In this document: in pieces, positions 1-64,000 of the stretch | How the letters are laid out: the number at the start of each line of letters is the position of its first letter | How positions within the stretch are numbered: position 1 is the first letter of the stretch | Assembly: GCF_037076345.1 (NCBI RefSeq) | Contig: NZ_AP024702.1 | Span: 4,836,001 to 4,900,000, forward strand | DNA length: 64,000 nucleotides | Direction: 5' to 3' | Origin: Haloferula helveola | GTDB taxonomy: Bacteria > Verrucomicrobiota > Verrucomicrobiia > Verrucomicrobiales > Akkermansiaceae | Position numbers and translations under genes: made by a program | Notes under the pieces: model-generated | What the model saw: only the letters and a program-made list of their open reading frames with translations | Told to the model about the DNA's origin: nothing | Database searches by the model: none

Positions 1-390
1 CTCACCCGCGACACGGTGGAAGAGAAGATCCGGATCCTGCAGCACCAGAAGACCCAGCTCGTCACCAACGTGCTCGGCGACGAAGGCTTCGCTTCCAACC
101 TCGGTCTCGAAGACCTCCAGTTCATCCTCAACCACGGTGGCGAGGACGACGACGAGTTCTTCGGTCAGGCCAAGAAGGGCGGACGCAAGGCGCCGAAACG
201 CAGTGCCGAGGAGGTTATCGCGGCAGAAAAGGCTGCCGAGAAGGCGGAGGCCGCCGAAGCCAAGAAGCTGCCGAAGAAACTTCCGAAGAAGCTGCCCAAG
301 AAGATCGCAAAGGAGGAGCCCGCCGCCAAGAAGGCTGCGAAGAAGGCTGCCAAGAAAGTGGCCAAGAAAGCCGCGAAGTCTCGGAAGTAG
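1..390 (+). CDS. SNF2/DEAD-box family helicase, C-terminal end (partial)
   Basis: The reading frame is open from the first base, so only the last 129 codons are present. The first part (TVEEKI near residue 5, then a NVLGDEGF-like stretch) matches the end of the RecA-like helicase C domain of bacterial SNF2/Rad54 ATPases, where the TVEEKI motif is typical. The last ~70 residues are almost only Lys, Ala, Glu and Pro (repeats such as KKLPKK and KKAAKK), a basic tail likely to be disordered and to bind nucleic acid. The helicase motifs lie upstream of the window, so the family call rests on the short end alone. No terminator is visible directly after the stop. Confidence 0.7.
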   Translation, partial: LTRDTVEEKIRILQHQKTQLVTNVLGDEGFASNLGLEDLQFILNHGGEDDDEFFGQAKKGGRKAPKRSAEEVIAAEKAAEKAEAAEAKKLPKKLPKKLPKKIAKEEPAAKKAAKKAAKKVAKKAAKSRK

Positions 391-455
391 TTGAAATGGC
401 GCTAGTTCCCCGGTTGCAGGCCGATGATTGATCCCGCCTGCAATTGGGGTATTCT

Positions 456-689
456 ATGCTCGTGAAAAAGCCGCTCGCCTTCTTCTTTGCCGCCCTGTCC
501 GGGTTTTACCTGCTGACCTTGGGGATCGCTCCGGACCCGCTGCCGTTCCTCGACGAGGCCACGGCGCTTCTCATTCTAGCGAAGTCCTTGGGCGTGCTGG
601 GGGTCGATCTGGGACGCTTTCTCCCGTTTTTCGGAAAAAAGATGCCGAAAGAGCAGGGAAAAAAGGAAGGTCCGGTCGTGGATATCTGA
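456..689 (+). CDS. Small membrane protein, DUF1232-like
   Basis: A 77-residue protein. Residues 5-24 form a hydrophobic segment, followed by a PDPLPFLDEA-like motif and a second hydrophobic helix (about 35-55). The pattern PDxxPFxDE followed by a helix and a LGVDLGRFL stretch resembles the short DUF1232/YkvA-type membrane proteins, whose function is unknown. The ATG at 456 is preferred to an in-frame TTG four codons upstream. It stands alone between the helicase end and the cytochrome gene. The family match is by recall only. Confidence 0.55.
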   Translation: MLVKKPLAFFFAALSGFYLLTLGIAPDPLPFLDEATALLILAKSLGVLGVDLGRFLPFFGKKMPKEQGKKEGPVVDI

Positions 690-738
690 CCGAATGCTAC
701 GAAATATTGGATTTTCCGTAGCGTAGTTTCCCGCGCTG

Positions 739-2382
739 ATGTCTGAAGAATCCGTATCCGAGTCTCCTGAGAAGGCCGCCGCCCCCGTTGAAGAACCGCC
801 GAAGGGCGGATCCAAGGCCGGCGCCGTTTTCTTTACCATTGTCGGCCTTGCCACCATTGCCGGGCTGATCGCGATGCCGTTGATCGCCGGTGAACCGGCG
901 GAGGGCGCCCTTTCCCAGTGGCAGAGGTTCCTCGGGCGGTTCCATCCGCTCGTCCTGCACCTGCCGATCGGCATGCTGGTGCTGGTCCTCGCTCTCGAGT
1001 TCGGGAAGCTGTTCCGTAAGGACAAGGGAGCCTCGACCATCGTGCCGGCGTTCTTCACCGCCGCTTCCTCGGTGGTGGCCGTGATCTTCGGTTTCCTTCT
1101 TTGGCAGAGCAACCCGGGCGACTACCCGGAGGAACTCGTCAATGACCACCTGTGGTGGGGCACCGGCTTCGCCGCGATGATGGTGGCCGCCTTCGTGATC
1201 AAGGGCTGGGTGGATGTCGCCGGCGGTGCCGGTAACTGGCTTTACTTCGTGACGCTGCTGGGCAGCGGAGTGGTGATGGGTGTGGCCAGCCACGACGGTG
1301 GCTCGATCACCCATGGCAAGTCTTACCTGACCGACGAGGCCCCGAACGAGGTCCGCGAGCTCTACAACAAAGTGGTTCCGGAAGAGGAGCAGTTGGAGAT
1401 GCTGCCGGAAGAGGGTGGTGAGGGTGCCGGCGGTGGAGCGGTCGATCCGGGCATCCCGGTCGAGGAGCAGATCGTCTACACGCACCTCGTCCAGCCGATC
1501 TTCGATCAGAAGTGCGTGTCCTGTCACGGCGCCGAGAAGCAGAAGGGCAAGTTCCGCATGGACACCTACGAGCTGCTCGTGAAGGGCGGCAAGGAAGGTG
1601 AGGGGATCGAGCCGGGCAATGCCGAGGACAGCAGTATCATGTTCCGCGTCCACCTGCCGGAGGACGATGACGAGCACATGCCGCCGGAAGGCAAGAAGCA
1701 GCTCGAGGCTCACGAGATCGAGATCATCGAGTGGTGGATCGACTCCGGCGCTTCGCCCGACGTGAAGGTGGTCGATGCCGAGATGCCGGAGCCGATCAAG
1801 CTGGCCACCGAGAAGCTGGTTCCGCCGGAAGTTCTTGCCGCCCAGGCGAAGGCCGCCGAGGCCGCTGCCGCTGCTGAGGCCGCCGAACGCGCGAAGCTCG
1901 CGGAGGTCGTCGAGAAGGTCCGTGAGGAATTCCCTTCGGCACTGAACTTCGAGTCGCAGGAATCCAGCGACCTGACCTTCACCGCGGTCAGCATGCGCAA
2001 GAACTTCACCGACGAGCACCTCGCCAAACTGCAGCCGGTCGTCGGCTCGCTGGTGTCGCTCGACCTTTCGGGAACCACCGTCACCGACGAAGGCCTGAGG
2101 TCGCTCGCCGGTGCCGAGAAGCTGCGGATGCTCCGGCTTTCCGAGACCGGTGTGACCGATGCGGGCCTCGATGCGGTCGCCGGTATGGTCGAGCTCGAGT
2201 CATTGAATCTCTACGGCACGGCGGTCACCAAGGACGGCGTGATGAAGATTTCCGAGTTGCCGAAGCTCCGGAAGCTCTACCTCTGGCAGACCCAAGTGGA
2301 CGCAGCCGGTGCGGACGAGATCCGCAAGAAGATGCCCGAGTGCGAGATCGTGCTCGGAATCGAGATCGGCGGCGGCGAGTAA
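739..2382 (+). CDS. DUF2231 membrane / planctomycete-type cytochrome c / leucine-rich repeat fusion protein
   Basis: A 547-residue membrane protein with three parts. Residues 28-50 are a first membrane helix. Residues 65-200 hold a DUF2231-like set of helices containing the FHPLVLHLPIGML motif. Residues ~245-340 form a c-type haem domain with C259-V-S-C262-H263, of the sort found in planctomycete surface cytochromes, with a late HMPPEGK stretch that may supply the distal Met. An Ala/Glu-rich coiled linker (350-395) follows, then leucine-rich repeats to the end (LxxLxLSGTxVTDxGL pattern). Such proteins occur in Planctomycetota and Verrucomicrobiota beside catabolic or respiratory genes; the electron partner is unknown. 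A hairpin terminator follows. Confidence 0.8.
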   Translation: MSEESVSESPEKAAAPVEEPPKGGSKAGAVFFTIVGLATIAGLIAMPLIAGEPAEGALSQWQRFLGRFHPLVLHLPIGMLVLVLALEFGKLFRKDKGASTIVPAFFTAASSVVAVIFGFLLWQSNPGDYPEELVNDHLWWGTGFAAMMVAAFVIKGWVDVAGGAGNWLYFVTLLGSGVVMGVASHDGGSITHGKSYLTDEAPNEVRELYNKVVPEEEQLEMLPEEGGEGAGGGAVDPGIPVEEQIVYTHLVQPIFDQKCVSCHGAEKQKGKFRMDTYELLVKGGKEGEGIEPGNAEDSSIMFRVHLPEDDDEHMPPEGKKQLEAHEIEIIEWWIDSGASPDVKVVDAEMPEPIKLATEKLVPPEVLAAQAKAAEAAAAAEAAERAKLAEVVEKVREEFPSALNFESQESSDLTFTAVSMRKNFTDEHLAKLQPVVGSLVSLDLSGTTVTDEGLRSLAGAEKLRMLRLSETGVTDAGLDAVAGMVELESLNLYGTAVTKDGVMKISELPKLRKLYLWQTQVDAAGADEIRKKMPECEIVLGIEIGGGE

Positions 2383-2401
2383 GCTTCCGGGATTCCTTTC
2401 A

Positions 2402-2434
2402 CGGCGACCCCCTGACCGGGGTCGCCGTTTTCGT
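2402..2434 (+). terminator. Rho-independent terminator after the cytochrome gene
   Basis: A perfect 10-bp stem (2402-2411 with 2418-2427) and a 6-base loop are followed by TTTTCGTT. It lies 20 bases after the stop at 2382. It separates this gene from prfC and supports the prfC start at 2491 rather than an upstream one. Confidence 0.8.
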
Positions 2435-2490
2435 TGTCGGTGAGATCGCCCTTGATGGCGCGGCGGGCTGCGCCTACGCCATCGGGCCGC

Positions 2491-4119
2491 ATGTCGAGTG
2501 TCTCCAGTGCCGAACTCAAACGGGAAGTGTCCCGCCGCCGGTCGTTTGCGATCATTTCCCACCCGGACGCCGGCAAGACCACGCTGACCGAGAAGTTCCT
2601 GCTCTACGGGGGCGCCCTGAATCTGGCGGGCAGCGTGACGGCCCGGAAGAACCAGAGGGCCACGACCTCGGACTGGATGGAGCTTGAGAAACAGCGGGGG
2701 ATCTCGGTGAGCTCGACCGTGCTGCAGTTCGACTACAAGGACTGCGTCGTCAACATCCTCGACACCCCGGGGCACAAGGATTTCTCCGAAGACACCTATC
2801 GCGTGCTCACGGCCGTCGATGCCGCCGTGATGGTTGTGGATGCCGGTAAGGGCATTGAGAGCCAGACCCGCAAGCTGTTCGAAGTCTGCCGCCGTCGCGG
2901 TGTGCCGATCTTCACCTTCATGAACAAGCTCGACCGTCCGGCACGGCCGCCGCTCGAGTTGCTGGATGATCTGGAAAGCGTGCTTGGAATCGACGCCTTC
3001 CCACTCAACTGGCCGCTCGGCGACGGGCCGCGTTTCAAGGGAGTCTATGACCGGGAAAAGGGACAGGTGCACCTTTTCGAAAGGACGCCGGGCGGTGCCT
3101 TCCGGGCGCCTGTCGCGGTCAGCGATATCAGCGAACCGGCGGTCAGAGAGAAGCTCGACCCGGATGTCTACGACCAGGTGTGCGAGGAACTCGAACTGCT
3201 TGAGGGCGCCGGTGCGGACTTCGATCTTGGTGCGGTATCGGCCGGCGAATTGACGCCGGTGTTCTTCGGAAGTGCGGCGAACAACTTCGGCGTCCAGATG
3301 TTGCTCGACCGATTCATCGAGTTGGCGCCGCCACCGGCCCCGCGCCGGAGCGGTGAGGCTTCGGTTGAGCCGACTTCACCCGACTTCTCCGCTTTCGTGT
3401 TCAAGATCCAGGCGAACATGAACCCGAAGCATCGCGACCGGGTGAGCTTCATCCGGATTGTCAGCGGCAAGTTCGAGCGCGACATGAACGTGATCCACAC
3501 GCGCACCGGCGAAAAGGTTCGCCTGTCGAACTCGATGCGTTTGTTCGCGCAGGATCGCGAGACGGTCGATGACGCCTACGCCGGTGATGTGGCGGGATTG
3601 GTTGGCAATCACGACTTCCTGATCGGCGACACGCTGTCTTCCTCGAAGGAACTCGTCTTCGATGAGATCCCGCGCTTCCCGCCGGAGTGCTTCGCCTATC
3701 TGCACAACGCCAGCACGGCGAAGTTCAAGCGCTTCCGGGCCGGCCTTGCGCAGATGCTCAAGGAAGGGGTGGTCACCGAGTTCCGGCCGCTGGATACCAC
3801 CGGCGCCTACGTGCCGCTGCTGGGTGCCGTCGGGCCTCTCCAGTTCGAGGTGCTGCAGCACCGGTTGCAGGGCGAGTACGATGCCGAGACGCGCTTGGAG
3901 CATGCATCGTGGGGGTTTGCCCGATGGATGCGAAAGAAGGAGGGGGAGACCCGCCCCGAGGATCTTCCCGAGTTGTCGATGGACGTGAAGCTGGTGCGCG
4001 ACATCCACGGTCACCTCGTTGCGTTGATCCCGAGCGAGTGGACGCTCGGGACCTTTACCGAGAAGAACCCGGACTGGATTGTCAGCGACGTGCCGTTCCC
4101 GCCGCCGGTCGAGGATTAG
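2491..4119 (+). CDS. prfC: Peptide chain release factor 3 (RF3)
   Basis: A 542-residue translation GTPase that recycles RF1/RF2 from the ribosome after termination. The G1 P-loop SHPDAGKT is at residues 23-30, followed by the RF3-type switch region with GSVTARKNQ and an SDWM motif, then DTPGHKDF (G3) and NKLDRP (G4). Domain II and the RF3 C-terminal domain follow (FAYLHNASTAKFKRF, VGPLQFEVLQHRL). Length is close to the usual ~530 residues. The ATG at 2491 places the P-loop at the expected distance; upstream in-frame codons run back into the terminator. A repeat-rich spacer follows. Confidence 0.95.
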   Translation: MSSVSSAELKREVSRRRSFAIISHPDAGKTTLTEKFLLYGGALNLAGSVTARKNQRATTSDWMELEKQRGISVSSTVLQFDYKDCVVNILDTPGHKDFSEDTYRVLTAVDAAVMVVDAGKGIESQTRKLFEVCRRRGVPIFTFMNKLDRPARPPLELLDDLESVLGIDAFPLNWPLGDGPRFKGVYDREKGQVHLFERTPGGAFRAPVAVSDISEPAVREKLDPDVYDQVCEELELLEGAGADFDLGAVSAGELTPVFFGSAANNFGVQMLLDRFIELAPPPAPRRSGEASVEPTSPDFSAFVFKIQANMNPKHRDRVSFIRIVSGKFERDMNVIHTRTGEKVRLSNSMRLFAQDRETVDDAYAGDVAGLVGNHDFLIGDTLSSSKELVFDEIPRFPPECFAYLHNASTAKFKRFRAGLAQMLKEGVVTEFRPLDTTGAYVPLLGAVGPLQFEVLQHRLQGEYDAETRLEHASWGFARWMRKKEGETRPEDLPELSMDVKLVRDIHGHLVALIPSEWTLGTFTEKNPDWIVSDVPFPPPVED

Positions 4120-4120
4120 G

Positions 4121-4235
4121 TGGAGTGGCGCTTTCCAAGCGCCATGAGTGGGCGCGGCGGTCTCCAGACCGCGTTATCAAACGGGCGGCTGAAAGCCGCC
4201 GTCCCATGATATGGCGCATGGAATGCGCCACTCCC
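4121..4235. repeat. Cluster of three short palindromic repeats
   Basis: The spacer between the convergent prfC and psd genes holds three consecutive small inverted repeats: TGGCGCTTTCCAAGCGCCA near 4124, GCGGTCTCCAGACCGC near 4156, and GGCGGCTGAAAGCCGCC near 4185 followed by TGGCGCATGGAATGCGCCA near 4213. Each has a stem of 6-8 bp and a short loop. They look like REP-type elements and might also terminate the two converging transcripts. Confidence 0.7.
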
Positions 4236-5123
4236 TCAGGCCACCGTCATCGGTGAGCCCATGCGGGCGTACAGCTCGCGGCGGTTTCCGCTGTGCTCGA
4301 GCAGATCGACCGACAACTGGACCGCTCCGCGTTCGAAAAGGGTGATGGTGGAGGATCCGCCGAAGGCGAAGTAGCCCTTCTCATCTCCTTTCCGGACCGG
4401 CTGCCCCGGCGTGAAAGTCTGCTGGATCGAGCCCACGCAGGTGGCGCCGATTTCAAGCATCAGCACGAGCCCGAGATCATCGGTCTCGATCTTGGTCAGG
4501 CAGCGTTTGTTTTCCCAGAGGAAGGAGAGCTTCCGACGCAAGGCGATGGGTGACACGGAGAACAACGGGCCGTTGATCAGAGTGGTCTCCTGCGGCGTGC
4601 CCGAGCACGGAAAGTGGAAGCGGTGGTAGTCGACCGGGCAGAGGCGCGAAAGAACCAGCGAGCCGTGTTGGAAGCGGCTGGCGAGGTCATCGTCACCGAG
4701 CAGCTTGCCGAGGTCGAACCGTTGTCCTTTGACGAACACCGCATTGATCCGGGAAGCCTCGGCAAAGCCGAAATGGCGTCCGTCGGCCGGGAAAACCGCT
4801 GGGGCAACGGTGTCGATCGGCCGCGCCTCCGGCTTGAGCTTGCGGTAAAAGAAGGCGTTGAAGTGGGGGAACGACTCGGGCGGGTCGGCGAATTCCGAGG
4901 GGTCGAGGCCGTAGGTCTCGATGAATGGCCCGATCTTGGAGCGGGTCGCCGGATCATCCATCCGGCGTCCGTACCACTTCGAGAAGGCGGCGCGTTTGAC
5001 GAAGGCGTGGAGGGGCAGCGCTCCCAGCGGATTGGCGTAGGTGAAGCGCAGGAAGCCCTCGCCGTAGACCTTTTCGTATTCGAGGCGGTTGCGGTGGCGG
5101 TTGAAGAACTCGATGGTTTCCAC
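4236..5123 (-). CDS. psd: Phosphatidylserine decarboxylase
   Basis: A 295-residue enzyme that makes phosphatidylethanolamine from phosphatidylserine. It begins with the NRHRNRLEYEKVYGEGFLRFTY segment typical of the clostridial/chlamydial type, then FNAFFYRKLKPEARPID (89-104), the conserved CPVDYHRFHFP motif (162-172) and the self-cleavage site FGGSST near 254-259, which gives the pyruvoyl group. The open frame extends to 5444 but lies over the divergent lipoprotein gene. The GTG at 5123 is the first start codon giving the normal family N-terminus. No clear ribosome site is seen before it. Start confidence is moderate; function is strong. Confidence 0.9.
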   Translation of the reverse strand: METIEFFNRHRNRLEYEKVYGEGFLRFTYANPLGALPLHAFVKRAAFSKWYGRRMDDPATRSKIGPFIETYGLDPSEFADPPESFPHFNAFFYRKLKPEARPIDTVAPAVFPADGRHFGFAEASRINAVFVKGQRFDLGKLLGDDDLASRFQHGSLVLSRLCPVDYHRFHFPCSGTPQETTLINGPLFSVSPIALRRKLSFLWENKRCLTKIETDDLGLVLMLEIGATCVGSIQQTFTPGQPVRKGDEKGYFAFGGSSTITLFERGAVQLSVDLLEHSGNRRELYARMGSPMTVA

Positions 5124-5184
5124 AGACAGGGAGAGAACTCGGTAGGACTTGCGCGGAATGGGGAGCGGGGGTATCGGGCGGTTG

Positions 5185-5796
5185 ATGAGACGAACCGCAA
5201 TGTTGCTGGGCTTTTCGCTGATACTCGGTGCCTGTGGCAAGCGCGAGGAGGTCACAGCGACCGAAACGCGCCCGACGACGATGCGCGATGAAAATCTGCA
5301 GCTCGACGCAACCAGTGACGAACGCTTCAAGGAAGGACGTCCGGCACCCGCCACGAGTGTGGAGACGCCTCCGTCCCCGGTCGTCGCCGAAACCGTGCCC
5401 GAAGGATGGAAAGCCGCTCCGGGGAGCTCGTTCCGTTTGCTCAACTACACTTTCGGCACGAAGGGCGAGGCCTACGTCTCGCTGAGCCGCGGTGGAGTGC
5501 TGGAAAACGTCAACCGCTGGCTTGGCCAATTCGGTGCGGAGAAGCTCGATGCCGCCGGTCTCGAGAAGCTGAAACCGATCGAAGTCGCCGGATTCAAGGG
5601 CGTCTGGGTCTCGGTGGACGGTGACTTCGGAGGGGGCATGGGCAAGGCCGCGGAGTCGGATTGGTCGCTGCGGGGAGTGGTGGCTGCCGGACCCCAGGGG
5701 ATTCTTACGGTGAAGATGCTCGGCCCGACCGTCGAGGTGACCTCGGAAGATGAGGCGCTGAAGGCCTTCGTGGCGGGTTTGGAGACTGCAAAGTGA
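5185..5796 (+). CDS. Predicted lipoprotein, function unknown
   Basis: About 203 residues. The start MRRTAMLLGFSLILGAC gives a lipoprotein signal with lipobox ILGAC, so the mature protein would be anchored by Cys17. A low-complexity stretch with a PAPATS segment is followed by a compact domain (GWKAAPGSSFRLLNYTF ... GGGMGKAAESDWSLRGVV). No family was recognised. It lies 52 bases upstream of the ResB-like gene on the same strand, so a link with cytochrome c assembly or the envelope is possible but not shown. ATG 5200 is an alternative start. Confidence 0.65.
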   Translation: MRRTAMLLGFSLILGACGKREEVTATETRPTTMRDENLQLDATSDERFKEGRPAPATSVETPPSPVVAETVPEGWKAAPGSSFRLLNYTFGTKGEAYVSLSRGGVLENVNRWLGQFGAEKLDAAGLEKLKPIEVAGFKGVWVSVDGDFGGGMGKAAESDWSLRGVVAAGPQGILTVKMLGPTVEVTSEDEALKAFVAGLETAK

Positions 5797-5848
5797 ACGA
5801 CATCCGGCCCTTGCCACGTAGGGCATGGGCGCCTGCCGCACCGGCAAA

Positions 5849-7075
5849 ATGAGCAAATCCAAGACACCTTCCCAACTGATCTGGAAGTTCCTTTCCGGGA
5901 TGGGACTCGCGACTTTCCTGCTGGTCCTGCTCGGGATCCAGACTTGGCTCGCGACCCTCGAAATGGTGGATGCCGGCCTGCTGGCGACGCTCCAGAAATA
6001 CTTCCACTGGACGTCGTGGTATGTGCTGGCGCAGGTGCCGGTGCCCTACTTTGACCGTCACCTCGTGGTTCCTATGCCGGGTGGCTACTGGGTCTGTGCA
6101 TTCCTGCTGCTGAACATGACGCTGGGCGGGATCATCCGGATCCGCAAAAGCTGGAAAACCGCGGGTGTGGTGGTCGCCCACTTCGGCATCATCTTCATGG
6201 TTGCCGCCGGTGGTGTGGCCCAGCTTTTCGAAGAACGCGGTGTGATGTTCCTCTTTGAAGGGGAAAAGTCGGACTATGCGGTATCGCTGACCGACCCGAC
6301 GATCGAGGTACTCGAGATCAAGGAAGGCAAGGTCGTGGGAGAGGTGCACGTCGCTGGCGAACCCGAACTCCGTGGCTTGGGCCGGGGCGACTCGCGAACC
6401 GTCCGCTTCGCCGGATTGCCCATCGATCTCGAACTGACCGGTTGGATGCGGAATGCAAGCGTGGTCGAGGCCGGACCCGATGCCGGCAATGCGGCCATCG
6501 ACGGGTGGACGCTTCGGGAACTGCCGGTCCGCCCTGAGGGCGAGCTCAATGCCCCCGCCTGCTATGCGCGCGTTGTTTACGGGGACGGCTCCAAAGGTTC
6601 GCCCTTCATCCTCGCGGTTCCGCAACCCACCAGCGGTCTTGAAGCATTTGCTCCGGTCACGGTGGAGGCCGACGGACGGAAGTTCGCCGTGCGGATGGTG
6701 AAGCAGACGATTCCGGTGCCGTATGTGGTCCAGCTCGACGACGCGATCCCGGTCTACTTCCCGAACTCGACTCGACCGAAGTCGTTCCGCAGCAAGATCC
6801 GCCGCATCGACGAGGAGGAGGTGCCGGTCGAGATCTTCATGAACGAGCCGATGCGGCGCGGCGGCTACACGTTTTTCCAACGGACGATGAGCAGCGGACC
6901 GCAGCAGACGGGCGGCCCCGAGTTCTCCGGATTCGAAGTCGTGTCCAATCCCGCCGACCAGTGGCCGAAGTGGAGCCTGTGGGTCGTTGCAACGGGAATG
7001 GGCGTCCATTTCCTGATGAAGCTCTTCCAGTTCATTCTCGGCTCGACCAAACCGCGAACCCCTTCGACCCCATGA
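5849..7075 (+). CDS. ResB-like cytochrome c biogenesis protein
   Basis: A 408-residue membrane protein of the ResB/Ccs1 family, the partner of CcsA in system II haem attachment to apocytochrome c. Hydrophobic helices lie at ~15-35, 85-105 and 110-135, then a large periplasmic domain, then a last helix near 380-400 after PKWSLWVV. The ATG at 5849 is favoured over 5825 because it gives a short basic leader (MSKSKTPSQLIWKFLSGMGLATFLL). It overlaps the next gene by four bases (ATGA), so the pair is probably translated together. The haem-handling proteins fit the cytochrome c gene at 739. Confidence 0.85.
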   Translation: MSKSKTPSQLIWKFLSGMGLATFLLVLLGIQTWLATLEMVDAGLLATLQKYFHWTSWYVLAQVPVPYFDRHLVVPMPGGYWVCAFLLLNMTLGGIIRIRKSWKTAGVVVAHFGIIFMVAAGGVAQLFEERGVMFLFEGEKSDYAVSLTDPTIEVLEIKEGKVVGEVHVAGEPELRGLGRGDSRTVRFAGLPIDLELTGWMRNASVVEAGPDAGNAAIDGWTLRELPVRPEGELNAPACYARVVYGDGSKGSPFILAVPQPTSGLEAFAPVTVEADGRKFAVRMVKQTIPVPYVVQLDDAIPVYFPNSTRPKSFRSKIRRIDEEEVPVEIFMNEPMRRGGYTFFQRTMSSGPQQTGGPEFSGFEVVSNPADQWPKWSLWVVATGMGVHFLMKLFQFILGSTKPRTPSTP

Positions 7076-9096
7076 ACCAAGTAGCGCGCTGGATTCTCTT
7101 CTCACTCGGCATCCTCCTTTTCGTGGGAGTGCTGGCGGTTGTCGCCCGCGACGCGTCGCCGCCCGATGATGTTCGCGTGGTGGAAGGCTACGAGCCGTGG
7201 GATGCGGAGACCTTGGAAATGGCCGAGTCGATTCCGGTCCAGGATGGCGGCCGCATCAAGCCGCTGACCACCTATGCGGGGTTCACCATGCTCAGGCTCT
7301 ACGGTGCCCGCTCGATGGAGGTAAAGTCCACCGAGGACGGCGATCCGGTGAAGCTCAAGCCGATCGCGTGGATGATGGATCTCCTGTTCCGTCCCGAGTT
7401 CGCCGAGCAGCAGCCCTCGTTCCGGATCGAAGACTCGGCGGTCGTCGGGGCGATCGGACTGGAAACGCGCGAGAAGCGCGACCGCTACAGTTACGAGGAG
7501 CTCAAGCCCGGCCGTGAACGTCTCTACGAGTTGGCCCGCAGTTACAGCCAGCTGGAGAAAAAGCAGCGTTCGCCGCTCGAAACCCAGGTCCTCGCGTTGG
7601 CAGAGAATTTCCAGAGCTACGAGCAACTGATCGGCGTCTTCGGAATGGCCCGGAACGGACTGGCGATGATGACGGTCGACGGCCTTCCGGAGAACGAAGA
7701 CACCGCGAGGCGCGCCAACGTCAGTGCCGTGATGGCCACCGCACCGGTGATCCGTCAGGTGCTGCAGGAGAGTCAGAATTCCGGACAGCCGATTCCACCG
7801 CACGTCCAGAGACTGCTTGAGCAACTGCTCGACGGCGCCAACGCCTCGAAGTTCGGTTTGTTCCTGTTTCCTCCGAAGGCGAAGGACGACGGCCATTGGT
7901 TGAGTCCGGGCGAGCGGGTGATGAATGTGATGTCGATGCAGACCCGTGATGTTGAAGGTTCGGTCAAGGACATGGAGATGCTCGAGACCGCCGTCAGGTC
8001 GGTAACCGAGAGTCAGTCCGAGTTCCGCAAGCACCTTGGCGAGTTGAAGGCGGACATCGTCGCGCGCGCCGAGTCACGCGGAGAGTACCGCAGCATCGAG
8101 CTCGAGGCCGACTACTACCGGAAGAACTGGTTCCTCTACGCGATGATCTGGTTCCTGCTGGGAACGGTCTTCGCGATCGCGATGTGGATGGTCCGCGGCA
8201 AGGCGCAGGACGCGCTCGGCTACTTCGTTTGGGCGACCACCCTCGCCGGTTGGGCCTATGTGGTCATTCCGATCGTCAAGCGATGCATCATCATGCAACG
8301 GCCACCGGTCGGGAACCTCTACGACACGATCATCTTCATCACCGCAGCCGCCGTGTTCTTTGGCGCGCTCGTCGAGTTGCTGACGAGGCGCAAGTTCGCT
8401 CTCGGCATGCTGCCGATCGTTGGAATCGTCCTGATCGTTCTCGCCCGATTGTTCGAGGTCGGGGATGGAAAGGACCACATGGATCCGCTGATCGCGGTGC
8501 TGCGTTCGAACTACTGGCTCACCACCCACGTCATCACCATCACGCTCGGCTATGCCGGCGGCCTGGTGGCGGCGGCGCTCGGAATGATCTATGTGTTGCT
8601 CCGCGGCCTTCGCCTCGATGGCGGCGACAAGAGCCTGCGACGCTCCCTGACGCGTGCCGTTTACGGGATGGTGTGCCTCACGCTTTTCCTTTCGCTTGTG
8701 GGCACCGTTCTCGGTGGTATCTGGGCGAACGACTCGTGGGGCCGCTTCTGGGGCTGGGATCCCAAGGAGAACGGAGCGCTGATGATCGTGCTCGCGACCT
8801 TGGCCATCCTCCATGCCCGTGTCGGGGGCTTCCTCAAGGAGTGGGGATTGCACCTGGCGTCGATCTTCCTCGCCGCGGTCGTGACCTTCTCGTGGTGGCA
8901 CGTGAACATGCTCGATACCGGCCTGCATAACTACGGCTTCACCGAAGGTGGCGGCTACATCACGCTACTCTACGGAGTCGTTGCCCTGTTTATCCTCTTC
9001 GGCGCGGTCGCGTGGATCATCGAAGTGGTGCAGGCCTCGGCCCGACGCGCAGAACAACAAGGCGCCGCAGGCCGACCGGTGAAGACCGGCTCCTGA
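7072..9096 (+). CDS. ccsA: CcsA-type cytochrome c biogenesis protein
   Basis: A 674-residue system II haem-export/attachment protein. After an N-terminal helix (5-25) there is a long extracytoplasmic domain (to ~345), then a CcsA membrane domain. It carries the WGRFWGWDPKE tryptophan-rich motif near residue 556, and histidines in HVITITLGYAGG and WWHVNML that could be haem ligands. The long N-terminal domain before CcsA is the arrangement seen in several Bacteroidota, Planctomycetota and Verrucomicrobiota. The ATG overlaps the ResB stop. A repeat element follows the gene. Confidence 0.9.
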   Translation: MNQVARWILFSLGILLFVGVLAVVARDASPPDDVRVVEGYEPWDAETLEMAESIPVQDGGRIKPLTTYAGFTMLRLYGARSMEVKSTEDGDPVKLKPIAWMMDLLFRPEFAEQQPSFRIEDSAVVGAIGLETREKRDRYSYEELKPGRERLYELARSYSQLEKKQRSPLETQVLALAENFQSYEQLIGVFGMARNGLAMMTVDGLPENEDTARRANVSAVMATAPVIRQVLQESQNSGQPIPPHVQRLLEQLLDGANASKFGLFLFPPKAKDDGHWLSPGERVMNVMSMQTRDVEGSVKDMEMLETAVRSVTESQSEFRKHLGELKADIVARAESRGEYRSIELEADYYRKNWFLYAMIWFLLGTVFAIAMWMVRGKAQDALGYFVWATTLAGWAYVVIPIVKRCIIMQRPPVGNLYDTIIFITAAAVFFGALVELLTRRKFALGMLPIVGIVLIVLARLFEVGDGKDHMDPLIAVLRSNYWLTTHVITITLGYAGGLVAAALGMIYVLLRGLRLDGGDKSLRRSLTRAVYGMVCLTLFLSLVGTVLGGIWANDSWGRFWGWDPKENGALMIVLATLAILHARVGGFLKEWGLHLASIFLAAVVTFSWWHVNMLDTGLHNYGFTEGGGYITLLYGVVALFILFGAVAWIIEVVQASARRAEQQGAAGRPVKTGS

Positions 9097-9183
9097 GCCA
9101 CACGCCTGGGCTGTTCGAACAGGTCGAGACGGGTAGCCGATGCTTTCGGCGCCACGGCATGCCCTATGTTGCGGGCTCCAGTC

Positions 9184-9377
9184 CCGAAGGGACGGCGGCA
9201 TTTAGCCCCGGGGTTCACCCCGGGGGATCTGAGCGGGAGACCATTCAAGCCCCGGAGGGGCGAAGGCGCGGACCGAAAGGTCGAAACACGTCTGCCATCG
9301 CACCTTCGGCGCTCAATATCGCATGCAGAAGCTTTCCCCGGGGTGAACCCCGGGGCTAAATGCCGTCGCCCCTTCGG
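9184..9377. repeat. Long inverted-repeat element (42-bp arms)
   Basis: The left arm 9184-9225 and right arm 9336-9377 are inverted copies that differ at only a few positions near their outer ends. Each arm contains a smaller palindrome (CCCCGGGGTTCACCCCGGGG). The 110 bases between contain further short hairpins such as CCGGAGGGGCG and GACCGAAAGGTC. No transposase is present. This resembles bacterial interspersed mosaic or REP-pair elements. The right arm runs into the 3' end of the FeoB-associated gene and supplies its stop codon. Confidence 0.8.
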
Positions 9378-9541
9378 CGCTGGCTCTTGGGCGCGTCCGG
9401 TTGGCTCCGGCCGCGATCTGTCGAGTCACAGCTGCAGTCGCCGCCGCAGCCGGTCTTCTTGCCGGCCACCATCCTGCGAACGAACAAGACCAAGGTCAGA
9501 CCGACAATCGCCCCCGCCGCCCATGTCTGCCAATCTTCCAT
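9356..9541 (-). CDS. FeoB-associated Cys-rich membrane protein
   Basis: A 61-residue protein: MEDWQTWAAGAIVGLTLVLFVRRMV forms one membrane helix, followed by a short Cys cluster (GCGGDCSC). This matches the small FeoB-associated Cys-rich proteins encoded after feoB in many bacteria, thought to help ferrous iron uptake. It begins four bases after the feoB stop on the same strand. The last ~8 residues and the stop are encoded inside the right arm of the inverted-repeat element, so the original end has probably been replaced. Confidence 0.75.
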   Translation of the reverse strand: MEDWQTWAAGAIVGLTLVLFVRRMVAGKKTGCGGDCSCDSTDRGRSQPDAPKSQRRRGDGI

Positions 9542-9545
9542 CTCG

Positions 9546-11429
9546 CTAGAATCCGAGCAGGCTCCCGACTTGGAAGATGACAAGCGAGGCGATCGCCGCG
9601 AAGGCGGACATGAACACGAATTGGCCGACCGCCCATTTCCACGAGCCGGCCTCACGCGCCACCACAGCGGACGTCGGCAGGCACTGCAGCGCGTAGATGT
9701 AGAACACCAGCAGTGAAATCACCGCGAGCGGCGAGAACAACGGACTGCCGTCGGGGCGCTTCTCGTTGGCGATGCGCTCGCGGATGCGCTGGCGGGTCTG
9801 CGTTTCGTCGTCGGACTCCTCGACGTGGTAGAGCTGGGCCATTGAACCGACAAACACCTCGCGTGCCGCAAAGGATGTCAGGATCGCGGTGCCGGTGCGG
9901 CCGTCGAAGCCGAGAGGCCGGACCACCGGTTCGATCACCTGGCTGATGCGGCCGACGATCGAATGTTCCAAGCGTTCCGCAGGATCCTCACTGTCGAGCT
10001 TGGGGTAGGTCTGCGCGGCCCACAGCAGGATCATCAGACCCAGGATGAAGGTGCCGGCCTTTTTCAGGAACGCGCCTGCCCGCTCCAGCAGGTGTCGGAA
10101 GATGTAGCCCCACTGCGGCGCCCGGTAGGGCGGCAGTTCGAGGATGAAGTGGTGAACGATTTCCTCGGGGCCGAGGCGGCCGCGGAGCACGCGTGCGACC
10201 ACGAAGGCAGTAAGGGTTCCGACCGCGTAGATGGCGGTGAAGATAAGCGCTTGTACGAGGCCGCCTTCGGAACCGCCGAGCAGCATCGGAACCAGCAGCA
10301 GATAGACCGGAAGGCGCGCCGAGCAGCTCATCCACGGTGCGACGAAGATCGTCACCAACCGCTCCTTCGCGGAGTCGATCGTGCGGGTCGCCATGACGCC
10401 CGGAATGGCGCACGCGTAGCTGCTGAGCAGTGGGAGGAAGGCTTTACCGCTCAGGCCTACCTTGGACATCACCCCGTCCATCAGGTAGGCCGCCCGGGAC
10501 ATGTAGCCGGAGCTTTCGAGCAGCCCGATAAAGAAGAACAGCATCAGGATCTGCGGCAGGAAGATGACGACCGCGCCGACGCCTCCGATGATGCCGTCGA
10601 CGAGGAGGTCCCGCAGGTCACCCTCGGCCATCGAGTTGGCGACAAGGTCCTGCAGCCAGATCTGTCCGCTTTCGACCCATCCCATCGGAGTCTCCGAAAG
10701 GGAGAAGATCGTCCAGAAGACCGCGAGCATGATGCCGATGAAGCACAGCCAGCCGAGCACCGGGTGGAGAAGAACCGAATCGAGCCGGTCGGAAACCGTA
10801 CTGGTGTGGGCCGTCGGGCGTCGGGCGACGATTTCGCAGAGCGCGAGGACCCGCGAGCGACGGGCGTCCTCGACGTCGGAGCCTGTGCTCCACGGAGCGT
10901 CAGCGGCCGGAGGCAGCGGATGACGGATCGCCTGCTTCAGTTCGACGAGACCCTTGCCGCGGTTGGCTTGGATCGGGACGACCGGGACGCCGAGTTCTTC
11001 GGAGAGCTTCTGGGGATCGAGTCGCAGCCCGGACGACTCGGCGACGTCGATCATGTTCAGCGCGATCACCACCGGCAGGCCGGTCTCGATCACCTCGAGC
11101 GCGAGGTTCAGGTGGCGCTCGAGATTGGAGGCATCGAGGACGCAGATCGCCAGATCCGGGCGGCCGATCTCCCCGATCTCGCCGCGCAGGGCGCGATGGG
11201 CGACTTGTTGGTCCGGGGAGCCGCCCTGAAGCGAGTAGCAGCCTGGCAGATCGAGGATCCTGACCTTGCGGCCGTGGGCAGTGAACGTGTGACCGGTTTT
11301 CAGTTCGACCGTGACCCCCGCGAAGTTTCCGACCTTGGCATTGGCCCCGGTCAGCGCGTTGAAAAGGGTCGTTTTGCCGACGTTGGGGTTGCCGGCCAGG
11401 ACGACCGTTTCGATCCGTTCGTCGGTCAT
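9546..11429 (-). CDS. feoB: Ferrous iron transporter FeoB
   Basis: A 627-residue GTP-gated Fe(II) importer of the inner membrane. The G domain has GNPNVGKT (13-20), a switch I segment with NFAGVTVE, DLPGCYSL (G3) and NMID (G4). The membrane part begins after ~210 and carries the conserved gate motifs PILLM-like, SYACAIPG and SFAAREVFVG. It is shorter than E. coli FeoB (773) but within the range of shorter forms. Gene order feoA-feoB-small Cys protein on one strand indicates an operon for ferrous iron uptake. Confidence 0.95.
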   Translation of the reverse strand: MTDERIETVVLAGNPNVGKTTLFNALTGANAKVGNFAGVTVELKTGHTFTAHGRKVRILDLPGCYSLQGGSPDQQVAHRALRGEIGEIGRPDLAICVLDASNLERHLNLALEVIETGLPVVIALNMIDVAESSGLRLDPQKLSEELGVPVVPIQANRGKGLVELKQAIRHPLPPAADAPWSTGSDVEDARRSRVLALCEIVARRPTAHTSTVSDRLDSVLLHPVLGWLCFIGIMLAVFWTIFSLSETPMGWVESGQIWLQDLVANSMAEGDLRDLLVDGIIGGVGAVVIFLPQILMLFFFIGLLESSGYMSRAAYLMDGVMSKVGLSGKAFLPLLSSYACAIPGVMATRTIDSAKERLVTIFVAPWMSCSARLPVYLLLVPMLLGGSEGGLVQALIFTAIYAVGTLTAFVVARVLRGRLGPEEIVHHFILELPPYRAPQWGYIFRHLLERAGAFLKKAGTFILGLMILLWAAQTYPKLDSEDPAERLEHSIVGRISQVIEPVVRPLGFDGRTGTAILTSFAAREVFVGSMAQLYHVEESDDETQTRQRIRERIANEKRPDGSPLFSPLAVISLLVFYIYALQCLPTSAVVAREAGSWKWAVGQFVFMSAFAAIASLVIFQVGSLLGF

Positions 11430-11436
11430 CGGGAAA

Positions 11437-11709
11437 TCAGGCGGGGAGCGGGGAAACCAGAACCTGATCGGCCAACTCGCGGCTGAGGGCCATCCGGGTG
11501 CCGCAGACCGAGCAGATCAGATTGCGGCCGTTTGCCAATTTCCGCACCTGAAGGGTCTCACAGAAGCCCAAACGTCGCAGTTGCTCGCAGGCCGGCCCTT
11601 CGAGGAAACGAATCCGGAAATCACAGCCCACGGTCGCCTGCGCAAGACTCTGCAGGCTGTCGTTTTCCAGATCGTGGGCGGTTGCGTGCGGCATTCGCGG
11701 GAAGTTCAT
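11437..11709 (-). CDS. feoA: FeoA domain protein
   Basis: About 90 residues with a FeoA (SH3-like) domain: SLAQATVGCDFRIRFL, a RRLGFCETLQVRKL core and a final ALSRELADQVLV, the pattern of Fe(II) uptake partner proteins. It adds an ICSVC pair not typical of FeoA, which could bind metal. It lies seven bases before feoB. Two ATG codons (11709 and 11694) are possible; neither has a clear ribosome site. Divergent from the ROK gene, so the spacer 11710-11852 should hold promoters for both. Confidence 0.8.
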   Translation of the reverse strand: MNFPRMPHATAHDLENDSLQSLAQATVGCDFRIRFLEGPACEQLRRLGFCETLQVRKLANGRNLICSVCGTRMALSRELADQVLVSPLPA

Positions 11710-11852
11710 CCAATTGAGACCGATTTGCAATAGCAAACAGGGACAGGAATGAATACGCCCCGGAGGCGCGGGACTTTTCGCTCTTTCACGGTCACGTTGC
11801 GCATTAAAACATTTCATTCCCGAGTTTGTTCGCCGTATGACAAGCCCGATTC

Positions 11853-13259
11853 ATGAGCACCGCCGCAACCCCCGCCTTCGATTCCTCTCTCGCCTCCTGT
11901 CGTCCTGTTCTCGACCCGGGGTTTGTTCCGGCGGTGGCATGGAACCGTCTGTATCGCCGGGTTGCCGGCGAGACCTCGGGTGCGCGCGATGTGGCGGTCA
12001 GTCTCGAGCGTCCGGACGGCACGGTTTTCCGGTGGAATTCCCTCATGCTTCCGGATGCCGCCGAGCACGCCGAGATCAACCTGCGTTACCTCGAGCGGAT
12101 TCTGAAGTTCCTGCTCTGGCAGAAGGGCGGCAACCGCATCCGGATCGCGGGAGCTCCTGAGCTGGCCGCCAAGCTGGGGCTGATCTACTCCGCCGATGGA
12201 GATCGGGCGTTCGACTGGGACTTCATCGGCCGCAAGATCTTCGGTGGCGGGATCTCCATCGAAGCCGCCGAAGCGGACGACCTGCCCGAGGCAAATGACC
12301 AAGTGATGCCGCTGGGCCGGCACCTCGACGGCTGCCGGATCGGCTTTGACCTCGGTGGTTCCGACCGCAAGTGCGCGGCGGTGATCGACGGCGAGGTCGT
12401 CTTCTCCGAGGAGGTCGTTTGGGATCCCTACTTCCAGAGTGACCCCGAGTATCATCTCGAGGGCATTCACGATTCCCTCAAGCGCGCGGCGGCGCATCTG
12501 CCACGGGTCGATGCCATCGGTGGCAGCTCGGCGGGCGTTTACGTCAACAACGAGGTCCGCGCGGCGTCGCTGTTCCGCGGGGTCTCGGAAGAGGATTTCG
12601 AGAAACACATCCGCGGCATCTTCGGCACGCTCAAGGAGCGCTGGAACGGGGTGCCGTTCGAAGTCGTCAACGACGGTGAAGTCACGGCCCTGGCGGGATC
12701 GATGGCACTCGGCGAGAACGCCGTGCTGGGCGTGGCGATGGGAACCAGCGAAGCGGCCGGCTACGTCGACGGCTCCGGTCACATCCGTCCCTGGCTAAAC
12801 GAACTCGCATTCGCTCCGGTCGACTATCGTGACCAAGGGCCTCTCGACGAATGGAGCGGGGATCGCGGGTGTGGCGTCCAGTTCTTTTCCCAGCAGGGAG
12901 TCGCGCGACTCGCTCCGCTGGCAGGTTTCGAGTTCGGCGACATGCCGTTCCCCGAGCAGCTCGTGAAGGTCCAGGAGGCGATGAAGGGTGGCGACGACCG
13001 GGCGCGGAAGATCTATGAGACGATCGGCACGTGTTTCGGATACTCGGTGGCCCACTACGCCGACTTCTACGAGATCCGCAATCTGCTGATCCTCGGCCGG
13101 GTAACTTCGGGTGACGGCGGCGATGTGATCATCTCCGAAGCCGAGAAGGTGCTCGGGCAGGAGTTCCCCGACCAGTCGATCCGCCTGGTGGTGCCGGATG
13201 AGAAGACCAAACGCCACGGTCAGGCCGTGGCTGCGGCAAGCCTGCCGGCAAAGGGCTGA
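11853..13259 (+). CDS. ROK family protein (sugar kinase-like) with N-terminal extension
   Basis: A 468-residue protein. Residues 162-460 are ROK-like: the phosphate-binding motif IGFDLGGSDRKCA (163-175), a GGSSAGVYV segment, and VVNDGEVTALAGSMALGENAVLGVAMGTSEAAGY, the ATP/sugar site region. ROK proteins are glucokinase-like kinases or sugar-responsive regulators. No helix-turn-helix was recognised, and the classical Cys-rich zinc motif is not evident. The first ~160 residues are not recognised. No linked sugar gene gives a substrate. Confidence 0.75.
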   Translation: MSTAATPAFDSSLASCRPVLDPGFVPAVAWNRLYRRVAGETSGARDVAVSLERPDGTVFRWNSLMLPDAAEHAEINLRYLERILKFLLWQKGGNRIRIAGAPELAAKLGLIYSADGDRAFDWDFIGRKIFGGGISIEAAEADDLPEANDQVMPLGRHLDGCRIGFDLGGSDRKCAAVIDGEVVFSEEVVWDPYFQSDPEYHLEGIHDSLKRAAAHLPRVDAIGGSSAGVYVNNEVRAASLFRGVSEEDFEKHIRGIFGTLKERWNGVPFEVVNDGEVTALAGSMALGENAVLGVAMGTSEAAGYVDGSGHIRPWLNELAFAPVDYRDQGPLDEWSGDRGCGVQFFSQQGVARLAPLAGFEFGDMPFPEQLVKVQEAMKGGDDRARKIYETIGTCFGYSVAHYADFYEIRNLLILGRVTSGDGGDVIISEAEKVLGQEFPDQSIRLVVPDEKTKRHGQAVAAASLPAKG

Positions 13260-13276
13260 GCGCGGTTGTTTCTACG

Positions 13277-13855
13277 TCACCCGTAGTAGGGGGCGTTCTG
13301 TGCGGGCACGGGTTCCTTGAGGGCTCCGTGGGCCGCACGCGCGTAGCGCATTCCGAGGACGAGGGTTGAGAGCGCCACCGCGAGGAATATAAGGAATACG
13401 AGCAGTACCCACACGATCTCCTCTCCGGAGGGTGACTGGTTGCCGATGTAGATCAGCCATCCGATCGCGCATGGTGTGGTGAAGCCTCCGAATATTGCGC
13501 TGAAGATCCAGCAGGCGCGTTGCCAGCGGGCGTCGTTGCGTTTGAAGAACAGGAAGCCGAGGGCGGACCATGCGAGCACTCCGAAACCGGCGGAGCCCAC
13601 CGCGCTGATCATCAGGAAAATGGTCTCCGCGTCCATTCCGCCCCAAGACGACCCTCCCATGCCGCCGACGAAGGTAATGAAGATGAACATTCCGAAAAAG
13701 ACGTAGGCGGCCGGCAGCAGCAGCAGGGTGCCGATCGAAACGAGAGTGATGTGCGCGACCTTGCTGCGCTCCCAGAGTTCCGGTCTCAGGTGCCGGAAGG
13801 GCGACTGAGCAAGGTATTGGGCCTGGGGGTTGTCCGGTGGCGGCTGCGCTTCCAT
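13277..13855 (-). CDS. Four-helix membrane protein, unknown
   Basis: A 192-residue hydrophobic protein with about four membrane segments (35-65, 80-105, 115-140, 148-172). The start is Pro/Gln-rich (MEAQPPPDNPQAQYLAQSPF) and the end is short and polar. No family was recognised. It is convergent with the ROK gene and 51 bases downstream of the phosphatase gene on the same strand, so it could be its second cistron. Confidence 0.6.
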   Translation of the reverse strand: MEAQPPPDNPQAQYLAQSPFRHLRPELWERSKVAHITLVSIGTLLLLPAAYVFFGMFIFITFVGGMGGSSWGGMDAETIFLMISAVGSAGFGVLAWSALGFLFFKRNDARWQRACWIFSAIFGGFTTPCAIGWLIYIGNQSPSGEEIVWVLLVFLIFLAVALSTLVLGMRYARAAHGALKEPVPAQNAPYYG

Positions 13856-13906
13856 GGCGGGGAGATGATTGGAAAGGGGTGAAGGGCGTGTGAAGGATCG
13901 ACGAAT

Positions 13907-14407
13907 TCAGCGAACGGGACCGCTGGTTCCGGTGAGTTCGGCGAGCAGGCCGTCGCAGGCATCTTCAACGAGGTCCGCGACCTCTTCGAAACCACGGCGT
14001 CCGCCGTAGTAGGGATCCGGAACATGGTCGGCTTCGCGGTCGATGCAGTAGCGGGTGATCAGATGGATCCGGTCGTGACGCTCGCCGCCGGGGTCGAGCG
14101 AGCGGACGTCGTCGAGATTGTCGCGGTCGGCGCAGAGGATGAGGTCGAAGTCCTCGAGATCCCGGGCGCGGATCTTCCTCGAGCTTCCGGCAATCTCATA
14201 GCCGCGTGCGGAGAGCGTTTCGCTCATCCTCGGGTCGGGCGGGTTGCCGGCGTGGTAGCCGATTGTCCCGGCGGAATCGATTTCGATGCGATCGGTGAGG
14301 CCTGCTTCTCCGACGCGGTGCCGGAAGATGATCTCCGCCGCCGGGGAGCGGCAGATGTTTCCCATGCAAACGAAGAGTACGCGGTAGGGCTTGCAAGTGT
14401 CGGTCAT
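13907..14407 (-). CDS. Low-molecular-weight protein tyrosine phosphatase
   Basis: A 166-residue enzyme with the P-loop CMGNICRS near residues 15-22 (C-x5-R) and the acid loop PDPYYGG near 136, both diagnostic of the low-Mr phosphatase family (Wzb/YwlE types). Substrates may be phosphotyrosine or phosphoarginine proteins; no tyrosine kinase gene is adjacent. The ATG at 14407 is chosen because upstream codons lie over the divergent sulfatase-like gene and add ~70 non-homologous residues. Only 18 bases separate the two starts, so their promoters must overlap. Confidence 0.9.
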   Translation of the reverse strand: MTDTCKPYRVLFVCMGNICRSPAAEIIFRHRVGEAGLTDRIEIDSAGTIGYHAGNPPDPRMSETLSARGYEIAGSSRKIRARDLEDFDLILCADRDNLDDVRSLDPGGERHDRIHLITRYCIDREADHVPDPYYGGRRGFEEVADLVEDACDGLLAELTGTSGPVR

Positions 14408-14425
14408 AGGCTCCGTAGTCCTGCC

Positions 14426-16177
14426 ATGCTCCGGATTTGGCTGCTCACGGCAATCGCAAAGGCGCTTTTCCTTTGCGTGGCCGCCGGAGCTCCGAACGTG
14501 ATCATCATCGTTGCCGACGATGTCGGCTGGAGCCATCTCGGGTCGGAGGAGGGTGACGAGGAGGATGCACCGGTGCTCCAGGGGTTGCGTGAAGAGTCGA
14601 CCGCGTTCGAGCAATTGTTCGTCAGTCCGACGGGTGCGGCATCAAGGGCGGCACTGATCACCGGACGGCATGAATTCGCAGTTGGCGTCAGCCACGGCTT
14701 CGTGGGGCGGAACCTGCTCCGCCCGGGTGTTCCGACCATGCCGGAGCTGATGCGGGACGCGGGATACTCGACCGGGATTTTCGGGCTCTGGCAGCTTGGC
14801 GACGCGTTTCCGTGTCGTCCCGAAGATCGCGGTTTCGAAGAGATCTTGGTTCACGGAGGAGCCGGGATCGGTGCGGTCCCCGATGCATGGGGGAACGTGC
14901 GGACCGCTCCTCTGCTGCGGTCGGGAGCCGGCTGGGTGGAGACCGAGGGCGGGGCGGCCGAAGTCGTCTTCGAGCGGGCAACGAAGTGGCTGAACGAGGA
15001 GGTGGAAAAGGGGAAGTCGTTCTTCCTTTGGCTAGCTCCCGAGATGTCGGCAGATTCCGGTGAGCGCCTCAGTGAGCTTGAGGCGAATCTGAAAGGATTG
15101 CTGCGGACCCTTGAAGAGCGTGAAGTCGCGGATGAAACCATCGTCGTGTTCGTTTCTGACGGCGGTGGCGGGAGTGTCGGTATCGGTGGGATCGCGGACG
15201 ACGGGACGGTTCGAGTTCCGTGTTTCGTCCGATGGCCCGGCAAGATTGCTCCGGGGAGGAAGGTGGATGCGTTGGCAGCGCATTTCGACCTGATGCCGAC
15301 CGTTGCCTCCCTGTGTGGTGTCGCGATGCCCGCGCAGTGGAGGGGCGACGGGATGGATTTGTCCGCGGCGCTGAAAAGTGAATCGGAGTTTCCGAAGGAG
15401 CGGACCTTGTTTTTCCATGCCGGTGGTTGGCCGGGGGATGAGAGTCCGGCAAGGCATCGAACCCGCGGCTTTTCCGTGAGGACTCCGAAGTGGCGTCTGG
15501 TCGGACTCGAGTTGTTCGACATGGAGAATGACCCGGAGCAGCGGGAGAACCTGTTTCCCGGTCCGGACGGAATGGCGAGCCGGTTATTGGTGGACTACGG
15601 CCGCTGGTGGGATTCGGTGCAGCCGTCGCTGATGAGTCCGGTCCGCTACCGGGTCGGCGACGACCGGTGTCCGGTGGTGGATCTCACCTGTGCCGATTGG
15701 TGGCCTTCGCTGGAGGCGGAGACCGGGACTCATGTCGAGTTTCGCGGACAGGCGCAGATCCGGGCTTACCTCGACAAGTCAAGGGTCGCGAAGACGCGCA
15801 ACGCGCTGCCGGGCGCCAGCGGCCATTGGAAGTTGGATGTCGCCCGGGAGGGTCGATACCGGGTGAGGATGTCGCTCCTTCCCAAGTCCGCTCCGGATGA
15901 CGAGCGGAGGCGGATCGGCCTGCTCCGTTCGGGGACAGCTCACGTGCGGGTCGCCAAGCGGGAGGTCCAATTGGAAGTGGTCGAACGCGCCAGTTCGGTC
16001 GCGATGGAGATCGATCTGGACGCGGGTCCCGCCGACCTCGAAGCGTGGTTTGGCGGTCAGTTGCCGGCCGACCGCAAGATCGGCGCGTTCTTCGCCTCGA
16101 TCGAGCGGGTGGGCGACCGGAAGGAAGTTTTGCCCGAGCTTGAAGTGAAGCCGGTGGAAGGCTCCGGGCAGGAATGA
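14426..16177 (+). CDS. Sulfatase-like protein with degenerate active site
   Basis: A 583-residue secreted protein: signal peptide ~1-21, then APNVIIIVADDVGW, which keeps the Asp31-Asp32 metal pair. The site that should read C/S-x-P-S-R is GAASR (70-74), so the residue converted to formylglycine is Gly. The GKWHLG motif is GLWQLG (120-125), and the later SDNG motif is SDGG. The fold appears kept (ASRAALITGRH, DDGTVRVPCFVRWPG) but hydrolysis by the usual mechanism seems impossible. A ~160-residue C-terminal region may be a beta domain. It could be a binding protein or act on another ester. Confidence 0.75.
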   Translation: MLRIWLLTAIAKALFLCVAAGAPNVIIIVADDVGWSHLGSEEGDEEDAPVLQGLREESTAFEQLFVSPTGAASRAALITGRHEFAVGVSHGFVGRNLLRPGVPTMPELMRDAGYSTGIFGLWQLGDAFPCRPEDRGFEEILVHGGAGIGAVPDAWGNVRTAPLLRSGAGWVETEGGAAEVVFERATKWLNEEVEKGKSFFLWLAPEMSADSGERLSELEANLKGLLRTLEEREVADETIVVFVSDGGGGSVGIGGIADDGTVRVPCFVRWPGKIAPGRKVDALAAHFDLMPTVASLCGVAMPAQWRGDGMDLSAALKSESEFPKERTLFFHAGGWPGDESPARHRTRGFSVRTPKWRLVGLELFDMENDPEQRENLFPGPDGMASRLLVDYGRWWDSVQPSLMSPVRYRVGDDRCPVVDLTCADWWPSLEAETGTHVEFRGQAQIRAYLDKSRVAKTRNALPGASGHWKLDVAREGRYRVRMSLLPKSAPDDERRRIGLLRSGTAHVRVAKREVQLEVVERASSVAMEIDLDAGPADLEAWFGGQLPADRKIGAFFASIERVGDRKEVLPELEVKPVEGSGQE

Positions 16178-16237
16178 CGCAGGCGCCGGAACGGCTCCGC
16201 AACTTTTCATGACGTCGGGTGTTGCCGCCCAAGATTC

Positions 16238-17611
16238 ATGAACCAATCGATCACCATCGGACTGGCCGCTCTCCTCGTCGGAGGCGCGGGAGGATTCATT
16301 ATCGGAAACTCCGGAGGCAGTCCGGAGGACGCCGATTCGGGCAATAGCGCCATGCAGGCTCCGGCCAAGCTGCGTCCCAAAAGCGACCGTGCTGACGACC
16401 GGGTGTCGGACCGATCGGCACGTGCGGGGGCCCGCAGCATGGAGGAAATCATGCGTGAGCCGGGTCAAACGGCCCGTCTGCAGGCATTGATCGACATGTA
16501 TGCCGGGATGGACGCCGACCAGCTGGCCGAAGAGGCCGGCAAGCTCGACGGTCTTCCGATGTCCGACCGGATCCTCGCTTCGGTGCTGCTGTTCAGCCGC
16601 TGGGCGGAGATCGACCCCCAAGGGGCCTTGGCTTACTCGAAGGATATGGGAATGGGTGGCATGTTCGCCCGCCCGACCATCCTGCGCAGCTGGGCAAGTG
16701 TCGACCCGGTCAATGCCGCCAAGTATTTCACCGAGAATCCGAGCGAGTTCGCCGGCATGGGCCGCGGGCGTGGCCCGGGAGGCGACGACGGTGCCGAGCT
16801 GATTGCCCGCGAGTGGGCGAAGCTTGATCCCGACGCCGCCCTCGCATGGGCCAACGGCCTCGACGAGCGGAGCCGGGGCGATGCCGTGGTGTCGGTGATT
16901 TCCGAACTGGCGGCGAGTGATCCGTCCCGGGCGGCCGCGCTTGCGGCGACGCTGGGAGAAGGTGATCAAGCCCGCGCCTACGGAGAAATCGCGGAACAAT
17001 GGGCACGCACCGACTTCGCTGCGGCCGAGGCCTGGATTCAGACCCTTTCGGGCGACGCCAAGCAGCGCGCGCTGAGCGAAGCGATCGGCGTGCTCGCCAA
17101 TTCGGATCCGCAGGCTGCGGCCAGCCGGATTGCCTCGCTTGAGGCGGGAGATTCGCGCGACCGAGCGATCCGCGATGTCGCGTCGGAATGGTCGAGGACG
17201 GACCCGGCCGGAGCTGCAAGCTGGGTCGCCAGCCAGGAGACCGAAGATCCGGGCGACGCGATTCGCCGGGTGATGGGCAACTGGGTTTCGCAGGATCAGG
17301 CTGGAGCGCTGGCTTTCATCGAATCCCAGCCTGCCGGTGAGGTGCGTGACAGCGCGACCCAGAGCTATCTCTGGATGAACCGCGATGGTGATCCGGCAGA
17401 GTCCCTGGCTCTGGCGGAAACGATCAGCGACGAACGTGATCGCAGCCGTGCCGTGGGCATGACCGCCGCTCGCTGGATGCGCGAGGACGAGGCCGCCGCG
17501 CGTGCCTACGTCGAGTCATCCACTCTGCTGGACGATCAGATGAAGGAGCGCATTCTCAGCAACGACGGCGACGGCGGTGATCGTCGCTTCGGCGGCCGGG
17601 GAGGGCGCTGA
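16238..17611 (+). CDS. Secreted or anchored helical-repeat protein
   Basis: A 457-residue protein. Residues 5-22 are a hydrophobic, glycine-rich signal or anchor (AALLVGGAGGFIIG). After a polar linker, the rest is a tandem array of ~30-35-residue helical units with the pattern W-A-x-x-D-P-x-A-A-x-A (for example WAEIDPQGALAY, WAKLDPDAALAW, WARTDFAAAEAW, WSRTDPAGAASW). The end is Gly/Arg-rich. Such arrays are frequent in Verrucomicrobiota and look like TPR/HEAT-type scaffolds; no function is known to me. A hairpin terminator follows. Confidence 0.65.
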   Translation: MNQSITIGLAALLVGGAGGFIIGNSGGSPEDADSGNSAMQAPAKLRPKSDRADDRVSDRSARAGARSMEEIMREPGQTARLQALIDMYAGMDADQLAEEAGKLDGLPMSDRILASVLLFSRWAEIDPQGALAYSKDMGMGGMFARPTILRSWASVDPVNAAKYFTENPSEFAGMGRGRGPGGDDGAELIAREWAKLDPDAALAWANGLDERSRGDAVVSVISELAASDPSRAAALAATLGEGDQARAYGEIAEQWARTDFAAAEAWIQTLSGDAKQRALSEAIGVLANSDPQAAASRIASLEAGDSRDRAIRDVASEWSRTDPAGAASWVASQETEDPGDAIRRVMGNWVSQDQAGALAFIESQPAGEVRDSATQSYLWMNRDGDPAESLALAETISDERDRSRAVGMTAARWMREDEAAARAYVESSTLLDDQMKERILSNDGDGGDRRFGGRGGR

Positions 17612-17639
17612 GTCTTCGGTTCGCAAAAGAACTTCCAAG

Positions 17640-17674
17640 CGGCCGACAGTCTCGACTGTCGGCCGTTTTCGTTT
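17640..17674 (+). terminator. Rho-independent terminator
   Basis: An 11-bp stem (17640-17650 with 17655-17665) and a CTCG loop are followed by TTTTCGTTT. It lies 28 bases after the repeat-protein stop and ends the plus-strand transcript ahead of the convergent FHA gene. Confidence 0.85.
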
Positions 17675-17683
17675 GCCCGGCTA

Positions 17684-18310
17684 CTATTCGGCCGGTGTCG
17701 GTGCGTCCTCGGCGGGTTCCGCGGGTGCTTCCTGAGGTGGCACGCCGTTCTTGATGTCGGCGACCATCGACCGTCCCGGGTTCTCCTTGCTGTATCGGAT
17801 CGACAGACCGATGAAGAACGCTCCGGCTGCCAGCACGAAGAAGAGGATGGTCATGAAGAAGCTGGCGGCAGGACTCGGCGGAGTAACCGGAGCCGGCGGC
17901 TTACGGGCGGGTGCCGCGGCCTTCTTGCGCTTCGGCTCGTCGGTTTCCTCCGGCTCTTCCCGGATGATCGGCGACTCACCGTCGGGGCGCTCTTTGGCGA
18001 GTTCGAGCTGCTCGTCGGCGGTCAGGCTGAAATCGAAGGCAACGTCCCCGATCTTGGCGGAAATGCCGTCGGTGAGCTCGATGATATCGCGGGCCTTGCC
18101 CTTGTACTTGGTGCCGTTGGTCGAGCCGAGGTCACGGAGCTGGTAGCCGCCCTCGATCCGCTCCATCACGGCGTGGTGCACCGAGATCGAGCTGCAGTCG
18201 ATGACGATGTCGTTCTCGCTACCCCGGCCTAGGGTCACGCTCTTCCGGTCCAGTGCGAAGCGGTAGGGCTGAGCGTTCTTGTCGGGAATGGTGATGGTGA
18301 CGCGTGGCAT
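17684..18310 (-). CDS. FHA domain membrane protein
   Basis: A 208-residue protein. Residues 5-95 are a forkhead-associated phosphothreonine-binding domain: VTLGRGSENDIVID, SSISVHHAVMER and LRDLGSTNGTKYKG are the conserved GR, SxxH and NG motifs. A charged linker (100-130) and a Pro/Ala stretch lead to a single membrane helix (~148-168) and an acidic, Pro-rich tail. It probably docks phosphorylated partners at the membrane. No Ser/Thr kinase gene is nearby. Confidence 0.85.
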   Translation of the reverse strand: MPRVTITIPDKNAQPYRFALDRKSVTLGRGSENDIVIDCSSISVHHAVMERIEGGYQLRDLGSTNGTKYKGKARDIIELTDGISAKIGDVAFDFSLTADEQLELAKERPDGESPIIREEPEETDEPKRKKAAAPARKPPAPVTPPSPAASFFMTILFFVLAAGAFFIGLSIRYSKENPGRSMVADIKNGVPPQEAPAEPAEDAPTPAE

Positions 18311-18434
18311 GCTTTGAAAACGCTGGGTTCAGCGACGTTCTAACGCCATTCGGCGGGCCCCCGCACGGAAAATCCGCGCCTCACTGGCAATGGTAATCAT
18401 GCGGGGGAGGCGGGCCCGGATTTTTGCCAATCGG

Positions 18435-18570
18435 GGGACCAGGATGGATGGAATGGATAGGATTGCTGAATCGGCCCTCTGGACCCAAGGCGGGAACCTC
18501 GCTGCGCTGCCCTTGGAAACGCGTGATTCGAAGGGAAAACCATCCTATCCATCCCATTCATCCTGGTCCC
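18435..18570. repeat. Inverted-repeat element with 30-bp arms
   Basis: The arms 18435-18464 and 18541-18570 are inverted copies with about three or four mismatches (motif ACCAGGATGGATGG, and CCATCCTATCCATCCCATTC on the other side). The 76 bases between are non-coding. This is the only evident structure in the 363-base gap 18311-18673 between the FHA and bactofilin genes, apart from whatever promoters drive those genes. Confidence 0.75.
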
Positions 18571-18673
18571 GATCTCTCCAAATCAGCATGACTTCGCACG
18601 AGCTTGATCGTCCGACCTCACTGGCACGGAAATCCCGATTGCCAAGCGGCTCCGGCTCTGCTCGATTGCAGGC

Positions 18674-18994
18674 ATGGCGAACGCAACGAACGTTTTGGCT
18701 AGCGGGATCGACATCAACGGTTCGATCCGCTTCTCCAACGACATGATCATCGACGGCAAGATCGAAGGTGAGATCATCTCCGACAAAGGCCGGGTTACCA
18801 TCGGCGAGAATGCCCAGGTCAAGGGCGACGTCACCGCAGGTGAGGTGAAGGTCTTCGGCAAGGTCGAGGGCAAGATCACCTCCGAGCGCTGCGAGCTGAA
18901 GGCGAAGAGCCGGCTCGATGGCGACATCAAGACCAAGAGCATCGTGATGGAAGACGGCGCCTCCCACAGCGGCCGCTCCGAGATCGGGGGCTGA
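18674..18994 (+). CDS. Bactofilin
   Basis: A 106-residue polymer-forming protein. It contains the bactofilin beta-helix pattern: GIDINGSIRFSNDMIIDGKIEGEI, GRVTIGENAQVKGDVTAGEVKVFGKVEGKI, with repeating V/I-x-G units. Bactofilins self-assemble into filaments at the membrane and organise cell shape, stalks or envelope enzymes. It stands alone with its own terminator, and no M23 peptidase (a frequent neighbour) is nearby. Confidence 0.9.
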   Translation: MANATNVLASGIDINGSIRFSNDMIIDGKIEGEIISDKGRVTIGENAQVKGDVTAGEVKVFGKVEGKITSERCELKAKSRLDGDIKTKSIVMEDGASHSGRSEIGG

Positions 18995-19023
18995 TCCCTG
19001 GCTTCTCGATAACTTTTCGAAAG

Positions 19024-19050
19024 AGGCGGCCCGGTCGGGCCGCCTTTTTT
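19024..19050 (+). terminator. Rho-independent terminator after bactofilin
   Basis: A GC-rich perfect stem (19024-19033 with 19036-19045) is followed directly by six T residues. It ends the bactofilin transcript. Confidence 0.9.
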
Positions 19051-19077
19051 CGTGCCGTCGTGCGGCGGGCGCCAGGC

Positions 19078-19917
19078 TCAGCGCAGCGAGAAGCCCGTGC
19101 CGCCGAGATGCTTGGTCGGACGGAAGGCGAAGAAGTTGATGCCCTTGCAGATCTGCGCCATCACCGGAAAGGCGAGAAAGATGGCGACAGGGTAGAAGAC
19201 GATCATGAGGATGCAGAAGGTCATGAACAGGCCTTCGGACAAGCGGGGCGCGGGTGCGAGCTCAGGGTAGGCCTCGACGGTCTTGTTCCAGTCGACACTG
19301 AGCCCGTAGAAGGCTTGGAAGATCCAGTAGAGGTTGAAGAGCGGAATGAACATGAAGCCGATCGCTTTGCCCGCACTCGCCCTTGCGAACCCGCCGTTCT
19401 CAATGCATTTCCAAACCCGATACAGATAGATGTAGCCGAGGATGGCCACGAACAGATTCAGGACGTAGCCGCCGATCATCAGGATCGAGAGGATCCCGGC
19501 CGCACCGTTGCTCATCCGATCACCTTGGGATCCGATGAGTGCGATCGGGATGATGATCAGAGCCACCGCTGTCAGCAGCAGACCGAGCCACATGCCGAAG
19601 CTGGCACCTTTCACCGACACGTGGGGATACTCGCCGCCGGGTTGGACGGTTTGGGTCGTCATGCCCGTCGCGGGAGCGGCGTAGGGGTTCACGTTGAAGC
19701 CTGCGGGGCTGGCGGTGGCTTGTGCGACGGGCTGGGCCTGCACGGGAAAGACGCCTTCCACTTCGCCGGCTGGCAGCCAGTTTTCCATGCCCTCGGCCCA
19801 CACGAGTGATTCGCGGGTGATGTTGCCGCCGGTGGCGAAGCTGACGAGCTGCTCGCCGGTGTAGGGACCCAATTGCTGGTCCTCCTGCATGACATACCAC
19901 TGTGCCTCGGTGCTCAT
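19078..19917 (-). CDS. GYF-domain multi-pass membrane protein
   Basis: A 279-residue protein. Residues ~5-55 form a GYF_2-type domain (WYVMQEDQQLGPYTGEQLVSF ... VWAEGMENWLPAGEV). A Gln/Ala/Pro linker follows, then about four membrane helices from ~95 to 270. This domain order is common in environmental bacteria; the GYF-like part is thought to bind proline-rich partners. No function can be assigned from neighbours. Confidence 0.75.
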   Translation of the reverse strand: MSTEAQWYVMQEDQQLGPYTGEQLVSFATGGNITRESLVWAEGMENWLPAGEVEGVFPVQAQPVAQATASPAGFNVNPYAAPATGMTTQTVQPGGEYPHVSVKGASFGMWLGLLLTAVALIIIPIALIGSQGDRMSNGAAGILSILMIGGYVLNLFVAILGYIYLYRVWKCIENGGFARASAGKAIGFMFIPLFNLYWIFQAFYGLSVDWNKTVEAYPELAPAPRLSEGLFMTFCILMIVFYPVAIFLAFPVMAQICKGINFFAFRPTKHLGGTGFSLR

Positions 19918-20002
19918 GATCTGGGTGGGCGAACTTCAGCCCGCAAGCCACCCCGAGGGCAAGTCGAATCGGTTCGCAAATGGACGTCGCTTTGTCGCCC
20001 GG

Positions 20003-20611
20003 CTACTTGTTCAGCTCCGAGCACAGCCACGCGATCCGGGCCGCCACCGAGTCCATGCTCAGGAGTTCGTAGCGGACGTCGGGATCGTGGACGAACTGCT
20101 GGCACATGACGTCGGCGAGGATGGCCGGATCATCAATCGACTGGGCCATCGAGCGGAACGCGTCCTGCACCTCACCGGCGAAGTGACCGACCGCCTCCTC
20201 GGCCGCCTCGTGGAGGGATTCGAGGGCGGAGGCAGACTGGGACTCGGGCTCGAAGACCTGGGCAATCGGGCGGATCCGCGCCTTCGGGTAGGGGCTTTCC
20301 AGATCCCATTCGACGAAACGGACCCGGATCACCCCGTGGAGAAGAAGATTCGAGGTTCCGTCGTCCATCTCGCGGGATGCCCGGACGAGGCCGATCGTGC
20401 CGATCGGCGAGGTGCACTCGGCGGGGTCATCGGTCTCCTCTGCCGCGTGGAGACGGCCGACGGCGAAAAAGCAGGAACCTTCGAGCGTCTCGGAGAGCAT
20501 CTGGCGGTAGCGGGGCTCGAAGATCCGGAGTGGCATTCCGCCATGAGGAAAGAGCGTGCAGCCGTGCAGGACCATCACGCCACAGCTTTCCGGGATCTCA
20601 AGGGTCGACAT
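20003..20611 (-). CDS. Lon N-terminal (LAN/substrate-binding) domain protein
   Basis: A 202-residue stand-alone Lon N domain: VMVLHGCTLFPHGGMPLRIFEPRYRQML (10-37), then AVGRLHA, IGTIGLVRASREMDDGTSNLLLHGVIRVRF, the order seen in Lon and in free LON-domain proteins. The ATPase and protease parts are absent, so it probably binds proteins without degrading them. The ATG at 20611 gives the family start (MSTLEIPE); upstream codons extend without homology. The next gene upstream on this strand starts 55 bases away. Confidence 0.85.
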   Translation of the reverse strand: MSTLEIPESCGVMVLHGCTLFPHGGMPLRIFEPRYRQMLSETLEGSCFFAVGRLHAAEETDDPAECTSPIGTIGLVRASREMDDGTSNLLLHGVIRVRFVEWDLESPYPKARIRPIAQVFEPESQSASALESLHEAAEEAVGHFAGEVQDAFRSMAQSIDDPAILADVMCQQFVHDPDVRYELLSMDSVAARIAWLCSELNK

Positions 20612-20665
20612 CTGCCCCAGAGGACGCCGGTGCGGCTTTCGGCGCAACGCCAAATGCACCCGAAC

Positions 20666-21064
20666 TCAATGACCTCGCTGACGGGGTTCCCGGGTATTGC
20701 AGGGTTCGCCGCAGTGGAAGCAGCGGAACCAACGGGTGAACAGGGCTCTCAGCGCGATTGCCGCCCGAACGCTGCCGAAGGCCCGGGAGGCTTTCGGGCT
20801 CACCGGCGTTGCCGCCAGCTTTCTCAACAGTTGTCCCCGGCAAAGCGGACAGCGGAGGTTCCCGCTTGTCATGAGATAGAGCAGCCCCACCCCGAAGGCG
20901 GATCCGAGCAGGATGATCGTCAGGCGAATGCCCCGCGGGTCATGGAAAAACATTCCCCAGACGAGCGCCGCGGGCAGCGCGATCCACGTGGCGCCGCAGG
21001 CCAGAAAGCAAAGCGAACTGAACTTGAGGCGCCAGAGGGTCCGACGAGAGGCGAATCGATGCAC
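20666..21064 (-). CDS. Membrane protein with C-terminal zinc ribbon
   Basis: A 132-residue protein: basic start, two membrane helices (~15-37 and 45-65), then CPLC and CFHC pairs ~37 residues apart that could form a four-Cys zinc site. Start codon is GTG at 21064. No named family was recognised. It lies 97 bases downstream of the dnaB stop in an AT-rich gap (21065-21161) where a promoter for this gene is likely. Confidence 0.6.
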   Translation of the reverse strand: MHRFASRRTLWRLKFSSLCFLACGATWIALPAALVWGMFFHDPRGIRLTIILLGSAFGVGLLYLMTSGNLRCPLCRGQLLRKLAATPVSPKASRAFGSVRAAIALRALFTRWFRCFHCGEPCNTREPRQRGH

Positions 21065-21161
21065 AACCTTTTAATCTAACACATATCGTGCCCAACGATT
21101 GCCGATTCTGAAATATTGGCAATTTCGTCATAATTTGGTGGGTCTGGAGCCCGGATTTGAC

Positions 21162-22580
21162 TCAGTCCATTTCCCGGGCCCGGGTCTCGAATCGCATGAG
21201 TTCCGCAATGAAGGTCAGCGGCACGTGGCCGGTCTCACCATTCCGGTTCTTGGCCAGTACGAGTTCCGCCTTGCCGGCGAGCTCCTCCTTCTCCTCCTCG
21301 CTTTCGGCGTAGTAGGCGCTTCGGTAGAGCAGCCCGATCATGTCGGCGTCCTGCTCGATGGTTCCCGATTCCCGGAGGTCCGACATCCGGGGCACACCGA
21401 GCGACGACCCCGTCCGTCCTTCCGGGCCCCGGTTGAGTTGGGCGAGGACGACGATCGGCACGCCGAGCTCCTTCGCCAGAGCCTTGATACCCGCGGAGAT
21501 TTCACCAATTTCCCGTTCCCGCGAGTTGGCGGCCTGACGGCTGTTCGACTTCAGGAGCTGGAGGTAGTCGATCGCGATCAGGCCGATGCCGTCCTCGCGT
21601 TTCCGTCGCCGTGCCTTGGCCCGCAGGGTCTCGATCGGGATCCCGGCGGTGTCGTCGATCCACAGCTTGGCCGCGGCCACTTCCTGCGCCGCGCGCTTCA
21701 GTTTGAGCAGCTCTTCCTTGGCCGGCTTGAAGCCCTTGCCGAGCTTGCTCATCGCGAAACGCGCCCGTGAGAAGACCAGACGCTGGACGATCTGGAAGGC
21801 GGTCATTTCGCACGAGAAGACCATCGTCGGGACGTTCTGATCGACACAGATGTGTTCGACGATGTTCATCATCAGCGAGGTCTTGCCCATCGAGGGGCGG
21901 GCCGCCACGACGAACATTTCACCCGGCTTCAGGCCTTTGCTCATCGTGTCGAGATCGCTGTAGCCGGTGGCGACTCCCTGGACCTCCATTTCGCCCGCGA
22001 GGATCTCCTGGAAGCGGGTCATTACCTCGCCGACGGATTCCTTGATGGAAAAGCCGCTGGCGGTTTCGCTGCTCTGGCGGATGCCGAGGACCTCCTGCTC
22101 GACCCGGTCGAGTAGTTGGGCGGTGTCCTCCGGGTTGTCGTAGGCCTCGGAAATCGACTCCGTGCAGGTGCGGATGATCGAGCGCAGGACATGCTTCTCC
22201 TTCACGATCCCGAGGTGGGTCGCGAAGTGCGCCGCATTGGGCGCATAAGTGTAGATGTCGGTGATCGCCGACGGTCCGCCGATGTGATCGAGGATCCCGC
22301 GGTCGTGGAGAAGCTGAACCAGCGAGACGAGCTCGATCTCGGTGCCCTTGTTGTTCAGGTCGACGACCGTTTCGTAGAGGAGTCCGTGGGCCGGCAGGTA
22401 GAAGTGGTCCCGGCTCAGGCCTTCTTCCTGGGCGCGGACGATCCACTGCTCCGGGTCCTTGAGCATCGAGGAAAGGATGCTCTTCTCCGGCCCGAGGGCG
22501 TTCGGGAGCGTGCGTGAAACGTCTTCACGATCCGGAGTGGCGGGTGATTGCAGCGAAGGAGCCTGAGTCTCGGTGGCCAT
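21162..22580 (-). CDS. dnaB: Replicative DNA helicase DnaB
   Basis: A 472-residue hexameric helicase of the replication fork. The N-terminal domain (NALGPEKSILSSMLKDPEQW ... HFYLPAHGLLYETVV) is followed by the RecA-like domain with Walker A ARPSMGKTS, the Walker B region GLIAIDYLQLL, and the C-terminal VVLAQLNRGPE and DLRESGTIEQDAD motifs. The ATG at 22580 is favoured over 22652 because the extra residues are non-conserved. rplI lies directly upstream on the same strand, the usual rplI-dnaB order, but a strong terminator separates the two genes. Confidence 0.95.
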   Translation of the reverse strand: MATETQAPSLQSPATPDREDVSRTLPNALGPEKSILSSMLKDPEQWIVRAQEEGLSRDHFYLPAHGLLYETVVDLNNKGTEIELVSLVQLLHDRGILDHIGGPSAITDIYTYAPNAAHFATHLGIVKEKHVLRSIIRTCTESISEAYDNPEDTAQLLDRVEQEVLGIRQSSETASGFSIKESVGEVMTRFQEILAGEMEVQGVATGYSDLDTMSKGLKPGEMFVVAARPSMGKTSLMMNIVEHICVDQNVPTMVFSCEMTAFQIVQRLVFSRARFAMSKLGKGFKPAKEELLKLKRAAQEVAAAKLWIDDTAGIPIETLRAKARRRKREDGIGLIAIDYLQLLKSNSRQAANSREREIGEISAGIKALAKELGVPIVVLAQLNRGPEGRTGSSLGVPRMSDLRESGTIEQDADMIGLLYRSAYYAESEEEKEELAGKAELVLAKNRNGETGHVPLTFIAELMRFETRAREMD

Positions 22581-22642
22581 GGGTGCGGGTGAACATGCCC
22601 CGCCGGACCCGTTCGGGTCAACGGGGGCAATCGGTGAATTGT

Positions 22643-22670
22643 CTGTGAACAACCATCAAGTTGTTCACAG
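22643..22670. promoter_or_regulatory. 11-bp inverted repeat upstream of dnaB, DnaA-box-like
   Basis: CTGTGAACAAC and GTTGTTCACAG face each other across a six-base spacer, 63 bases before the dnaB start. Each arm contains TTGTTCACA, one mismatch from the DnaA consensus TTATNCACA. It could be an operator or a pair of weak DnaA boxes controlling dnaB. No binding evidence exists here. Confidence 0.45.
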
Positions 22671-22682
22671 CACCCTAGGGCT

Positions 22683-22718
22683 TCAAACAAAACGGGCGGG
22701 TTCCGAGGAACCCGCCCG
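22683..22718 (-). terminator. Terminator after rplI
   Basis: A perfect 12-bp stem (22693-22704 with 22707-22718) is followed on the minus strand by TTTTGTTTG. It lies 28 bases after the rplI stop, so rplI is probably not co-transcribed with dnaB except by read-through. Confidence 0.85.
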
Positions 22719-22746
22719 CTTGGGAAAATGCTGAGTGCCGTCCGGC

Positions 22747-23223
22747 TTACTCGTCTTCGCCGGTTTCCTCGGTCTTGGCCTCGACGTTGATCGTCAGGGT
22801 CGTGCTGACCTCGGGGTGCACGCGGACCACGACGTCCACCTTGCCCGAACGCTTGATCGGCTTCTCGAGATCGATCGCGTGGCGGTCGATTTCGATACCG
22901 GCGGCTTCGAGTTCCTTGTGGATGTCGATCGAGGTGACCGAACCGAACGCCTTGCCGCCTTGGCCGGTCTCGAGCGTGAACTTCGGACGCAGCTTCGAGA
23001 TCTTGGTCGCGAGTGCCTGGGCATCGTTCAGCTCCTCGGCCTCACGCTTGCCGCGAGCGATCTTGAGGGCCTCGACGTGGCGCAGGTTGGAACGGGTCGC
23101 CTCGAACGCTTTGCCTTGGGGAATGAGGAAATTGCGCGCGTAACCGGCGCGGACCTTGACGACATCGGCCTCGGAACCGAGACCTTCGATCTTTTCGCGG
23201 AGAATGACTTGAGCGGTGGCCAT
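22747..23223 (-). CDS. rplI: 50S ribosomal protein L9
   Basis: A 158-residue ribosomal protein: MATAQVILREKIEGLGSEADVVKVRAGYARNFLIPQGKA is the L9 N-terminal signature, followed by the long helix and the C-terminal domain (GGKAFGSVTSIDIHKEL). A short acidic tail (ETGEDE) extends the end. It lies upstream of dnaB on the same strand. rpsF and rpsR, often upstream, are not in this window at that position. Confidence 0.95.
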   Translation of the reverse strand: MATAQVILREKIEGLGSEADVVKVRAGYARNFLIPQGKAFEATRSNLRHVEALKIARGKREAEELNDAQALATKISKLRPKFTLETGQGGKAFGSVTSIDIHKELEAAGIEIDRHAIDLEKPIKRSGKVDVVVRVHPEVSTTLTINVEAKTEETGEDE

Positions 23224-23321
23224 GACGTGTGATGGGCGTTCGTGGGGGCGGGGAGGTAGGGTTTAGTGCCGATGGAGTCAAGGAAAATGCAGGATTCGGG
23301 CATCAAGTCCACGACAGGGGA

Positions 23322-23408
23322 AACCGCGAATGGACGCCAATGGACACGAATCTTGGAGGCACGGGCGATTCCGTGGCAATTCGAGCATGTCTGCGTCCAT
23401 TCGTGGTT
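23322..23408. repeat. Inverted repeat of the GAATGGACGC type
   Basis: The 16-base arms 23322-23337 and 23393-23408 match inverted at 15 of 16 positions (AACCGCGAATGGACGC type). Beside the left arm the unit GAATGGAC-like is partly repeated (AATGGACACGAAT near 23339). The ~300-base gap 23224-23523 between rplI and the cysteine synthase-like gene contains nothing else recognisable beyond likely divergent promoters. Confidence 0.65.
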
Positions 23409-23523
23409 CGGTTTTCCGAAATGCGAGTTGCTGGGAATCCCGGAGCCACGGTTCTGGTGAAATCTTTGTTTCTCGGGAATTCCGGCTTGGCAGGGCAGGG
23501 TCGGGTCGGCGGATGATCCGGCC

Positions 23524-24498
23524 ATGCAGACTCAGGAAGCCCGGAAACTCGGGGCAGGCGGGCGTTTCATCCGTCAGGTGCCCCCGACGCCGCTGGTCCC
23601 CGTCGAGCCGGAATCCGGCCTCGGCCCGGTTTGGTGCAAGCTGGAGTTCATGAATCCGAGTGGATCGACCAAGGACCGCATCGCCCGCCACATTCTTGAG
23701 AAGGCGTGGCGGCGGGGTGTAATCAGTGCCGGAGACACGGTGGTCGAGGCGTCGAGCGGCTCCACCAGTATCGCGTTGGCTCTGGCATGTGCCCAGATGG
23801 GGCTGAAATTCGTCGCCTTTATCCCGTCAACGGCCACGGCCGAGCGAGGATTGATGATTCGGGCTTACGGGGGCGAAGTGCGTCGGGTCGACGGCGGGAT
23901 GCCGGATGTTCTCGGAGCCGCCGTGGCGGCGGCGGATTCCGAAGGTTGGTTCGCGGTTCGGCAATTCGAGAATCCCGACAATGCTGAGGCCCACCGCTTG
24001 GGGACGGGGCCCGAGATCCTCTCGCAGATGGACTGCGGCACGGTGGACGCGATCGTCAGTGGCGTCGGAACCGGCGGGACCTTGCGCGGTCTCTGGGAAG
24101 CATTTGCCGAGGCCGGTTGCGGGGTGCGGGCGGTGGCCGCGATCCCGCATGCGGGAGACGCCTTCGGGCACAATGCCGAATGCTGCAGCCTCGCCTTCAG
24201 CAAGGAAGTTCCCGGAGTCGTCGAATGCCTTTCCAAACTCTACGAGGACTGGAAGGCCGATGTTCAGGCCGGTGTGCTCGAGGAGCTCCCGGTCGGTGAG
24301 GAGGAATGCCTTCGGCAAACCCGTCGGCTCTGGAGCATGGGTTTTCCTGTCGGTCCGAGTTCCGGTCTGAACCTCGCCGCGGCGATGGAGGTGAAGCGCC
24401 GCCTCGGTGTATCGGCCCGCGTTGTGACGGTTTTCCCCGACCGGATGGAGCGCTATTTCTCGCATCGGGTGTTCGAAAAGTTGCGCGGGGAGGCCTGA
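23524..24498 (+). CDS. Cysteine synthase / cystathionine beta-synthase-like PLP enzyme
   Basis: A 324-residue fold-type II PLP enzyme. Lys50 in NPSGSTKDR is the expected cofactor lysine, EASSGSTSIALA is the substrate loop and SGVGTGGTLRG is the PLP phosphate loop, all as in CysK/CysM. The C-terminal VGPSSGLNLAAA is also conserved. It could make cysteine from O-acetylserine or a related beta-replacement product; no sulfur-pathway gene is adjacent, so the exact substrate is open. Confidence 0.85.
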   Translation: MQTQEARKLGAGGRFIRQVPPTPLVPVEPESGLGPVWCKLEFMNPSGSTKDRIARHILEKAWRRGVISAGDTVVEASSGSTSIALALACAQMGLKFVAFIPSTATAERGLMIRAYGGEVRRVDGGMPDVLGAAVAAADSEGWFAVRQFENPDNAEAHRLGTGPEILSQMDCGTVDAIVSGVGTGGTLRGLWEAFAEAGCGVRAVAAIPHAGDAFGHNAECCSLAFSKEVPGVVECLSKLYEDWKADVQAGVLEELPVGEEECLRQTRRLWSMGFPVGPSSGLNLAAAMEVKRRLGVSARVVTVFPDRMERYFSHRVFEKLRGEA

Positions 24499-24550
24499 CG
24501 CTGCTCTGGAAACTCGACGGGGCGGGATCCGGAGTCTAGGGTGTTAGGCG

Positions 24551-25153
24551 ATGCCTGAGGATGAAGATCGCAAGGACCCTCCGCCGCCAAGTCTGAGCCC
24601 GCCGCCGAAGCCGCCGCCGGTGGATGTTGCGGGCACTCCTCCGCCAGCACCGGCGAACGAGGGTGGCAGCGTCGAGGTGACCAAGGTTCCGCAAGACTCC
24701 GAGGAGGATGAGGAGAATCTCGAGGCCGGCAGCATCGCTCCGCTCAACAGCCGGTTGCTGGCAGGTCTTATCGATGGCTTCGTTGCCAGTGGTTTGTATT
24801 GGTTGGCGACGATGATTCTCCCGGGTGCCTTGGAAAAGGTAGGGTGGCTGGTTTTCGCCGGATACTGGATCGTCCGTGACTCGCTGCCCTTCATGAAGGG
24901 CCAAAGTGTCGGCAAGATGGCGATGAAGCTGAAGGTCGAGAAGGCCGACGGCGGCGACATCGTGAAGGACTGGGAAAGCGCCTTGATCCGCAATGCCGCG
25001 CTCCTGATTCCCATTTTCGGGTTGGTCGAAGCGATCATCCTGATCTCCCGCGATAGCAAGCCGGAGAAGGGACTGCGTCTTGGTGACGAGTGGGCGAAGA
25101 CCAAGGTCGTGACCGCGCCGACGGAAGATTCCGGAGGGGAATCCGACTCCTAG
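24551..25153 (+). CDS. RDD family membrane protein
   Basis: A 200-residue protein. The first ~60 residues are Pro/Asp/Glu-rich and likely disordered in the cytoplasm. From residue ~65 comes an RDD domain (NSRLLAGLIDGFVASGLYW with the Arg and Asp of the family name, then GQSVGKMAMKL and RNAALLIPIFGL) with about three membrane helices. Function is unknown, possibly transport. Its stop overlaps the convergent mutM stop by four bases. Confidence 0.8.
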   Translation: MPEDEDRKDPPPPSLSPPPKPPPVDVAGTPPPAPANEGGSVEVTKVPQDSEEDEENLEAGSIAPLNSRLLAGLIDGFVASGLYWLATMILPGALEKVGWLVFAGYWIVRDSLPFMKGQSVGKMAMKLKVEKADGGDIVKDWESALIRNAALLIPIFGLVEAIILISRDSKPEKGLRLGDEWAKTKVVTAPTEDSGGESDS

Positions 25154-25965
25154 CGCTGGCACACCGGGCACCAGTAAGTCGCGCGTTGTCCGAGGACGGC
25201 GTGACGGATCGGTGTCGAGCAACTGCGACAGGGTTCTTCCGCGCGGCCATAGACGAACAGCCGTTGGCGGAAGTAGCCGGGTTGGCCGTCGGAGTTGACG
25301 AAGTCACGGAGGGTCGTGCCGCCTTGCTCGATCGAAGCGGCCAGCACTTCGCGGATCGCTGCGACGAGTCGCGCAAGCCTCGGACCCGAGACCCGGCGGG
25401 CAGCCGTTCGTGGTCGGATTCCCGCCCGGTGCAGGGCTTCGCTGGCGTAGATGTTGCCGACGCCCACCACGATGCCCGCGTCCATGATGACCTGTTTGAT
25501 CGGCGCCGTGCGACCCTTGCAGGCAGCCTTGAGGTGGGCGGTGGTGAACTCATCCGACAGCGGTTCGGGTCCGAGCGATGCAAGCAGCGGGTGATCGAGC
25601 GGATCGCCCGCCGGCAGGTGAAGCACGATTCCGAAGCGTCGGGGATCGTGGTAGCGGATTTCCCGGGTGCCGGGCAGGCATAAGATGACGTGGTCGTGCT
25701 TGCGGTGGTCCTCCGTCCGCTCGCAGACGCGCAGGCTCCCTGACATTCCGAGGTGGATCAGCAGTGCCCCGTCATCGGTATCGGCGATCAGGTACTTCCC
25801 GCGTCGCCGGATGCCGGTGACGGGCTTGCCGCAGATGTCCTCGATGTCCGCTGAAACGGGATGCCGGAGTCGTGAGTCGCGGACGATCACTCCGGTGATC
25901 GGCTTGCCGACCAGATGGGGGGCAATGCCGCGGCGGGTCGTCTCGACTTCAGGAAGCTCGGGCAT
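25150..25965 (-). CDS. mutM: Formamidopyrimidine-DNA glycosylase
   Basis: A 271-residue bifunctional repair enzyme that removes 8-oxoguanine and cleaves the abasic site. MPELPEVETTRRGI gives the catalytic Pro2-Glu3. The beta-hairpin lysine lies in LLIHLGMSGSL, the helix-two-turn-helix contains VGVGNIYASEALH, and the end has a C-x2-C-x16-C-x2-C zinc finger (CRSCSTPIR ... YWCPVCQR). Complete and typical in length. Followed downstream by a 4-base convergent overlap with the RDD gene. Confidence 0.95.
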   Translation of the reverse strand: MPELPEVETTRRGIAPHLVGKPITGVIVRDSRLRHPVSADIEDICGKPVTGIRRRGKYLIADTDDGALLIHLGMSGSLRVCERTEDHRKHDHVILCLPGTREIRYHDPRRFGIVLHLPAGDPLDHPLLASLGPEPLSDEFTTAHLKAACKGRTAPIKQVIMDAGIVVGVGNIYASEALHRAGIRPRTAARRVSGPRLARLVAAIREVLAASIEQGGTTLRDFVNSDGQPGYFRQRLFVYGRAEEPCRSCSTPIRHAVLGQRATYWCPVCQR

Positions 25966-25968
25966 CGG

Positions 25969-26628
25969 TCAGGGGAGAATGTAGAGTGTGGTGGCGACGA
26001 CGTGGCACGCACTTCCCGCGATGACGAACGCGTGCCAGATCGCGTGGTTGAAGCGCAGCTTTTGCCAGACGAAAAAGCCTACTCCGAGCGAGTAGCAGAG
26101 CCCGCCGGCGACCAACCACGCGAAACCCGCCGCCGGGATCGCGTGCAGCAGCGGCTTGAGGGCGAGAACAATGAGCCAGCCCATCACGAGGTAGAGCGCG
26201 GTCGACCACCACGCTTCGCGATTGCTCCGCATGCTGGCCTTCAACACGACACCGGCGATGGCGAGAAACCAGATCACCCCGAAAAGCGACCAGCCCCACG
26301 GACCGCGAAGGGCGATCAGGGTCAGTGGCGTGTACGAGCCGGCGATCAGCAGGTAGATGCACGCATGATCGAGGATCTGGAGGAAGCTCTTCAGCTTCGG
26401 CCCGCGCGCCCAGTGATAGATCGTCGAGGCACCGTAGAGCAGCACGAGGGTGGTGCCGAAAATTGCGGCCGAGACGGTGGCGAGCGGTTGTCCGTCGGCC
26501 GCGAGCACCATCAGCACCATTGCCACCACGGCCATCAGGGTGCCGATCCCGTGCGTCCACATTGATGCCACCTCCTCCGCATGGCTTTCGCAAAGCGGCG
26601 AGCGGGGACCGAAGGGAAATGCGGACAC
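25969..26628 (-). CDS. Hemolysin III / PAQR-type membrane protein
   Basis: A 219-residue seven-helix membrane protein. SHAEEVASMWTHGIGTLMA, ASTIYHWARG, LDHACIYLLIAGSYTPL and LRFNHAIWHAFVIAGSACHVVA carry the conserved Glu, Ser, Asp and His residues of the family, thought to bind zinc. The role in bacteria is unclear; YqfA-type proteins affect membrane homeostasis. The start is GTG at 26628, needed to keep the HAEE motif. Its stop lies three bases before the mutM start. Confidence 0.85.
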   Translation of the reverse strand: MSAFPFGPRSPLCESHAEEVASMWTHGIGTLMAVVAMVLMVLAADGQPLATVSAAIFGTTLVLLYGASTIYHWARGPKLKSFLQILDHACIYLLIAGSYTPLTLIALRGPWGWSLFGVIWFLAIAGVVLKASMRSNREAWWSTALYLVMGWLIVLALKPLLHAIPAAGFAWLVAGGLCYSLGVGFFVWQKLRFNHAIWHAFVIAGSACHVVATTLYILP

Positions 26629-26729
26629 GCACGCAGGCTGCTTCGCGACGGCCGAATGACAAACGATAAATCCGCGGTCGGGGCGTCGCCGGGCTTGGGG
26701 AGGGGAGCGTCTCGGTCTATGAGCGGCCC

Positions 26730-27254
26730 ATGCACGAATGTCATGTGGTATGCGGCGCTCCGGCGGCGGGGAAGTCGACCTACTCCCGCAGTCTCGCCCA
26801 GCGGCTGGGTGCCTGCCTGCTCGATAGCGACACGCTCGCGGGGCGGTTGGTGACGGCGGGGATGACCTTGGCCGGGCTCGATCCCGACGATCGGGACTCG
26901 CCGGAGTACAAGCGTGCTTATCGCCTGCCGGTCTATGAAGCGCTGTTCGATGTCGCCCGCGCGAACCTGTCCCACGCCCCGGTCGTCATTTGTGGTCCGT
27001 TCACTTCGGAGTGGCAGAGGGAAGCGTGGCCGGAGGAGTTGCGGACGAGACTCGGAACCGATCCTGAACTTCATTTCGTTTGGTGCGACGAGGATCTGCG
27101 GAGAAGGCGCATGCGGGAGCGGGGCGAGGCACGGGATCGGCAGAAGCTTGCCGATTGGGAAAGCTTCCGCACGGGCTCCAGAGAGGATCGTCCGGTTTGG
27201 CCGCATCGCTTCATTGACACGGGCGAGGAGGATCAGTCCTGCAACTCCCGGTAA
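26730..27254 (+). CDS. P-loop kinase-like protein (AAA/zeta-toxin-like)
   Basis: A 174-residue protein with Walker A GAPAAGKST (9-17), LLDSDTLAGR as a possible lid/substrate region and a basic RRRRMRERGEARDR segment resembling the LID of small-molecule kinases. Similar proteins act on nucleosides, sugars or RNA ends. There is no antitoxin-like partner. The last 22 bases overlap the end of the convergent glycosyltransferase gene. Confidence 0.7.
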   Translation: MHECHVVCGAPAAGKSTYSRSLAQRLGACLLDSDTLAGRLVTAGMTLAGLDPDDRDSPEYKRAYRLPVYEALFDVARANLSHAPVVICGPFTSEWQREAWPEELRTRLGTDPELHFVWCDEDLRRRRMRERGEARDRQKLADWESFRTGSREDRPVWPHRFIDTGEEDQSCNSR

Positions 27255-28330
27255 ACGTCGAGCGTGCCGTCGAGCATGCGTCCCAGCGTGAAGGGATTCT
27301 CCGGCATCACGTCGCCGGGCGTTTCCAGAAGCTTCGCAATCACGTCGCCGGCGGCCTCGACGTCCAATGGCGGGATCCGGCCCTGCGGATAGAGGGTGTC
27401 GAGTTGCTCGCCGACGCCGCCGTGGGCATAGCCCGCTACCGGGATGCCCATGGCCAGTGCTTCGAGGGTTGTCCGGCCGAACGACTCCGGCTGGCGGGTC
27501 AGCGACAGGACGACCGTGGAAATCGCTAGGATGTTCCGGAGGTCGTCCCGGTTGCCGGTGAAGGTGACGCGGTCGCTGAGTCCGGCGTCTTTGAATTTCG
27601 CACGGATCTCGTCGAAGTACGATGCCTTCCGTGGATGGACGCCGCCGACGATGACGGCGTGCAGGTCAGGTTGGTCGGCGAGTTTGCCAAGGATGGTGAT
27701 CAGATCCTCATGACCTTTGAGCCGCGTGATGCGACCCGGCAGGGTGATCAAGCGCTTGTCGCGCGTCTCGGGAAACAGGTCGTGGAAAGATTCGATCCAA
27801 TCGGCGTCCGGACGGAAGCCGTAGGGGTATTCCGCGGGCTCGACCCCGCGGGGCACGACACGCAGCAGCGATGGGTCGGTCTTCGGGTAGTTCTTGAGCA
27901 CGTACTCCCGAATGCTTTCGGAAACGCAGATCACCCGCTCGCCACGGCACATGATTTCGGACCATCGGCTGACGGAGTAAAATCCGTGAACGGTGGTAAC
28001 CAGTTTCGGGCGGTCGCTGGCGGGCAGCTTTCTCCACGCCAGCCAGAGCAGCCATGCCGGAACGCGGGATCGCAAGTGGAGGATGTCCGGGCATTCGGCT
28101 TCGAGGAGCTTCCGGAGCTTGGAAACCAACAGCAGGGATGCCGGCGACTTGCGGCCGACCGGCAGGGTGATGTGCCGGCTGCCGGCCTTCTCAAGCCGCT
28201 CGACTAGGCGCCCGCCGCCGGACAGGACCAGGGACTCGTGGCCCTTTGCCACCAGATGGCCGGAAAGCTCCAGGGTTCCCCGCTCGACGCCGCCGGAGTT
28301 GAGTTCGGGGAGAACCTGGAGAACTTTCAT
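27233..28330 (-). CDS. Glycosyltransferase family 4 protein
   Basis: A 365-residue GT-B enzyme. MKVLQVLPELNSGGVERGTLEL is the classical GT4 N-terminal sugar-acceptor motif, LPGRITRLKGHEDLI the start of the donor domain, and ESFGRTTLEALAMGIPVAGYAHGGVGEQL the E-x7-E type donor site. It probably adds a sugar to the LPS core or another surface glycan. ATG at 28330 is chosen because it overlaps the preceding gene (ATGA) and gives the family start. Last gene of a three-gene envelope operon. Confidence 0.85.
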   Translation of the reverse strand: MKVLQVLPELNSGGVERGTLELSGHLVAKGHESLVLSGGGRLVERLEKAGSRHITLPVGRKSPASLLLVSKLRKLLEAECPDILHLRSRVPAWLLWLAWRKLPASDRPKLVTTVHGFYSVSRWSEIMCRGERVICVSESIREYVLKNYPKTDPSLLRVVPRGVEPAEYPYGFRPDADWIESFHDLFPETRDKRLITLPGRITRLKGHEDLITILGKLADQPDLHAVIVGGVHPRKASYFDEIRAKFKDAGLSDRVTFTGNRDDLRNILAISTVVLSLTRQPESFGRTTLEALAMGIPVAGYAHGGVGEQLDTLYPQGRIPPLDVEAAGDVIAKLLETPGDVMPENPFTLGRMLDGTLDVYRELQD

Positions 28331-29241
28331 GTCTTGGGCAGACGCTCGGGAAAGAATCGCCCGAGCACAAGTCCGGCGCAGCGGTCCGACTCGCGGAGGA
28401 TCCGTGGAGGCTCGGTGAGGCCGGTTGCGGGGTCCCAGTCGGCGAATCTCGTGACCCAGCCTTCCGAAGAGAGGCGATCGACGCCACGTGTGATCCGGTT
28501 GGTTTTCTTCTGCGGACACGCGAACAGTCCGACCTTGGCTCCGCTACTAAGACTTTCGTAGATCATCGAGACCGAATCCTCGCTCACCCACACCTCGGCG
28601 GCTTCGGTGAGACGCTGGGGGAGCCACTCCGGGCCGGTGTCGGCGTGGGGGTGGCACACGAGAGCCGGACAAGCCTTGGCGAGTTCGGAGAGTTGGCCGT
28701 CGGGCGTCCGTCTTGAGTCGGTGATCCGCCACGGGCGGTCGCCGCAGGAGGAAACGATCGTCGTCACCGACTCGCGGATCGAATCGGCATCCCATCCATG
28801 GGTCGAGGAGGGGCCCCCGAGAAGGATCAGGCCGCCGCGCCGCGGGCTGCCGTCGGGGGGCGGCACCCGGTTGATCGCGCCGATGGTCGCCTCGACATTC
28901 GGCGGGCATTCCTTCTCGCGGATGTCGTGTTCCGGGATCAGGCACAGGTCGAAAAGCGAGAGCGGCAGCGAAGGCTTCATCAGGACCACGCACGGGGCGC
29001 CGCTCTGGCGGGCCAGCTTGAGCATCGGTGCGTGGGTCGAGTGCCCGGCGCCGACGATCAGGGCGGGGGCGACCTCCGGGAGTTGCGCCCGCAGAAGTCC
29101 GGCGATCGCGTTACGCTCGACCTTTTCCCGACGGAGTTCGACGGGCGTCAGCTTGTCGATCGCTTCGATCAGCCCCAGTGACTGGTTCTCATGGCCGGGC
29201 TTGCCGTCCGTAAGCATCAGGATTGGAAGCGGTTCAGTCAT
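28327..29241 (-). CDS. ELM1/DUF1022-like protein
   Basis: A 304-residue protein: LMLTDGKPGHENQSLGLIEAI at the start, GAGHSTHAPMLKLAR and WVSEDSVSMIYESLSSGAKVGLF near the end match the bacterial ELM1-like family, which has a glycosyltransferase-like fold (MurG/GT-B). It overlaps both neighbours by four bases, between a lipid A-type acyltransferase and a glycosyltransferase, so a role in LPS assembly is likely but unproven. Confidence 0.75.
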   Translation of the reverse strand: MTEPLPILMLTDGKPGHENQSLGLIEAIDKLTPVELRREKVERNAIAGLLRAQLPEVAPALIVGAGHSTHAPMLKLARQSGAPCVVLMKPSLPLSLFDLCLIPEHDIREKECPPNVEATIGAINRVPPPDGSPRRGGLILLGGPSSTHGWDADSIRESVTTIVSSCGDRPWRITDSRRTPDGQLSELAKACPALVCHPHADTGPEWLPQRLTEAAEVWVSEDSVSMIYESLSSGAKVGLFACPQKKTNRITRGVDRLSSEGWVTRFADWDPATGLTEPPRILRESDRCAGLVLGRFFPERLPKT

Positions 29242-30596
29242 GAACGGTGACGCTGCGGAACGCGTGCCATGAGCTCAGCAAGTTCCAACCAATCTTCAGT
29301 AGAGGCGGGCGTTTCAAACGATCGGGTCCACGGTTTGCCGCTGACCCCGAGCCCGATGATGGCCCTCAGGCCGGCCCGTTTGGCGGCGCGGGCCAGTCCG
29401 ACTTCTCCGGCGAAAAGCAGCGATCCGTCGAGTGGTGCCGGATGGGTGCGGTCGATCTTGTCGAGGAATCCGTCGGCTTGCTCGGGCGGAAGGGTCGGGT
29501 CCCATTCGTGATGCACAATCCGTGGATCGATCGTCTCGGTCGGGGTCGTGCAGAGTCGGTCGATCCGGAGGTCCGGCCGCTTTTCCAGCATCCGGAGGAG
29601 CATCTGGCGAATGCCGAGCTCATCCGCGTGCGCAGGAGTCGTCAGAATCAGTCGCAGCGGAACCGTCGCCTCTGCCGCCACTGCCGGATCAATCTTGGTG
29701 AAGAAGCTGAGCGGCCTCGCAGGATCGGTCCGCCAGCGGTTGTGGAACCAGAAGACGTCGGGGAGGCTCAGGCGGATTGCTTTCTCAAGTCCTGCCATCA
29801 CCGAGCGGGTGTTGATCGGTCCCTCAAGCTCACGGAGTTCCATCCGCCATTGCGCCTGTCCGATGGTGGAAATGGACAGCGTGCAGACCCGGGCGCGACC
29901 CCGCCGTGCCAGAAGATCAGGAAGGGGCGAGCAGGTGGTCATCTTGCCGAGGAACGGCATCGCAATGCCGCGTCCGCCCGCCCGCTGGTCGGCCAGCACT
30001 CCGAGTGCGCCCGGTGTCTTCAGCATCGCCGCCGGCGCGTGGAAGCCGTCCTCACGACTGAACAGCAGGGCGCCGTCCTTGGTCCGTCGCTCGCGGGTCA
30101 GGCGATCCATCAGCGGGTTGTCGAGGGGACGGTAGACTCCACCGTAAACACCCTCGTGCACGAAACTCGCGCCGAGGGAAGTCATCGCCTCCCAGTTTCC
30201 CATGTGGGCCATGGCGACCACCAACCCGCTGCCGCGACGCACACATCCGCCGAGTTCGTGCAGGCCCTCTTCGGTCACATGCCGTCGCATGGCGTCGAGA
30301 GACATCGTCGGGGTGCGGAGCGAGGCGATGAAGTTGGCGCCGGTCCGCTGGAAGGTCTCGAGCACCAGCGCGTCGAGGGTCTCGGCCGACGGAGCATCCC
30401 CGGCGGTGGCGATCCGGAGGTTGCGCCGCACCAGCCGGCGGTACTTCGGGCTGATGACGTGGTAGAGCCGCCCGAGCAGGCGTCCGACGGTGACGCAGCT
30501 CTCCATCGAGGCGCCCGACAGCAGCGTCTCGACACCGCGGAAAGCCAGGTATTCGGCGCGGTGGAGCAGGGTGGGTCGGGTGTTCCGGGTGCTCAC
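29238..30596 (-). CDS. LpxL/HtrB-type acyltransferase with extra C-terminal domain
   Basis: A 452-residue protein. Residues ~30-305 are a lipid A late acyltransferase: HMGNWE (131-136) is the H-x4-E catalytic motif, followed by a VLADQRAGGRGIAMPFLG region and FWFHNRWRT. These enzymes add secondary acyl chains to lipid A in the inner membrane. Residues ~315-452 are not part of the family; PLRLILTTPAHADELGIRQML and LFAGEVGLARAAKRAGLRAIIGLG resemble pieces of a heptosyltransferase-like (GT9) domain, apparently incomplete. The GTG at 30596 is used. First gene of the operon. Confidence 0.75.
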   Translation of the reverse strand: MSTRNTRPTLLHRAEYLAFRGVETLLSGASMESCVTVGRLLGRLYHVISPKYRRLVRRNLRIATAGDAPSAETLDALVLETFQRTGANFIASLRTPTMSLDAMRRHVTEEGLHELGGCVRRGSGLVVAMAHMGNWEAMTSLGASFVHEGVYGGVYRPLDNPLMDRLTRERRTKDGALLFSREDGFHAPAAMLKTPGALGVLADQRAGGRGIAMPFLGKMTTCSPLPDLLARRGRARVCTLSISTIGQAQWRMELRELEGPINTRSVMAGLEKAIRLSLPDVFWFHNRWRTDPARPLSFFTKIDPAVAAEATVPLRLILTTPAHADELGIRQMLLRMLEKRPDLRIDRLCTTPTETIDPRIVHHEWDPTLPPEQADGFLDKIDRTHPAPLDGSLLFAGEVGLARAAKRAGLRAIIGLGVSGKPWTRSFETPASTEDWLELAELMARVPQRHRS

Positions 30597-30684
30597 TCCG
30601 GGCCATCGTTGCGGGTGCCCCGGAATCCGGCAAGTCCCGGGCTTGCTTCCGTGCGCATCCCCGTCCAGTCTCCCGCCGTCACCG

Positions 30685-30756
30685 GTCCCTGTAGTTCAAC
30701 GGATAGAACAAGGGTTTCCTAAACCTTAGATGGAGGTTCGATTCCTCCCGGGGACG
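30685..30756 (+). tRNA. tRNA-Arg (anticodon CCT)
   Basis: A 72-base cloverleaf: acceptor stem 30685-30691 with 30749-30755 (one G-T pair), D stem GTTC/GAAC, anticodon stem 30711-30715 with 30723-30727, loop TTCCTAA giving anticodon CCT, T stem GGAGG/CCTCC with loop TTCGATT, discriminator G at 30756. CCA is not encoded. It marks the boundary between chromosomal genes and the accessory restriction region. Confidence 0.95.
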
Positions 30757-30761
30757 CTTCT

Positions 30762-31124
30762 TCAGACGCCGGTCTCGAACTCAAACCAATCCGGATTCAG
30801 GTCGGCGAGAGGTTCCTTGAGCTTTTCAAGCTCGGCTGCGGGACCATGGAACTCGAGACGGAGCAGGTCGGAAATCGCCAAGGCCTTGCCGAGAATCTCG
30901 CCGACGTTGTCGAGATGGGTCAGCACGCCCTCGGCCCCGATGTAGGACTCGCGGCAATGGATGACTTCATCGTTCTGAATCGAGAAGTCGTAGCACAGGC
31001 ACTTCTCCTCGGTTTTCGTCTTCGCCACGAAGTCGGCCAGCAGCGACTTGAACTCGTCGAGCTTGCCCGCGTGGACCTTGAAATACGGATGGATGCTGAC
31101 CACGGATGCGCCGGAACCTTTCAT
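30762..31124 (-). CDS. Antibiotic biosynthesis monooxygenase (ABM)-like protein
   Basis: A 120-residue single-domain protein. VVSIHPYFKVHAGKLDEFKSLLADFVAKTKTEEKCLCYDFSIQNDEVIHCRESYIGAEGVLTHL has the ABM/dimeric alpha-beta barrel pattern, including C-Y-D-F in place of the usual YEFY-like strand and a Glu in RESY. Such proteins are small oxygenases or stress proteins. It ends five bases from the tRNA gene and is probably the last ordinary gene before the accessory region. Confidence 0.75.
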   Translation of the reverse strand: MKGSGASVVSIHPYFKVHAGKLDEFKSLLADFVAKTKTEEKCLCYDFSIQNDEVIHCRESYIGAEGVLTHLDNVGEILGKALAISDLLRLEFHGPAAELEKLKEPLADLNPDWFEFETGV

Positions 31125-31191
31125 GATGCCCGATCCCTAACGCATCTTCGGAATCCGGCCAGCCGAAAGCGGAGGCGAAGGCGCCGACGAA

Positions 31192-31218
31192 GGGTAGGGA
31201 CGACCGCCCCGGTCGTCC
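31192..31218. repeat. Palindromic element copy 1 (intergenic)
   Basis: GGTAGGGACGACCGCC followed by CCGGTCGTCC: GGACGACC pairs with GGTCGTCC around a short GC loop. A near-identical copy lies inside hsdM at 31512-31538, and a relative at 32475-32501. This copy lies in the gap before hsdM. Confidence 0.85.
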
Positions 31219-31323
31219 AACGCGCCGGGCTGGGGGCAATAATCTCGCAACGGACAGGATCAACATCCAATCCCGCCCTTCCTTGCCCTGACTCCACCAT
31301 CTGCTAGAACCGCTTCAACCCCC

Positions 31324-32934
31324 ATGCACTGGACCGAACCCGCCTCCGCCGACGACTCCCACTCCGAGCTGGAAAAGACGCTTTGGGACGCCGCCAACCA
31401 GCTCTGGGCCAATGCCGCCCTCAAGCCCTCCGAGTTTTCTCCGATCGTCCTCGGCCTGATCTTCCTCCGCTACGCCGACGTCCGCTTCCAGGCCGCCGCC
31501 GAGGATTTGAAAGGTAGGGACGACCGCCCCGGTCGTCCGTCTCGCCGCAAGATCGGCCCGGCCGACTACCACGCGAAGGGCGTGCTCTACCTGCCTGAGG
31601 AGGCCCGCTTCGGCCACCTGCTCCAGCTCCCCGAGGGCGGCAACATCGGCCAGACGGTCAATGACGCCATGCGCGCCGTCGAGAAGGAGAACCCGGACCT
31701 CGCCGACGTCCTGCCGAAGACCTACCAGATCCTCGAGAACCGCACCCTCGCCGAGCTGCTCAAGGTCATGGCCTCCATCCCCATGGACAAGGGCGGCGAC
31801 ACCTTCGGCCTCATCTACGAATACTTCCTCGGCAAGTTCGCCATGTCCGAGGGGCAGAAGGGCGGGGAATTCTACACGCCCACCTCCATCGTCCGCCTCA
31901 TCGTCGAGATCCTCGAGCCCTACCACGGGCGCATCTACGATCCCGCCTGCGGCTCCGGCGGCATGTTCGTCCAGTCCGCCCGCTTCGTGGAGAACCACCA
32001 CCGCAACCCCACCGCCGAGATCTCCGTCCATGGCCAGGAGCGGGTCACCGAAACCAGCCGCCTCGCCCGGCTCAACCTCGCCGTCCACGGCCTCAGCGGC
32101 GACATCCGCCAGGGAAACACCTACTACGAGGACCTCCACGACTCCGTCGGCCGCTTCGACTTCGTCCTCGCCAATCCGCCCTTCAACGTCAGCAAGATCG
32201 ACAAGGAGCGCCTCGCCGACGACCCGCGCTACGCCTTCGGCCTGCCGCGCACCGACAATGGCAACTACCTCTGGATCCAGCACTTCCACTCCGCGCTCAA
32301 TGCCACCGGGCGGGCCGGCTTCGTGATGGCGAACTCCGCCGCCGACGCCCGCGCCTCCGAGCAGGAGATCCGGGAAAAACTCATCCGAAGCGGCCACGTG
32401 GACGTCATGGTCAGCATCGGGTCGAACTTCTTCTACACCGTCACGCTGCCCTGCACCCTGTGGTTCCTCGACAAAGGTAGGGACGGATCTCCGAGCCGTC
32501 CGAAACATCTGCGCGACACCGTCCTGTTCCTCGATGCCCGCCACGTCTTCCGCCAGCTCGACCGCGCCCACCGCGACTTCACCCCGGCGCAGAACGAGTT
32601 CCTCGCCAATGTCGTCCGCTTCTACCGCGGCGAGGACCTCGAGTTCGAGCACGGCTCCGAGGCGAAATGGGAGGAGGTCTTCGGCGACGCCACCGGCTAC
32701 GTCGATGTCCCAGGCCTATGCAAGGCGGCCACCCGTGCGGAAATCGAGGCCCAGGGCTGGTCGCTCAATCCCGGCCGCTACGTCGGCGTCGCCAAGGGCG
32801 AGGAACTCAGCGACGAGGATTTCAAGGAACGGCTCGAAGCCCTCAACGAGGAACTCGAAGTGCTCAACGCCGAGGCGCGGGAGTTGGAGGAACGGATCGA
32901 GGCAAACGTGGCGGAGATTCTGGAGACGGCATGA
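31324..32934 (+). CDS. hsdM: Type I restriction-modification methyltransferase subunit
   Basis: A 536-residue N6-adenine methyltransferase, the modification subunit of a type I system. An N-terminal helical domain ([38 protein letters not shown]) leads to the catalytic domain with the SAM motif [10 protein letters not shown] (206-215) and the catalytic NPPF (284-287). The family signatures [20 protein letters not shown] and [16 protein letters not shown] are present. Two palindromic repeats are inserted in frame at residues ~63-72 and ~384-393, both in loops variable in the family, so activity may survive. It overlaps the next gene by four bases. Confidence 0.95.
31512..31538. repeat. Palindromic element copy 2, inside hsdM
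   Basis: Nearly the same 26-base palindrome as the intergenic copy, read in frame as [10 protein letters not shown] within HsdM. It sits between the N-terminal helical domain and the [13 protein letters not shown] segment. Confidence 0.85.
32475..32501. repeat. Palindromic element copy 3 (variant), inside hsdM
   Basis: GGTAGGGACGG ... CCGTCC, sharing the GGTAGGGACG start with copies 1 and 2 but with a different inner stem. In frame it adds [10 protein letters not shown] between WFLD and the [10 protein letters not shown] strand of HsdM. Confidence 0.8.
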
Positions 32935-33418
32935 AATACCTACCGAAAATCCAGCAAGAAACCCGGTGGTCGTGTGGCTTGGCGTGCATCGAGTCGATCC
33001 TGCTGTCGATAGGTGTCGATTTTCCTCAACGGGACATGCTCTCGAAATTCGCGACCGAGTTTCCTGATTGGAGTGCTCATCCAGGAAAAATCGCTCCTGC
33101 TGACTTTCCTTCATTCTTCGAGGCGGCGGGGGTGCCGGTCAATATGCTTCTGCCAGAAGACATCCCTGGCACCGTCGCTGTTCTTCCCGGTTCTATTGGG
33201 GCTATCGTAGGAAGGGAGAAGTGGTGGAAGGACGAGAAAAGGATTGAGCTCGTCGACAACTGGCATGCTCTTCGACTGCGCGAAGTCAGGGATACAAAGC
33301 TCATCGTGATGAGTCCTGGTTTCGAGCCCCAGGAATCAACCGTGGAAGTGATTCCGATGGACGAGGTCAAAATGATCCAATCAAGGGTCTATGTATTTCA
33401 CCGAAAAATGGAGGATGC

Positions 33419-33422
<4 letters not shown>
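32931..33422 (+). CDS. C39 peptidase-like protein encoded between hsdM and hsdS
   Basis: A 163-residue protein. [22 protein letters not shown] (7-28) matches the start of C39/papain-like domains (Gln8 or Gln9, then Cys15 in SCG), and His112 in VDNWHALRL fits the catalytic His of VDNxHxxxV motifs. The usual following D-P is S-P (128-129), so the third residue is uncertain. No signal peptide, so it acts in the cytoplasm. It overlaps hsdM and hsdS by four bases on each side. It is not a standard type I subunit. Codons are less GC-rich than hsdM. It could be an active protease, a processing enzyme or a peptide-binding protein. Confidence 0.65.
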
Positions 33423-34669
<1,247 letters not shown>

Positions 34670-34673
34670 AGCC

Positions 34674-35127
34674 ATGCCTGACCCTGACGACTTTACGCCC
34701 TTTCGTGGAACCGAGTTCATTGCCGCAATCGACAAATTCGAAGAATTGATGAGTCAAAGCGGCAGAGCATTTCTTTTGGGCGCCCAGCGAGGTCGAAGCT
34801 ACGGTTCTGTCGCAGTGCAATAGCTGGATCGTGCTTCGAATTACTAACGAGTCGGACCGAAATCACGTCCGGTCTGTACTCCCGGATTCAATGGCAGGGC
34901 TTACCAAGATGCTTTCGGGTCTGCGGAGGCGGGAGGCGATCTTCGTCGGTCTCGCTGCGATGCTTCCCTCCAGGATTCTTGTTCGTGAACTGACCGATTC
35001 ACAGTTGCCGCGGTCTCACGACATTGGCTTCGATGCGGGATGGAAGAATGCCCGTCTTGACGATGAATCTCTTCGAGCGATTGGTGAACGTTGGCGCTAT
35101 CAGCGGCGGCACGTTGGCGGGGCTTGA
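34674..35127 (+). pseudogene. Fused remnant of a SIR2-like gene and a HerA-like ATPase gene
   Basis: The first frame (34674-34823, 49 codons) reads FRGTEFIAAIDKFEELMSQSGRAFLLGA, resembling the first strand and GAG loop of SIR2-like NADase domains, then leaves that family. From ~34783 a second frame reads APSEVEATVLSQCNSWIVLRITNESDRNHVRSVLPDSMAGLTKML, the end region of HerA/DUF87-type ATPases, running to the stop at 35127. The change of frame falls at a short GGCGCC-like sequence. The simplest reading is a deletion that joined the start of a SIR2-like gene to the end of a herA gene. It starts four bases after hsdS, so it was in the same operon. Non-functional. Confidence 0.6.
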
Positions 35128-35172
35128 GCGATATTGATCGCACGCTAAAGAAAAAAGGAACGATTGATAGCC

Positions 35173-36024
35173 ATGGACGAAGTAAAGAAATTCTACAAAT
35201 ACAGGTCGTTGCGAAACGCCGACGGCAGTGTGAATGAGTTCACTGCAGCGATTCTCCAGAAGACTGAGATTTGGTTCGCCGCACCAAAGGACTTCAACGA
35301 TCCATTCGACTGTAATCTACGGCTGCATGTGAATGACTCCACAGATGAGGAATGGGTGTCATACTTGAGTCGAATGGAGGAAGCTTATCCGGAGTTTAAG
35401 GAGCCTCTTCAGGTTGCGAAGAGCAAGAGGCTCTGGCGGCAGGGGGATCAGTTCTGCAATATCGGCCTCAAGACTTGGGATGAGACCTACAACCGATCCA
35501 GCGTTTTTTGCCTTTCGAAGAAGCCCAACTCGATCCCGATGTTCTCCTACTACGCCGACAATCACAAAGGCGTAGCGATCGAGTTCGAGTTTTCCGATAT
35601 GGGCGTTCCGTGCGGAATTCCGTACCAGGAGGCCCTTCTTCGTGACCCAAGAACGTCAACTGGCGTGGTGTTTAAGGATGTGAAGTACTCGCGTGGCTTT
35701 CCCGAACTGAACTATCTCCGACTTTACGACAAGACGGAGAGCCATGAACTGGTCAACAGTATCATTTTTACGAAGCACCATGAGTGGGCGCACGAAGACG
35801 AATATCGAATCTTTCGGAAGGGGGTGCCGCCGTCGATTGTGAGTATTAATAAAAGCCTGGTGACGAGGGTGATTTTTGGGTGCCGCTCGACGGAGCCGGA
35901 TGTTGATCTGGTAAAGGGATGGTTAGTCGGGTGGCCTACGGATGTTGTGCTAGCGAGGGCGACGGAGTGCAGGGATCGCTTTGAGTTGGAGGTTGTGGAC
36001 TTTGACTGTGTAAAAGCTAATTAG
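35173..36024 (+). CDS. DUF2971 family protein
   Basis: A 283-residue protein. VKKFYKYRSLRNADGSVNEFTAAILQKTEIWFAAPKDFNDPFDCNL is the DUF2971 N-terminal signature, and SSVFCLSKKPNSIPMFSYYADNHKGVAIEFEF plus HHEWAHEDEYRIFRK are the other conserved blocks. The family is found widely in defence islands and on mobile elements; its activity is not established. ATG 35173 is used; a TTG at 35164, nearer to an AAGGAA sequence, is an alternative. GC content is clearly lower than in the flanking chromosome, which suggests transfer. Confidence 0.8.
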   Translation: MDEVKKFYKYRSLRNADGSVNEFTAAILQKTEIWFAAPKDFNDPFDCNLRLHVNDSTDEEWVSYLSRMEEAYPEFKEPLQVAKSKRLWRQGDQFCNIGLKTWDETYNRSSVFCLSKKPNSIPMFSYYADNHKGVAIEFEFSDMGVPCGIPYQEALLRDPRTSTGVVFKDVKYSRGFPELNYLRLYDKTESHELVNSIIFTKHHEWAHEDEYRIFRKGVPPSIVSINKSLVTRVIFGCRSTEPDVDLVKGWLVGWPTDVVLARATECRDRFELEVVDFDCVKAN

Positions 36025-36048
36025 GTGCCTGAGTTAGGGAATGTCAGA

Positions 36049-36384
36049 ATGATCTCCTACACCGAAGACCACCTGATCGAGCAGCCGGCGATCCAGCTCA
36101 TGGAGCATGAGCTGGGCTGGGACTCGGTGAACGCCTATGACGATCCTCCTTCGCCAAGGCTACGGCGGACAGGGTGGTCAGCCTGCTCTGGGAGGGAAGC
36201 GGTGGAGGAGCTGACGCGGGATCGCGCGGCACTGAGCCTGGTGGAGGCGAATCGGGAGATCGACAAGCTGATGCGCGGCGGGGTGAAGGTGAAGATCCCG
36301 GACACCAAGCACGGAGGGCAGCGGACGGAGGTTGGTCACGTAAAGAGCAAAGCTCCACGTGATGGGCGGGTGGTGGATTGGGAG
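36049..36384 (+). pseudogene. 5' fragment of hsdR (duplicate)
   Basis: ISYTEDHLIEQPAIQLMEHELGWDSVNAYD repeats almost exactly the start of the second hsdR at 38568. About 40 codons are then missing and replaced by a palindromic repeat (36144-36174); homology resumes at VEELTRDRAALSLVEANREIDKLMRGGVKVKIPD. A second interruption with a CACGT/ACGTG pair lies near 36338-36360, and homology ends near the VVDW codons at 36384. About 112 codons remain of a gene that is normally ~1000 codons long. Confidence 0.8.
36144..36174. repeat. Palindromic element inside the hsdR fragment
   Basis: TCCTTCGCCAAGGCTACGGCGGA: the arms TCCTTCGCC and GGCGGA-type pair imperfectly around AAGGCTAC. It sits exactly at the internal deletion point of the fragment and keeps the hsdR frame. 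Confidence 0.6.
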
Positions 36385-36462
36385 ATCCAGCCGGTGGAAT
36401 CCGGGATTTTTCCGGGATCTCGCAGAAATCGCGCAAAATCTGGGAGATCGGTGGGGCTCGGG

Positions 36463-36608
36463 TTTCACCGAGCGGTGAAAAGGGCGATTCGAGTGAAAAT
36501 GCTGAATTGCTTCATGAATATAGTGTTTTCACGAAAACGTGAAAATAGCAAATCCGTGAAACTTGGGTTGCGTTTCACGGAAAGCTGGGTTTTCATGTCT
36601 ACGTGAAA
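36463..36608. promoter_or_regulatory. Array of TTTCAC/GTGAAA palindromes, probable AbiEi operator
   Basis: Three perfect inverted repeats lie before the AbiEi-like gene: TTTCACCG-AG-CGGTGAAA (36463-36480), TTTTCACG-AAAA-CGTGAAAA (36526-36545) and CCGTGAAAC-n9-GTTTCACGG (36554-36580). Extra GTGAAA half-sites occur at 36493 and 36603. The centres are 64 and 31.5 bases apart, close to six and three helical turns. AbiEi antitoxins are known to repress their own operon by binding inverted repeats, so this is inferred to be the autoregulatory operator. Confidence 0.7.
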
Positions 36609-37733
36609 GGCTCCGAGTTCGTGAATGAGAAGCCCGAGTTGCTTGAGCGGAAGCTGGAGCAGCAGCTCCTTTCGATTCTTGAGGAAATCCCCGGATTGGG
36701 GGGCGAGGTCAAGGTTTGGCGGAACCCTGCAGCCTCGGACAAAGCATTCGACATCATGGGGGAACTGCGACTTCCACGAAGCGGGGACAAGATCGAGCTG
36801 TGGGTGGAGTGCAAGAATCTGCCGCGCCCGTCGCAGTTCCCGTTCGTGAGTCTTCGGAACAGGTTTCTGGAAGACGGTTCCAGGGAAACCAGGGTTCCGG
36901 TTCTGGCAGCCCCCTACATTTCGCCACGGATGGCGGAATTGTGCGAAGAGCACGGCTGGAGCTGGTATGACCTCGCCGGTAACTGCCGCTTGGTGGTTCC
37001 GGGGGCAGTTTACATCGAAAGGACCGGAAACAAGCCCGTACACACGCGACCGAAGCCGAAAGCGAATCTTGGCACGGCGGCTTCCGCGAGGGTCTTGCTC
37101 GCTCTTCTTGCCCCACAGAATGCAGGGGCGAAGTGGACTCAAACCTCGCTGCAGAAATACTGTGAGCCGGGCGTGAGCATCGGATTGGTCAACAAGGTGG
37201 TCACCCACCTGCGCGAGGAGGCGTGGCTGGAAACACTCGATGATGGAACATTTCGGGTGAAGGATGCTGTCGGCCTCATGGAAACCTGGGGGAATGCCTA
37301 CCGGTTTGATCGGCATCAGAAGTTGGGCTATTTCACGTTGCTGAAACCGCAGGAACTGCACAGGAGGCTGATAAGCTTGAACGATGCGCAAGGAGAGGTC
37401 GACTATGCGGCATTCAGTGCGGCGGACTTCCAGGCTCCGTGTGTCCGTCAGAACAAGACATGGCTTTATGTGAGCGATGCGGCGTTGGATGAGTTCATCG
37501 AGGTGACCGAGGCGAAGCGGGTGGCAAGCGGGGAGAACCTGGTGGTCCTGATTCCTGATGATGCCGGTGTTTTTTACATGGGGAACCACAGTGACGGACG
37601 GCTTGGTTGCACCAATCCCGTAATCACTTGGTTGGATCTGCTCCACGTGGGCGGCAGGGGAGCCGAGGCGGCGGAAGCGATCATGAATCAATGCTTGAAA
37701 CCGGTGTGGGAAGGAGAGGGAAACCATGTCTGA
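36603..37733 (+). CDS. AbiEi-like antitoxin/regulator with nuclease-like N-terminus
   Basis: A 376-residue protein. Residues 45-75 (FDIMGELRLPRSGDKIELWVECKN) have the spacing of a PD-(D/E)xK core: Asp50, Glu69-x-Lys71. YISPRMAELCEEHGWSWYDLAGNCRL (105-130) is typical of AbiEi-family proteins, and 160-215 looks like a winged helix (RVLLALLAPQNAGAKWTQTSLQKYC ... VNKVVTHLREEAWLE). It would repress the operon through the palindromes upstream and oppose the toxin. GTG 36603 overlaps a half-site; GTG 36621 is an alternative start. It overlaps the toxin gene by eight bases. Confidence 0.75.
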   Translation: MKGSEFVNEKPELLERKLEQQLLSILEEIPGLGGEVKVWRNPAASDKAFDIMGELRLPRSGDKIELWVECKNLPRPSQFPFVSLRNRFLEDGSRETRVPVLAAPYISPRMAELCEEHGWSWYDLAGNCRLVVPGAVYIERTGNKPVHTRPKPKANLGTAASARVLLALLAPQNAGAKWTQTSLQKYCEPGVSIGLVNKVVTHLREEAWLETLDDGTFRVKDAVGLMETWGNAYRFDRHQKLGYFTLLKPQELHRRLISLNDAQGEVDYAAFSAADFQAPCVRQNKTWLYVSDAALDEFIEVTEAKRVASGENLVVLIPDDAGVFYMGNHSDGRLGCTNPVITWLDLLHVGGRGAEAAEAIMNQCLKPVWEGEGNHV

Positions 37734-38571
37734 CGAGCCACGATTCGCGGACGACTACGAGCCCCGGCAGGTGACGGCGGCGAGACGGGTGATCGTCGAT
37801 GTGATGCAGGTGCTCGCGTCCTTCGAGGATTGCCTCGTATTGGTGGGCGGATGGGTGCCGGATCTGGTGATTGCTGATACCGATGAGCCACACATTGGCA
37901 GCATCGATGTCGATCTGGCGCTTGATGCGGGCAAGCTGGATGAGGGGCGGTATGCCGAGATGCTGAAGTTGTTGCTCGGAACTAAACGATATTGGCAGGG
38001 TGAGAAGGAGTTCCAGTTCGTCACGGAGGTGGATCTGGGTGATGGCGAGAAGCCGGTGGTGGTCGAGGTCGAATTTCTTGCGCCGAAGGAGGTCAAGACG
38101 CGGAAGAACAAACCGAAGTTGCTGGAGGGATTCCGGGTGCTGAAGGCGGACGGTTGCGCGGCGGCCTTCCACAGTCCGCTTTCCCAGAAGCTGAAGGGTG
38201 AGATGGTGAGCGGAGCCACGAACACGGTGTCGCTGCAGGTGGCATCGGTTCCGGATTTCCTCGTGATGAAGGCCTTTGCGTTGATTGGGCGGGACAAGCC
38301 GAAGGACGCCTACGACATTTGTTACTGTCTCGACCACTACGCGGGCGGGATTTCCGAGTTGGCGGAAGCGTGGCGCTCACGGAAGGATGACGCGGATGTT
38401 TCCAAGGCGATCGAATACCTCGGGGTGAAATTCGAATCGGTGGAATCGTATGGCCCGATGCAGGTGGTGGAGTTCCACAACGAAACCGATCCCGAGACTC
38501 GCCAGGAACAAGCCCGCCGGGCGTATGAATTGGTCCGGCAGTTTCTGGCTGCGATCGAAGAGAAACCATGA
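37726..38571 (+). CDS. AbiEii-like nucleotidyltransferase toxin
   Basis: A 281-residue nucleotidyltransferase. LVLVGGWVPDLVI (37-49) and HIGSIDVDLAL (56-66) give the G-G and D-x-D motifs of the fold, with Asp61 and Asp63 as metal ligands. KAFALIGRDKPKDAYDICYCL is the conserved C-terminal block of the AbiEii/AbiGii family. In type IV systems these enzymes modify tRNA or another target and stop growth, giving phage resistance. A strong AAGGAG site precedes the ATG. It overlaps hsdR by four bases (ATGA), so the toxin and restriction subunit were translated together. Confidence 0.8.
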   Translation: MSDEPRFADDYEPRQVTAARRVIVDVMQVLASFEDCLVLVGGWVPDLVIADTDEPHIGSIDVDLALDAGKLDEGRYAEMLKLLLGTKRYWQGEKEFQFVTEVDLGDGEKPVVVEVEFLAPKEVKTRKNKPKLLEGFRVLKADGCAAAFHSPLSQKLKGEMVSGATNTVSLQVASVPDFLVMKAFALIGRDKPKDAYDICYCLDHYAGGISELAEAWRSRKDDADVSKAIEYLGVKFESVESYGPMQVVEFHNETDPETRQEQARRAYELVRQFLAAIEEKP

Positions 38572-39767
38572 GCGGCTACACCGAAGACCACCTGATCGAG
38601 CAGCCCGCGATCCAACTCATGGAGCATGAGCTGGGCTGGGACTCGGTGAATGCTTACGACGAGTGGTCTTCGGGTGCGAGCAGCCTCGGCCGCGAGGCGA
38701 AGCGAGAGGTGGTGCTGACGGGACGGCTGAAGCCGGCGCTCGAATCCTTGAACCCGGAGCTTCCCGCCGAAGCGTTGGACGCGGCGGTGGAGGAGCTGAC
38801 GCGGGATCGTTCGGCGCTTAGCCTGGTGGAGGCGAACCGGGAGATCGACAAGCTGCTACGAGGCGGGGTGAAGGTGAAGATCCCGGACCGTGAGCGCGGC
38901 GGGCAGCGCACGGAGGTGGTGCGGGTGGTCGATTGGGACGACCCCGGAAAAAACGATTTGCTGCTGGTCTCGCAGTTCTGGATCGCGGGCGAACTCTACA
39001 CGCGGCGGACGGACCTGATCGGTTTCGTGAACGGGCTGCCGCTGGTGTTGATCGAGCTGAAGAAGCCGGGGGTGAACGTGCGCGAAGCCTTCGACAAGAA
39101 CCTGGCGGACTACAAGGAGGCGATCCCGCAGCTATTCCACTACAATGGCTTCCTGCTCGTCTCGAACGGGGTGCAGAGCAAGATCGGCAGCCTGACCGCG
39201 GCGTGGGAGCATTTCGCCGATTGGAAGAAGGTGGCGGCGGAGGACGAGACGCCGGACATTTCGCTGAACACGCTGCTGCGCGGGACCTGCGAGAAGGGGC
39301 GGCTGCTGGACCTGCTGGAGAACTTTTGCAGGTTCGTGGATGCGAAGGGGGCGACGGGGAAGTTGGTGGCGAGGAATCACCAGTATCTCGGGGTGAATCG
39401 GGCGATTGAGTCGCTGAGGAGGTGCTGCGGGATGAAGAGGGAGGCAAGCCCTACGGGCACCCTCACCCCGACCCTCTCCCAAGGGGAGAGGGAGGTGGAT
39501 GGCCGGCATTATCGGGGTGGGCTGGAGTTTGCGGGGATGGTGGAGAGGGCGAGGGAGTTGCGGGAGAACCAGACACCAGCGGAGGAGATGCTGTGGGAAC
39601 TGCTGCGAGACCGGAAGCTCGGGGGCGCGAAGTTTCGGAGACAGCATCAGTTCGGGGACTACATCTGCGACTTCTACTGCCATGATGCAGCGCTCGTCGT
39701 GGAGTGCGATGGCGAGGTTCACGACACGCCCGAGGCCAAGGCCCACGACAAGAAGCGTGATGCCTAG
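38568..39767 (+). pseudogene. hsdR: hsdR truncated and fused to a partial DUF559 domain
   Basis: The 399-codon frame starts as a normal type I restriction subunit: residues 1-285 hold the N-terminal nuclease domain with Asp149 and Glu163-x-Lys165 (LVLIELKKPG). After VNRAIESLR, where the motor should begin with a GxGKS motif, the frame enters a spacer with a palindrome (39472-39492) and then a DUF559-type segment (RARELRENQTPAEEMLWELLRDRKLGGAKFRRQHQFGDYICDFYCHDAALVVECDGEVHD). That domain also stops early, at KKRDA. The helicase and C-terminal domains are absent, so restriction by this protein is not expected. Confidence 0.85.
39472..39492. repeat. Palindrome at the hsdR/DUF559 junction
   Basis: CCCTCTCCC-AAG-GGGAGAGGG, a 9-bp perfect palindrome with a three-base loop, read in frame as part of TPTLSQGERE. 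Sequences of this kind often lie beside DUF559 genes in diverse bacteria. Confidence 0.75.
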
Positions 39768-39774
39768 ACACCGC

Positions 39775-40815
39775 ATGATGAGGAACCTCCAGAGCTACCT
39801 TGATGAGGAATTTCGCAAGCATCCCAACGAAGCGATGCGGCTGTATGACCAAAAGACAATCGAAGAGGCTTTCCCTCACGTTCTCGAAAGCCAGATGAAG
39901 GTGCGTTTGGCGAGCCTTACGGCGTCTAGGTCAAGAACCCTCAAGGAGCGAGCCGGATACCTCGACAACATTCGGAACGGAACGTATCTGCTGTGGAAGG
40001 AGGGGCTCGACCGACTGGAGCAGTTTATCTCCCTCAACCTCGACTGGGGGACCAAGCTCATCCAAGAGGTCAATTCGAATGGATCCCCGGGGGAGCACCT
40101 TTTCTCGGCACTGATACGGAATCACTCGAGAGCCTGTCTGATGGCCGAGGAGATTCTCCATCTTTTGAAGGGTGGCTTTCCTGATGCGGCGTTCGCCCGC
40201 TGGAGATCTCTCTACGAGATCGCGGTCACCGCCACATTCATTCGGCTCCGCGGGGAAGCCTGCGCGGAGGCCTATCTGGATCACGAGATTGTCGACGAGC
40301 TGAAGTGTCACCAACTGGAGCAAGAACTTGAGGCGGCAAGAGGAATCAAACCGCCGTCCGATGCCTGCACGAAGGACCTGGAGACGGCTTTCCAAGAGAT
40401 GCTTGAGAAGCACGGCGACTCGTTCAAGAACCCGTTTGGATGGGCTTCCGCGACCTTGCAGGACAAGAATCCTCAGTTCAGGGATCTCGAGGCGCGGCTC
40501 GATGAGGAACATGGGCAAGAACACATGCGAGTCCTCTACAAGCGGGCGAGCCACAAGATTCACGCCGCAGCCAACGGTATCTCAACCTCACTCGGCACTC
40601 AGAGTTTTGGTGCTAATGCGCCGATGCTTCGTGCGCCTAGCCATGAAGGACTCGGAATGCCGGGCACTCTTTGCGCCCACTCGCTCTGCCAGACATCGAT
40701 GGTGATCACCAGCCTCTTCACCAGCGCTGAATCCCTCATCGAGATGGAGCTCTTTGGCAGGATTGTAAAGGGAATCGACGAGGCGTTTGGCCGCGCCCTA
40801 GCAGTCAACCCATGA
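39775..40815 (+). CDS. DUF5677 family protein
   Basis: A 346-residue helical protein. HLFSALIRNHSRACLMAEEILHLLKGGFPDAAFARWRSLYEIAVTATFI is the central conserved block of DUF5677-type proteins, with the R-S-L-Y-E pattern; YKRASHKIHAAANGI and TSLFTSAESLI follow. The function is unknown; such genes occur often among defence genes. It starts seven bases after the truncated hsdR. Its GC content is lower than that of the chromosome. The end overlaps the convergent methyltransferase gene by 11 bases. Confidence 0.65.
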   Translation: MMRNLQSYLDEEFRKHPNEAMRLYDQKTIEEAFPHVLESQMKVRLASLTASRSRTLKERAGYLDNIRNGTYLLWKEGLDRLEQFISLNLDWGTKLIQEVNSNGSPGEHLFSALIRNHSRACLMAEEILHLLKGGFPDAAFARWRSLYEIAVTATFIRLRGEACAEAYLDHEIVDELKCHQLEQELEAARGIKPPSDACTKDLETAFQEMLEKHGDSFKNPFGWASATLQDKNPQFRDLEARLDEEHGQEHMRVLYKRASHKIHAAANGISTSLGTQSFGANAPMLRAPSHEGLGMPGTLCAHSLCQTSMVITSLFTSAESLIEMELFGRIVKGIDEAFGRALAVNP

Positions 40816-41713
40816 CCCACAGCGACTTCAGGTAGGGCGGGGCGGTGAAGTCGGGGGGCATGGGGGAGGATTCGATCCGGACGGGGCGGTCGAAGCCGGC
40901 GCGGACCTGGGACTCGAAGGCGCGATCGGTGAGTTGGCGGCAGTTGGTGCAGGCGAGGAGACGCCCGCCCTTTTCGAGGCACGCGGCGGCGAGGGCGACG
41001 AGGCGGGTGTAGTCCTTTTCGACACGGAACACCTTGCCGTCCTTGTCACGGGAGAAGGTCGGGGGATCGAGAACGATGGAGTCGAACTTGCGGCCCTGTT
41101 TCGCGAAGCGACGGAGCCAGTGGAAGGTGTCGCCCTTGCAGAAGTGCTGGGTGGCGGGATCGATGCCGTTCAGCAGCATGTTGCGCTTGGCCCAGTCGAG
41201 GTAGGGCTGGGAAAGGTCGAGCGTGGTGGTTTCCGCTCCAGCCGCAGCGGCGGAAACGGAGAAGGCCCCGGTGTAGGCGAAGGTGTTGAGCAAGGTCGGG
41301 CCGCTCGTGGATTCCTCGCGGAGTCGCAAGCGGTTGTCTCGCTGATCGAGGAAGATGCCTTGCGAGTAGCCGGACTGGAAGGAGATCTCATAGTTGAGGC
41401 CGTTCTCCCGCGCTACGAAGGGCTCGTCTTGCTCAGGACCGCAGAGGTGCTCGGGGGACTCCTTCTGTTGCTGGTCGAGCCGCTTGTGGTAGATGGACCG
41501 ACCACTTTCGCGGAAGGCGTCGAGTGCACCGTCGGGAAGCCTGCGGTCGCGGGTCGAGACCAGCCAGCGACCGGCGAACTCATCGATTTCGAGGTCCCGG
41601 AGGCCGTCGCCGATGCCGTCGAACACGCGAAACGCGTCGGTCGCCGCGTCGGGCAGCGGCGCGCGTCGGGCGATGGCCTCGGAGAGCAATTGTCTCATGG
41701 GAGGCGTTGCCAT
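40805..41713 (-). CDS. RlmI/RlmK-like class I SAM methyltransferase
   Basis: A 302-residue enzyme: SGYSQGIFLDQRDNRLRLRE, LNTFAYTGAFSVSAAAAGAETTTLDLSQPYLDWAKRN (SAM site) and FDSIVLDPPTFSRDKDG (catalytic loop) match RNA cytosine methyltransferases of the RlmI/RlmK-like group. The N-terminal PUA domain appears short. ATG 41713 is used; ATG 41698 is also possible. Its start lies 31 bases from the divergent phosphomutase gene. First ordinary chromosomal gene after the accessory region. Confidence 0.8.
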   Translation of the reverse strand: MATPPMRQLLSEAIARRAPLPDAATDAFRVFDGIGDGLRDLEIDEFAGRWLVSTRDRRLPDGALDAFRESGRSIYHKRLDQQQKESPEHLCGPEQDEPFVARENGLNYEISFQSGYSQGIFLDQRDNRLRLREESTSGPTLLNTFAYTGAFSVSAAAAGAETTTLDLSQPYLDWAKRNMLLNGIDPATQHFCKGDTFHWLRRFAKQGRKFDSIVLDPPTFSRDKDGKVFRVEKDYTRLVALAAACLEKGGRLLACTNCRQLTDRAFESQVRAGFDRPVRIESSPMPPDFTAPPYLKSLWVMG

Positions 41714-41744
41714 GCCGGAGATGCCCGCTAGCATCCAGCGCGAA

Positions 41745-43676
41745 ATGAGCGACCTCCCAGCCCTACTCGACCAAGCGACCGCCGCCGGAGACCTTCTCGA
41801 AAGCTCCCGCGCCAACATCGACCTGCTGCTTGCCGGGGCGGCCAGCCCGGTGGCCGAGGCCGCGGTCCGCGAGCTTGCGGGGGCCGGAGAGTGGCAGGAG
41901 CTGAACGATCGGTTCTACAAAACGCTGGCCTTCGGCACCGGAGGTTTGCGGGGGCGGACGATCGGCCGCGTGGTGACCGAGGTCGAGAAAGGAGCCGGCG
42001 GACCGAACGAGCGACCGGAGCATCCGTGCGTTGGGACCGCGACGATGAACTTTTTCAATGTCTCGCGCGCCGTGCGAGGCCTGATCGCGGGTGCCAAGGG
42101 AGCGGTTCCGGAAGGTAGAAAACCGAAGCTCGTCTTCGCCCATGACACCCGCCACTTCTCGCGCGACTTCGCCGAGTTCTGCGCGAAGGTCTGTGCCGAT
42201 CTCGGCTGTGATGCCTATCTGTTCGAGGATGCCCGCTCGACGCCGCAGTTGTCTTTCGCGATCCGCGAGCTTCGTGCCGATGCCGGCGTGGTCCTGACGG
42301 CCAGTCACAACCCTCCGCACGACAACGGCTTCAAGGCTTACTTCAACGACGGTGCCCAGATCGTCGAGCCCCACGCGTCGGCCATCATTTCCCAGGTCAA
42401 CGCGATCGACAGCGAGGTCTACGAGCCGGTGCCGGAAGGCGAGCGGGGCAGCGTGACGATTCTCGGCGAGGAGATGGACCGCCGCTACATGGATCGCCTG
42501 AAGTCGCTCCTGATGCAGCCGTCCTTGCTTGAGGGCGGATCGGCCAAGGTCGTCTTCACCAACATCCACGGCACCGGCGGGCACATCACGGTGCCGATGC
42601 TTCGCGAGCTCGGATTCGAAGTTTTGACGGTGCCCGAGCAGGACGTTCGCGACGGTCGCTTTCCGACGGTCGCGTCGCCGAATCCGGAGAATGCCGCGGC
42701 CCTCGAGATGGCGGTCGCTTTGGCGGAGAAGGAGGGCGCCCAGATCGTCATCGGCACGGATCCCGACAGTGACCGGATGGGCGTGGTCGCCCGCGATTCG
42801 AAGGGCGAGATGCGTCTGCTGACCGGCAACCAGATCGGCTCGCTGATGGCGTGGTATCGCGGGATGGCGGCGTTTGAGGTCGGCTGGCTCAACGACACGA
42901 CCCGGGCCCGTGCGCTGTTCGTGAAGACTTTCGTTACGACCGAGCTGCAGACGGCGATCGCGGCCAAGTTCGGACTGGGAGTGGTCAACACGCTCACCGG
43001 CTTCAAGTACATCGCGGCCAAGCTGAAGAAATACGAGGACGCGATTCCGGAGGACAAGAAGGGCGGCGACTACCGGTCGCTCGATGAGGACACGACCCGC
43101 AAGCTGCGGCTCGAGTATTCGCGCTTCTTCCTTTTCGGCGGCGAGGAGAGCTACGGCTACCTCGGCTGCGACTTTGTTCGCGACAAGGACGCGAATGGCG
43201 CGGCAGTCATGTTCGCCGAAGTCGCGGCCTACGCGAAGTCGGTCGGCACCACTTTGCCCGACCTGCTCGACTCGATTTACGACGAGTTCGGCTACCATGA
43301 GGAACGGGGCAAGGCGATGGTCATGGAAGGTGCCGACGGTGCGGCGAAGATCCAGGCTTTGGCGAAGTCCTACTCGGTGAATCCTCCGACCGAACTCGAT
43401 GGTGCCGCGGTGGAGCGGATGCGCGATTTCTCGACGCAGGACCTGTTCGATGAGGAAGGCGACCAGTTGCCGAAGGAAGGAATGATCTTTGTCGATCTGG
43501 CCGACGGCCGCTCGTTCGCGGTGCGCCCTTCCGGCACCGAGCCGAAGATCAAGTTCTACCTCTTCGGCAAGGCGGCTCCCGGTGGCAGTCTCGCCGAGCG
43601 CAAGGCCGAGGTCGGCGCTGCCCTTGACAGCCTGTGGACCGCGATCGAGGCGGACGCGCAGTCGCGGATGGCATGA
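41745..43676 (+). CDS. Phosphohexomutase (phosphoglucomutase/phosphomannomutase family)
   Basis: A 643-residue enzyme that moves phosphate between C1 and C6 of a hexose. The catalytic serine lies in VVLTASHNPPHDNGFKAYFNDG, the metal loop is GTDPDSDRMG, the sugar loop is GGEESYGYLG and the phosphate-binding loop is RPSGTEPKIKFY. Long form, similar to PgcA-type enzymes. The ATG at 41745 follows the divergent gene closely. The stop overlaps lnt by four bases, which is unusual company for this enzyme. Confidence 0.9.
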   Translation: MSDLPALLDQATAAGDLLESSRANIDLLLAGAASPVAEAAVRELAGAGEWQELNDRFYKTLAFGTGGLRGRTIGRVVTEVEKGAGGPNERPEHPCVGTATMNFFNVSRAVRGLIAGAKGAVPEGRKPKLVFAHDTRHFSRDFAEFCAKVCADLGCDAYLFEDARSTPQLSFAIRELRADAGVVLTASHNPPHDNGFKAYFNDGAQIVEPHASAIISQVNAIDSEVYEPVPEGERGSVTILGEEMDRRYMDRLKSLLMQPSLLEGGSAKVVFTNIHGTGGHITVPMLRELGFEVLTVPEQDVRDGRFPTVASPNPENAAALEMAVALAEKEGAQIVIGTDPDSDRMGVVARDSKGEMRLLTGNQIGSLMAWYRGMAAFEVGWLNDTTRARALFVKTFVTTELQTAIAAKFGLGVVNTLTGFKYIAAKLKKYEDAIPEDKKGGDYRSLDEDTTRKLRLEYSRFFLFGGEESYGYLGCDFVRDKDANGAAVMFAEVAAYAKSVGTTLPDLLDSIYDEFGYHEERGKAMVMEGADGAAKIQALAKSYSVNPPTELDGAAVERMRDFSTQDLFDEEGDQLPKEGMIFVDLADGRSFAVRPSGTEPKIKFYLFGKAAPGGSLAERKAEVGAALDSLWTAIEADAQSRMA

Positions 43677-45493
43677 GCGAGGGAGCGTCCGCTGGAGCGA
43701 AGGTCGGGCGTGGCTTGCTGCGTCCGGCCGCTGCGTTGGCGAGCGGCGTGACGATGGCGGTGCTGGTGCCGCCCTTCGATCTCGGCGGGCTGGTCTGGGT
43801 CGCATTTCTTCCGCTGCTGGCGGCGGTGTGGTCGGCCGGGGGCAAGCGTCCGGGATGGCGCGGCTTCGGCCTTGGTTATCTCGCCGGCCTCGGCGCCTTC
43901 GTGATCGCCTTCGAGTGGTTGCGGGTTGTCAGCCCCGTTGGGTGGATCGCGGTCGCGGCCTTCCTTTCGCTGTATCCCGCGTTGTGGGGAATGTTCGCGG
44001 CCAAATTCGCGAACCCGTGGCGCGAGGCGCCTGTATCAGGGGATGATGAGAGCAGGATCGCGAAGAAGGTTCGCGAGAAGTCCGCGAAGAAGGACAACCA
44101 TTGGCGTCAGTCGCTCCGTTCCTTGAGGATCGCCTTTTGCGTGGCTGCGGTCTGGTGCCTGACCGAATGGCTGCGGAGTTGGGTGTTCACCGGCTTCGGC
44201 TGGAACTCGCTCGGTGTCGCCTTCCACCGCACGCCGGTGATGGCGCAGTCGGCGGACCTGCTCGGGATCTGTGGTTTGTCGTTCCTGCCTGTGTTCCTCC
44301 AGGCGGTGTTGGTTCAGACTGGCCTGCGGCTTTGGCAGGAAGCCAAGGGAGGAAAGCTCCGGCCGCACATTGACTTTGGTGTGGCGGCGACCCTGATCGC
44401 GCTGGCGTTCTGCTACGGCGTCTGGCGGCTTCACACCGTCGGCAAGCAGGAGGGCGTCCGGCTCAAAGTACTATTGGTGCAGTTGAACATTCCGCAGGAA
44501 GCGGCGCGGCGTCTTTGGTCGCCGACCGACATTCACCTCGGTTACGAGGAGGAGACGCTGAAAGCTCTGAGGGCGATCGAGGAACAGGATGCCGAAGCTT
44601 TCGAGAAGGCGGCTGCAGAAGGAGGGGACGTGGTGCTCAACACGCCGGATTGGGTCATGTGGCCGGAGTCGTCGCTGGTTGGCCGGATTCTCCGGTTGGA
44701 GGACGGCAGTTGGGGGACATGGGACGAGAACCTGCAGACGATGTCGCGCGTCTTCGGCGAAGGCGATTTCACGCTGGTGATGGGCCTCAACGAGATCGAG
44801 GGCGAGATGCTTGGCGATGCGATGGTCGAGAAGGAGAATGCGCGGGTCTGGAATTCGCTGGTGTTGCTCAATCCGCAGAATGACCTGCAAACCTTCCGCA
44901 AGCATCACTTGGTGATCTTCGGGGAGTACATCCCGCTCGTGGAGGAATTGCCTTTCCTGAAGACGCTGTACGAGCAGCAGTCGGGGGCGCAGTACGGTGG
45001 TGCGTTTTCCAAAGGGGAAAGCTTTGATCCGCTGATTGCCGAAGTGGAGGGTGAAACGGTTGGCCTGATCCCGACGGTGTGCTTCGAGGACACGGTTCCG
45101 AGGCTGATGCGCCGCTTCGTGCGGTCCGGTCCGCAGTTGATCCTGAACGTCACCAACGACGGATGGTTCAAGGACAGTCCGGCGGCGGCGCAGCACTATG
45201 CGAATGCGAAGTTTCGTGCGATCGAACTGCGACGGCCGATGGTCCGCTGTGCGAACACCGGAGTGAGTGCGGCGGTGAATTCGGTTGGAAGCTCCGCGCA
45301 TCCGGTCACCGGCGAGCCCCAGGAACTGCGCGACGAAGATGGCAGCCACCTCACCCGTGGCTGGCTGCTTGCGGATGTCCGCATTCCGACCCGACCCGCG
45401 CTGTCGCTCTACGCCGTCATCGGCGATGCGGGGGTTGTCGTGCTCGGGCTGCTTGGCTTGGTGGTGGGTGTTGCGGGAAGACGCAAGGGATGA
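43673..45493 (+). CDS. lnt: Apolipoprotein N-acyltransferase
   Basis: A 606-residue inner-membrane enzyme that adds the third acyl chain to lipoproteins. About six N-terminal helices include the FxWNSLGV-like motif GFGWNSLGVAF. The nitrilase-like domain has a WPESSL glutamate, a HHLVIFGEYIPL lysine/glutamate region (KHH) and the catalytic cysteine in VCFEDTVP. Longer than E. coli Lnt (512) owing to an insertion between helices (~120-140) with a Lys-rich KKVREKSAKKD segment. Overlaps both neighbours by four bases. It serves the lipoproteins predicted at 5185, 53206 and 56000. Confidence 0.9.
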   Translation: MSEGASAGAKVGRGLLRPAAALASGVTMAVLVPPFDLGGLVWVAFLPLLAAVWSAGGKRPGWRGFGLGYLAGLGAFVIAFEWLRVVSPVGWIAVAAFLSLYPALWGMFAAKFANPWREAPVSGDDESRIAKKVREKSAKKDNHWRQSLRSLRIAFCVAAVWCLTEWLRSWVFTGFGWNSLGVAFHRTPVMAQSADLLGICGLSFLPVFLQAVLVQTGLRLWQEAKGGKLRPHIDFGVAATLIALAFCYGVWRLHTVGKQEGVRLKVLLVQLNIPQEAARRLWSPTDIHLGYEEETLKALRAIEEQDAEAFEKAAAEGGDVVLNTPDWVMWPESSLVGRILRLEDGSWGTWDENLQTMSRVFGEGDFTLVMGLNEIEGEMLGDAMVEKENARVWNSLVLLNPQNDLQTFRKHHLVIFGEYIPLVEELPFLKTLYEQQSGAQYGGAFSKGESFDPLIAEVEGETVGLIPTVCFEDTVPRLMRRFVRSGPQLILNVTNDGWFKDSPAAAQHYANAKFRAIELRRPMVRCANTGVSAAVNSVGSSAHPVTGEPQELRDEDGSHLTRGWLLADVRIPTRPALSLYAVIGDAGVVVLGLLGLVVGVAGRRKG

Positions 45494-45969
45494 AGGACCG
45501 GCTTTCCGATCGGGTTGCGCGCGGGTTGTTCATTGCGGCGGCGGTGTTGATGCTGGTGATCAATGCGTTGCCCTTGATCGAGTCTGGTTATCTCTCGAGC
45601 GGACAAATGCTTGAGGTTATGCACGGATGGGAGATTTGGTTGAGCGTGATTCCGAGCCTTATCGATTTTCATAACATGTCATTCCAATCGAAAGGCCCGG
45701 ACTTCGCATGGGTTCTCGGAGCGGCTGTTGTACTCGGATCGCCGTTTCTCGTCCGGCAGTTGTCGGTGAGCCGGGTGTTGTGGTGGTCGTTGCTTGTGGC
45801 TTCCGCTTTGGTGATACTCGGTCTGACCGGTGTATTGGGATGGATGTTCGTAGTTGATCCCAGCTACGGGGAATTTTTTCGGTTCCGAATCGGGATCGTC
45901 TTCGTGCTCACCTATCCGCTCGTCCACTTCGCCGGAGTGCTGTGCGTCCGCAAGCGGATCCTCAAGTGA
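45490..45969 (+). CDS. Four-helix membrane protein, unknown
   Basis: A 159-residue protein with four hydrophobic helices (~12-32, 72-90, 97-122, 133-153). No family recognised. It begins at an ATGA overlap with lnt, so the two are translated together; a supporting role in envelope lipoprotein assembly is only a guess from position. An inverted-repeat element begins three bases after its stop. Confidence 0.65.
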   Translation: MKDRLSDRVARGLFIAAAVLMLVINALPLIESGYLSSGQMLEVMHGWEIWLSVIPSLIDFHNMSFQSKGPDFAWVLGAAVVLGSPFLVRQLSVSRVLWWSLLVASALVILGLTGVLGWMFVVDPSYGEFFRFRIGIVFVLTYPLVHFAGVLCVRKRILK

Positions 45970-45971
45970 GA

Positions 45972-46112
45972 TTTGGAGTGCGGTGGCAGAGGGAGTCTGC
46001 GACCGGCGACACCGCTTTTGGGGTTTGGCCGGGATTGAGGTGATCCGGCGGAGAGGGTCGGTTCGAAAGCGGTGTCGCCACCCCTGACGGGGTTCTGCCA
46101 CCGCACTCCAAA
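45972..46112. repeat. Nested inverted-repeat element
   Basis: An outer perfect 18-bp inverted repeat (45972-45989 with 46095-46112, TTTGGAGTGCGGTGGCAG) encloses an inner perfect 14-bp one (46005-46018 with 46066-46079, GGCGACACCGCTTT). The whole could fold as one cruciform. No coding capacity. It fills the gap between the membrane protein and the acetyltransferase gene and may also act as a terminator. Confidence 0.85.
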
Positions 46113-46155
46113 GGCTGCCGCTTGCGCGAGCCGGTCCGGGTTGCTAACAAGCCGC

Positions 46156-47238
46156 GTGGCCGCGCAGGGTGACGTCAGGGCAGTTCTCCAGTATGTTCCG
46201 CAGTTCCGCGGGAAGGTCTTCGTCGTGCTGATCGAGGCCGGACTGCTGCCGGAGCCTGCGGTGGCGGAAACGCTTCTCGACCTCGCCTCGTTGGAGGCGG
46301 TCGGGGTGAAACTCGTCCTCGGCGTGCTTGGAGGCGATCTGCAGGACCTCTACGACTGGACGCTCGAGTGTGAGATCAAGTCGGCGCGGATGACCAAGCC
46401 GCTGGGCGATCCCGGGGCGATCGAGGAGGCCAAGGCGATCCACGGGCGAGGCCAGACGGTCGTGGCCGACGCTTCGTCGAATGATCCGCTCGACCCGCAG
46501 GTCGTGGATTTCACGCTGGGGATGGGTGCGGTGAAGCTCATCACGTTGCTTGAGGAAGCGATCCTCATCGATGGCGAGCCGGTTCCGGCCGTGCCGGCTT
46601 CCGGAGCGGCGGCACTGGCGGCGGCCGGGGATGTCACCGGCCAGCACCTGTTGGTTGCCGCGGCGAAGGCATGTCAGCGCGGAGTGCCGCGGGTGCATGT
46701 TCTCAATGGCCGGCGGCAGGGTGTTCTCGTCGATGAGCTGTTCTCCAACGAGGGCGTCGGAACGATGATCCACGCCGATGCCTACCGCGAGATTCGTCCG
46801 TTGCGCGACGAGGACATTCCCGAGTTGCTGGGGATGATCGGACGGGTGGTGCGCCGGACGAAGTTGGTGCCGCGGAACTACGAGGACATTCTGGCGAAGC
46901 TGGGCGACTACCACGTGATGACGATCGACGGCAACGTCGTCGGCTGCGTGGCCCTACATGTGTATCCTGAAATGTCGATCGGGGAGGTGGCTTGCCTCTA
47001 CGTCAAGATGAACCACGAAAGCCGGGGCTACGGCGCCGATCTCGTCCGTCACGCGCAGCACGTGGCGCAGAGCAAGGGCTTGCCGCGGGTGTTCGCGCTG
47101 ACGACACGCTCGGCCGCGTTTTTCCACGACCGGATGGGCTACGAGGAAGGGAAGGCAGAAGATTTGCCGGAGTCGCGGCGCAAGCAGCTCGAAGAGAGCG
47201 GCCGGGACTCGCGGGTCTTCGTGAAGGAGTTGCTTTAA
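46156..47238 (+). CDS. N-acetylglutamate synthase-like protein (AAK-GNAT)
   Basis: A 360-residue protein. The first ~225 residues resemble the amino acid kinase domain of ArgA (LQYVPQFRGKVFVV ... VDFTLGMGAVKLITLLEEA), but the phosphate loop usually reading KxGG is LIEAG, so binding may be altered. The last ~140 residues are a GNAT acetyltransferase (IRPLRDEDIPELLGMI ... VACLYVKMNHESRGYGADLVRHA, then VFALTTRSAAFFHDRMGYE), as in N-acetylglutamate synthases. It would supply acetylglutamate for arginine synthesis. The start GTG 46156 is the first after the repeat element; no clear ribosome site is seen. Confidence 0.75.
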   Translation: MAAQGDVRAVLQYVPQFRGKVFVVLIEAGLLPEPAVAETLLDLASLEAVGVKLVLGVLGGDLQDLYDWTLECEIKSARMTKPLGDPGAIEEAKAIHGRGQTVVADASSNDPLDPQVVDFTLGMGAVKLITLLEEAILIDGEPVPAVPASGAAALAAAGDVTGQHLLVAAAKACQRGVPRVHVLNGRRQGVLVDELFSNEGVGTMIHADAYREIRPLRDEDIPELLGMIGRVVRRTKLVPRNYEDILAKLGDYHVMTIDGNVVGCVALHVYPEMSIGEVACLYVKMNHESRGYGADLVRHAQHVAQSKGLPRVFALTTRSAAFFHDRMGYEEGKAEDLPESRRKQLEESGRDSRVFVKELL

Positions 47239-47253
47239 GGGAGGTGCGGGTGC

Positions 47254-49095
47254 CTAGCGGATCCAGTCGATCTCGACCTTGGTTCCGGTCTCGCCTTCGA
47301 TGCCAAGGGTGACCTTGCTGGTGGTTTCGGGCCACTCGGGCTTGAGTTCGATCTCTTGGAAATGCTTGCCGGGAGAGATCTCGACTCCCTTGGCGTTGCT
47401 CTCGGGTTCAGTTCCAAACGAAAGTTGAACCGGCTTGTCGGTCCGGAGACGGATGCGCAGCGGTTCCGAGTTCTTCGCGCCGCTCAGCTTCAGTCCGTCG
47501 CGAACAAGTTCGGCCTTCGGGGCAGTGAGATGGAACTCGAGGAATCCTTGCATTCCCGGAAGAGCGTCGGTGCCCGAGGAAGTCCAGCCCTCCGTCATCC
47601 AGCCACCGCAATCGAAGTCGAAGCGGAAGCGGCCGTCCGCCGGATCGCGCCCGTTGTTCTTTTCCCAGAGGTCGGACAGACCGTCGCCGTCGTTATCCGG
47701 CCGGACGCTTTCGTATTCCGGATTGTGGGCGTTCTTGGCGAACGGGCTTTTGGTGCCTTCGTAGACCATCGTCGCCTTCGGCTCAGGGTTGTCGCCCATG
47801 TCGCCCTTCGCGAGCCAGCCGTCCATCAGCTCGCGGTGACGCTCGAGTTCCGCAGCGAACTCCGGATTGGCGGCCAGGTTCACCAGCTCATGCGGGTCGT
47901 TCTTCAGGTCGTAAAACTCCTCGGGCTGACGTTCCCCGAAGTAGATCTTCGCCAGCTTCGGATCCAGTGATCCGTTCGCATAGGCGGCGCGGATGACCTT
48001 CATCTCCGGGCGCGGATCCCGGTACTGCGGTTGGTAGAGGTTGCGGTCGGTGAGCAGGTTCCGCGTGTAGCGGAAACGGTCGGTGCGCAGGCTGCGGACG
48101 GAGTCGATCGTCTGGTCGCAGCGGTCGCGGGCGGAGGCGACGAATTCGGCCGGCTTGCGGCCTTCCGCGAACAAAGGTGTGCCTTCGAACCAGTCGGGCA
48201 CCGGGACACCGGCCCACGCGCAGGTGCTTGCCGAGAGGTCGAGCAGGCTGACCAGATCATTTCGACGGCTGCCGGCTTCTCCGGTGATCCACTTTTTCGG
48301 ACCCGTGATTACGAGCGGTACATGGAGGCCGCCTTCGGTGCACATCTGCTTGTGCCGGAGCAGGTGGTTCGCGCCGTGGTCGGAGAACCAGACGATGATC
48401 GTGTTCTCCATCAGACCGTCGGCCTTCAGTTGATTGAGGATCTCTCCGACCTGGTCGTCGTTCTTGCGGACGGTGTTGAGGTGCTCGGCGAAGAGCCCCA
48501 TGTGGAACTCGTCCTGTGGGTAGTCGTCAGCGACCTTGACCTTTCCGACCTCCACCTTGCGGTCGTTCGGGAACTTGTCGCCGTTGCCCTTCCCGCCGGC
48601 CATCTGGATCTGGCCGAAGAACGGCTTGTCGCCGGCCGGAGTCCACGGCTTCTTCTTCTGTTTGCCGTTGAAATCGTAGGCCGCGTTCGAGTCCCACTGG
48701 AAGTTGTAGTCGGTCTTGCCGGCATTGAAGGTGTAGTAGCCGGCCTCCTTGAGCAGTTGGGGGAGGAGTTTCCAACCGGTGGGCAGTTGGATCTCACCAC
48801 CCTTTACTCGCGACGAGCGGTGTTCATGGGCGCCCGAACGGATTTGGCTGGCTCCCGTGATCACCGCCGAGCGGCAGGGGGAGCAGACCGGAGCGGGGGC
48901 GTAGGCGCGTTCGAAGAGGACACCCTGTTTCGCGAGCGAGTCGATGTTCGGGGTGTGGCCGACATTCAGCGGATGGTTGTAGCAGCCGGCCCACGGGGAG
49001 AGGTCTTCGAGGAAGAACCAGAGAATGTTGGGGCGGTCCGGGGCGGCGTGGATCGCGGTGGCCGACAGCGCGAACAGGAGGGCAAGGATCTTCAT
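47254..49095 (-). CDS. Secreted sulfatase (sulfamidase-like)
   Basis: A 613-residue exported hydrolase: signal peptide ~1-17 (MKILALLFALSATAIHA). Metal residues Glu30-Asp31 in FFLEDLSPW, catalytic C71-S-P-C-R75 (Cys71 the formylglycine site, with Cys instead of Ser at the fourth position), AGKTDYNF with the conserved Lys, and WFSDHGANHLLRHKQMCTEGGLHVPLVITGP. The layout suits heparan N-sulfatase-like families. A DNDGDGLSDLWEKNNGRDP segment looks like a type-3 thrombospondin calcium repeat, followed by a C-terminal beta domain. It probably releases sulfate from algal or animal polysaccharide in the periplasm. Confidence 0.85.
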   Translation of the reverse strand: MKILALLFALSATAIHAAPDRPNILWFFLEDLSPWAGCYNHPLNVGHTPNIDSLAKQGVLFERAYAPAPVCSPCRSAVITGASQIRSGAHEHRSSRVKGGEIQLPTGWKLLPQLLKEAGYYTFNAGKTDYNFQWDSNAAYDFNGKQKKKPWTPAGDKPFFGQIQMAGGKGNGDKFPNDRKVEVGKVKVADDYPQDEFHMGLFAEHLNTVRKNDDQVGEILNQLKADGLMENTIIVWFSDHGANHLLRHKQMCTEGGLHVPLVITGPKKWITGEAGSRRNDLVSLLDLSASTCAWAGVPVPDWFEGTPLFAEGRKPAEFVASARDRCDQTIDSVRSLRTDRFRYTRNLLTDRNLYQPQYRDPRPEMKVIRAAYANGSLDPKLAKIYFGERQPEEFYDLKNDPHELVNLAANPEFAAELERHRELMDGWLAKGDMGDNPEPKATMVYEGTKSPFAKNAHNPEYESVRPDNDGDGLSDLWEKNNGRDPADGRFRFDFDCGGWMTEGWTSSGTDALPGMQGFLEFHLTAPKAELVRDGLKLSGAKNSEPLRIRLRTDKPVQLSFGTEPESNAKGVEISPGKHFQEIELKPEWPETTSKVTLGIEGETGTKVEIDWIR

Positions 49096-49106
49096 GGGTT
49101 CGTGGG

Positions 49107-49134
49107 GTAACGTCCCCGGCTGGCTCAACGTTAC
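49107..49134. promoter_or_regulatory. Short inverted repeat in a divergent promoter gap
   Basis: GTAACGT (49107-49113) and ACGTTAC (49128-49134) are perfect 7-bp inverted copies with 14 bases between, in the 105-base gap between the divergent sulfatase and aminotransferase starts. A third GTTAC occurs near 49146. It could be a regulator site; nothing else supports this. Confidence 0.3.
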
Positions 49135-49200
49135 AGGAACTTTCCCGTTACGCCGCGTTTTGGATTCCAGCTTCGGGGCATAGCGCGCAGGCTTTCCCCG

Positions 49201-50001
49201 ATGAAGGTCTGGACGCTGGAGGAGGTCGGTGGAGTGCTTGAGGACCGCTCCTTCACGCACGGTCTCGGTGTCTTCGAGACCATGCTCGCGGTCGACGGTC
49301 GCCTGGTCGCGCCGGAACTCCACTTCGAGCGCCTGCAAGCCGGTTGCTTGCGGCTCGGCATGGCTCCGCCCGATGAGTCGAAGATCCTCGATTCGATTGA
49401 CCCGGTGCTCTCATCGCTCGCCGCTCCACGGGCGAAAGTCCGGCTGATGCGGACGGGTGGACGCGGCCGGATTGACGATCTGGATGGTGACCAGCCGCTG
49501 ACCGTGCTCGCGGTCGAAGCGATTGCGCTTCCACCGGAGTCGGTTGGGGTCATCACTTCGCCATGGCCACGGAACGAAGGGTCACCTTTGGCCGGGGTGA
49601 AGTGTTCGAGCTACGCGGAGAACCTTGTGGCGCTCGATCACGTGCGGAAGGCGGGTGCTGACGAGCTCATCTTTCCGAACACGCGCGGAAATGTCAGCGA
49701 GGCGGCGACGGCGAATGTCTTCGCGGTAATGGACGGAACCGTCGTGACTCCGAGTCTGGACTGCGGCTGTTTGCCCGGGACGGCGCGTCGCCGGGTGATC
49801 GATCTGGCGACTTCGCTGGGGCTTAAGGTCGAGGAACAATCGCTTCCGATCGCGGAGGCGAGGGAGGCGGACGAGCTGTTCCTGACATCCGCCACAAGGG
49901 GCGTCGTCTGGGTTTCCGACTGGGACGGCCGGGGCTTCGCCGACAGGCGGGTGACCGAGCGTCTGCGGCAGGCCTTCGACGAGTCGCTGAAAGGCGAGTG
50001 A
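49201..50001 (+). CDS. Class IV aminotransferase (PabC/BCAT-like)
   Basis: A 266-residue PLP enzyme of fold type IV. SFTHGLGVFETMLAVDGRLVAPELHFERL is the N-terminal signature, the cofactor lysine lies in AGVKCSSYAENLVAL, and NVSEAATANVFAV carries the conserved Glu. It may be aminodeoxychorismate lyase (folate) or an amino acid aminotransferase; length fits PabC. No folate gene is adjacent. Followed by a 105-base gap before the isomerase run. Confidence 0.85.
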   Translation: MKVWTLEEVGGVLEDRSFTHGLGVFETMLAVDGRLVAPELHFERLQAGCLRLGMAPPDESKILDSIDPVLSSLAAPRAKVRLMRTGGRGRIDDLDGDQPLTVLAVEAIALPPESVGVITSPWPRNEGSPLAGVKCSSYAENLVALDHVRKAGADELIFPNTRGNVSEAATANVFAVMDGTVVTPSLDCGCLPGTARRRVIDLATSLGLKVEEQSLPIAEAREADELFLTSATRGVVWVSDWDGRGFADRRVTERLRQAFDESLKGE

Positions 50002-50106
50002 AAGACGCGATTTTCCCCGACATCCGGCCATTTTCCCATCGATCCGGTGAAAGGGAGGCCGTTAGGCTCGCGCTAGATTAGCCAATCCACAACCCCGAGA
50101 GAATCC

Positions 50107-51159
50107 ATGCCACGTCCAGTCACGCTATTCACCGGCCAGTGGGCCGACATTCCCGCGGAAGAACTCCTGCCGAAGGTCAAAGCCATGGGCTTCGACGGCG
50201 TCGAACTCGCCTGTTGGGGCGATCACTTCGACGTCCAGGCCGCGCTCAATGATCCCGACTACATTCCTGCCCGCTGGGAGCTTCTGAAGAAGAACGACCT
50301 CGGCGCCTATTCAATCTCGTCGCACCTCGTCGGCCAGGCGATCTGCGATCCGATCGACGCGCGTCACCAGGCGATCCTTCCCGGCCATGTCTGGGGCGAC
50401 GGCGACCCGGAAGGGGTCCGCCAGCGCGCCGCCAAGGAGATGATGGACACGGCCAAGGCCTGCCGGAAGTTCCTCGACGCCGGCAAGGACTACATGGCCG
50501 GCCGCGCTGCCGGAACCGGCAAGGCGGTGGTTAACGGCTTCACCGGATCGTCGATCTGGCACGCCCTCTACGCCTTCCCGCCGACCAGTCAGGATTATCT
50601 CGATGCCGGATACGAGGACTTCGCCAAGCGCTTCGGTCCGATCCTCGACGCCTTCGAAGCCGAGGATGTTTACTTCGCGCTCGAAGTGCACCCGACCGAA
50701 ATCGCGTTTGATATCGCCAGTGCGGCCCGCGCGATCGAGGCCGTCGAAGGACACAAGCGCTTCGGCTTCAACTACGATCCCTCGCACCTCGGCTACCAGG
50801 GTGTCGACTACGTGAAATTCATCCGCACCTTCGCCGAGCAGATCCACCACGCCCACATGAAGGATGCCTGGTGGGGGCACGGCAATGGTGACGTCGGCGT
50901 GTTCGGCGGTCACACCGACTTCGGCGACGCGCGTCGCTACTGGGACTTCCGTAGTGTCGGCCGCGGCGACATCAATTTCGAAGAGGTGATCGTGGCGCTC
51001 AACGACATCGGCTACACCGGTCCGCTGTCGATCGAATGGGAGGACGGCCGCATGGACCGCTTCCACGGTGCCACCGAGAGCTGTGCCTACGTCAAGGACC
51101 TCGACTTCCCTGTGAATGAAGCCGCCTTCGACGCCGCCTTCGACCGCGACAACCAGTAA
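50107..51159 (+). CDS. Sugar phosphate isomerase/epimerase (xylose isomerase-like TIM barrel)
   Basis: A 350-residue protein. [66 protein letters not shown] and [13 protein letters not shown] supply the Glu, Asp, His and Glu metal ligands typical of this AP endonuclease 2-like family. It opens a three-gene run with an oxidoreductase (12 bases on) and a ThuA protein, a set often involved in oxidised sugar or inositol breakdown in this phylum. The substrate cannot be read from sequence. Confidence 0.85.
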
Positions 51160-51171
51160 TTTTCCAGACCC

Positions 51172-52338
51172 ATGTCCGCATTCAAACGCAAGATCCGATT
51201 TGGAATGGTCGGTGGAGGCCGTGGCGCCTTCATCGGAGCCGTTCACCGCATTGCCGCCGGCATCGACGGTCAGCTCGAGCTGGTCTGCGGCGCCTTCTCG
51301 TCCGACCCCCAGCGCTCGAAGGATTCGGGTGCCGACCTCTTCCTTCCTCCGGACCGCTGCTACGGCAGCTTCGAGGAGATGATGGAGAAGGAAGCGGCGC
51401 TTCCCGAAGACCAGCGAATGGATTTCGTGGCGATCGTGACGCCCAATCATGTCCACTTCCCGGCGGCCAAGGCGGCTCTGGAGGCCGGCTTCCACGTTCT
51501 CTCGGACAAGCCGGCGACCTTCGATCTGGCCGAGGCAAAGGAGCTGAAGGGCATCATCGAAAAGAGCGGCAAGCTCTACGGACTAACCCACAACTACACC
51601 GGCTACCCGCTGATCAAGGAGGCGCGCGACATGGTGGCGTCCGGCAAGCTCGGCAAGATTCGCAAGGTGGTGGTCGAGTATCCGCAGGGATGGCTCGCCA
51701 CCAAACTTGAGGATTCCGACCAGAAGCAGGCGGCATGGCGGACCGATCCGAAGCGTTCCGGCGCGGCGGGCTGCATCGGTGACATCGGCACGCACGCCGA
51801 GAACCTCGCCGAGTACGTCACCGGCCTGAAAATCTCCGAACTCGCCGCGGACATTACCGCGTTCGTTCCGGGCCGCGCGCTCGATGACGACGGCAACGTT
51901 TTGCTTCGTTTCGAAGGCGGCGCGAAGGGCGTGCTCCACGCCTCCCAGATCAGCGTGGGCGAGGAGAACAACCTGAACCTCCGCGTCTATGGCGAAAAGG
52001 GTGGCATCGAGTGGCACCAGAATGAGCCGAACACGATGCTGGTGAAGTGGCTCGACCAGCCGATGCAGGTCTACCGCACCGCCAACGGTTACCTCGGCGC
52101 CAACGCCGCGTCGGCGAGCCGCACGCCTCCGTCGCACCCCGAGGGCTACCTCGAGGCGTTTGCGAACATCTACAAGAACTTCGCCAACCACGTGCGCGCC
52201 GTTGCCGACGGAGTCGAGCCCGAGGAAACCGCGACCGACTATCCGAAGATCGACGACGGCATCCGCGGGATGGCCTTCATTGAAGCGGTGGTGGCATCGT
52301 CGAATGCCAATGCCGCATGGACGTCCCTCGACGCCTGA
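51172..52338 (+). CDS. Gfo/Idh/MocA family oxidoreductase
   Basis: A 388-residue NAD(P)-dependent sugar or inositol dehydrogenase-like enzyme. KIRFGMVGGGRGAFIGAVHR is the nucleotide-binding loop, MDFVAIVTPNHVHFPAAKAALEAGFHVLSDKPATFDL holds the conserved Lys-Pro motif, and GAAGCIGDIGTHAENLAEYVTGL has the Asp and His of the catalytic region. It starts 12 bases after the isomerase stop and almost certainly shares its transcript. Confidence 0.9.
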   Translation: MSAFKRKIRFGMVGGGRGAFIGAVHRIAAGIDGQLELVCGAFSSDPQRSKDSGADLFLPPDRCYGSFEEMMEKEAALPEDQRMDFVAIVTPNHVHFPAAKAALEAGFHVLSDKPATFDLAEAKELKGIIEKSGKLYGLTHNYTGYPLIKEARDMVASGKLGKIRKVVVEYPQGWLATKLEDSDQKQAAWRTDPKRSGAAGCIGDIGTHAENLAEYVTGLKISELAADITAFVPGRALDDDGNVLLRFEGGAKGVLHASQISVGEENNLNLRVYGEKGGIEWHQNEPNTMLVKWLDQPMQVYRTANGYLGANAASASRTPPSHPEGYLEAFANIYKNFANHVRAVADGVEPEETATDYPKIDDGIRGMAFIEAVVASSNANAAWTSLDA

Positions 52339-52352
52339 CACTCCGACCCATC

Positions 52353-53222
52353 ATGAAAAGCTCCATCCTCCTGCCCCTCGGCCTTTGTCTGGCAGCCGGC
52401 CTCATCGCGTGGGCGCCCAAGAAGGAGTCTCCTCCGGACGGCGCGCTTGAAAAGATCAAGGCGGCGATTCCGGACGAGGCCTATGCCAAGCCGAAGAAGG
52501 CTCGCAAGATTCTGGTGTTCTCGAAGACCGCGGGTTTCCGCCACGCGTCGATCGCGACCGGCAAGGTGGCGTTGACCGAGCTCGGCAAGGATACCGGAGC
52601 TTTCGAGGCGGTGGTCAGCGACGACTTCTCCAACTTCGAGCCCGGCAAGATCGACGAGTTCGACGCGATCGTGTTCCTCAGCACGACCCAGAACGCGTTC
52701 AAGGGAGCGACCGACGAGAAGGAGCTTCAGGACAGCCTGATGGCATTCATCGAGGGCGGGAAGGGCTTCGTCGGCATCCACGCCGCGACCGACACCTTCT
52801 ACAACTGGCCGAAGTACGGCGAGATGATGAACGGCTACTTCAACGGTCACCCTTGGGGTGCCGGAGCGCAGGTGCATATCTATGTCGAACCCGGCAAGGA
52901 GAAGCACCCGCTGGTGGCGATGTTCGAAGGCGATCCGGTCGAGTTCAAAGAGGAGATCTACCAGTTCAAGGATCCCTATGACTCGGGCAAGGTGGAGATG
53001 CTGCTGCGCCTGAATCCCGAGAAGAGCCAGAAGGTGGGGGGCATGAAGCGCGACGACAACGACTACGGCGTCGCGTGGGCCCGGCACTGGGGCGAGGGCC
53101 GCGTGTTCTACTGCTCACTCGGGCACAATCACGACATGTACTGGCACCCCAAGGTGCTGCGTCACTATCTCGCCGGCATCCAGTGGGCGCTCGGCGATTA
53201 CGAGGTCAAGGTGTCGAAGTAG
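52353..53222 (+). CDS. ThuA domain secreted protein
   Basis: A 289-residue protein with signal peptide ~1-18 (MKSSILLPLGLCLAAGLIAWA). The ThuA/trehalose-utilisation domain shows KILVFSKTAGFRHASIATG, DAIVFLSTTQ, FVGIHAATDTFYNWPKYGEMMNGYF, VAWARHWGEGRVFYCSLGHN. These class I amidotransferase-like proteins accompany Gfo/Idh/MocA enzymes in sugar catabolism, as here (14 bases downstream). The last 17 bases overlap the convergent protease gene. Confidence 0.85.
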   Translation: MKSSILLPLGLCLAAGLIAWAPKKESPPDGALEKIKAAIPDEAYAKPKKARKILVFSKTAGFRHASIATGKVALTELGKDTGAFEAVVSDDFSNFEPGKIDEFDAIVFLSTTQNAFKGATDEKELQDSLMAFIEGGKGFVGIHAATDTFYNWPKYGEMMNGYFNGHPWGAGAQVHIYVEPGKEKHPLVAMFEGDPVEFKEEIYQFKDPYDSGKVEMLLRLNPEKSQKVGGMKRDDNDYGVAWARHWGEGRVFYCSLGHNHDMYWHPKVLRHYLAGIQWALGDYEVKVSK

Positions 53223-54159
53223 GTTCTTCGGGAGGACGGACAACGCGAGGGCGCGGTCGCCGTGGTGTGCCACTGTTGGAAGGCGGGGCGGGTTGCGGAG
53301 ACGCTTGGGCTGGGCGTGGCGGCGGCTTGGGCATCGCTTCCCGTCCGGTTTCCGCCTCGTCGAGAGCCCGCTTGTCGATGGAGATGGTCCGGACCGAATA
53401 CTTCGGATCGAGTTCTTCGACGATGCGCTCGATTTGTTTCTGAACGAGTCTCGAGCCGTAGAACGGCCCCGACCCTGGCCCTCCGCCGGTATGAGTTTCG
53501 AGCAGTACTAGCTCCCCTTTGCTGAGCAGAAAGGAAGGGTGTCCGGAATCACCGGCGACCAGATGCTTGCGGCGATTGGATGAAATCCTGGAGTCGAATC
53601 TAAAAACCAAGCCCTGGGAATAGACCGAGCCAATTTGGTGAAAGTAGAGGCTGCGTTTTTGTTCGGTGACCAAAGCCACGGCGCCGACCAATGAGGCTCC
53701 ATCCTGTTCGCCGAGAGCTGGAAGCGGGTAGGTTCTGATGGAAGCCGGGAGCGGGGAATCGAGCAGTCCGACTGCGACGTCGCCTCCGACTCCACGGTCT
53801 TTGAATGAAATGATGCGCTCCACGGTCCGGGCATGCCGCTTTCCGGTGCGGTCATGGAATACGAGCTTCTGGCCGACCTTGCGCGTGTAGTGGGCGGCCA
53901 TGACCACGTGGCGCGGGGTGATCACGGTGGCGGTGTTCGACCGGTCCCACGCGACTCCGGTGAGATCAAGCTTCCATGTCCAGCCTTGGCTCCAGAGCAC
54001 GGGCCCGTTGGGCTGATAGCTGCGGAAGAGCTTTGAGCCTCCCTCCGCTTCGAGGGCGAGCTTGGTCAGGCTGAGATCCGGGTGGTGCGGGGCGCCGACA
54101 TCCCTGCCGGTTGAACAGGCGGCGACGGCAATGCTCAGAATGCATGCGATCCGAATCAC
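53206..54159 (-). CDS. Trypsin-like serine protease, lipoprotein
   Basis: A 317-residue protein. Signal MIRIACILSIAVAAC with lipobox Cys15 predicts a lipid anchor. The chymotrypsin-like triad is His90 (VVMAAHY), Asp127 (VGGDVAVGLLD) and Ser205 (VAGDSGHPSF). The tail from ~270 is Pro/Arg-rich. It probably cleaves proteins at the cell surface or in the periplasm. Start is GTG at 54159. No neighbour suggests a substrate. Confidence 0.8.
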   Translation of the reverse strand: MIRIACILSIAVAACSTGRDVGAPHHPDLSLTKLALEAEGGSKLFRSYQPNGPVLWSQGWTWKLDLTGVAWDRSNTATVITPRHVVMAAHYTRKVGQKLVFHDRTGKRHARTVERIISFKDRGVGGDVAVGLLDSPLPASIRTYPLPALGEQDGASLVGAVALVTEQKRSLYFHQIGSVYSQGLVFRFDSRISSNRRKHLVAGDSGHPSFLLSKGELVLLETHTGGGPGSGPFYGSRLVQKQIERIVEELDPKYSVRTISIDKRALDEAETGREAMPKPPPRPAQASPQPAPPSNSGTPRRPRPRVVRPPEEPTSTP

Positions 54160-54199
54160 GGGGGAAGAGTCGCCCGAACCGTCCGGTTTGTAAACCGCA

Positions 54200-55222
54200 T
54201 CATCGACGGCCCGGGGGCGGTCCTTCCGGAGGATTGCCGTGAGGCGGATGGCCGAAAGGAGGGCGTCTGTCGGACCCGGGTGGAGGACCCTGCGGACGGC
54301 CTCCCCCGACAGGTGGTCCGCCCCCCGGAGGTCCTCCGCGCTGTCCGCCGCCGGGTCCGCCTTTCATGAACGTCCGGTTCGGCTCACCACGGAAGAGGCG
54401 CGGGATGAACGGATAGTCCTCGGAGAGGATGTAGTGGTAGCTGCCTTCGGGGAACTCCGGCGTCACCCCGAAGCGGCCGTTGCACTCGTCCAGATCTCCC
54501 AAGCCGTCGACGTATTCGTAGTCCGATGTGTAGGTGCCGTCGTGCTTTCCCCGAGGTGCTGCCGACCCCTGCCGCGTGCCCTGCTTCAGCCGGTAGCTGG
54601 AGCGGACCTTGACGACCCCGCTTTTGGCATCCTTCGGGTCCTTGTATCCGTACAAGCCGTAGATCGGAAATCCGTCGGCGGCCCAACCGACGAGAGTCAT
54701 TTGTTGCTTGCCGCCGGAGAGCCGTTCGAAGAGTCCGCTCGGCAGGCCGTGGTAGTGATAGGCACCGGTGGGCTGGACGTGGGCGTGGTGGTCGTCGAGT
54801 CCGAGATCCACCGCGCCGCCGAGTGCCTCGTAGTTCCAATCGGAACTCCGGTCGTTTCGATAGTACTCGGCAGTCGCCGGATCAAAGACGACGCCATTGA
54901 GGGCCACCCCGAAAAGGTTGTGTCCGACAGCAGTACCCCGGCTGCTGACCTCCGGCTTCACCGGAATCTCGAAACTGTAGCTTTGCTCGGTGATCGAGTT
55001 CGGATTGTTGCGGCTGGGGAACTGTCCGGTGTCGTGATCGGGGATCCCGTTCGACTGGATGATCCGGCGTTTGCCGGCAACACGGATCGAGACCTGGTTG
55101 CGGGCCGGGGGATCGGTGTGAGCCTGCTTGAGGTCAAGGTCGTCATTGTGGACCGACGCTTCGTGATTGGGGTGCGCGGCCAGCGGCAGGGCAAAAAGGA
55201 GGAGCAGGGGGAAGGGTTTCAT
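54200..55222 (-). CDS. YHYH domain secreted protein with Gly/Pro-rich tail
   Basis: A 340-residue protein: signal peptide ~1-16, a domain with GLDDHHAHVQPTGAYHYHGLPSGLF, the YHYH motif (near 155) found in secreted proteins of marine bacteria, and LVGWAADGFPIYGLYGY. Many His residues suggest metal binding. The last ~60 residues are a Gly/Pro/Arg low-complexity tail (GGPPGGGPPVGGG-like). Function unknown. It lies 40 bases upstream of the protease gene on the same strand. Confidence 0.8.
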   Translation of the reverse strand: MKPFPLLLLFALPLAAHPNHEASVHNDDLDLKQAHTDPPARNQVSIRVAGKRRIIQSNGIPDHDTGQFPSRNNPNSITEQSYSFEIPVKPEVSSRGTAVGHNLFGVALNGVVFDPATAEYYRNDRSSDWNYEALGGAVDLGLDDHHAHVQPTGAYHYHGLPSGLFERLSGGKQQMTLVGWAADGFPIYGLYGYKDPKDAKSGVVKVRSSYRLKQGTRQGSAAPRGKHDGTYTSDYEYVDGLGDLDECNGRFGVTPEFPEGSYHYILSEDYPFIPRLFRGEPNRTFMKGGPGGGQRGGPPGGGPPVGGGRPQGPPPGSDRRPPFGHPPHGNPPEGPPPGRR

Positions 55223-55359
55223 CGGTCAAAGCTCGTCGGGTTTTGTAAAGAAATGATGGGGGCCTTGAAAAGAGGCGAAATCGCCGGATGGAGTTTCATG
55301 CAACGAAATCTCCACAATCCATTCCTTGGGCCACAGACGCCGGGCGCCACTGTAGGAAT

Positions 55360-55947
55360 ATGAGGGAATTGGCATTCATGCTTGGGTTCGTGGCGCTTCC
55401 CGCATCGGCGGAAGTGAAGATTCACGATCCTGTCGTCAGTGTGCTGGCCAAGCCTTACGGAATCGAAAAGCGGATCCGGCTCGCTTCGATCGATGCGTTG
55501 CACTTCGGTCCCGACGGGAAGTCACGAATGGTGCTGACTCTGGAGAGTTCCGGGGTGAAGGAGGTCACGCTCAACCGACCGGCGTTCCGGGTCGAGTGCG
55601 GCGATGCCTCCGGCAAGCGGGAGACCCTCGGTGAACTGCAGGTTGGCCAGATCGTATTCCCGGTCACCGATGGGAACGAGGTCGTCCGACGGAGCTACGT
55701 CGTGGAACTGCGGAGCGAGCTTTCCGGAGCCGAGTTTACGAGGAAGATTCGCGAAGCGGCCGGTGCGGGTCGGCCGATCCGATTCATCGGCAGGTCGGAC
55801 ATGGTGGTGCGGTCGGATGGTGCGGAAGATTTCAGCCGAGGCGGGCTGAAGCTCGAATTGTCCGGAACGACCCGCCTTGGTCGAAGCTTCAAGCCGATGT
55901 GGCATTCCAGTGTGAAAAAGCTCCCCGCATGCGGACTCAAGCGTTGA
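55360..55947 (+). CDS. Secreted protein, unknown
   Basis: A 195-residue protein with signal peptide ~1-17 (MRELAFMLGFVALPASA). An AGGA ribosome site lies just before the ATG. The rest is beta-rich (VVSVLAKPYGIEKRIRL, KSRMVLTLESSGVKEVTL, RSYVVELRSELSGAEF), with no recognised motif. It starts 137 bases from the divergent YHYH gene. Gap 55223-55359 shows no clear structure. Confidence 0.6.
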   Translation: MRELAFMLGFVALPASAEVKIHDPVVSVLAKPYGIEKRIRLASIDALHFGPDGKSRMVLTLESSGVKEVTLNRPAFRVECGDASGKRETLGELQVGQIVFPVTDGNEVVRRSYVVELRSELSGAEFTRKIREAAGAGRPIRFIGRSDMVVRSDGAEDFSRGGLKLELSGTTRLGRSFKPMWHSSVKKLPACGLKR

Positions 55948-55999
55948 GCGGCCTTTCATTTCCCTTGCGTGCCAGGCGAATCCCGCGTCCGTGTGAGGC

Positions 56000-56941
56000 G
56001 TGATTGGAAAGGGGAGCAGGTGGTTGGCAATGTCCGCGCTCGTTGCGGCGGTGCTGATTTCTCTTCCGTCCTGTGGCGGACTCCAGTCATACGGGGAGGC
56101 CATTGCCGGAGTTCCTCCGGAGCGCTTCATTGAAGTCGGAGACCAGCATGTCCATATCCGGCGATGGGGAAACCGAGGCCAGCCTCTGGTGCTGCTGCAC
56201 GGCTTGGGAACGTCCACCTTCACCTTCCGCGAGCTCGGACCAATTCTCGGCAAGACGCGCAAGGTTGTTGCGATCGACTTGAACGGCTTCGGGCTCACCG
56301 AGCGGCCGGAAGCTTCCGACGCGTACTCTCTGGCAGGGCAGGCGGCAATGGTGTGTGGCGTGCTGGACGAGCTGGGGATCCGCGAGGCGGACTGGGTCGG
56401 GCACTCATACAGCGGCTATCTCTCGATGAGAATCGCGAGAGATTCCCCGGAGCGCGTGCGCCGGTTGGTGCTGGTGAGCCCGGCGCTGCGGATGGAAGTC
56501 GCCCCTGACAGCTTCATTCGCTCCCGAGTGCTGCGTGAGGCCGTCTACCCCGGGCTGCGGCTCATTCTCGATGACAAGCGGCGGTTCAGGGCGCTTCTCG
56601 AGCCGGCCTATCATCGGAAGGAGGTTCTCACCGACGACGTCCTTGAGACCTACCGACAGCAGTTGCGGATCGAAGGGCTTCACGACGCCTATCGTGGGTT
56701 CGGGGCATCCTTGGATGACTTGAGTCGCGACCGGGTCGAGATCGCGGAGATCGACATGCCCGTTCGGGTGATCGCGGGCAGACACGACGCCATTATTCCC
56801 CTGCAGGCCCTGAAGACCTCGCTGGCGGAATCGAAGGGTCGTGTGGAGCTTCGGGTGCTCGAATCCAGCGGCCATAGCGCCCCTGAAGAGCAGCCGGAAG
56901 CGTTGGCTGTCGAGATATCGGACTTTCTCGACCGACGCTGA
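56000..56941 (+). CDS. Alpha/beta hydrolase, predicted lipoprotein
   Basis: A 313-residue hydrolase. The start VIGKGSRWLAMSALVAAVLISLPSC gives a lipobox (LPSC). The fold shows VLLHGLGTSTFTFREL, AIDLNGFGLTERP, the nucleophile elbow GHSYSG, the acid in VIAGRHDAIIP and the final His in SSGHSAPEEQPE, the pattern of esterase/lyase-type alpha/beta hydrolases. The GTG at 56000 is preferred to ATG 56030 because it keeps the charged signal region. Substrate unknown. Confidence 0.8.
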   Translation: MIGKGSRWLAMSALVAAVLISLPSCGGLQSYGEAIAGVPPERFIEVGDQHVHIRRWGNRGQPLVLLHGLGTSTFTFRELGPILGKTRKVVAIDLNGFGLTERPEASDAYSLAGQAAMVCGVLDELGIREADWVGHSYSGYLSMRIARDSPERVRRLVLVSPALRMEVAPDSFIRSRVLREAVYPGLRLILDDKRRFRALLEPAYHRKEVLTDDVLETYRQQLRIEGLHDAYRGFGASLDDLSRDRVEIAEIDMPVRVIAGRHDAIIPLQALKTSLAESKGRVELRVLESSGHSAPEEQPEALAVEISDFLDRR

Positions 56942-56999
56942 GCTGCGCCCGATTGCCGCTTGTTTTTCCTCGGTTCCGGCCACAGCCTCCGCCTTGTTC

Positions 57000-57734
57000 A
57001 TGAAGTTCCCCGCCATCCTCGTCCCCGCACTGATCGGTTCAATTGTCCTGCACGCTGCGGAAGTCCCGAAGGCACTGAGCTATTTGCCTGCCAATGAGTT
57101 CGTGAAGGGAGCGACCACCGTGGTCGTGCCTCCCGCCGAACTCGACAAGTATGTCGCGATGGTCGAGGAAGCCGCCCGGAAGGATCCGGACTGGTTCGAG
57201 GAGCATCAGAAGAAGGCGCCTCCGGGCGTGCCGCTGCCCTTTGATCCGAAGCTCGGTCTGACCAAGGAGCAGTATGACGAGTATCTGGAACTCTGGGGCA
57301 AACGGGAGTTCAAGGCTGTAGATGCCGTGATTCTCCAGCTGAAGGAAGGGAGCGACAAGAAGTGGGCGATTACGGTCGTCATGCCGAATAGCGACGGCTC
57401 CAGCCCGATTTCGACTCTCAAGTATGACCCGGAAGCCGACGCTTTTGTTTCACCGAACGGCACGCTGAAGCGACTTGAGGACGTCAATGCCGACAAGAAC
57501 AGTATCCTCGGCGAGTGGAGCGGACATGAGTGGAAGTTCGAAGAGGAAACACCGCTTGGGAAGACCAAGGAGAATTTCGCCATCGGCAAGACCGGTGACG
57601 GGAAATTCGGTCTGCTCGTCTATCGCATGCAGGAGGTCTCCTCCGAGGGTACGAGGCTTTTCGACAAGAGTCTCGTGATCCGCTTCCCATTGGGTGAGGC
57701 GGGTATCCTGAAAGTTCCCGCACCGAAGCGGTGA
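57000..57734 (+). CDS. Secreted protein, unknown
   Basis: A 244-residue protein with signal peptide ~1-19 (MKFPAILVPALIGSIVLHA). Charged and mixed alpha/beta afterwards, with EQYDEYLELWGKREFKAVDAVILQL and WSGHEWKFEEETPLGKTKENFAIG stretches. No family recognised. It ends one base before the AsmA-like gene begins, so they are probably co-transcribed. Confidence 0.65.
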   Translation: MKFPAILVPALIGSIVLHAAEVPKALSYLPANEFVKGATTVVVPPAELDKYVAMVEEAARKDPDWFEEHQKKAPPGVPLPFDPKLGLTKEQYDEYLELWGKREFKAVDAVILQLKEGSDKKWAITVVMPNSDGSSPISTLKYDPEADAFVSPNGTLKRLEDVNADKNSILGEWSGHEWKFEEETPLGKTKENFAIGKTGDGKFGLLVYRMQEVSSEGTRLFDKSLVIRFPLGEAGILKVPAPKR

Positions 57735-57735
57735 G

Positions 57736-59172
57736 ATGAACCGGCGTCGGCAGCGCCGACGACGCCTGAAGGCGCTCGGAGTGGTTATCCTGCTGCTGCC
57801 GGTCGCGCTTTTCCTGCTCATCCAGATCCTTCTCGCCACCCCTTGGGTGAAGGAGGAGGCGTGCAAGCGGCTTGAGAAGCGGTTGGGCACGGACGTCTCG
57901 ATCGATGCGCTCTCGTGGACTCCGTGGAACGGATTTCAAATCGTAGGTTTGGAGGTCGCCTCGCCGCCCGGCCTGCGATCCACGGATCCGGTCCTCGAAG
58001 TCGGGTCGATCCGCATCTGGCCTCACTACGCGGCCTTGGCCACCGGGGACTTGGGGATCCGAGGAGTGGATATCGATCGCCCGGAGTTTCATCTCAGCGT
58101 CGACCTGCTGATCCTGCTAATGGGATCGGAAGCTGCACCTCCGGTTTCACCGCCAGCTGTCGTCCAACGCATCCCTTCGCCGACACCAGCTGTGCCGCCC
58201 GGCTCGCCCGGCCCGCCCGGCCCGCCCGGACCGCCCGGACCTGCCGCGTCGGCCCCTCCGGCGGCGGTCGAAGGGAGCGAGCCCTCTCCGGGTGTGTCCG
58301 AAGTCGGTCCGGAACCGGTGGTCGAATCCGCCCCTCCGACGCCGGAGCGTGATCCGATTTGGGTGAAGATCAGCAACGGTCGAGCAGATGTCAGTGGTGG
58401 GAGGCGCGGCGAGTCCTTGGTCAGTTTTCGGGACATCGACCTTGTTCTTCCTGTCGGGGGTTCCGGGGAGGGCTTCGGATCGGCTACCGTCGCGATTGGC
58501 CAAGGAGAATTGTTTCAAACGGATGTTAAGCTTGGGGTCGAGGGTGAGGCTCTAGGTCTCCGGCTGTATTATTTGAATCAATCGGAAGAAAGTTTGCAAA
58601 TAACTGGAAGTCTGTCGGTTAAACTAATCCAAGGATTGCCTTTTCTGGCCGGGTTCTCGGTTCGATGTCCGGACACAAAGAAGTGGTCCGACGCCGACCG
58701 GTTGAAGGCCACCACCGGTTCATTCGAAGGTTTGATTCAAGCGGGAGGATGGGGAACTTCTCCCTCAAGCTGGTCCGGATTGGCTCGTGTGGTGGGTGCG
58801 GATGTTGAGGTCGCTTCGTCCTCTGTGGCGGTTCGATTTGATCGGGTGGATGGCAGCTTCCTGTTGAGGCAAGGGACGCTCCAATGTCCGGATCTGCGTC
58901 TGATCGGGGACCAGGTGTCGCTGCTGGGAAATGGTTGGGCGAACCAAGGCGGTGCCGCGGCAGTGACGCGCGTGGTGATTCCATGCTCCGCCAAGGATCT
59001 GGTGGCGAGCCGGATCGGCCACGGCGAGTACGCGGTGCGGTTCGGATCGCTCGGCGCTGGCGATCGCTGTTTCACGGACCTTTCGGCATGGTGGACGCCC
59101 GAGGGGGTGGAGCTTGAATTGGGGGACGGCGGGTCGGTTGTGCCGTTGGCCGAGATTCTGGAAGCCAGGTAG
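57736..59172 (+). CDS. AsmA-like membrane protein with collagen-like tract
   Basis: A 478-residue protein: Arg-rich start, one membrane helix (~13-34), then an AsmA-type beginning (LEKRLGTDVSIDALSWTPWNGFQIVGLEVASPPGL). Residues ~150-170 contain GSPGPPGPPGPPGP, a Gly-X-Y collagen-like run, in a Pro/Ala-rich linker. The C-terminal half is beta-rich like other AsmA/TamB proteins. AsmA-family proteins move or organise outer-membrane lipids. Here the repeat domain is short. Confidence 0.65.
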   Translation: MNRRRQRRRRLKALGVVILLLPVALFLLIQILLATPWVKEEACKRLEKRLGTDVSIDALSWTPWNGFQIVGLEVASPPGLRSTDPVLEVGSIRIWPHYAALATGDLGIRGVDIDRPEFHLSVDLLILLMGSEAAPPVSPPAVVQRIPSPTPAVPPGSPGPPGPPGPPGPAASAPPAAVEGSEPSPGVSEVGPEPVVESAPPTPERDPIWVKISNGRADVSGGRRGESLVSFRDIDLVLPVGGSGEGFGSATVAIGQGELFQTDVKLGVEGEALGLRLYYLNQSEESLQITGSLSVKLIQGLPFLAGFSVRCPDTKKWSDADRLKATTGSFEGLIQAGGWGTSPSSWSGLARVVGADVEVASSSVAVRFDRVDGSFLLRQGTLQCPDLRLIGDQVSLLGNGWANQGGAAAVTRVVIPCSAKDLVASRIGHGEYAVRFGSLGAGDRCFTDLSAWWTPEGVELELGDGGSVVPLAEILEAR

Positions 59173-59183
59173 TTGCCGACGCG

Positions 59184-59780
59184 ATGCTTGCGGCGCTGCC
59201 TCCCGGGTGGCAAGGGAAGGGCGTGAGGATCATTGCGGGAACGGCAGGGCGCAGGGCCATCCGGGTGCCGAAGGGGGAGACCCGGCCGTCGACGGACTTC
59301 GTGCGTCAGGCTTTGTTCTCGATCCTCGGGCCGCGCGTCGAAGAAGCGCGATGTCTCGACCTGTTCGCGGGGTCCGGAGCCTTGGGTCTCGAGGCGCTCA
59401 GCCGGGGGGCGGCGAGCTGTGTATTTGTCGACGAAAGCCGCGCGGCGGAGCGGGTGCTTGGAGAAAATCTGGCGGCCTGTCGGCTCGCAGGCGGATCGGT
59501 GGTTCGCGCTGACGTTCATCGATGGCTGCGACGGGAGCGGGGGATCTATGATCTGGTCTTCGCGGATCCTCCGTATGCGAAATCCCTCATCGATCGCGAT
59601 CACCTCGGCGAGATGTTCGCTGCCGGGACCTTGCCGGAACGGGTCGTGCCGGGCGGAATTCTCGTGGTCGAGCAGCCGGCCGAGGCGGATGCGCGGGTGC
59701 CGGACGGATTCGAGCTTCTCGAGCACAGGTGCTACGGCGGGTGTGCCATCCTGCTTTACGCTCGCGAAGGGGATTCCTAG
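59184..59780 (+). CDS. rsmD: 16S rRNA (guanine966-N2)-methyltransferase
   Basis: A 198-residue RNA methyltransferase: VRIIAGTAGRRAIRVPKGETRPSTDFVRQALFSIL is the RsmD N-terminal signature, CLDLFAGSGALGLEALSRGA the SAM loop and LVFADPPYAKS the catalytic DPPY. The true start may be GTG 59223 (VRIIAG), as the first 13 residues are non-conserved. It lies 11 bases after the AsmA-like gene and 11 before waaA, so the three may be one operon. Confidence 0.9.
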   Translation: MLAALPPGWQGKGVRIIAGTAGRRAIRVPKGETRPSTDFVRQALFSILGPRVEEARCLDLFAGSGALGLEALSRGAASCVFVDESRAAERVLGENLAACRLAGGSVVRADVHRWLRRERGIYDLVFADPPYAKSLIDRDHLGEMFAAGTLPERVVPGGILVVEQPAEADARVPDGFELLEHRCYGGCAILLYAREGDS

Positions 59781-59791
59781 CCTGCGCCGCG

Positions 59792-61066
59792 ATGTCGTGG
59801 CCGATCCTCCTCTACCGTCTGCTGCTGCCGGCCTACGTGCTGGCGGCATTTCCCGGATGGCTGTGGAAGATGGGGCGGCGCGGTGGGTTCGGCACCGGCT
59901 TGTCGGAACGGCTTGGGCTCTACCGCGGTGACGCCGAATTCGAGCATGCCGGCGCGGTCCATGTCCATGCGGTCAGCGTTGGCGAGACACTGCTGGCTTT
60001 GAAGTTGATCCGCGCGTGGCGCGAGCGGGATCCCGAACGTCAGATCGTGCTGGCGGTTGCGACCGCTACCGGTCACGCGGTCGGTGTCGAAGGTGCGCCC
60101 GAAGGGGTTCGGGTCGTTTACCAGCCGATCGATTTTCGGATCTGTGTGGATCGCTATCTTTCCCGCTTCGAGCCTGCGGCGGTGATGCTTGTGGAGGGTG
60201 AAATGTGGCCGAACCTGATGCTCCGCTGCGAGGCTTCCGGAATTCCGGTGAGTTTGGTCAACGCACGGATGTCGCCACGCTCGCGCCGGCGGTTCCGCAA
60301 GTTCGCGTCGTTGGTGCGACCGGTATTCTCACGGCTGGATCGGGTGGCCCTTCAGGAGGAAGCTGACGCGGCGCTTTGGGAGGTTCTCGGGGTTCCTTCC
60401 GAAAAGGTCCGCTGCACAGGCAGTCTGAAGTTCGACTCCACCGGAGCAGCGCTTCCCCAACAGCGACCCGAATTCGCCGAGATGATCCGTGTCTGTTCCG
60501 GCGGGCGGGAGGTGGTGTTGGCCGCGAGCACCCACGCCGGTGAGGAGGAGTTGGTTGCTGCGGCCGTGCGGGAGGCCGGGGCGTTTCCACTCATCGTGCC
60601 GCGTCACGCGGAGCGGAGGTGGGAGGTGACCCAGGCGCTTGAGAAGGCGGGCTTCAAGGTGGTGCTCCGTTCCGCTTTCGCTCCGCCGGAGGTGAACGAG
60701 GATGTCGTGCTGGTGGTCGATTCGACCGGGGAACTCCGGGACTGGACCGCTCATGCCGACGCCGTGGTGATCGGAAAGAGTTTTCTCGGGGTCGGCGGTC
60801 AAAGTCCGGCGGAGGCGGTTCTTGCGGGAGTGCCCGTCGTTTTCGGCCCGCACATGGAGAATTTCGAGCCTCTGGCCACCCAAATGTCCGATTCCGGAGG
60901 CGTCATCCGGGTGCCCGAAACCGGAGATCTGTCCGAGGGCATCCGCAGGGCATTGGTTGGAAATGTCGCTCCCGACAAGGCGAGGGGCTGCCTGCAGGCC
61001 CATCAGGGAGCGGCGGCGCGGACGCTCGATTGGGTTGAGGAAGGCCTGCCGGATTGCTGTCGGTAA
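59792..61066 (+). CDS. waaA: 3-deoxy-D-manno-octulosonic acid transferase
   Basis: A 424-residue GT30 enzyme that adds Kdo to lipid A precursor in the inner membrane. HAVSVGETLLALKLI is the Kdo transferase N-terminal motif, VVYQPIDFRICVDRYLSRFEPAAVMLVEGEMWPNLMLRCEASGIPVSLVNARMSPRS the central signature, and KSFLGVGGQSPAEAVLAGVPVVFGPHMENF the C-terminal donor site. ATG 59792 is used. It shows that the cell makes LPS, which agrees with the LpxL-like gene at 29238. Confidence 0.95.
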   Translation: MSWPILLYRLLLPAYVLAAFPGWLWKMGRRGGFGTGLSERLGLYRGDAEFEHAGAVHVHAVSVGETLLALKLIRAWRERDPERQIVLAVATATGHAVGVEGAPEGVRVVYQPIDFRICVDRYLSRFEPAAVMLVEGEMWPNLMLRCEASGIPVSLVNARMSPRSRRRFRKFASLVRPVFSRLDRVALQEEADAALWEVLGVPSEKVRCTGSLKFDSTGAALPQQRPEFAEMIRVCSGGREVVLAASTHAGEEELVAAAVREAGAFPLIVPRHAERRWEVTQALEKAGFKVVLRSAFAPPEVNEDVVLVVDSTGELRDWTAHADAVVIGKSFLGVGGQSPAEAVLAGVPVVFGPHMENFEPLATQMSDSGGVIRVPETGDLSEGIRRALVGNVAPDKARGCLQAHQGAAARTLDWVEEGLPDCCR

Positions 61067-61117
61067 AGATGCAATCACAGGTTTGTCATCGTCGCCGAGA
61101 AAGGTAGCATCGCGGGC

Positions 61118-62722
61118 GTGAGCGAAGGTTCTGACAAACCCGAGGATTTGCTGTCCGCCCTGGATCTTGGTCCGGCATGGGCCCGGAGTGACGCGCCGTC
61201 GAAGAAGTACGACGACCACCGGGGTGAGGATCCCGGCGACCGCCGTGGACGCGGCGGGCGTGGTGGACGGGACGGCGGACGCGGTGGTCGCGACGGTGGA
61301 CGCGGTCGTCGTGAAGGCGGAGGTCGTGGTGAGGGCGGCGGGCGTCGCGAAGGAGGAGGCTTTCGTGGAGGCAAGGGCGGACGTGGCCCGCAGGGGCAAC
61401 GCGGTCGCGAAGGAGGACCACGCGATCTTCCCGCGCCGGCAGACGGAGTGAGGGTCACTGTCATTCCCAACATCGAATCGGTGCATCTCATCGTGAAGGA
61501 GATCCACCACCGCGCCCGGGTCTATTCGCTATTCGATCTCGCACAGTTGTTTCTCGGGTCACGCGAACGCTACCGCCTCGAGGTGAAGGTCGATCCGAAG
61601 CGTCCCGCGCTTTTCCACGGCAAGAAGGACGACTGCCTGTTCCTGACGAAAGAGGAGGCGGCCGCTTACTTCTTCCAGTCCGACGGCTTCGCCGACTTTT
61701 ACGAAAGCGAGGAGATCGAAACCGAACCGCCGAGCGGCAACTTCCAGGTCGTGGCGCGTTGCGGGATCTCCGGTGAGTGGCTCGGGCCGCCGAACTTCCA
61801 CAGCTATCAGGCGAACCTGCGACGCCTGCATCGCGAGCGTTTCTCGAACATGCCGTTCGACCGCTACGCCGCGAAGGTTCGCACCGAGCGCGGTGAGGAG
61901 GCGGTGAACGAGTGGCTTGAAACGATGAAGAAGCGGGTCCGTTGGCGTCCGGTCGGCGGTGATGACGACGCATGGACATTCGACCGTGCCGAGATCGAAA
62001 GGGACTTCATCACGCGCGGTTTCTCCGAAGCCTTCGAAGAAGTGCATCAGACCGAGCTTCCGGGTGACGTTTCGGCGAGGGCCGTGTCCGAAGGGGTTCT
62101 TGCCGCGATCCGCATCGCGGGGAGTCACGCGCGGCGTCATCCCGCGATGATCATTCCGACGATCTGCCGGATGCTCGAGTCCGACCATCTCGCGATCTTC
62201 AAGAAGCAGGGCAAACTCTTCTGCGGGCCGGCCCGTCCCCATCCGCTCGTCAACTTCGACGAGCTCTCGGAGCGTCCGGCGGCGATCGTGCGCTGGCTTG
62301 ACGCCAATCCCGACTCGAAGCTCGAACAGCTTTGGAAAGCCGTGCTGCCGGAGGGCGTCGAGGAGCCGCCGAAGGAGTGGTTGGTGGATCTCTTCTGGTT
62401 GCTCACCCAAGGTCACGTTCTCCTGTTCTCCGACAGCACTCTCGTGCTTCCGAAGAAGCGTGCGGGCGGCGAGGGGCAGCCCTCCAAGAAAGCCAAAAAG
62501 AAGAAGGCGAAGCCGGCGGCCGAAAAGCCGCCCGCCGCGAAGAAGAAGGGCGGACGCAAGGCCCGCGACCGCAAGGCGAGCGTGCCGCCCCACGCGGCGA
62601 CCGTGCGCAAGATCACCCGCATGAAGTCGGGAGGATTGAAGAAGCTTCGCGGCAAGGAACGCCTCTGGGGCCGACGTCTCGCGCGTCGCGAGCGGATCGA
62701 TTCGCTCGGCGACGAGGATTGA
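61118..62722 (+). CDS. RGG-rich, probable RNA-binding protein
   Basis: A 534-residue protein. Residues ~35-105 are an Arg/Gly-rich tract with RGG, GGR and DGGR repeats. The middle (~110-450) is a conserved-looking globular part with VTVIPNIESVHLIVKEIHHRARVYSLFDLAQLFL and ALFHGKKDDCLFLTKEEA; no named family was recognised. Residues ~455-520 are Lys-rich. Both tails would bind nucleic acid. Start is GTG at 61118. It lies 57 bases before the RNase-like gene, which fits a role in RNA metabolism. Confidence 0.6.
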   Translation: MSEGSDKPEDLLSALDLGPAWARSDAPSKKYDDHRGEDPGDRRGRGGRGGRDGGRGGRDGGRGRREGGGRGEGGGRREGGGFRGGKGGRGPQGQRGREGGPRDLPAPADGVRVTVIPNIESVHLIVKEIHHRARVYSLFDLAQLFLGSRERYRLEVKVDPKRPALFHGKKDDCLFLTKEEAAAYFFQSDGFADFYESEEIETEPPSGNFQVVARCGISGEWLGPPNFHSYQANLRRLHRERFSNMPFDRYAAKVRTERGEEAVNEWLETMKKRVRWRPVGGDDDAWTFDRAEIERDFITRGFSEAFEEVHQTELPGDVSARAVSEGVLAAIRIAGSHARRHPAMIIPTICRMLESDHLAIFKKQGKLFCGPARPHPLVNFDELSERPAAIVRWLDANPDSKLEQLWKAVLPEGVEEPPKEWLVDLFWLLTQGHVLLFSDSTLVLPKKRAGGEGQPSKKAKKKKAKPAAEKPPAAKKKGGRKARDRKASVPPHAATVRKITRMKSGGLKKLRGKERLWGRRLARRERIDSLGDED

Positions 62723-62791
62723 TCCGGATCCGTCGGCAGGCCTTCCAGATTCTCCTTTTCCAAGGGGAGAGGCTGGTCGATGTTAGGCGGT

Positions 62792-64000
62792 ATGAAACTC
62801 AAATTCTGTGGTGCCGCCGGTACCACCACCGGCTCGCAGCATCTCCTCGAAGTCAACGGCAAGCGGATCCTCCTCGATTGCGGTTTGTATCAAGGCCGGC
62901 GGCATGAGTCGTATGAGGTCAACTGCTGCTTTCCGCACTTCGATCCGGCCGATATCGACATCGTGGTCCTGTCCCACGCGCACATCGACCACAGCGGCAA
63001 TCTTCCCAATCTCAGCCGGAAGGGTTTCACCGGAAACATCTACGCCACTTTCGCGACGCGTGACCTCTGCACGATCATGCTCGCCGACAGCGCCCACATC
63101 CAGGAGCAGGATGTCGAGTGGCTGAACAAGCGACGGGCCAAGGATGGCGAACCGCCGGTCGAACCGCTCTACTCGAAAGAGGATGCCGAGCGTTGCCTCC
63201 GGCAGTTCATCACCGTTGGCTATGAGCGTCCGCTCCCGATCGCCGATGGCGTCACGCTGACCTTCTTCGACGCCGGTCACATTCTCGGAGCGGCCCAGGT
63301 GCTGCTCGAGATCACCGACCAGGACGACGGTGGAAAGAAGAAGCGCTTTCTGTTTTCGGGTGATGTCGGCCGGGGCGGCAACGGCATCCTGAATGACCCG
63401 GTGAACGTGCCGGATATCGATTTTCTCCTCATGGAGTCGACCTACGGAGGTCGCGAGCACGAGATGCCGGAGGGTGCTGACGAGCACTTTCTCGGGATCC
63501 TGCAGCGTGCCTTCGAGAGAGGCGGCAAGGTCATGATCCCGGCGTTCGCGGTCGAGCGCACGCAGCAGGTGCTCTACGTCCTCAACCGGCTGTTCCACGA
63601 GAAGCATCTGCCCCACATGCCGGTTTACGTCGACAGTCCGCTCGCCGTCGGAGCGACCGAAATCTTCCGTCTCCACCCCGAGTGCTTCAACGAGGATGTC
63701 TACGGATTCATGTTCGAGGACGAGAAGGATCCGTTCGTCTTTGACGGCCTGCGCCTGGTGCGCGCGGTCAGCGAGTCGAAGAAGCTGAACCAGTCCGACC
63801 AGCCATGCATCATCATTGCTGCTTCCGGCATGTGTGAGGCAGGACGGATCCGCCATCACCTGAAGAACGGGATCGGTGACTCGAAGAACACCGTCTTCTT
63901 TGTCGGTTACTGCGCCGAGAACACGCTCGGGAGGTTCATCCGCGATGGAAAGAAGGAGGTCAGCATCTTTGGCAAACGCTACAAGGTCCGCGCTTCGGTG
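62792..64000 (+). CDS. MBL-fold RNA-processing exonuclease (beta-CASP), partial
   Basis: 403 codons are present; the gene runs off the end. MKLKFCGAAGTTTGSQHLLEVNGKRILLDCGLYQG, VVLSHAHIDHSGNLPNL (H-x-H-x-D-H metal site), DAGHILGAAQVLLE, LFSGDVGR and LLMESTYGGREH are metallo-beta-lactamase motifs; VMIPAFAVERTQQVLYVL and IIIAASGMCEAGRIRHHL are beta-CASP motifs. Such enzymes act as RNases on RNA. ATG 62780 is an alternative start with a GGGGAGAGG sequence before it. Confidence 0.9.
   Translation, partial: MKLKFCGAAGTTTGSQHLLEVNGKRILLDCGLYQGRRHESYEVNCCFPHFDPADIDIVVLSHAHIDHSGNLPNLSRKGFTGNIYATFATRDLCTIMLADSAHIQEQDVEWLNKRRAKDGEPPVEPLYSKEDAERCLRQFITVGYERPLPIADGVTLTFFDAGHILGAAQVLLEITDQDDGGKKKRFLFSGDVGRGGNGILNDPVNVPDIDFLLMESTYGGREHEMPEGADEHFLGILQRAFERGGKVMIPAFAVERTQQVLYVLNRLFHEKHLPHMPVYVDSPLAVGATEIFRLHPECFNEDVYGFMFEDEKDPFVFDGLRLVRAVSESKKLNQSDQPCIIIAASGMCEAGRIRHHLKNGIGDSKNTVFFVGYCAENTLGRFIRDGKKEVSIFGKRYKVRASV

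Follow-up and report, generated by a model that had tools for sequence, protein, structure and literature searches.

The window analysed here, a stretch of 64,000 nucleotides from Haloferula helveola, carries a type I operon whose features all lie on the forward strand. The hsdM gene (31324-32934) is intact and encodes 536 aa (PADLOC MTase_I PDLC03035, E = 1.8e-215); the HsdM proteins of relatives measure 535-536 aa and share 83-85% identity with it. A 39-base repeat with a GGGACGACCGCCCCGGTCGTCC core was observed upstream of hsdM (31189-31227) and again inside the gene (31509-31547), the two copies being 90% identical. Between hsdM and hsdS lies a small gene of 163 aa (32931-33422), which gave a weak Pfam match below the cut-off and has a 53% identical copy at the same place in the related operon L123. 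The hsdS gene (33419-34669) is full length, with 416 aa (Pfam Methylase_S; PADLOC Specificity_I, E = 3e-82, residues 15-413). It is followed by the segment at 34674-35127 that is the subject of this analysis and, adjoining that segment, by a full-length DUF2971 gene (35173-36024; Pfam PF11185, E = 1.1e-7; PADLOC PDC-S31, E = 6.4e-49), PDC-S31 being a PADLOC candidate defence gene. Further downstream are a broken duplicate of the hsdR 5' end (36049-36423), with a DNA identity of 89-92% to the sequence from 38568 onward, an AbiEi-like antitoxin gene (36603-37733; Pfam PF09952, E = 2.7e-10; 81% copy in L129), and an AbiEii-like toxin gene (37726-38571; Pfam PF08843, E = 3.3e-7; 73% copy in L129).

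The resident hsdR (38568-39767; Pfam HSDR_N and DUF559) is truncated: about 283 N-terminal codons of about 1045 are kept, followed by an in-frame DUF559 element and a stop at 39765-39767. Neither the remainder of hsdR nor any other HsdR match was found elsewhere in the 5.68-Mb genome. The DUF559 element alone does not close the hsdR frame, since in L129, a locus of the same family, a complete HsdR of 1200 aa includes this element. Of the hsd genes, only hsdM and hsdS look intact, and with hsdR truncated too, the operon has decayed further than the initial annotation saw. The element itself (39452-39767) recurs at residues ~303-445 of the L129 HsdR and ~405-545 of the L118 HsdM; it is flanked by repeats of the LTPTLSQGERE / GRGAGGEG type and sits in-frame inside hsdR or hsdM, the long frames staying open. 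Only a single copy was found in the genome of the window, and the element looks like a translated mobile element.

The segment behind hsdS consists of two remnants in different reading frames. The hsdS gene ends at 34669 and the next ATG stands at 34674, where a frame of 49 codons begins; it reads MPDPDDFTPFRGTEFIAAIDKFEELMSQSGRAFLLGA, continues with 12 unrelated, out-of-register codons, and stops at 34821-34823. Its first 37 codons (34674-34784) form a sir2 5' remnant, and when these residues were compared by tblastn with the fetched loci, they matched the start of an intact sir2 that immediately precedes herA in about 40 of them, with the best identities in L014 (62%, E = 9e-11) and L012 (59%, E = 3e-10). 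Most of these matches stop at residue 37, within the GAGCS NAD-binding motif, which is cut at its GA; the intact relatives continue with GCSKCA, the remainder of the motif, and read LLGAGCSKCA here. The second frame is open from 34753 to a stop at 35125-35127 (124 codons) and from 34783 reads PSEVEATVLSQCNSWIVLRITN. The part from 34783 to 35127 corresponds to the last ~115 codons of herA and lacks a homologous start codon. Against the PADLOC HerA model PDLC04105, residues 11-119 of the frame aligned with profile positions 469-574 of 576 (E = 4.8e-34), and nine further HerA models matched as well, all matches beginning at residue 11, which is the junction. The herA tail is 78% identical to L011, the best match, and 77% to L012. 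A Pfam scan of both segments gave no match, which is not counter-evidence because the SIR2 part is only 37 residues long and the HerA part is only a C-terminal tail. The initial annotation had read a SIR2-like N-terminus in the 49-codon frame and the C-terminal part of a HerA-like ATPase in the other, and both identifications hold; the profile search that it proposed succeeded for the HerA segment through PADLOC, and with Pfam it remained blank for both.

The two remnants meet at 34782-34785, where, judged from the sir2 and herA DNA of relatives, the CC at 34783-34784 can be assigned to either side. The sir2 start followed by the herA end has the order and strand of the SIR2-HerA system (Nezha, GAO_19), and such a join is far beyond what chance would give, since two independently found matches come together at a single base. 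Neither the complete SIR2 NAD-binding motif with the catalytic residues nor the HerA nucleotide-binding core is present, as 37 residues cut inside GAGCS are left of the one and profile positions from 469 of 576 onward of the other. It could be argued that a short gene still functions at 34674-35127, or that the end of herA persists as a small protein by itself, since the tail frame is conserved and stays open over 124 codons. This is highly improbable: the halves lie in different frames, the tail lacks a homologous start, the nucleotide-binding parts are gone, and no intact short gene across the region was found in the 75 relative loci or in searches of Verrucomicrobiota. Most likely, the scar is functionless, because what remains is a frame of 49 codons plus a herA tail that lacks a start.

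Relatives were collected by scanning 84,980 species genomes, one genome per species, with the HerA tail, which yielded 75 distinct relatives. Most of those with sufficient flanking sequence still have sir2-herA as an intact pair, with ends that correspond to the two parts of the scar, which confirms the expectation that relatives may retain the full module. The intact copies match the PADLOC SIR2 (E = 1e-63) and HerA (E = 1e-131) models and the solved SIR2-HerA complexes, with 8wld, 8woc, 8wod, and 8wof common to both searches. They include L014, which is Opitutaceae EW11 and belongs to the same class as the window, and L012, another Verrucomicrobia bin. The 387 genomes of the window's own order yielded no intact member of this subfamily; G003 and G687 of this order have a HerA of another kind, with 44-47% identity, and intact copies of the subfamily were found only in other classes or phyla and in Opitutaceae. 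The exact ancestral sequence and the deletion ends are thus not readable from the relatives found.

Other states of the pair were also seen. In L013, another Verrucomicrobia genome, most of sir2 is gone from the 5' side and herA is intact (2130-4087 of that locus), which is a second, independent decay of a sir2-herA pair. In L036 (5434-6583) and L054 (5482-6630), sir2 lies in two frames ahead of an intact herA, possibly through frameshifts or stops. In Opitutaceae EW11, a TIR-domain gene (L014, 8362-8838) stands after herA and ahead of an hsdR fragment.

The size of the loss can be estimated from the distance between the sir2 start and the PSEV codon, which is 2579 bases in L012 and L074, 2522 in L014, and 109 in the window, so that about 2.4-2.5 kb of DNA was lost. 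The sir2 and herA homologies meet without a foreign base or gap, with a possible overlap of at most 2-3 bp. The two remnants fit both ends of the intact pair exactly and nothing is left over, and we infer from this fit that one deletion of about 2.4-2.5 kb explains the scar, as had been proposed. The deletion would have removed sir2 from codon 38 onward and herA up to ~110 codons before its end, taking with it the SIR2 NAD-binding and catalytic parts and the HerA nucleotide-binding core; what stayed would have been a peptide frame of 49 codons and the tail of herA, lacking its own start. The suggestion of the initial annotation that microhomology was involved found no support. Near the ends, the relatives read GGNGCNGGN in sir2 and CGNCCNAGC in herA (with Arg also AGR), and the bases that could be shared are CC, extended to GCC in case G was the last base of the missing Arg codon; at most 2-3 bases are thus common to both ends, which is near chance. 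Such a scar could also have arisen through at least two deletions in succession, or through insertion and later loss, and the operon does have other breaks, namely the hsdR 5' duplicate and the DUF559 insertion. We nevertheless consider a history of several events unlikely, as the join holds no foreign DNA and a base-to-base meeting is most simply reached by one event. Overall, we assign a probability of about 0.93 to the reading that 34674-35127 is the relic of a SIR2-HerA pair that was embedded directly behind hsdS and lost by one deletion.

Conservation of the herA tail bears on the age of the loss. Of the 35 columns of the herA stretch that are invariant in 53 intact relatives, the remnant differs at none, and it differs at 1 of the 51 nearly invariant HerA columns of the same relatives. 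On the assumption that the herA-tail codons have evolved neutrally since the pair was lost, they have diverged by less than about 4%. Because all 35 invariant positions are kept, the loss of sir2-herA appears recent, unless the tail is still selected or the join is artefactual; a tail still under selection would fit this preservation too. An artefact would mean that an intact sir2-herA on the chromosome was collapsed by the assembler, and a herA tail without decay at conserved sites is what would then be expected. This explanation is very doubtful, however, for the genome is a single contig of 5.68 Mb in which neither a second SIR2 of this kind nor a second HerA was found, the ends in relatives contain no long repeat over which an assembler might jump 2.4 kb, and the operon also has a truncated hsdR. 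The genome's only other SIR2_2 match (L142, C1:1888549-1889127) lies in a 383-aa frame and is a different protein, not of the embedded kind.

The initial annotation had placed SIR2-HerA between hsdS and hsdR, and relatives bear this out. Using HMMs built from the loci, hsdS was found directly ahead of sir2 in L012, L017, L018, L020, L024, L027, L028, L033, L035, L037, L039, L044, L046, L047, L050, and L077, and hsdR directly after herA in L015, L016, L023, and L077, the last of these showing both arrangements. In the HerA tree, linkage to hsd genes was found in 20 of 53 relatives in the window's HerA clade, a lower bound since the HMMs perform best on hsd genes resembling those of the window, versus 0 of 28 outside it (Fisher p = 7e-5, a value that ignores the relatedness of the loci). 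The well-supported branches of this tree require that the linkage was gained or lost 11 times or more. Among operons with an intact embedded pair, L016 has the closest HsdR (57%), and such operons are more distant from the window than the set with the closest HsdR.

That closest set came from a search of 240 related genomes in which the HsdR N-terminus of the window served as query, after which the operons were read. Wherever both genes were visible (L118-L123, L125, and L128-L135), cargo was present between hsdS and hsdR. It mostly consists of known or candidate defence genes, named from HMM matches, that differ between genomes: a caspase with PDC-S26 (L118), a UG5 reverse transcriptase (L119), AbiE-like pairs (L120, L128, L130, and L131), an OLD/Gaj-like ATPase (L121), a PtuA-like ATPase with HNH (L122), PDC-M65B (L125), AIPR (L128), GmrSD (L130 and L132), and a PHP-domain protein (L133). 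The cargo of L123, L134, and L135 has no clear defence assignment, and SIR2-HerA was not found in any of the closest-HsdR operons. Broken hsdR 5' copies stand beside the cargo in L118, L121, and L129 as well; these copies span about 80-124 codons, and their DNA is mostly 83-92% identical to that of the resident hsdR. Site-specific integration is not indicated, as the copies have different ends at different loci. In the window and in these three operons, the broken copy separates blocks of cargo; the scar of SIR2-HerA belongs to the upstream block, which is presumably the older. A tentative reading is that the hsdS-hsdR interval may be a turnover site where modules are stacked, each arrival leaves an hsdR 5' copy, and older modules decay.

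SIR2-HerA is an anti-phage system reported from E. coli and Vibrio cholerae (PMC11559045) and from Streptococcus thermophilus (PMC11514479). The studied homologues deplete NAD+ and defend against phages (PMC11559045), and by analogy the lost pair, when intact, would have been an NADase-ATPase complex depleting NAD+ on infection. The scar shares with this system the homology of its ends to both genes, and its intact relatives match the PADLOC models and solved complexes; it differs in that almost all of both genes is gone and in that its subfamily is often linked to hsd genes. In S. thermophilus, SIR2-HerA is reported to adjoin restriction-modification genes (PMC11514479).

The embedding of defence genes between hsdS and hsdR is already published. 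In EPEC, DarTG2 lies between them, and its authors regarded the site as a potential recombination hotspot for defence systems (PMC12255303). The position within the type I operon is the same, whereas that module is a different one, intact and active, and the module in the window is dead and its hsdR truncated. The EcoprrI operon, of type IC, has PrrC embedded in it (PMC3874165), and Campylobacter hsd loci contain inserted rlo genes (PMC2610378); in these cases, too, a toxic back-up effector is embedded in an hsd operon. PrrC, however, is an anticodon nuclease held latent by the restriction enzyme, and no report of a comparable coupling of SIR2-HerA to the restriction enzyme was found in the literature. 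In Geobacillus kaustophilus, an hsdR relic stands beside rloC (PMC2610378), so that a type I locus has likewise decayed beside its associated effector; there the effector survives, whereas in the window the effector pair and hsdR are both broken. What is new here is the dead SIR2-HerA case and its recent date, along with the loss of hsdR in parallel, the link of SIR2-HerA to hsd genes at the level of a clade, and the hsdR 5' copies.

For the organism, the operon would have lost at least two effectors, the sir2-herA pair and, by truncation, HsdR. The HsdM-HsdS methyltransferase and the passenger modules DUF2971 and AbiE are probably still working, and methylation is probably retained too. The locus may offer a recent snapshot of defence turnover, in which an NAD-depleting pair and a restriction subunit are broken and the methyltransferase genes are intact. 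One SIR2-HerA clade repeatedly gains linkage to hsd genes, the hsdS-hsdR interval is a practical place to seek new systems, and how cargo is gained can be tested through the hsdR 5' copies.
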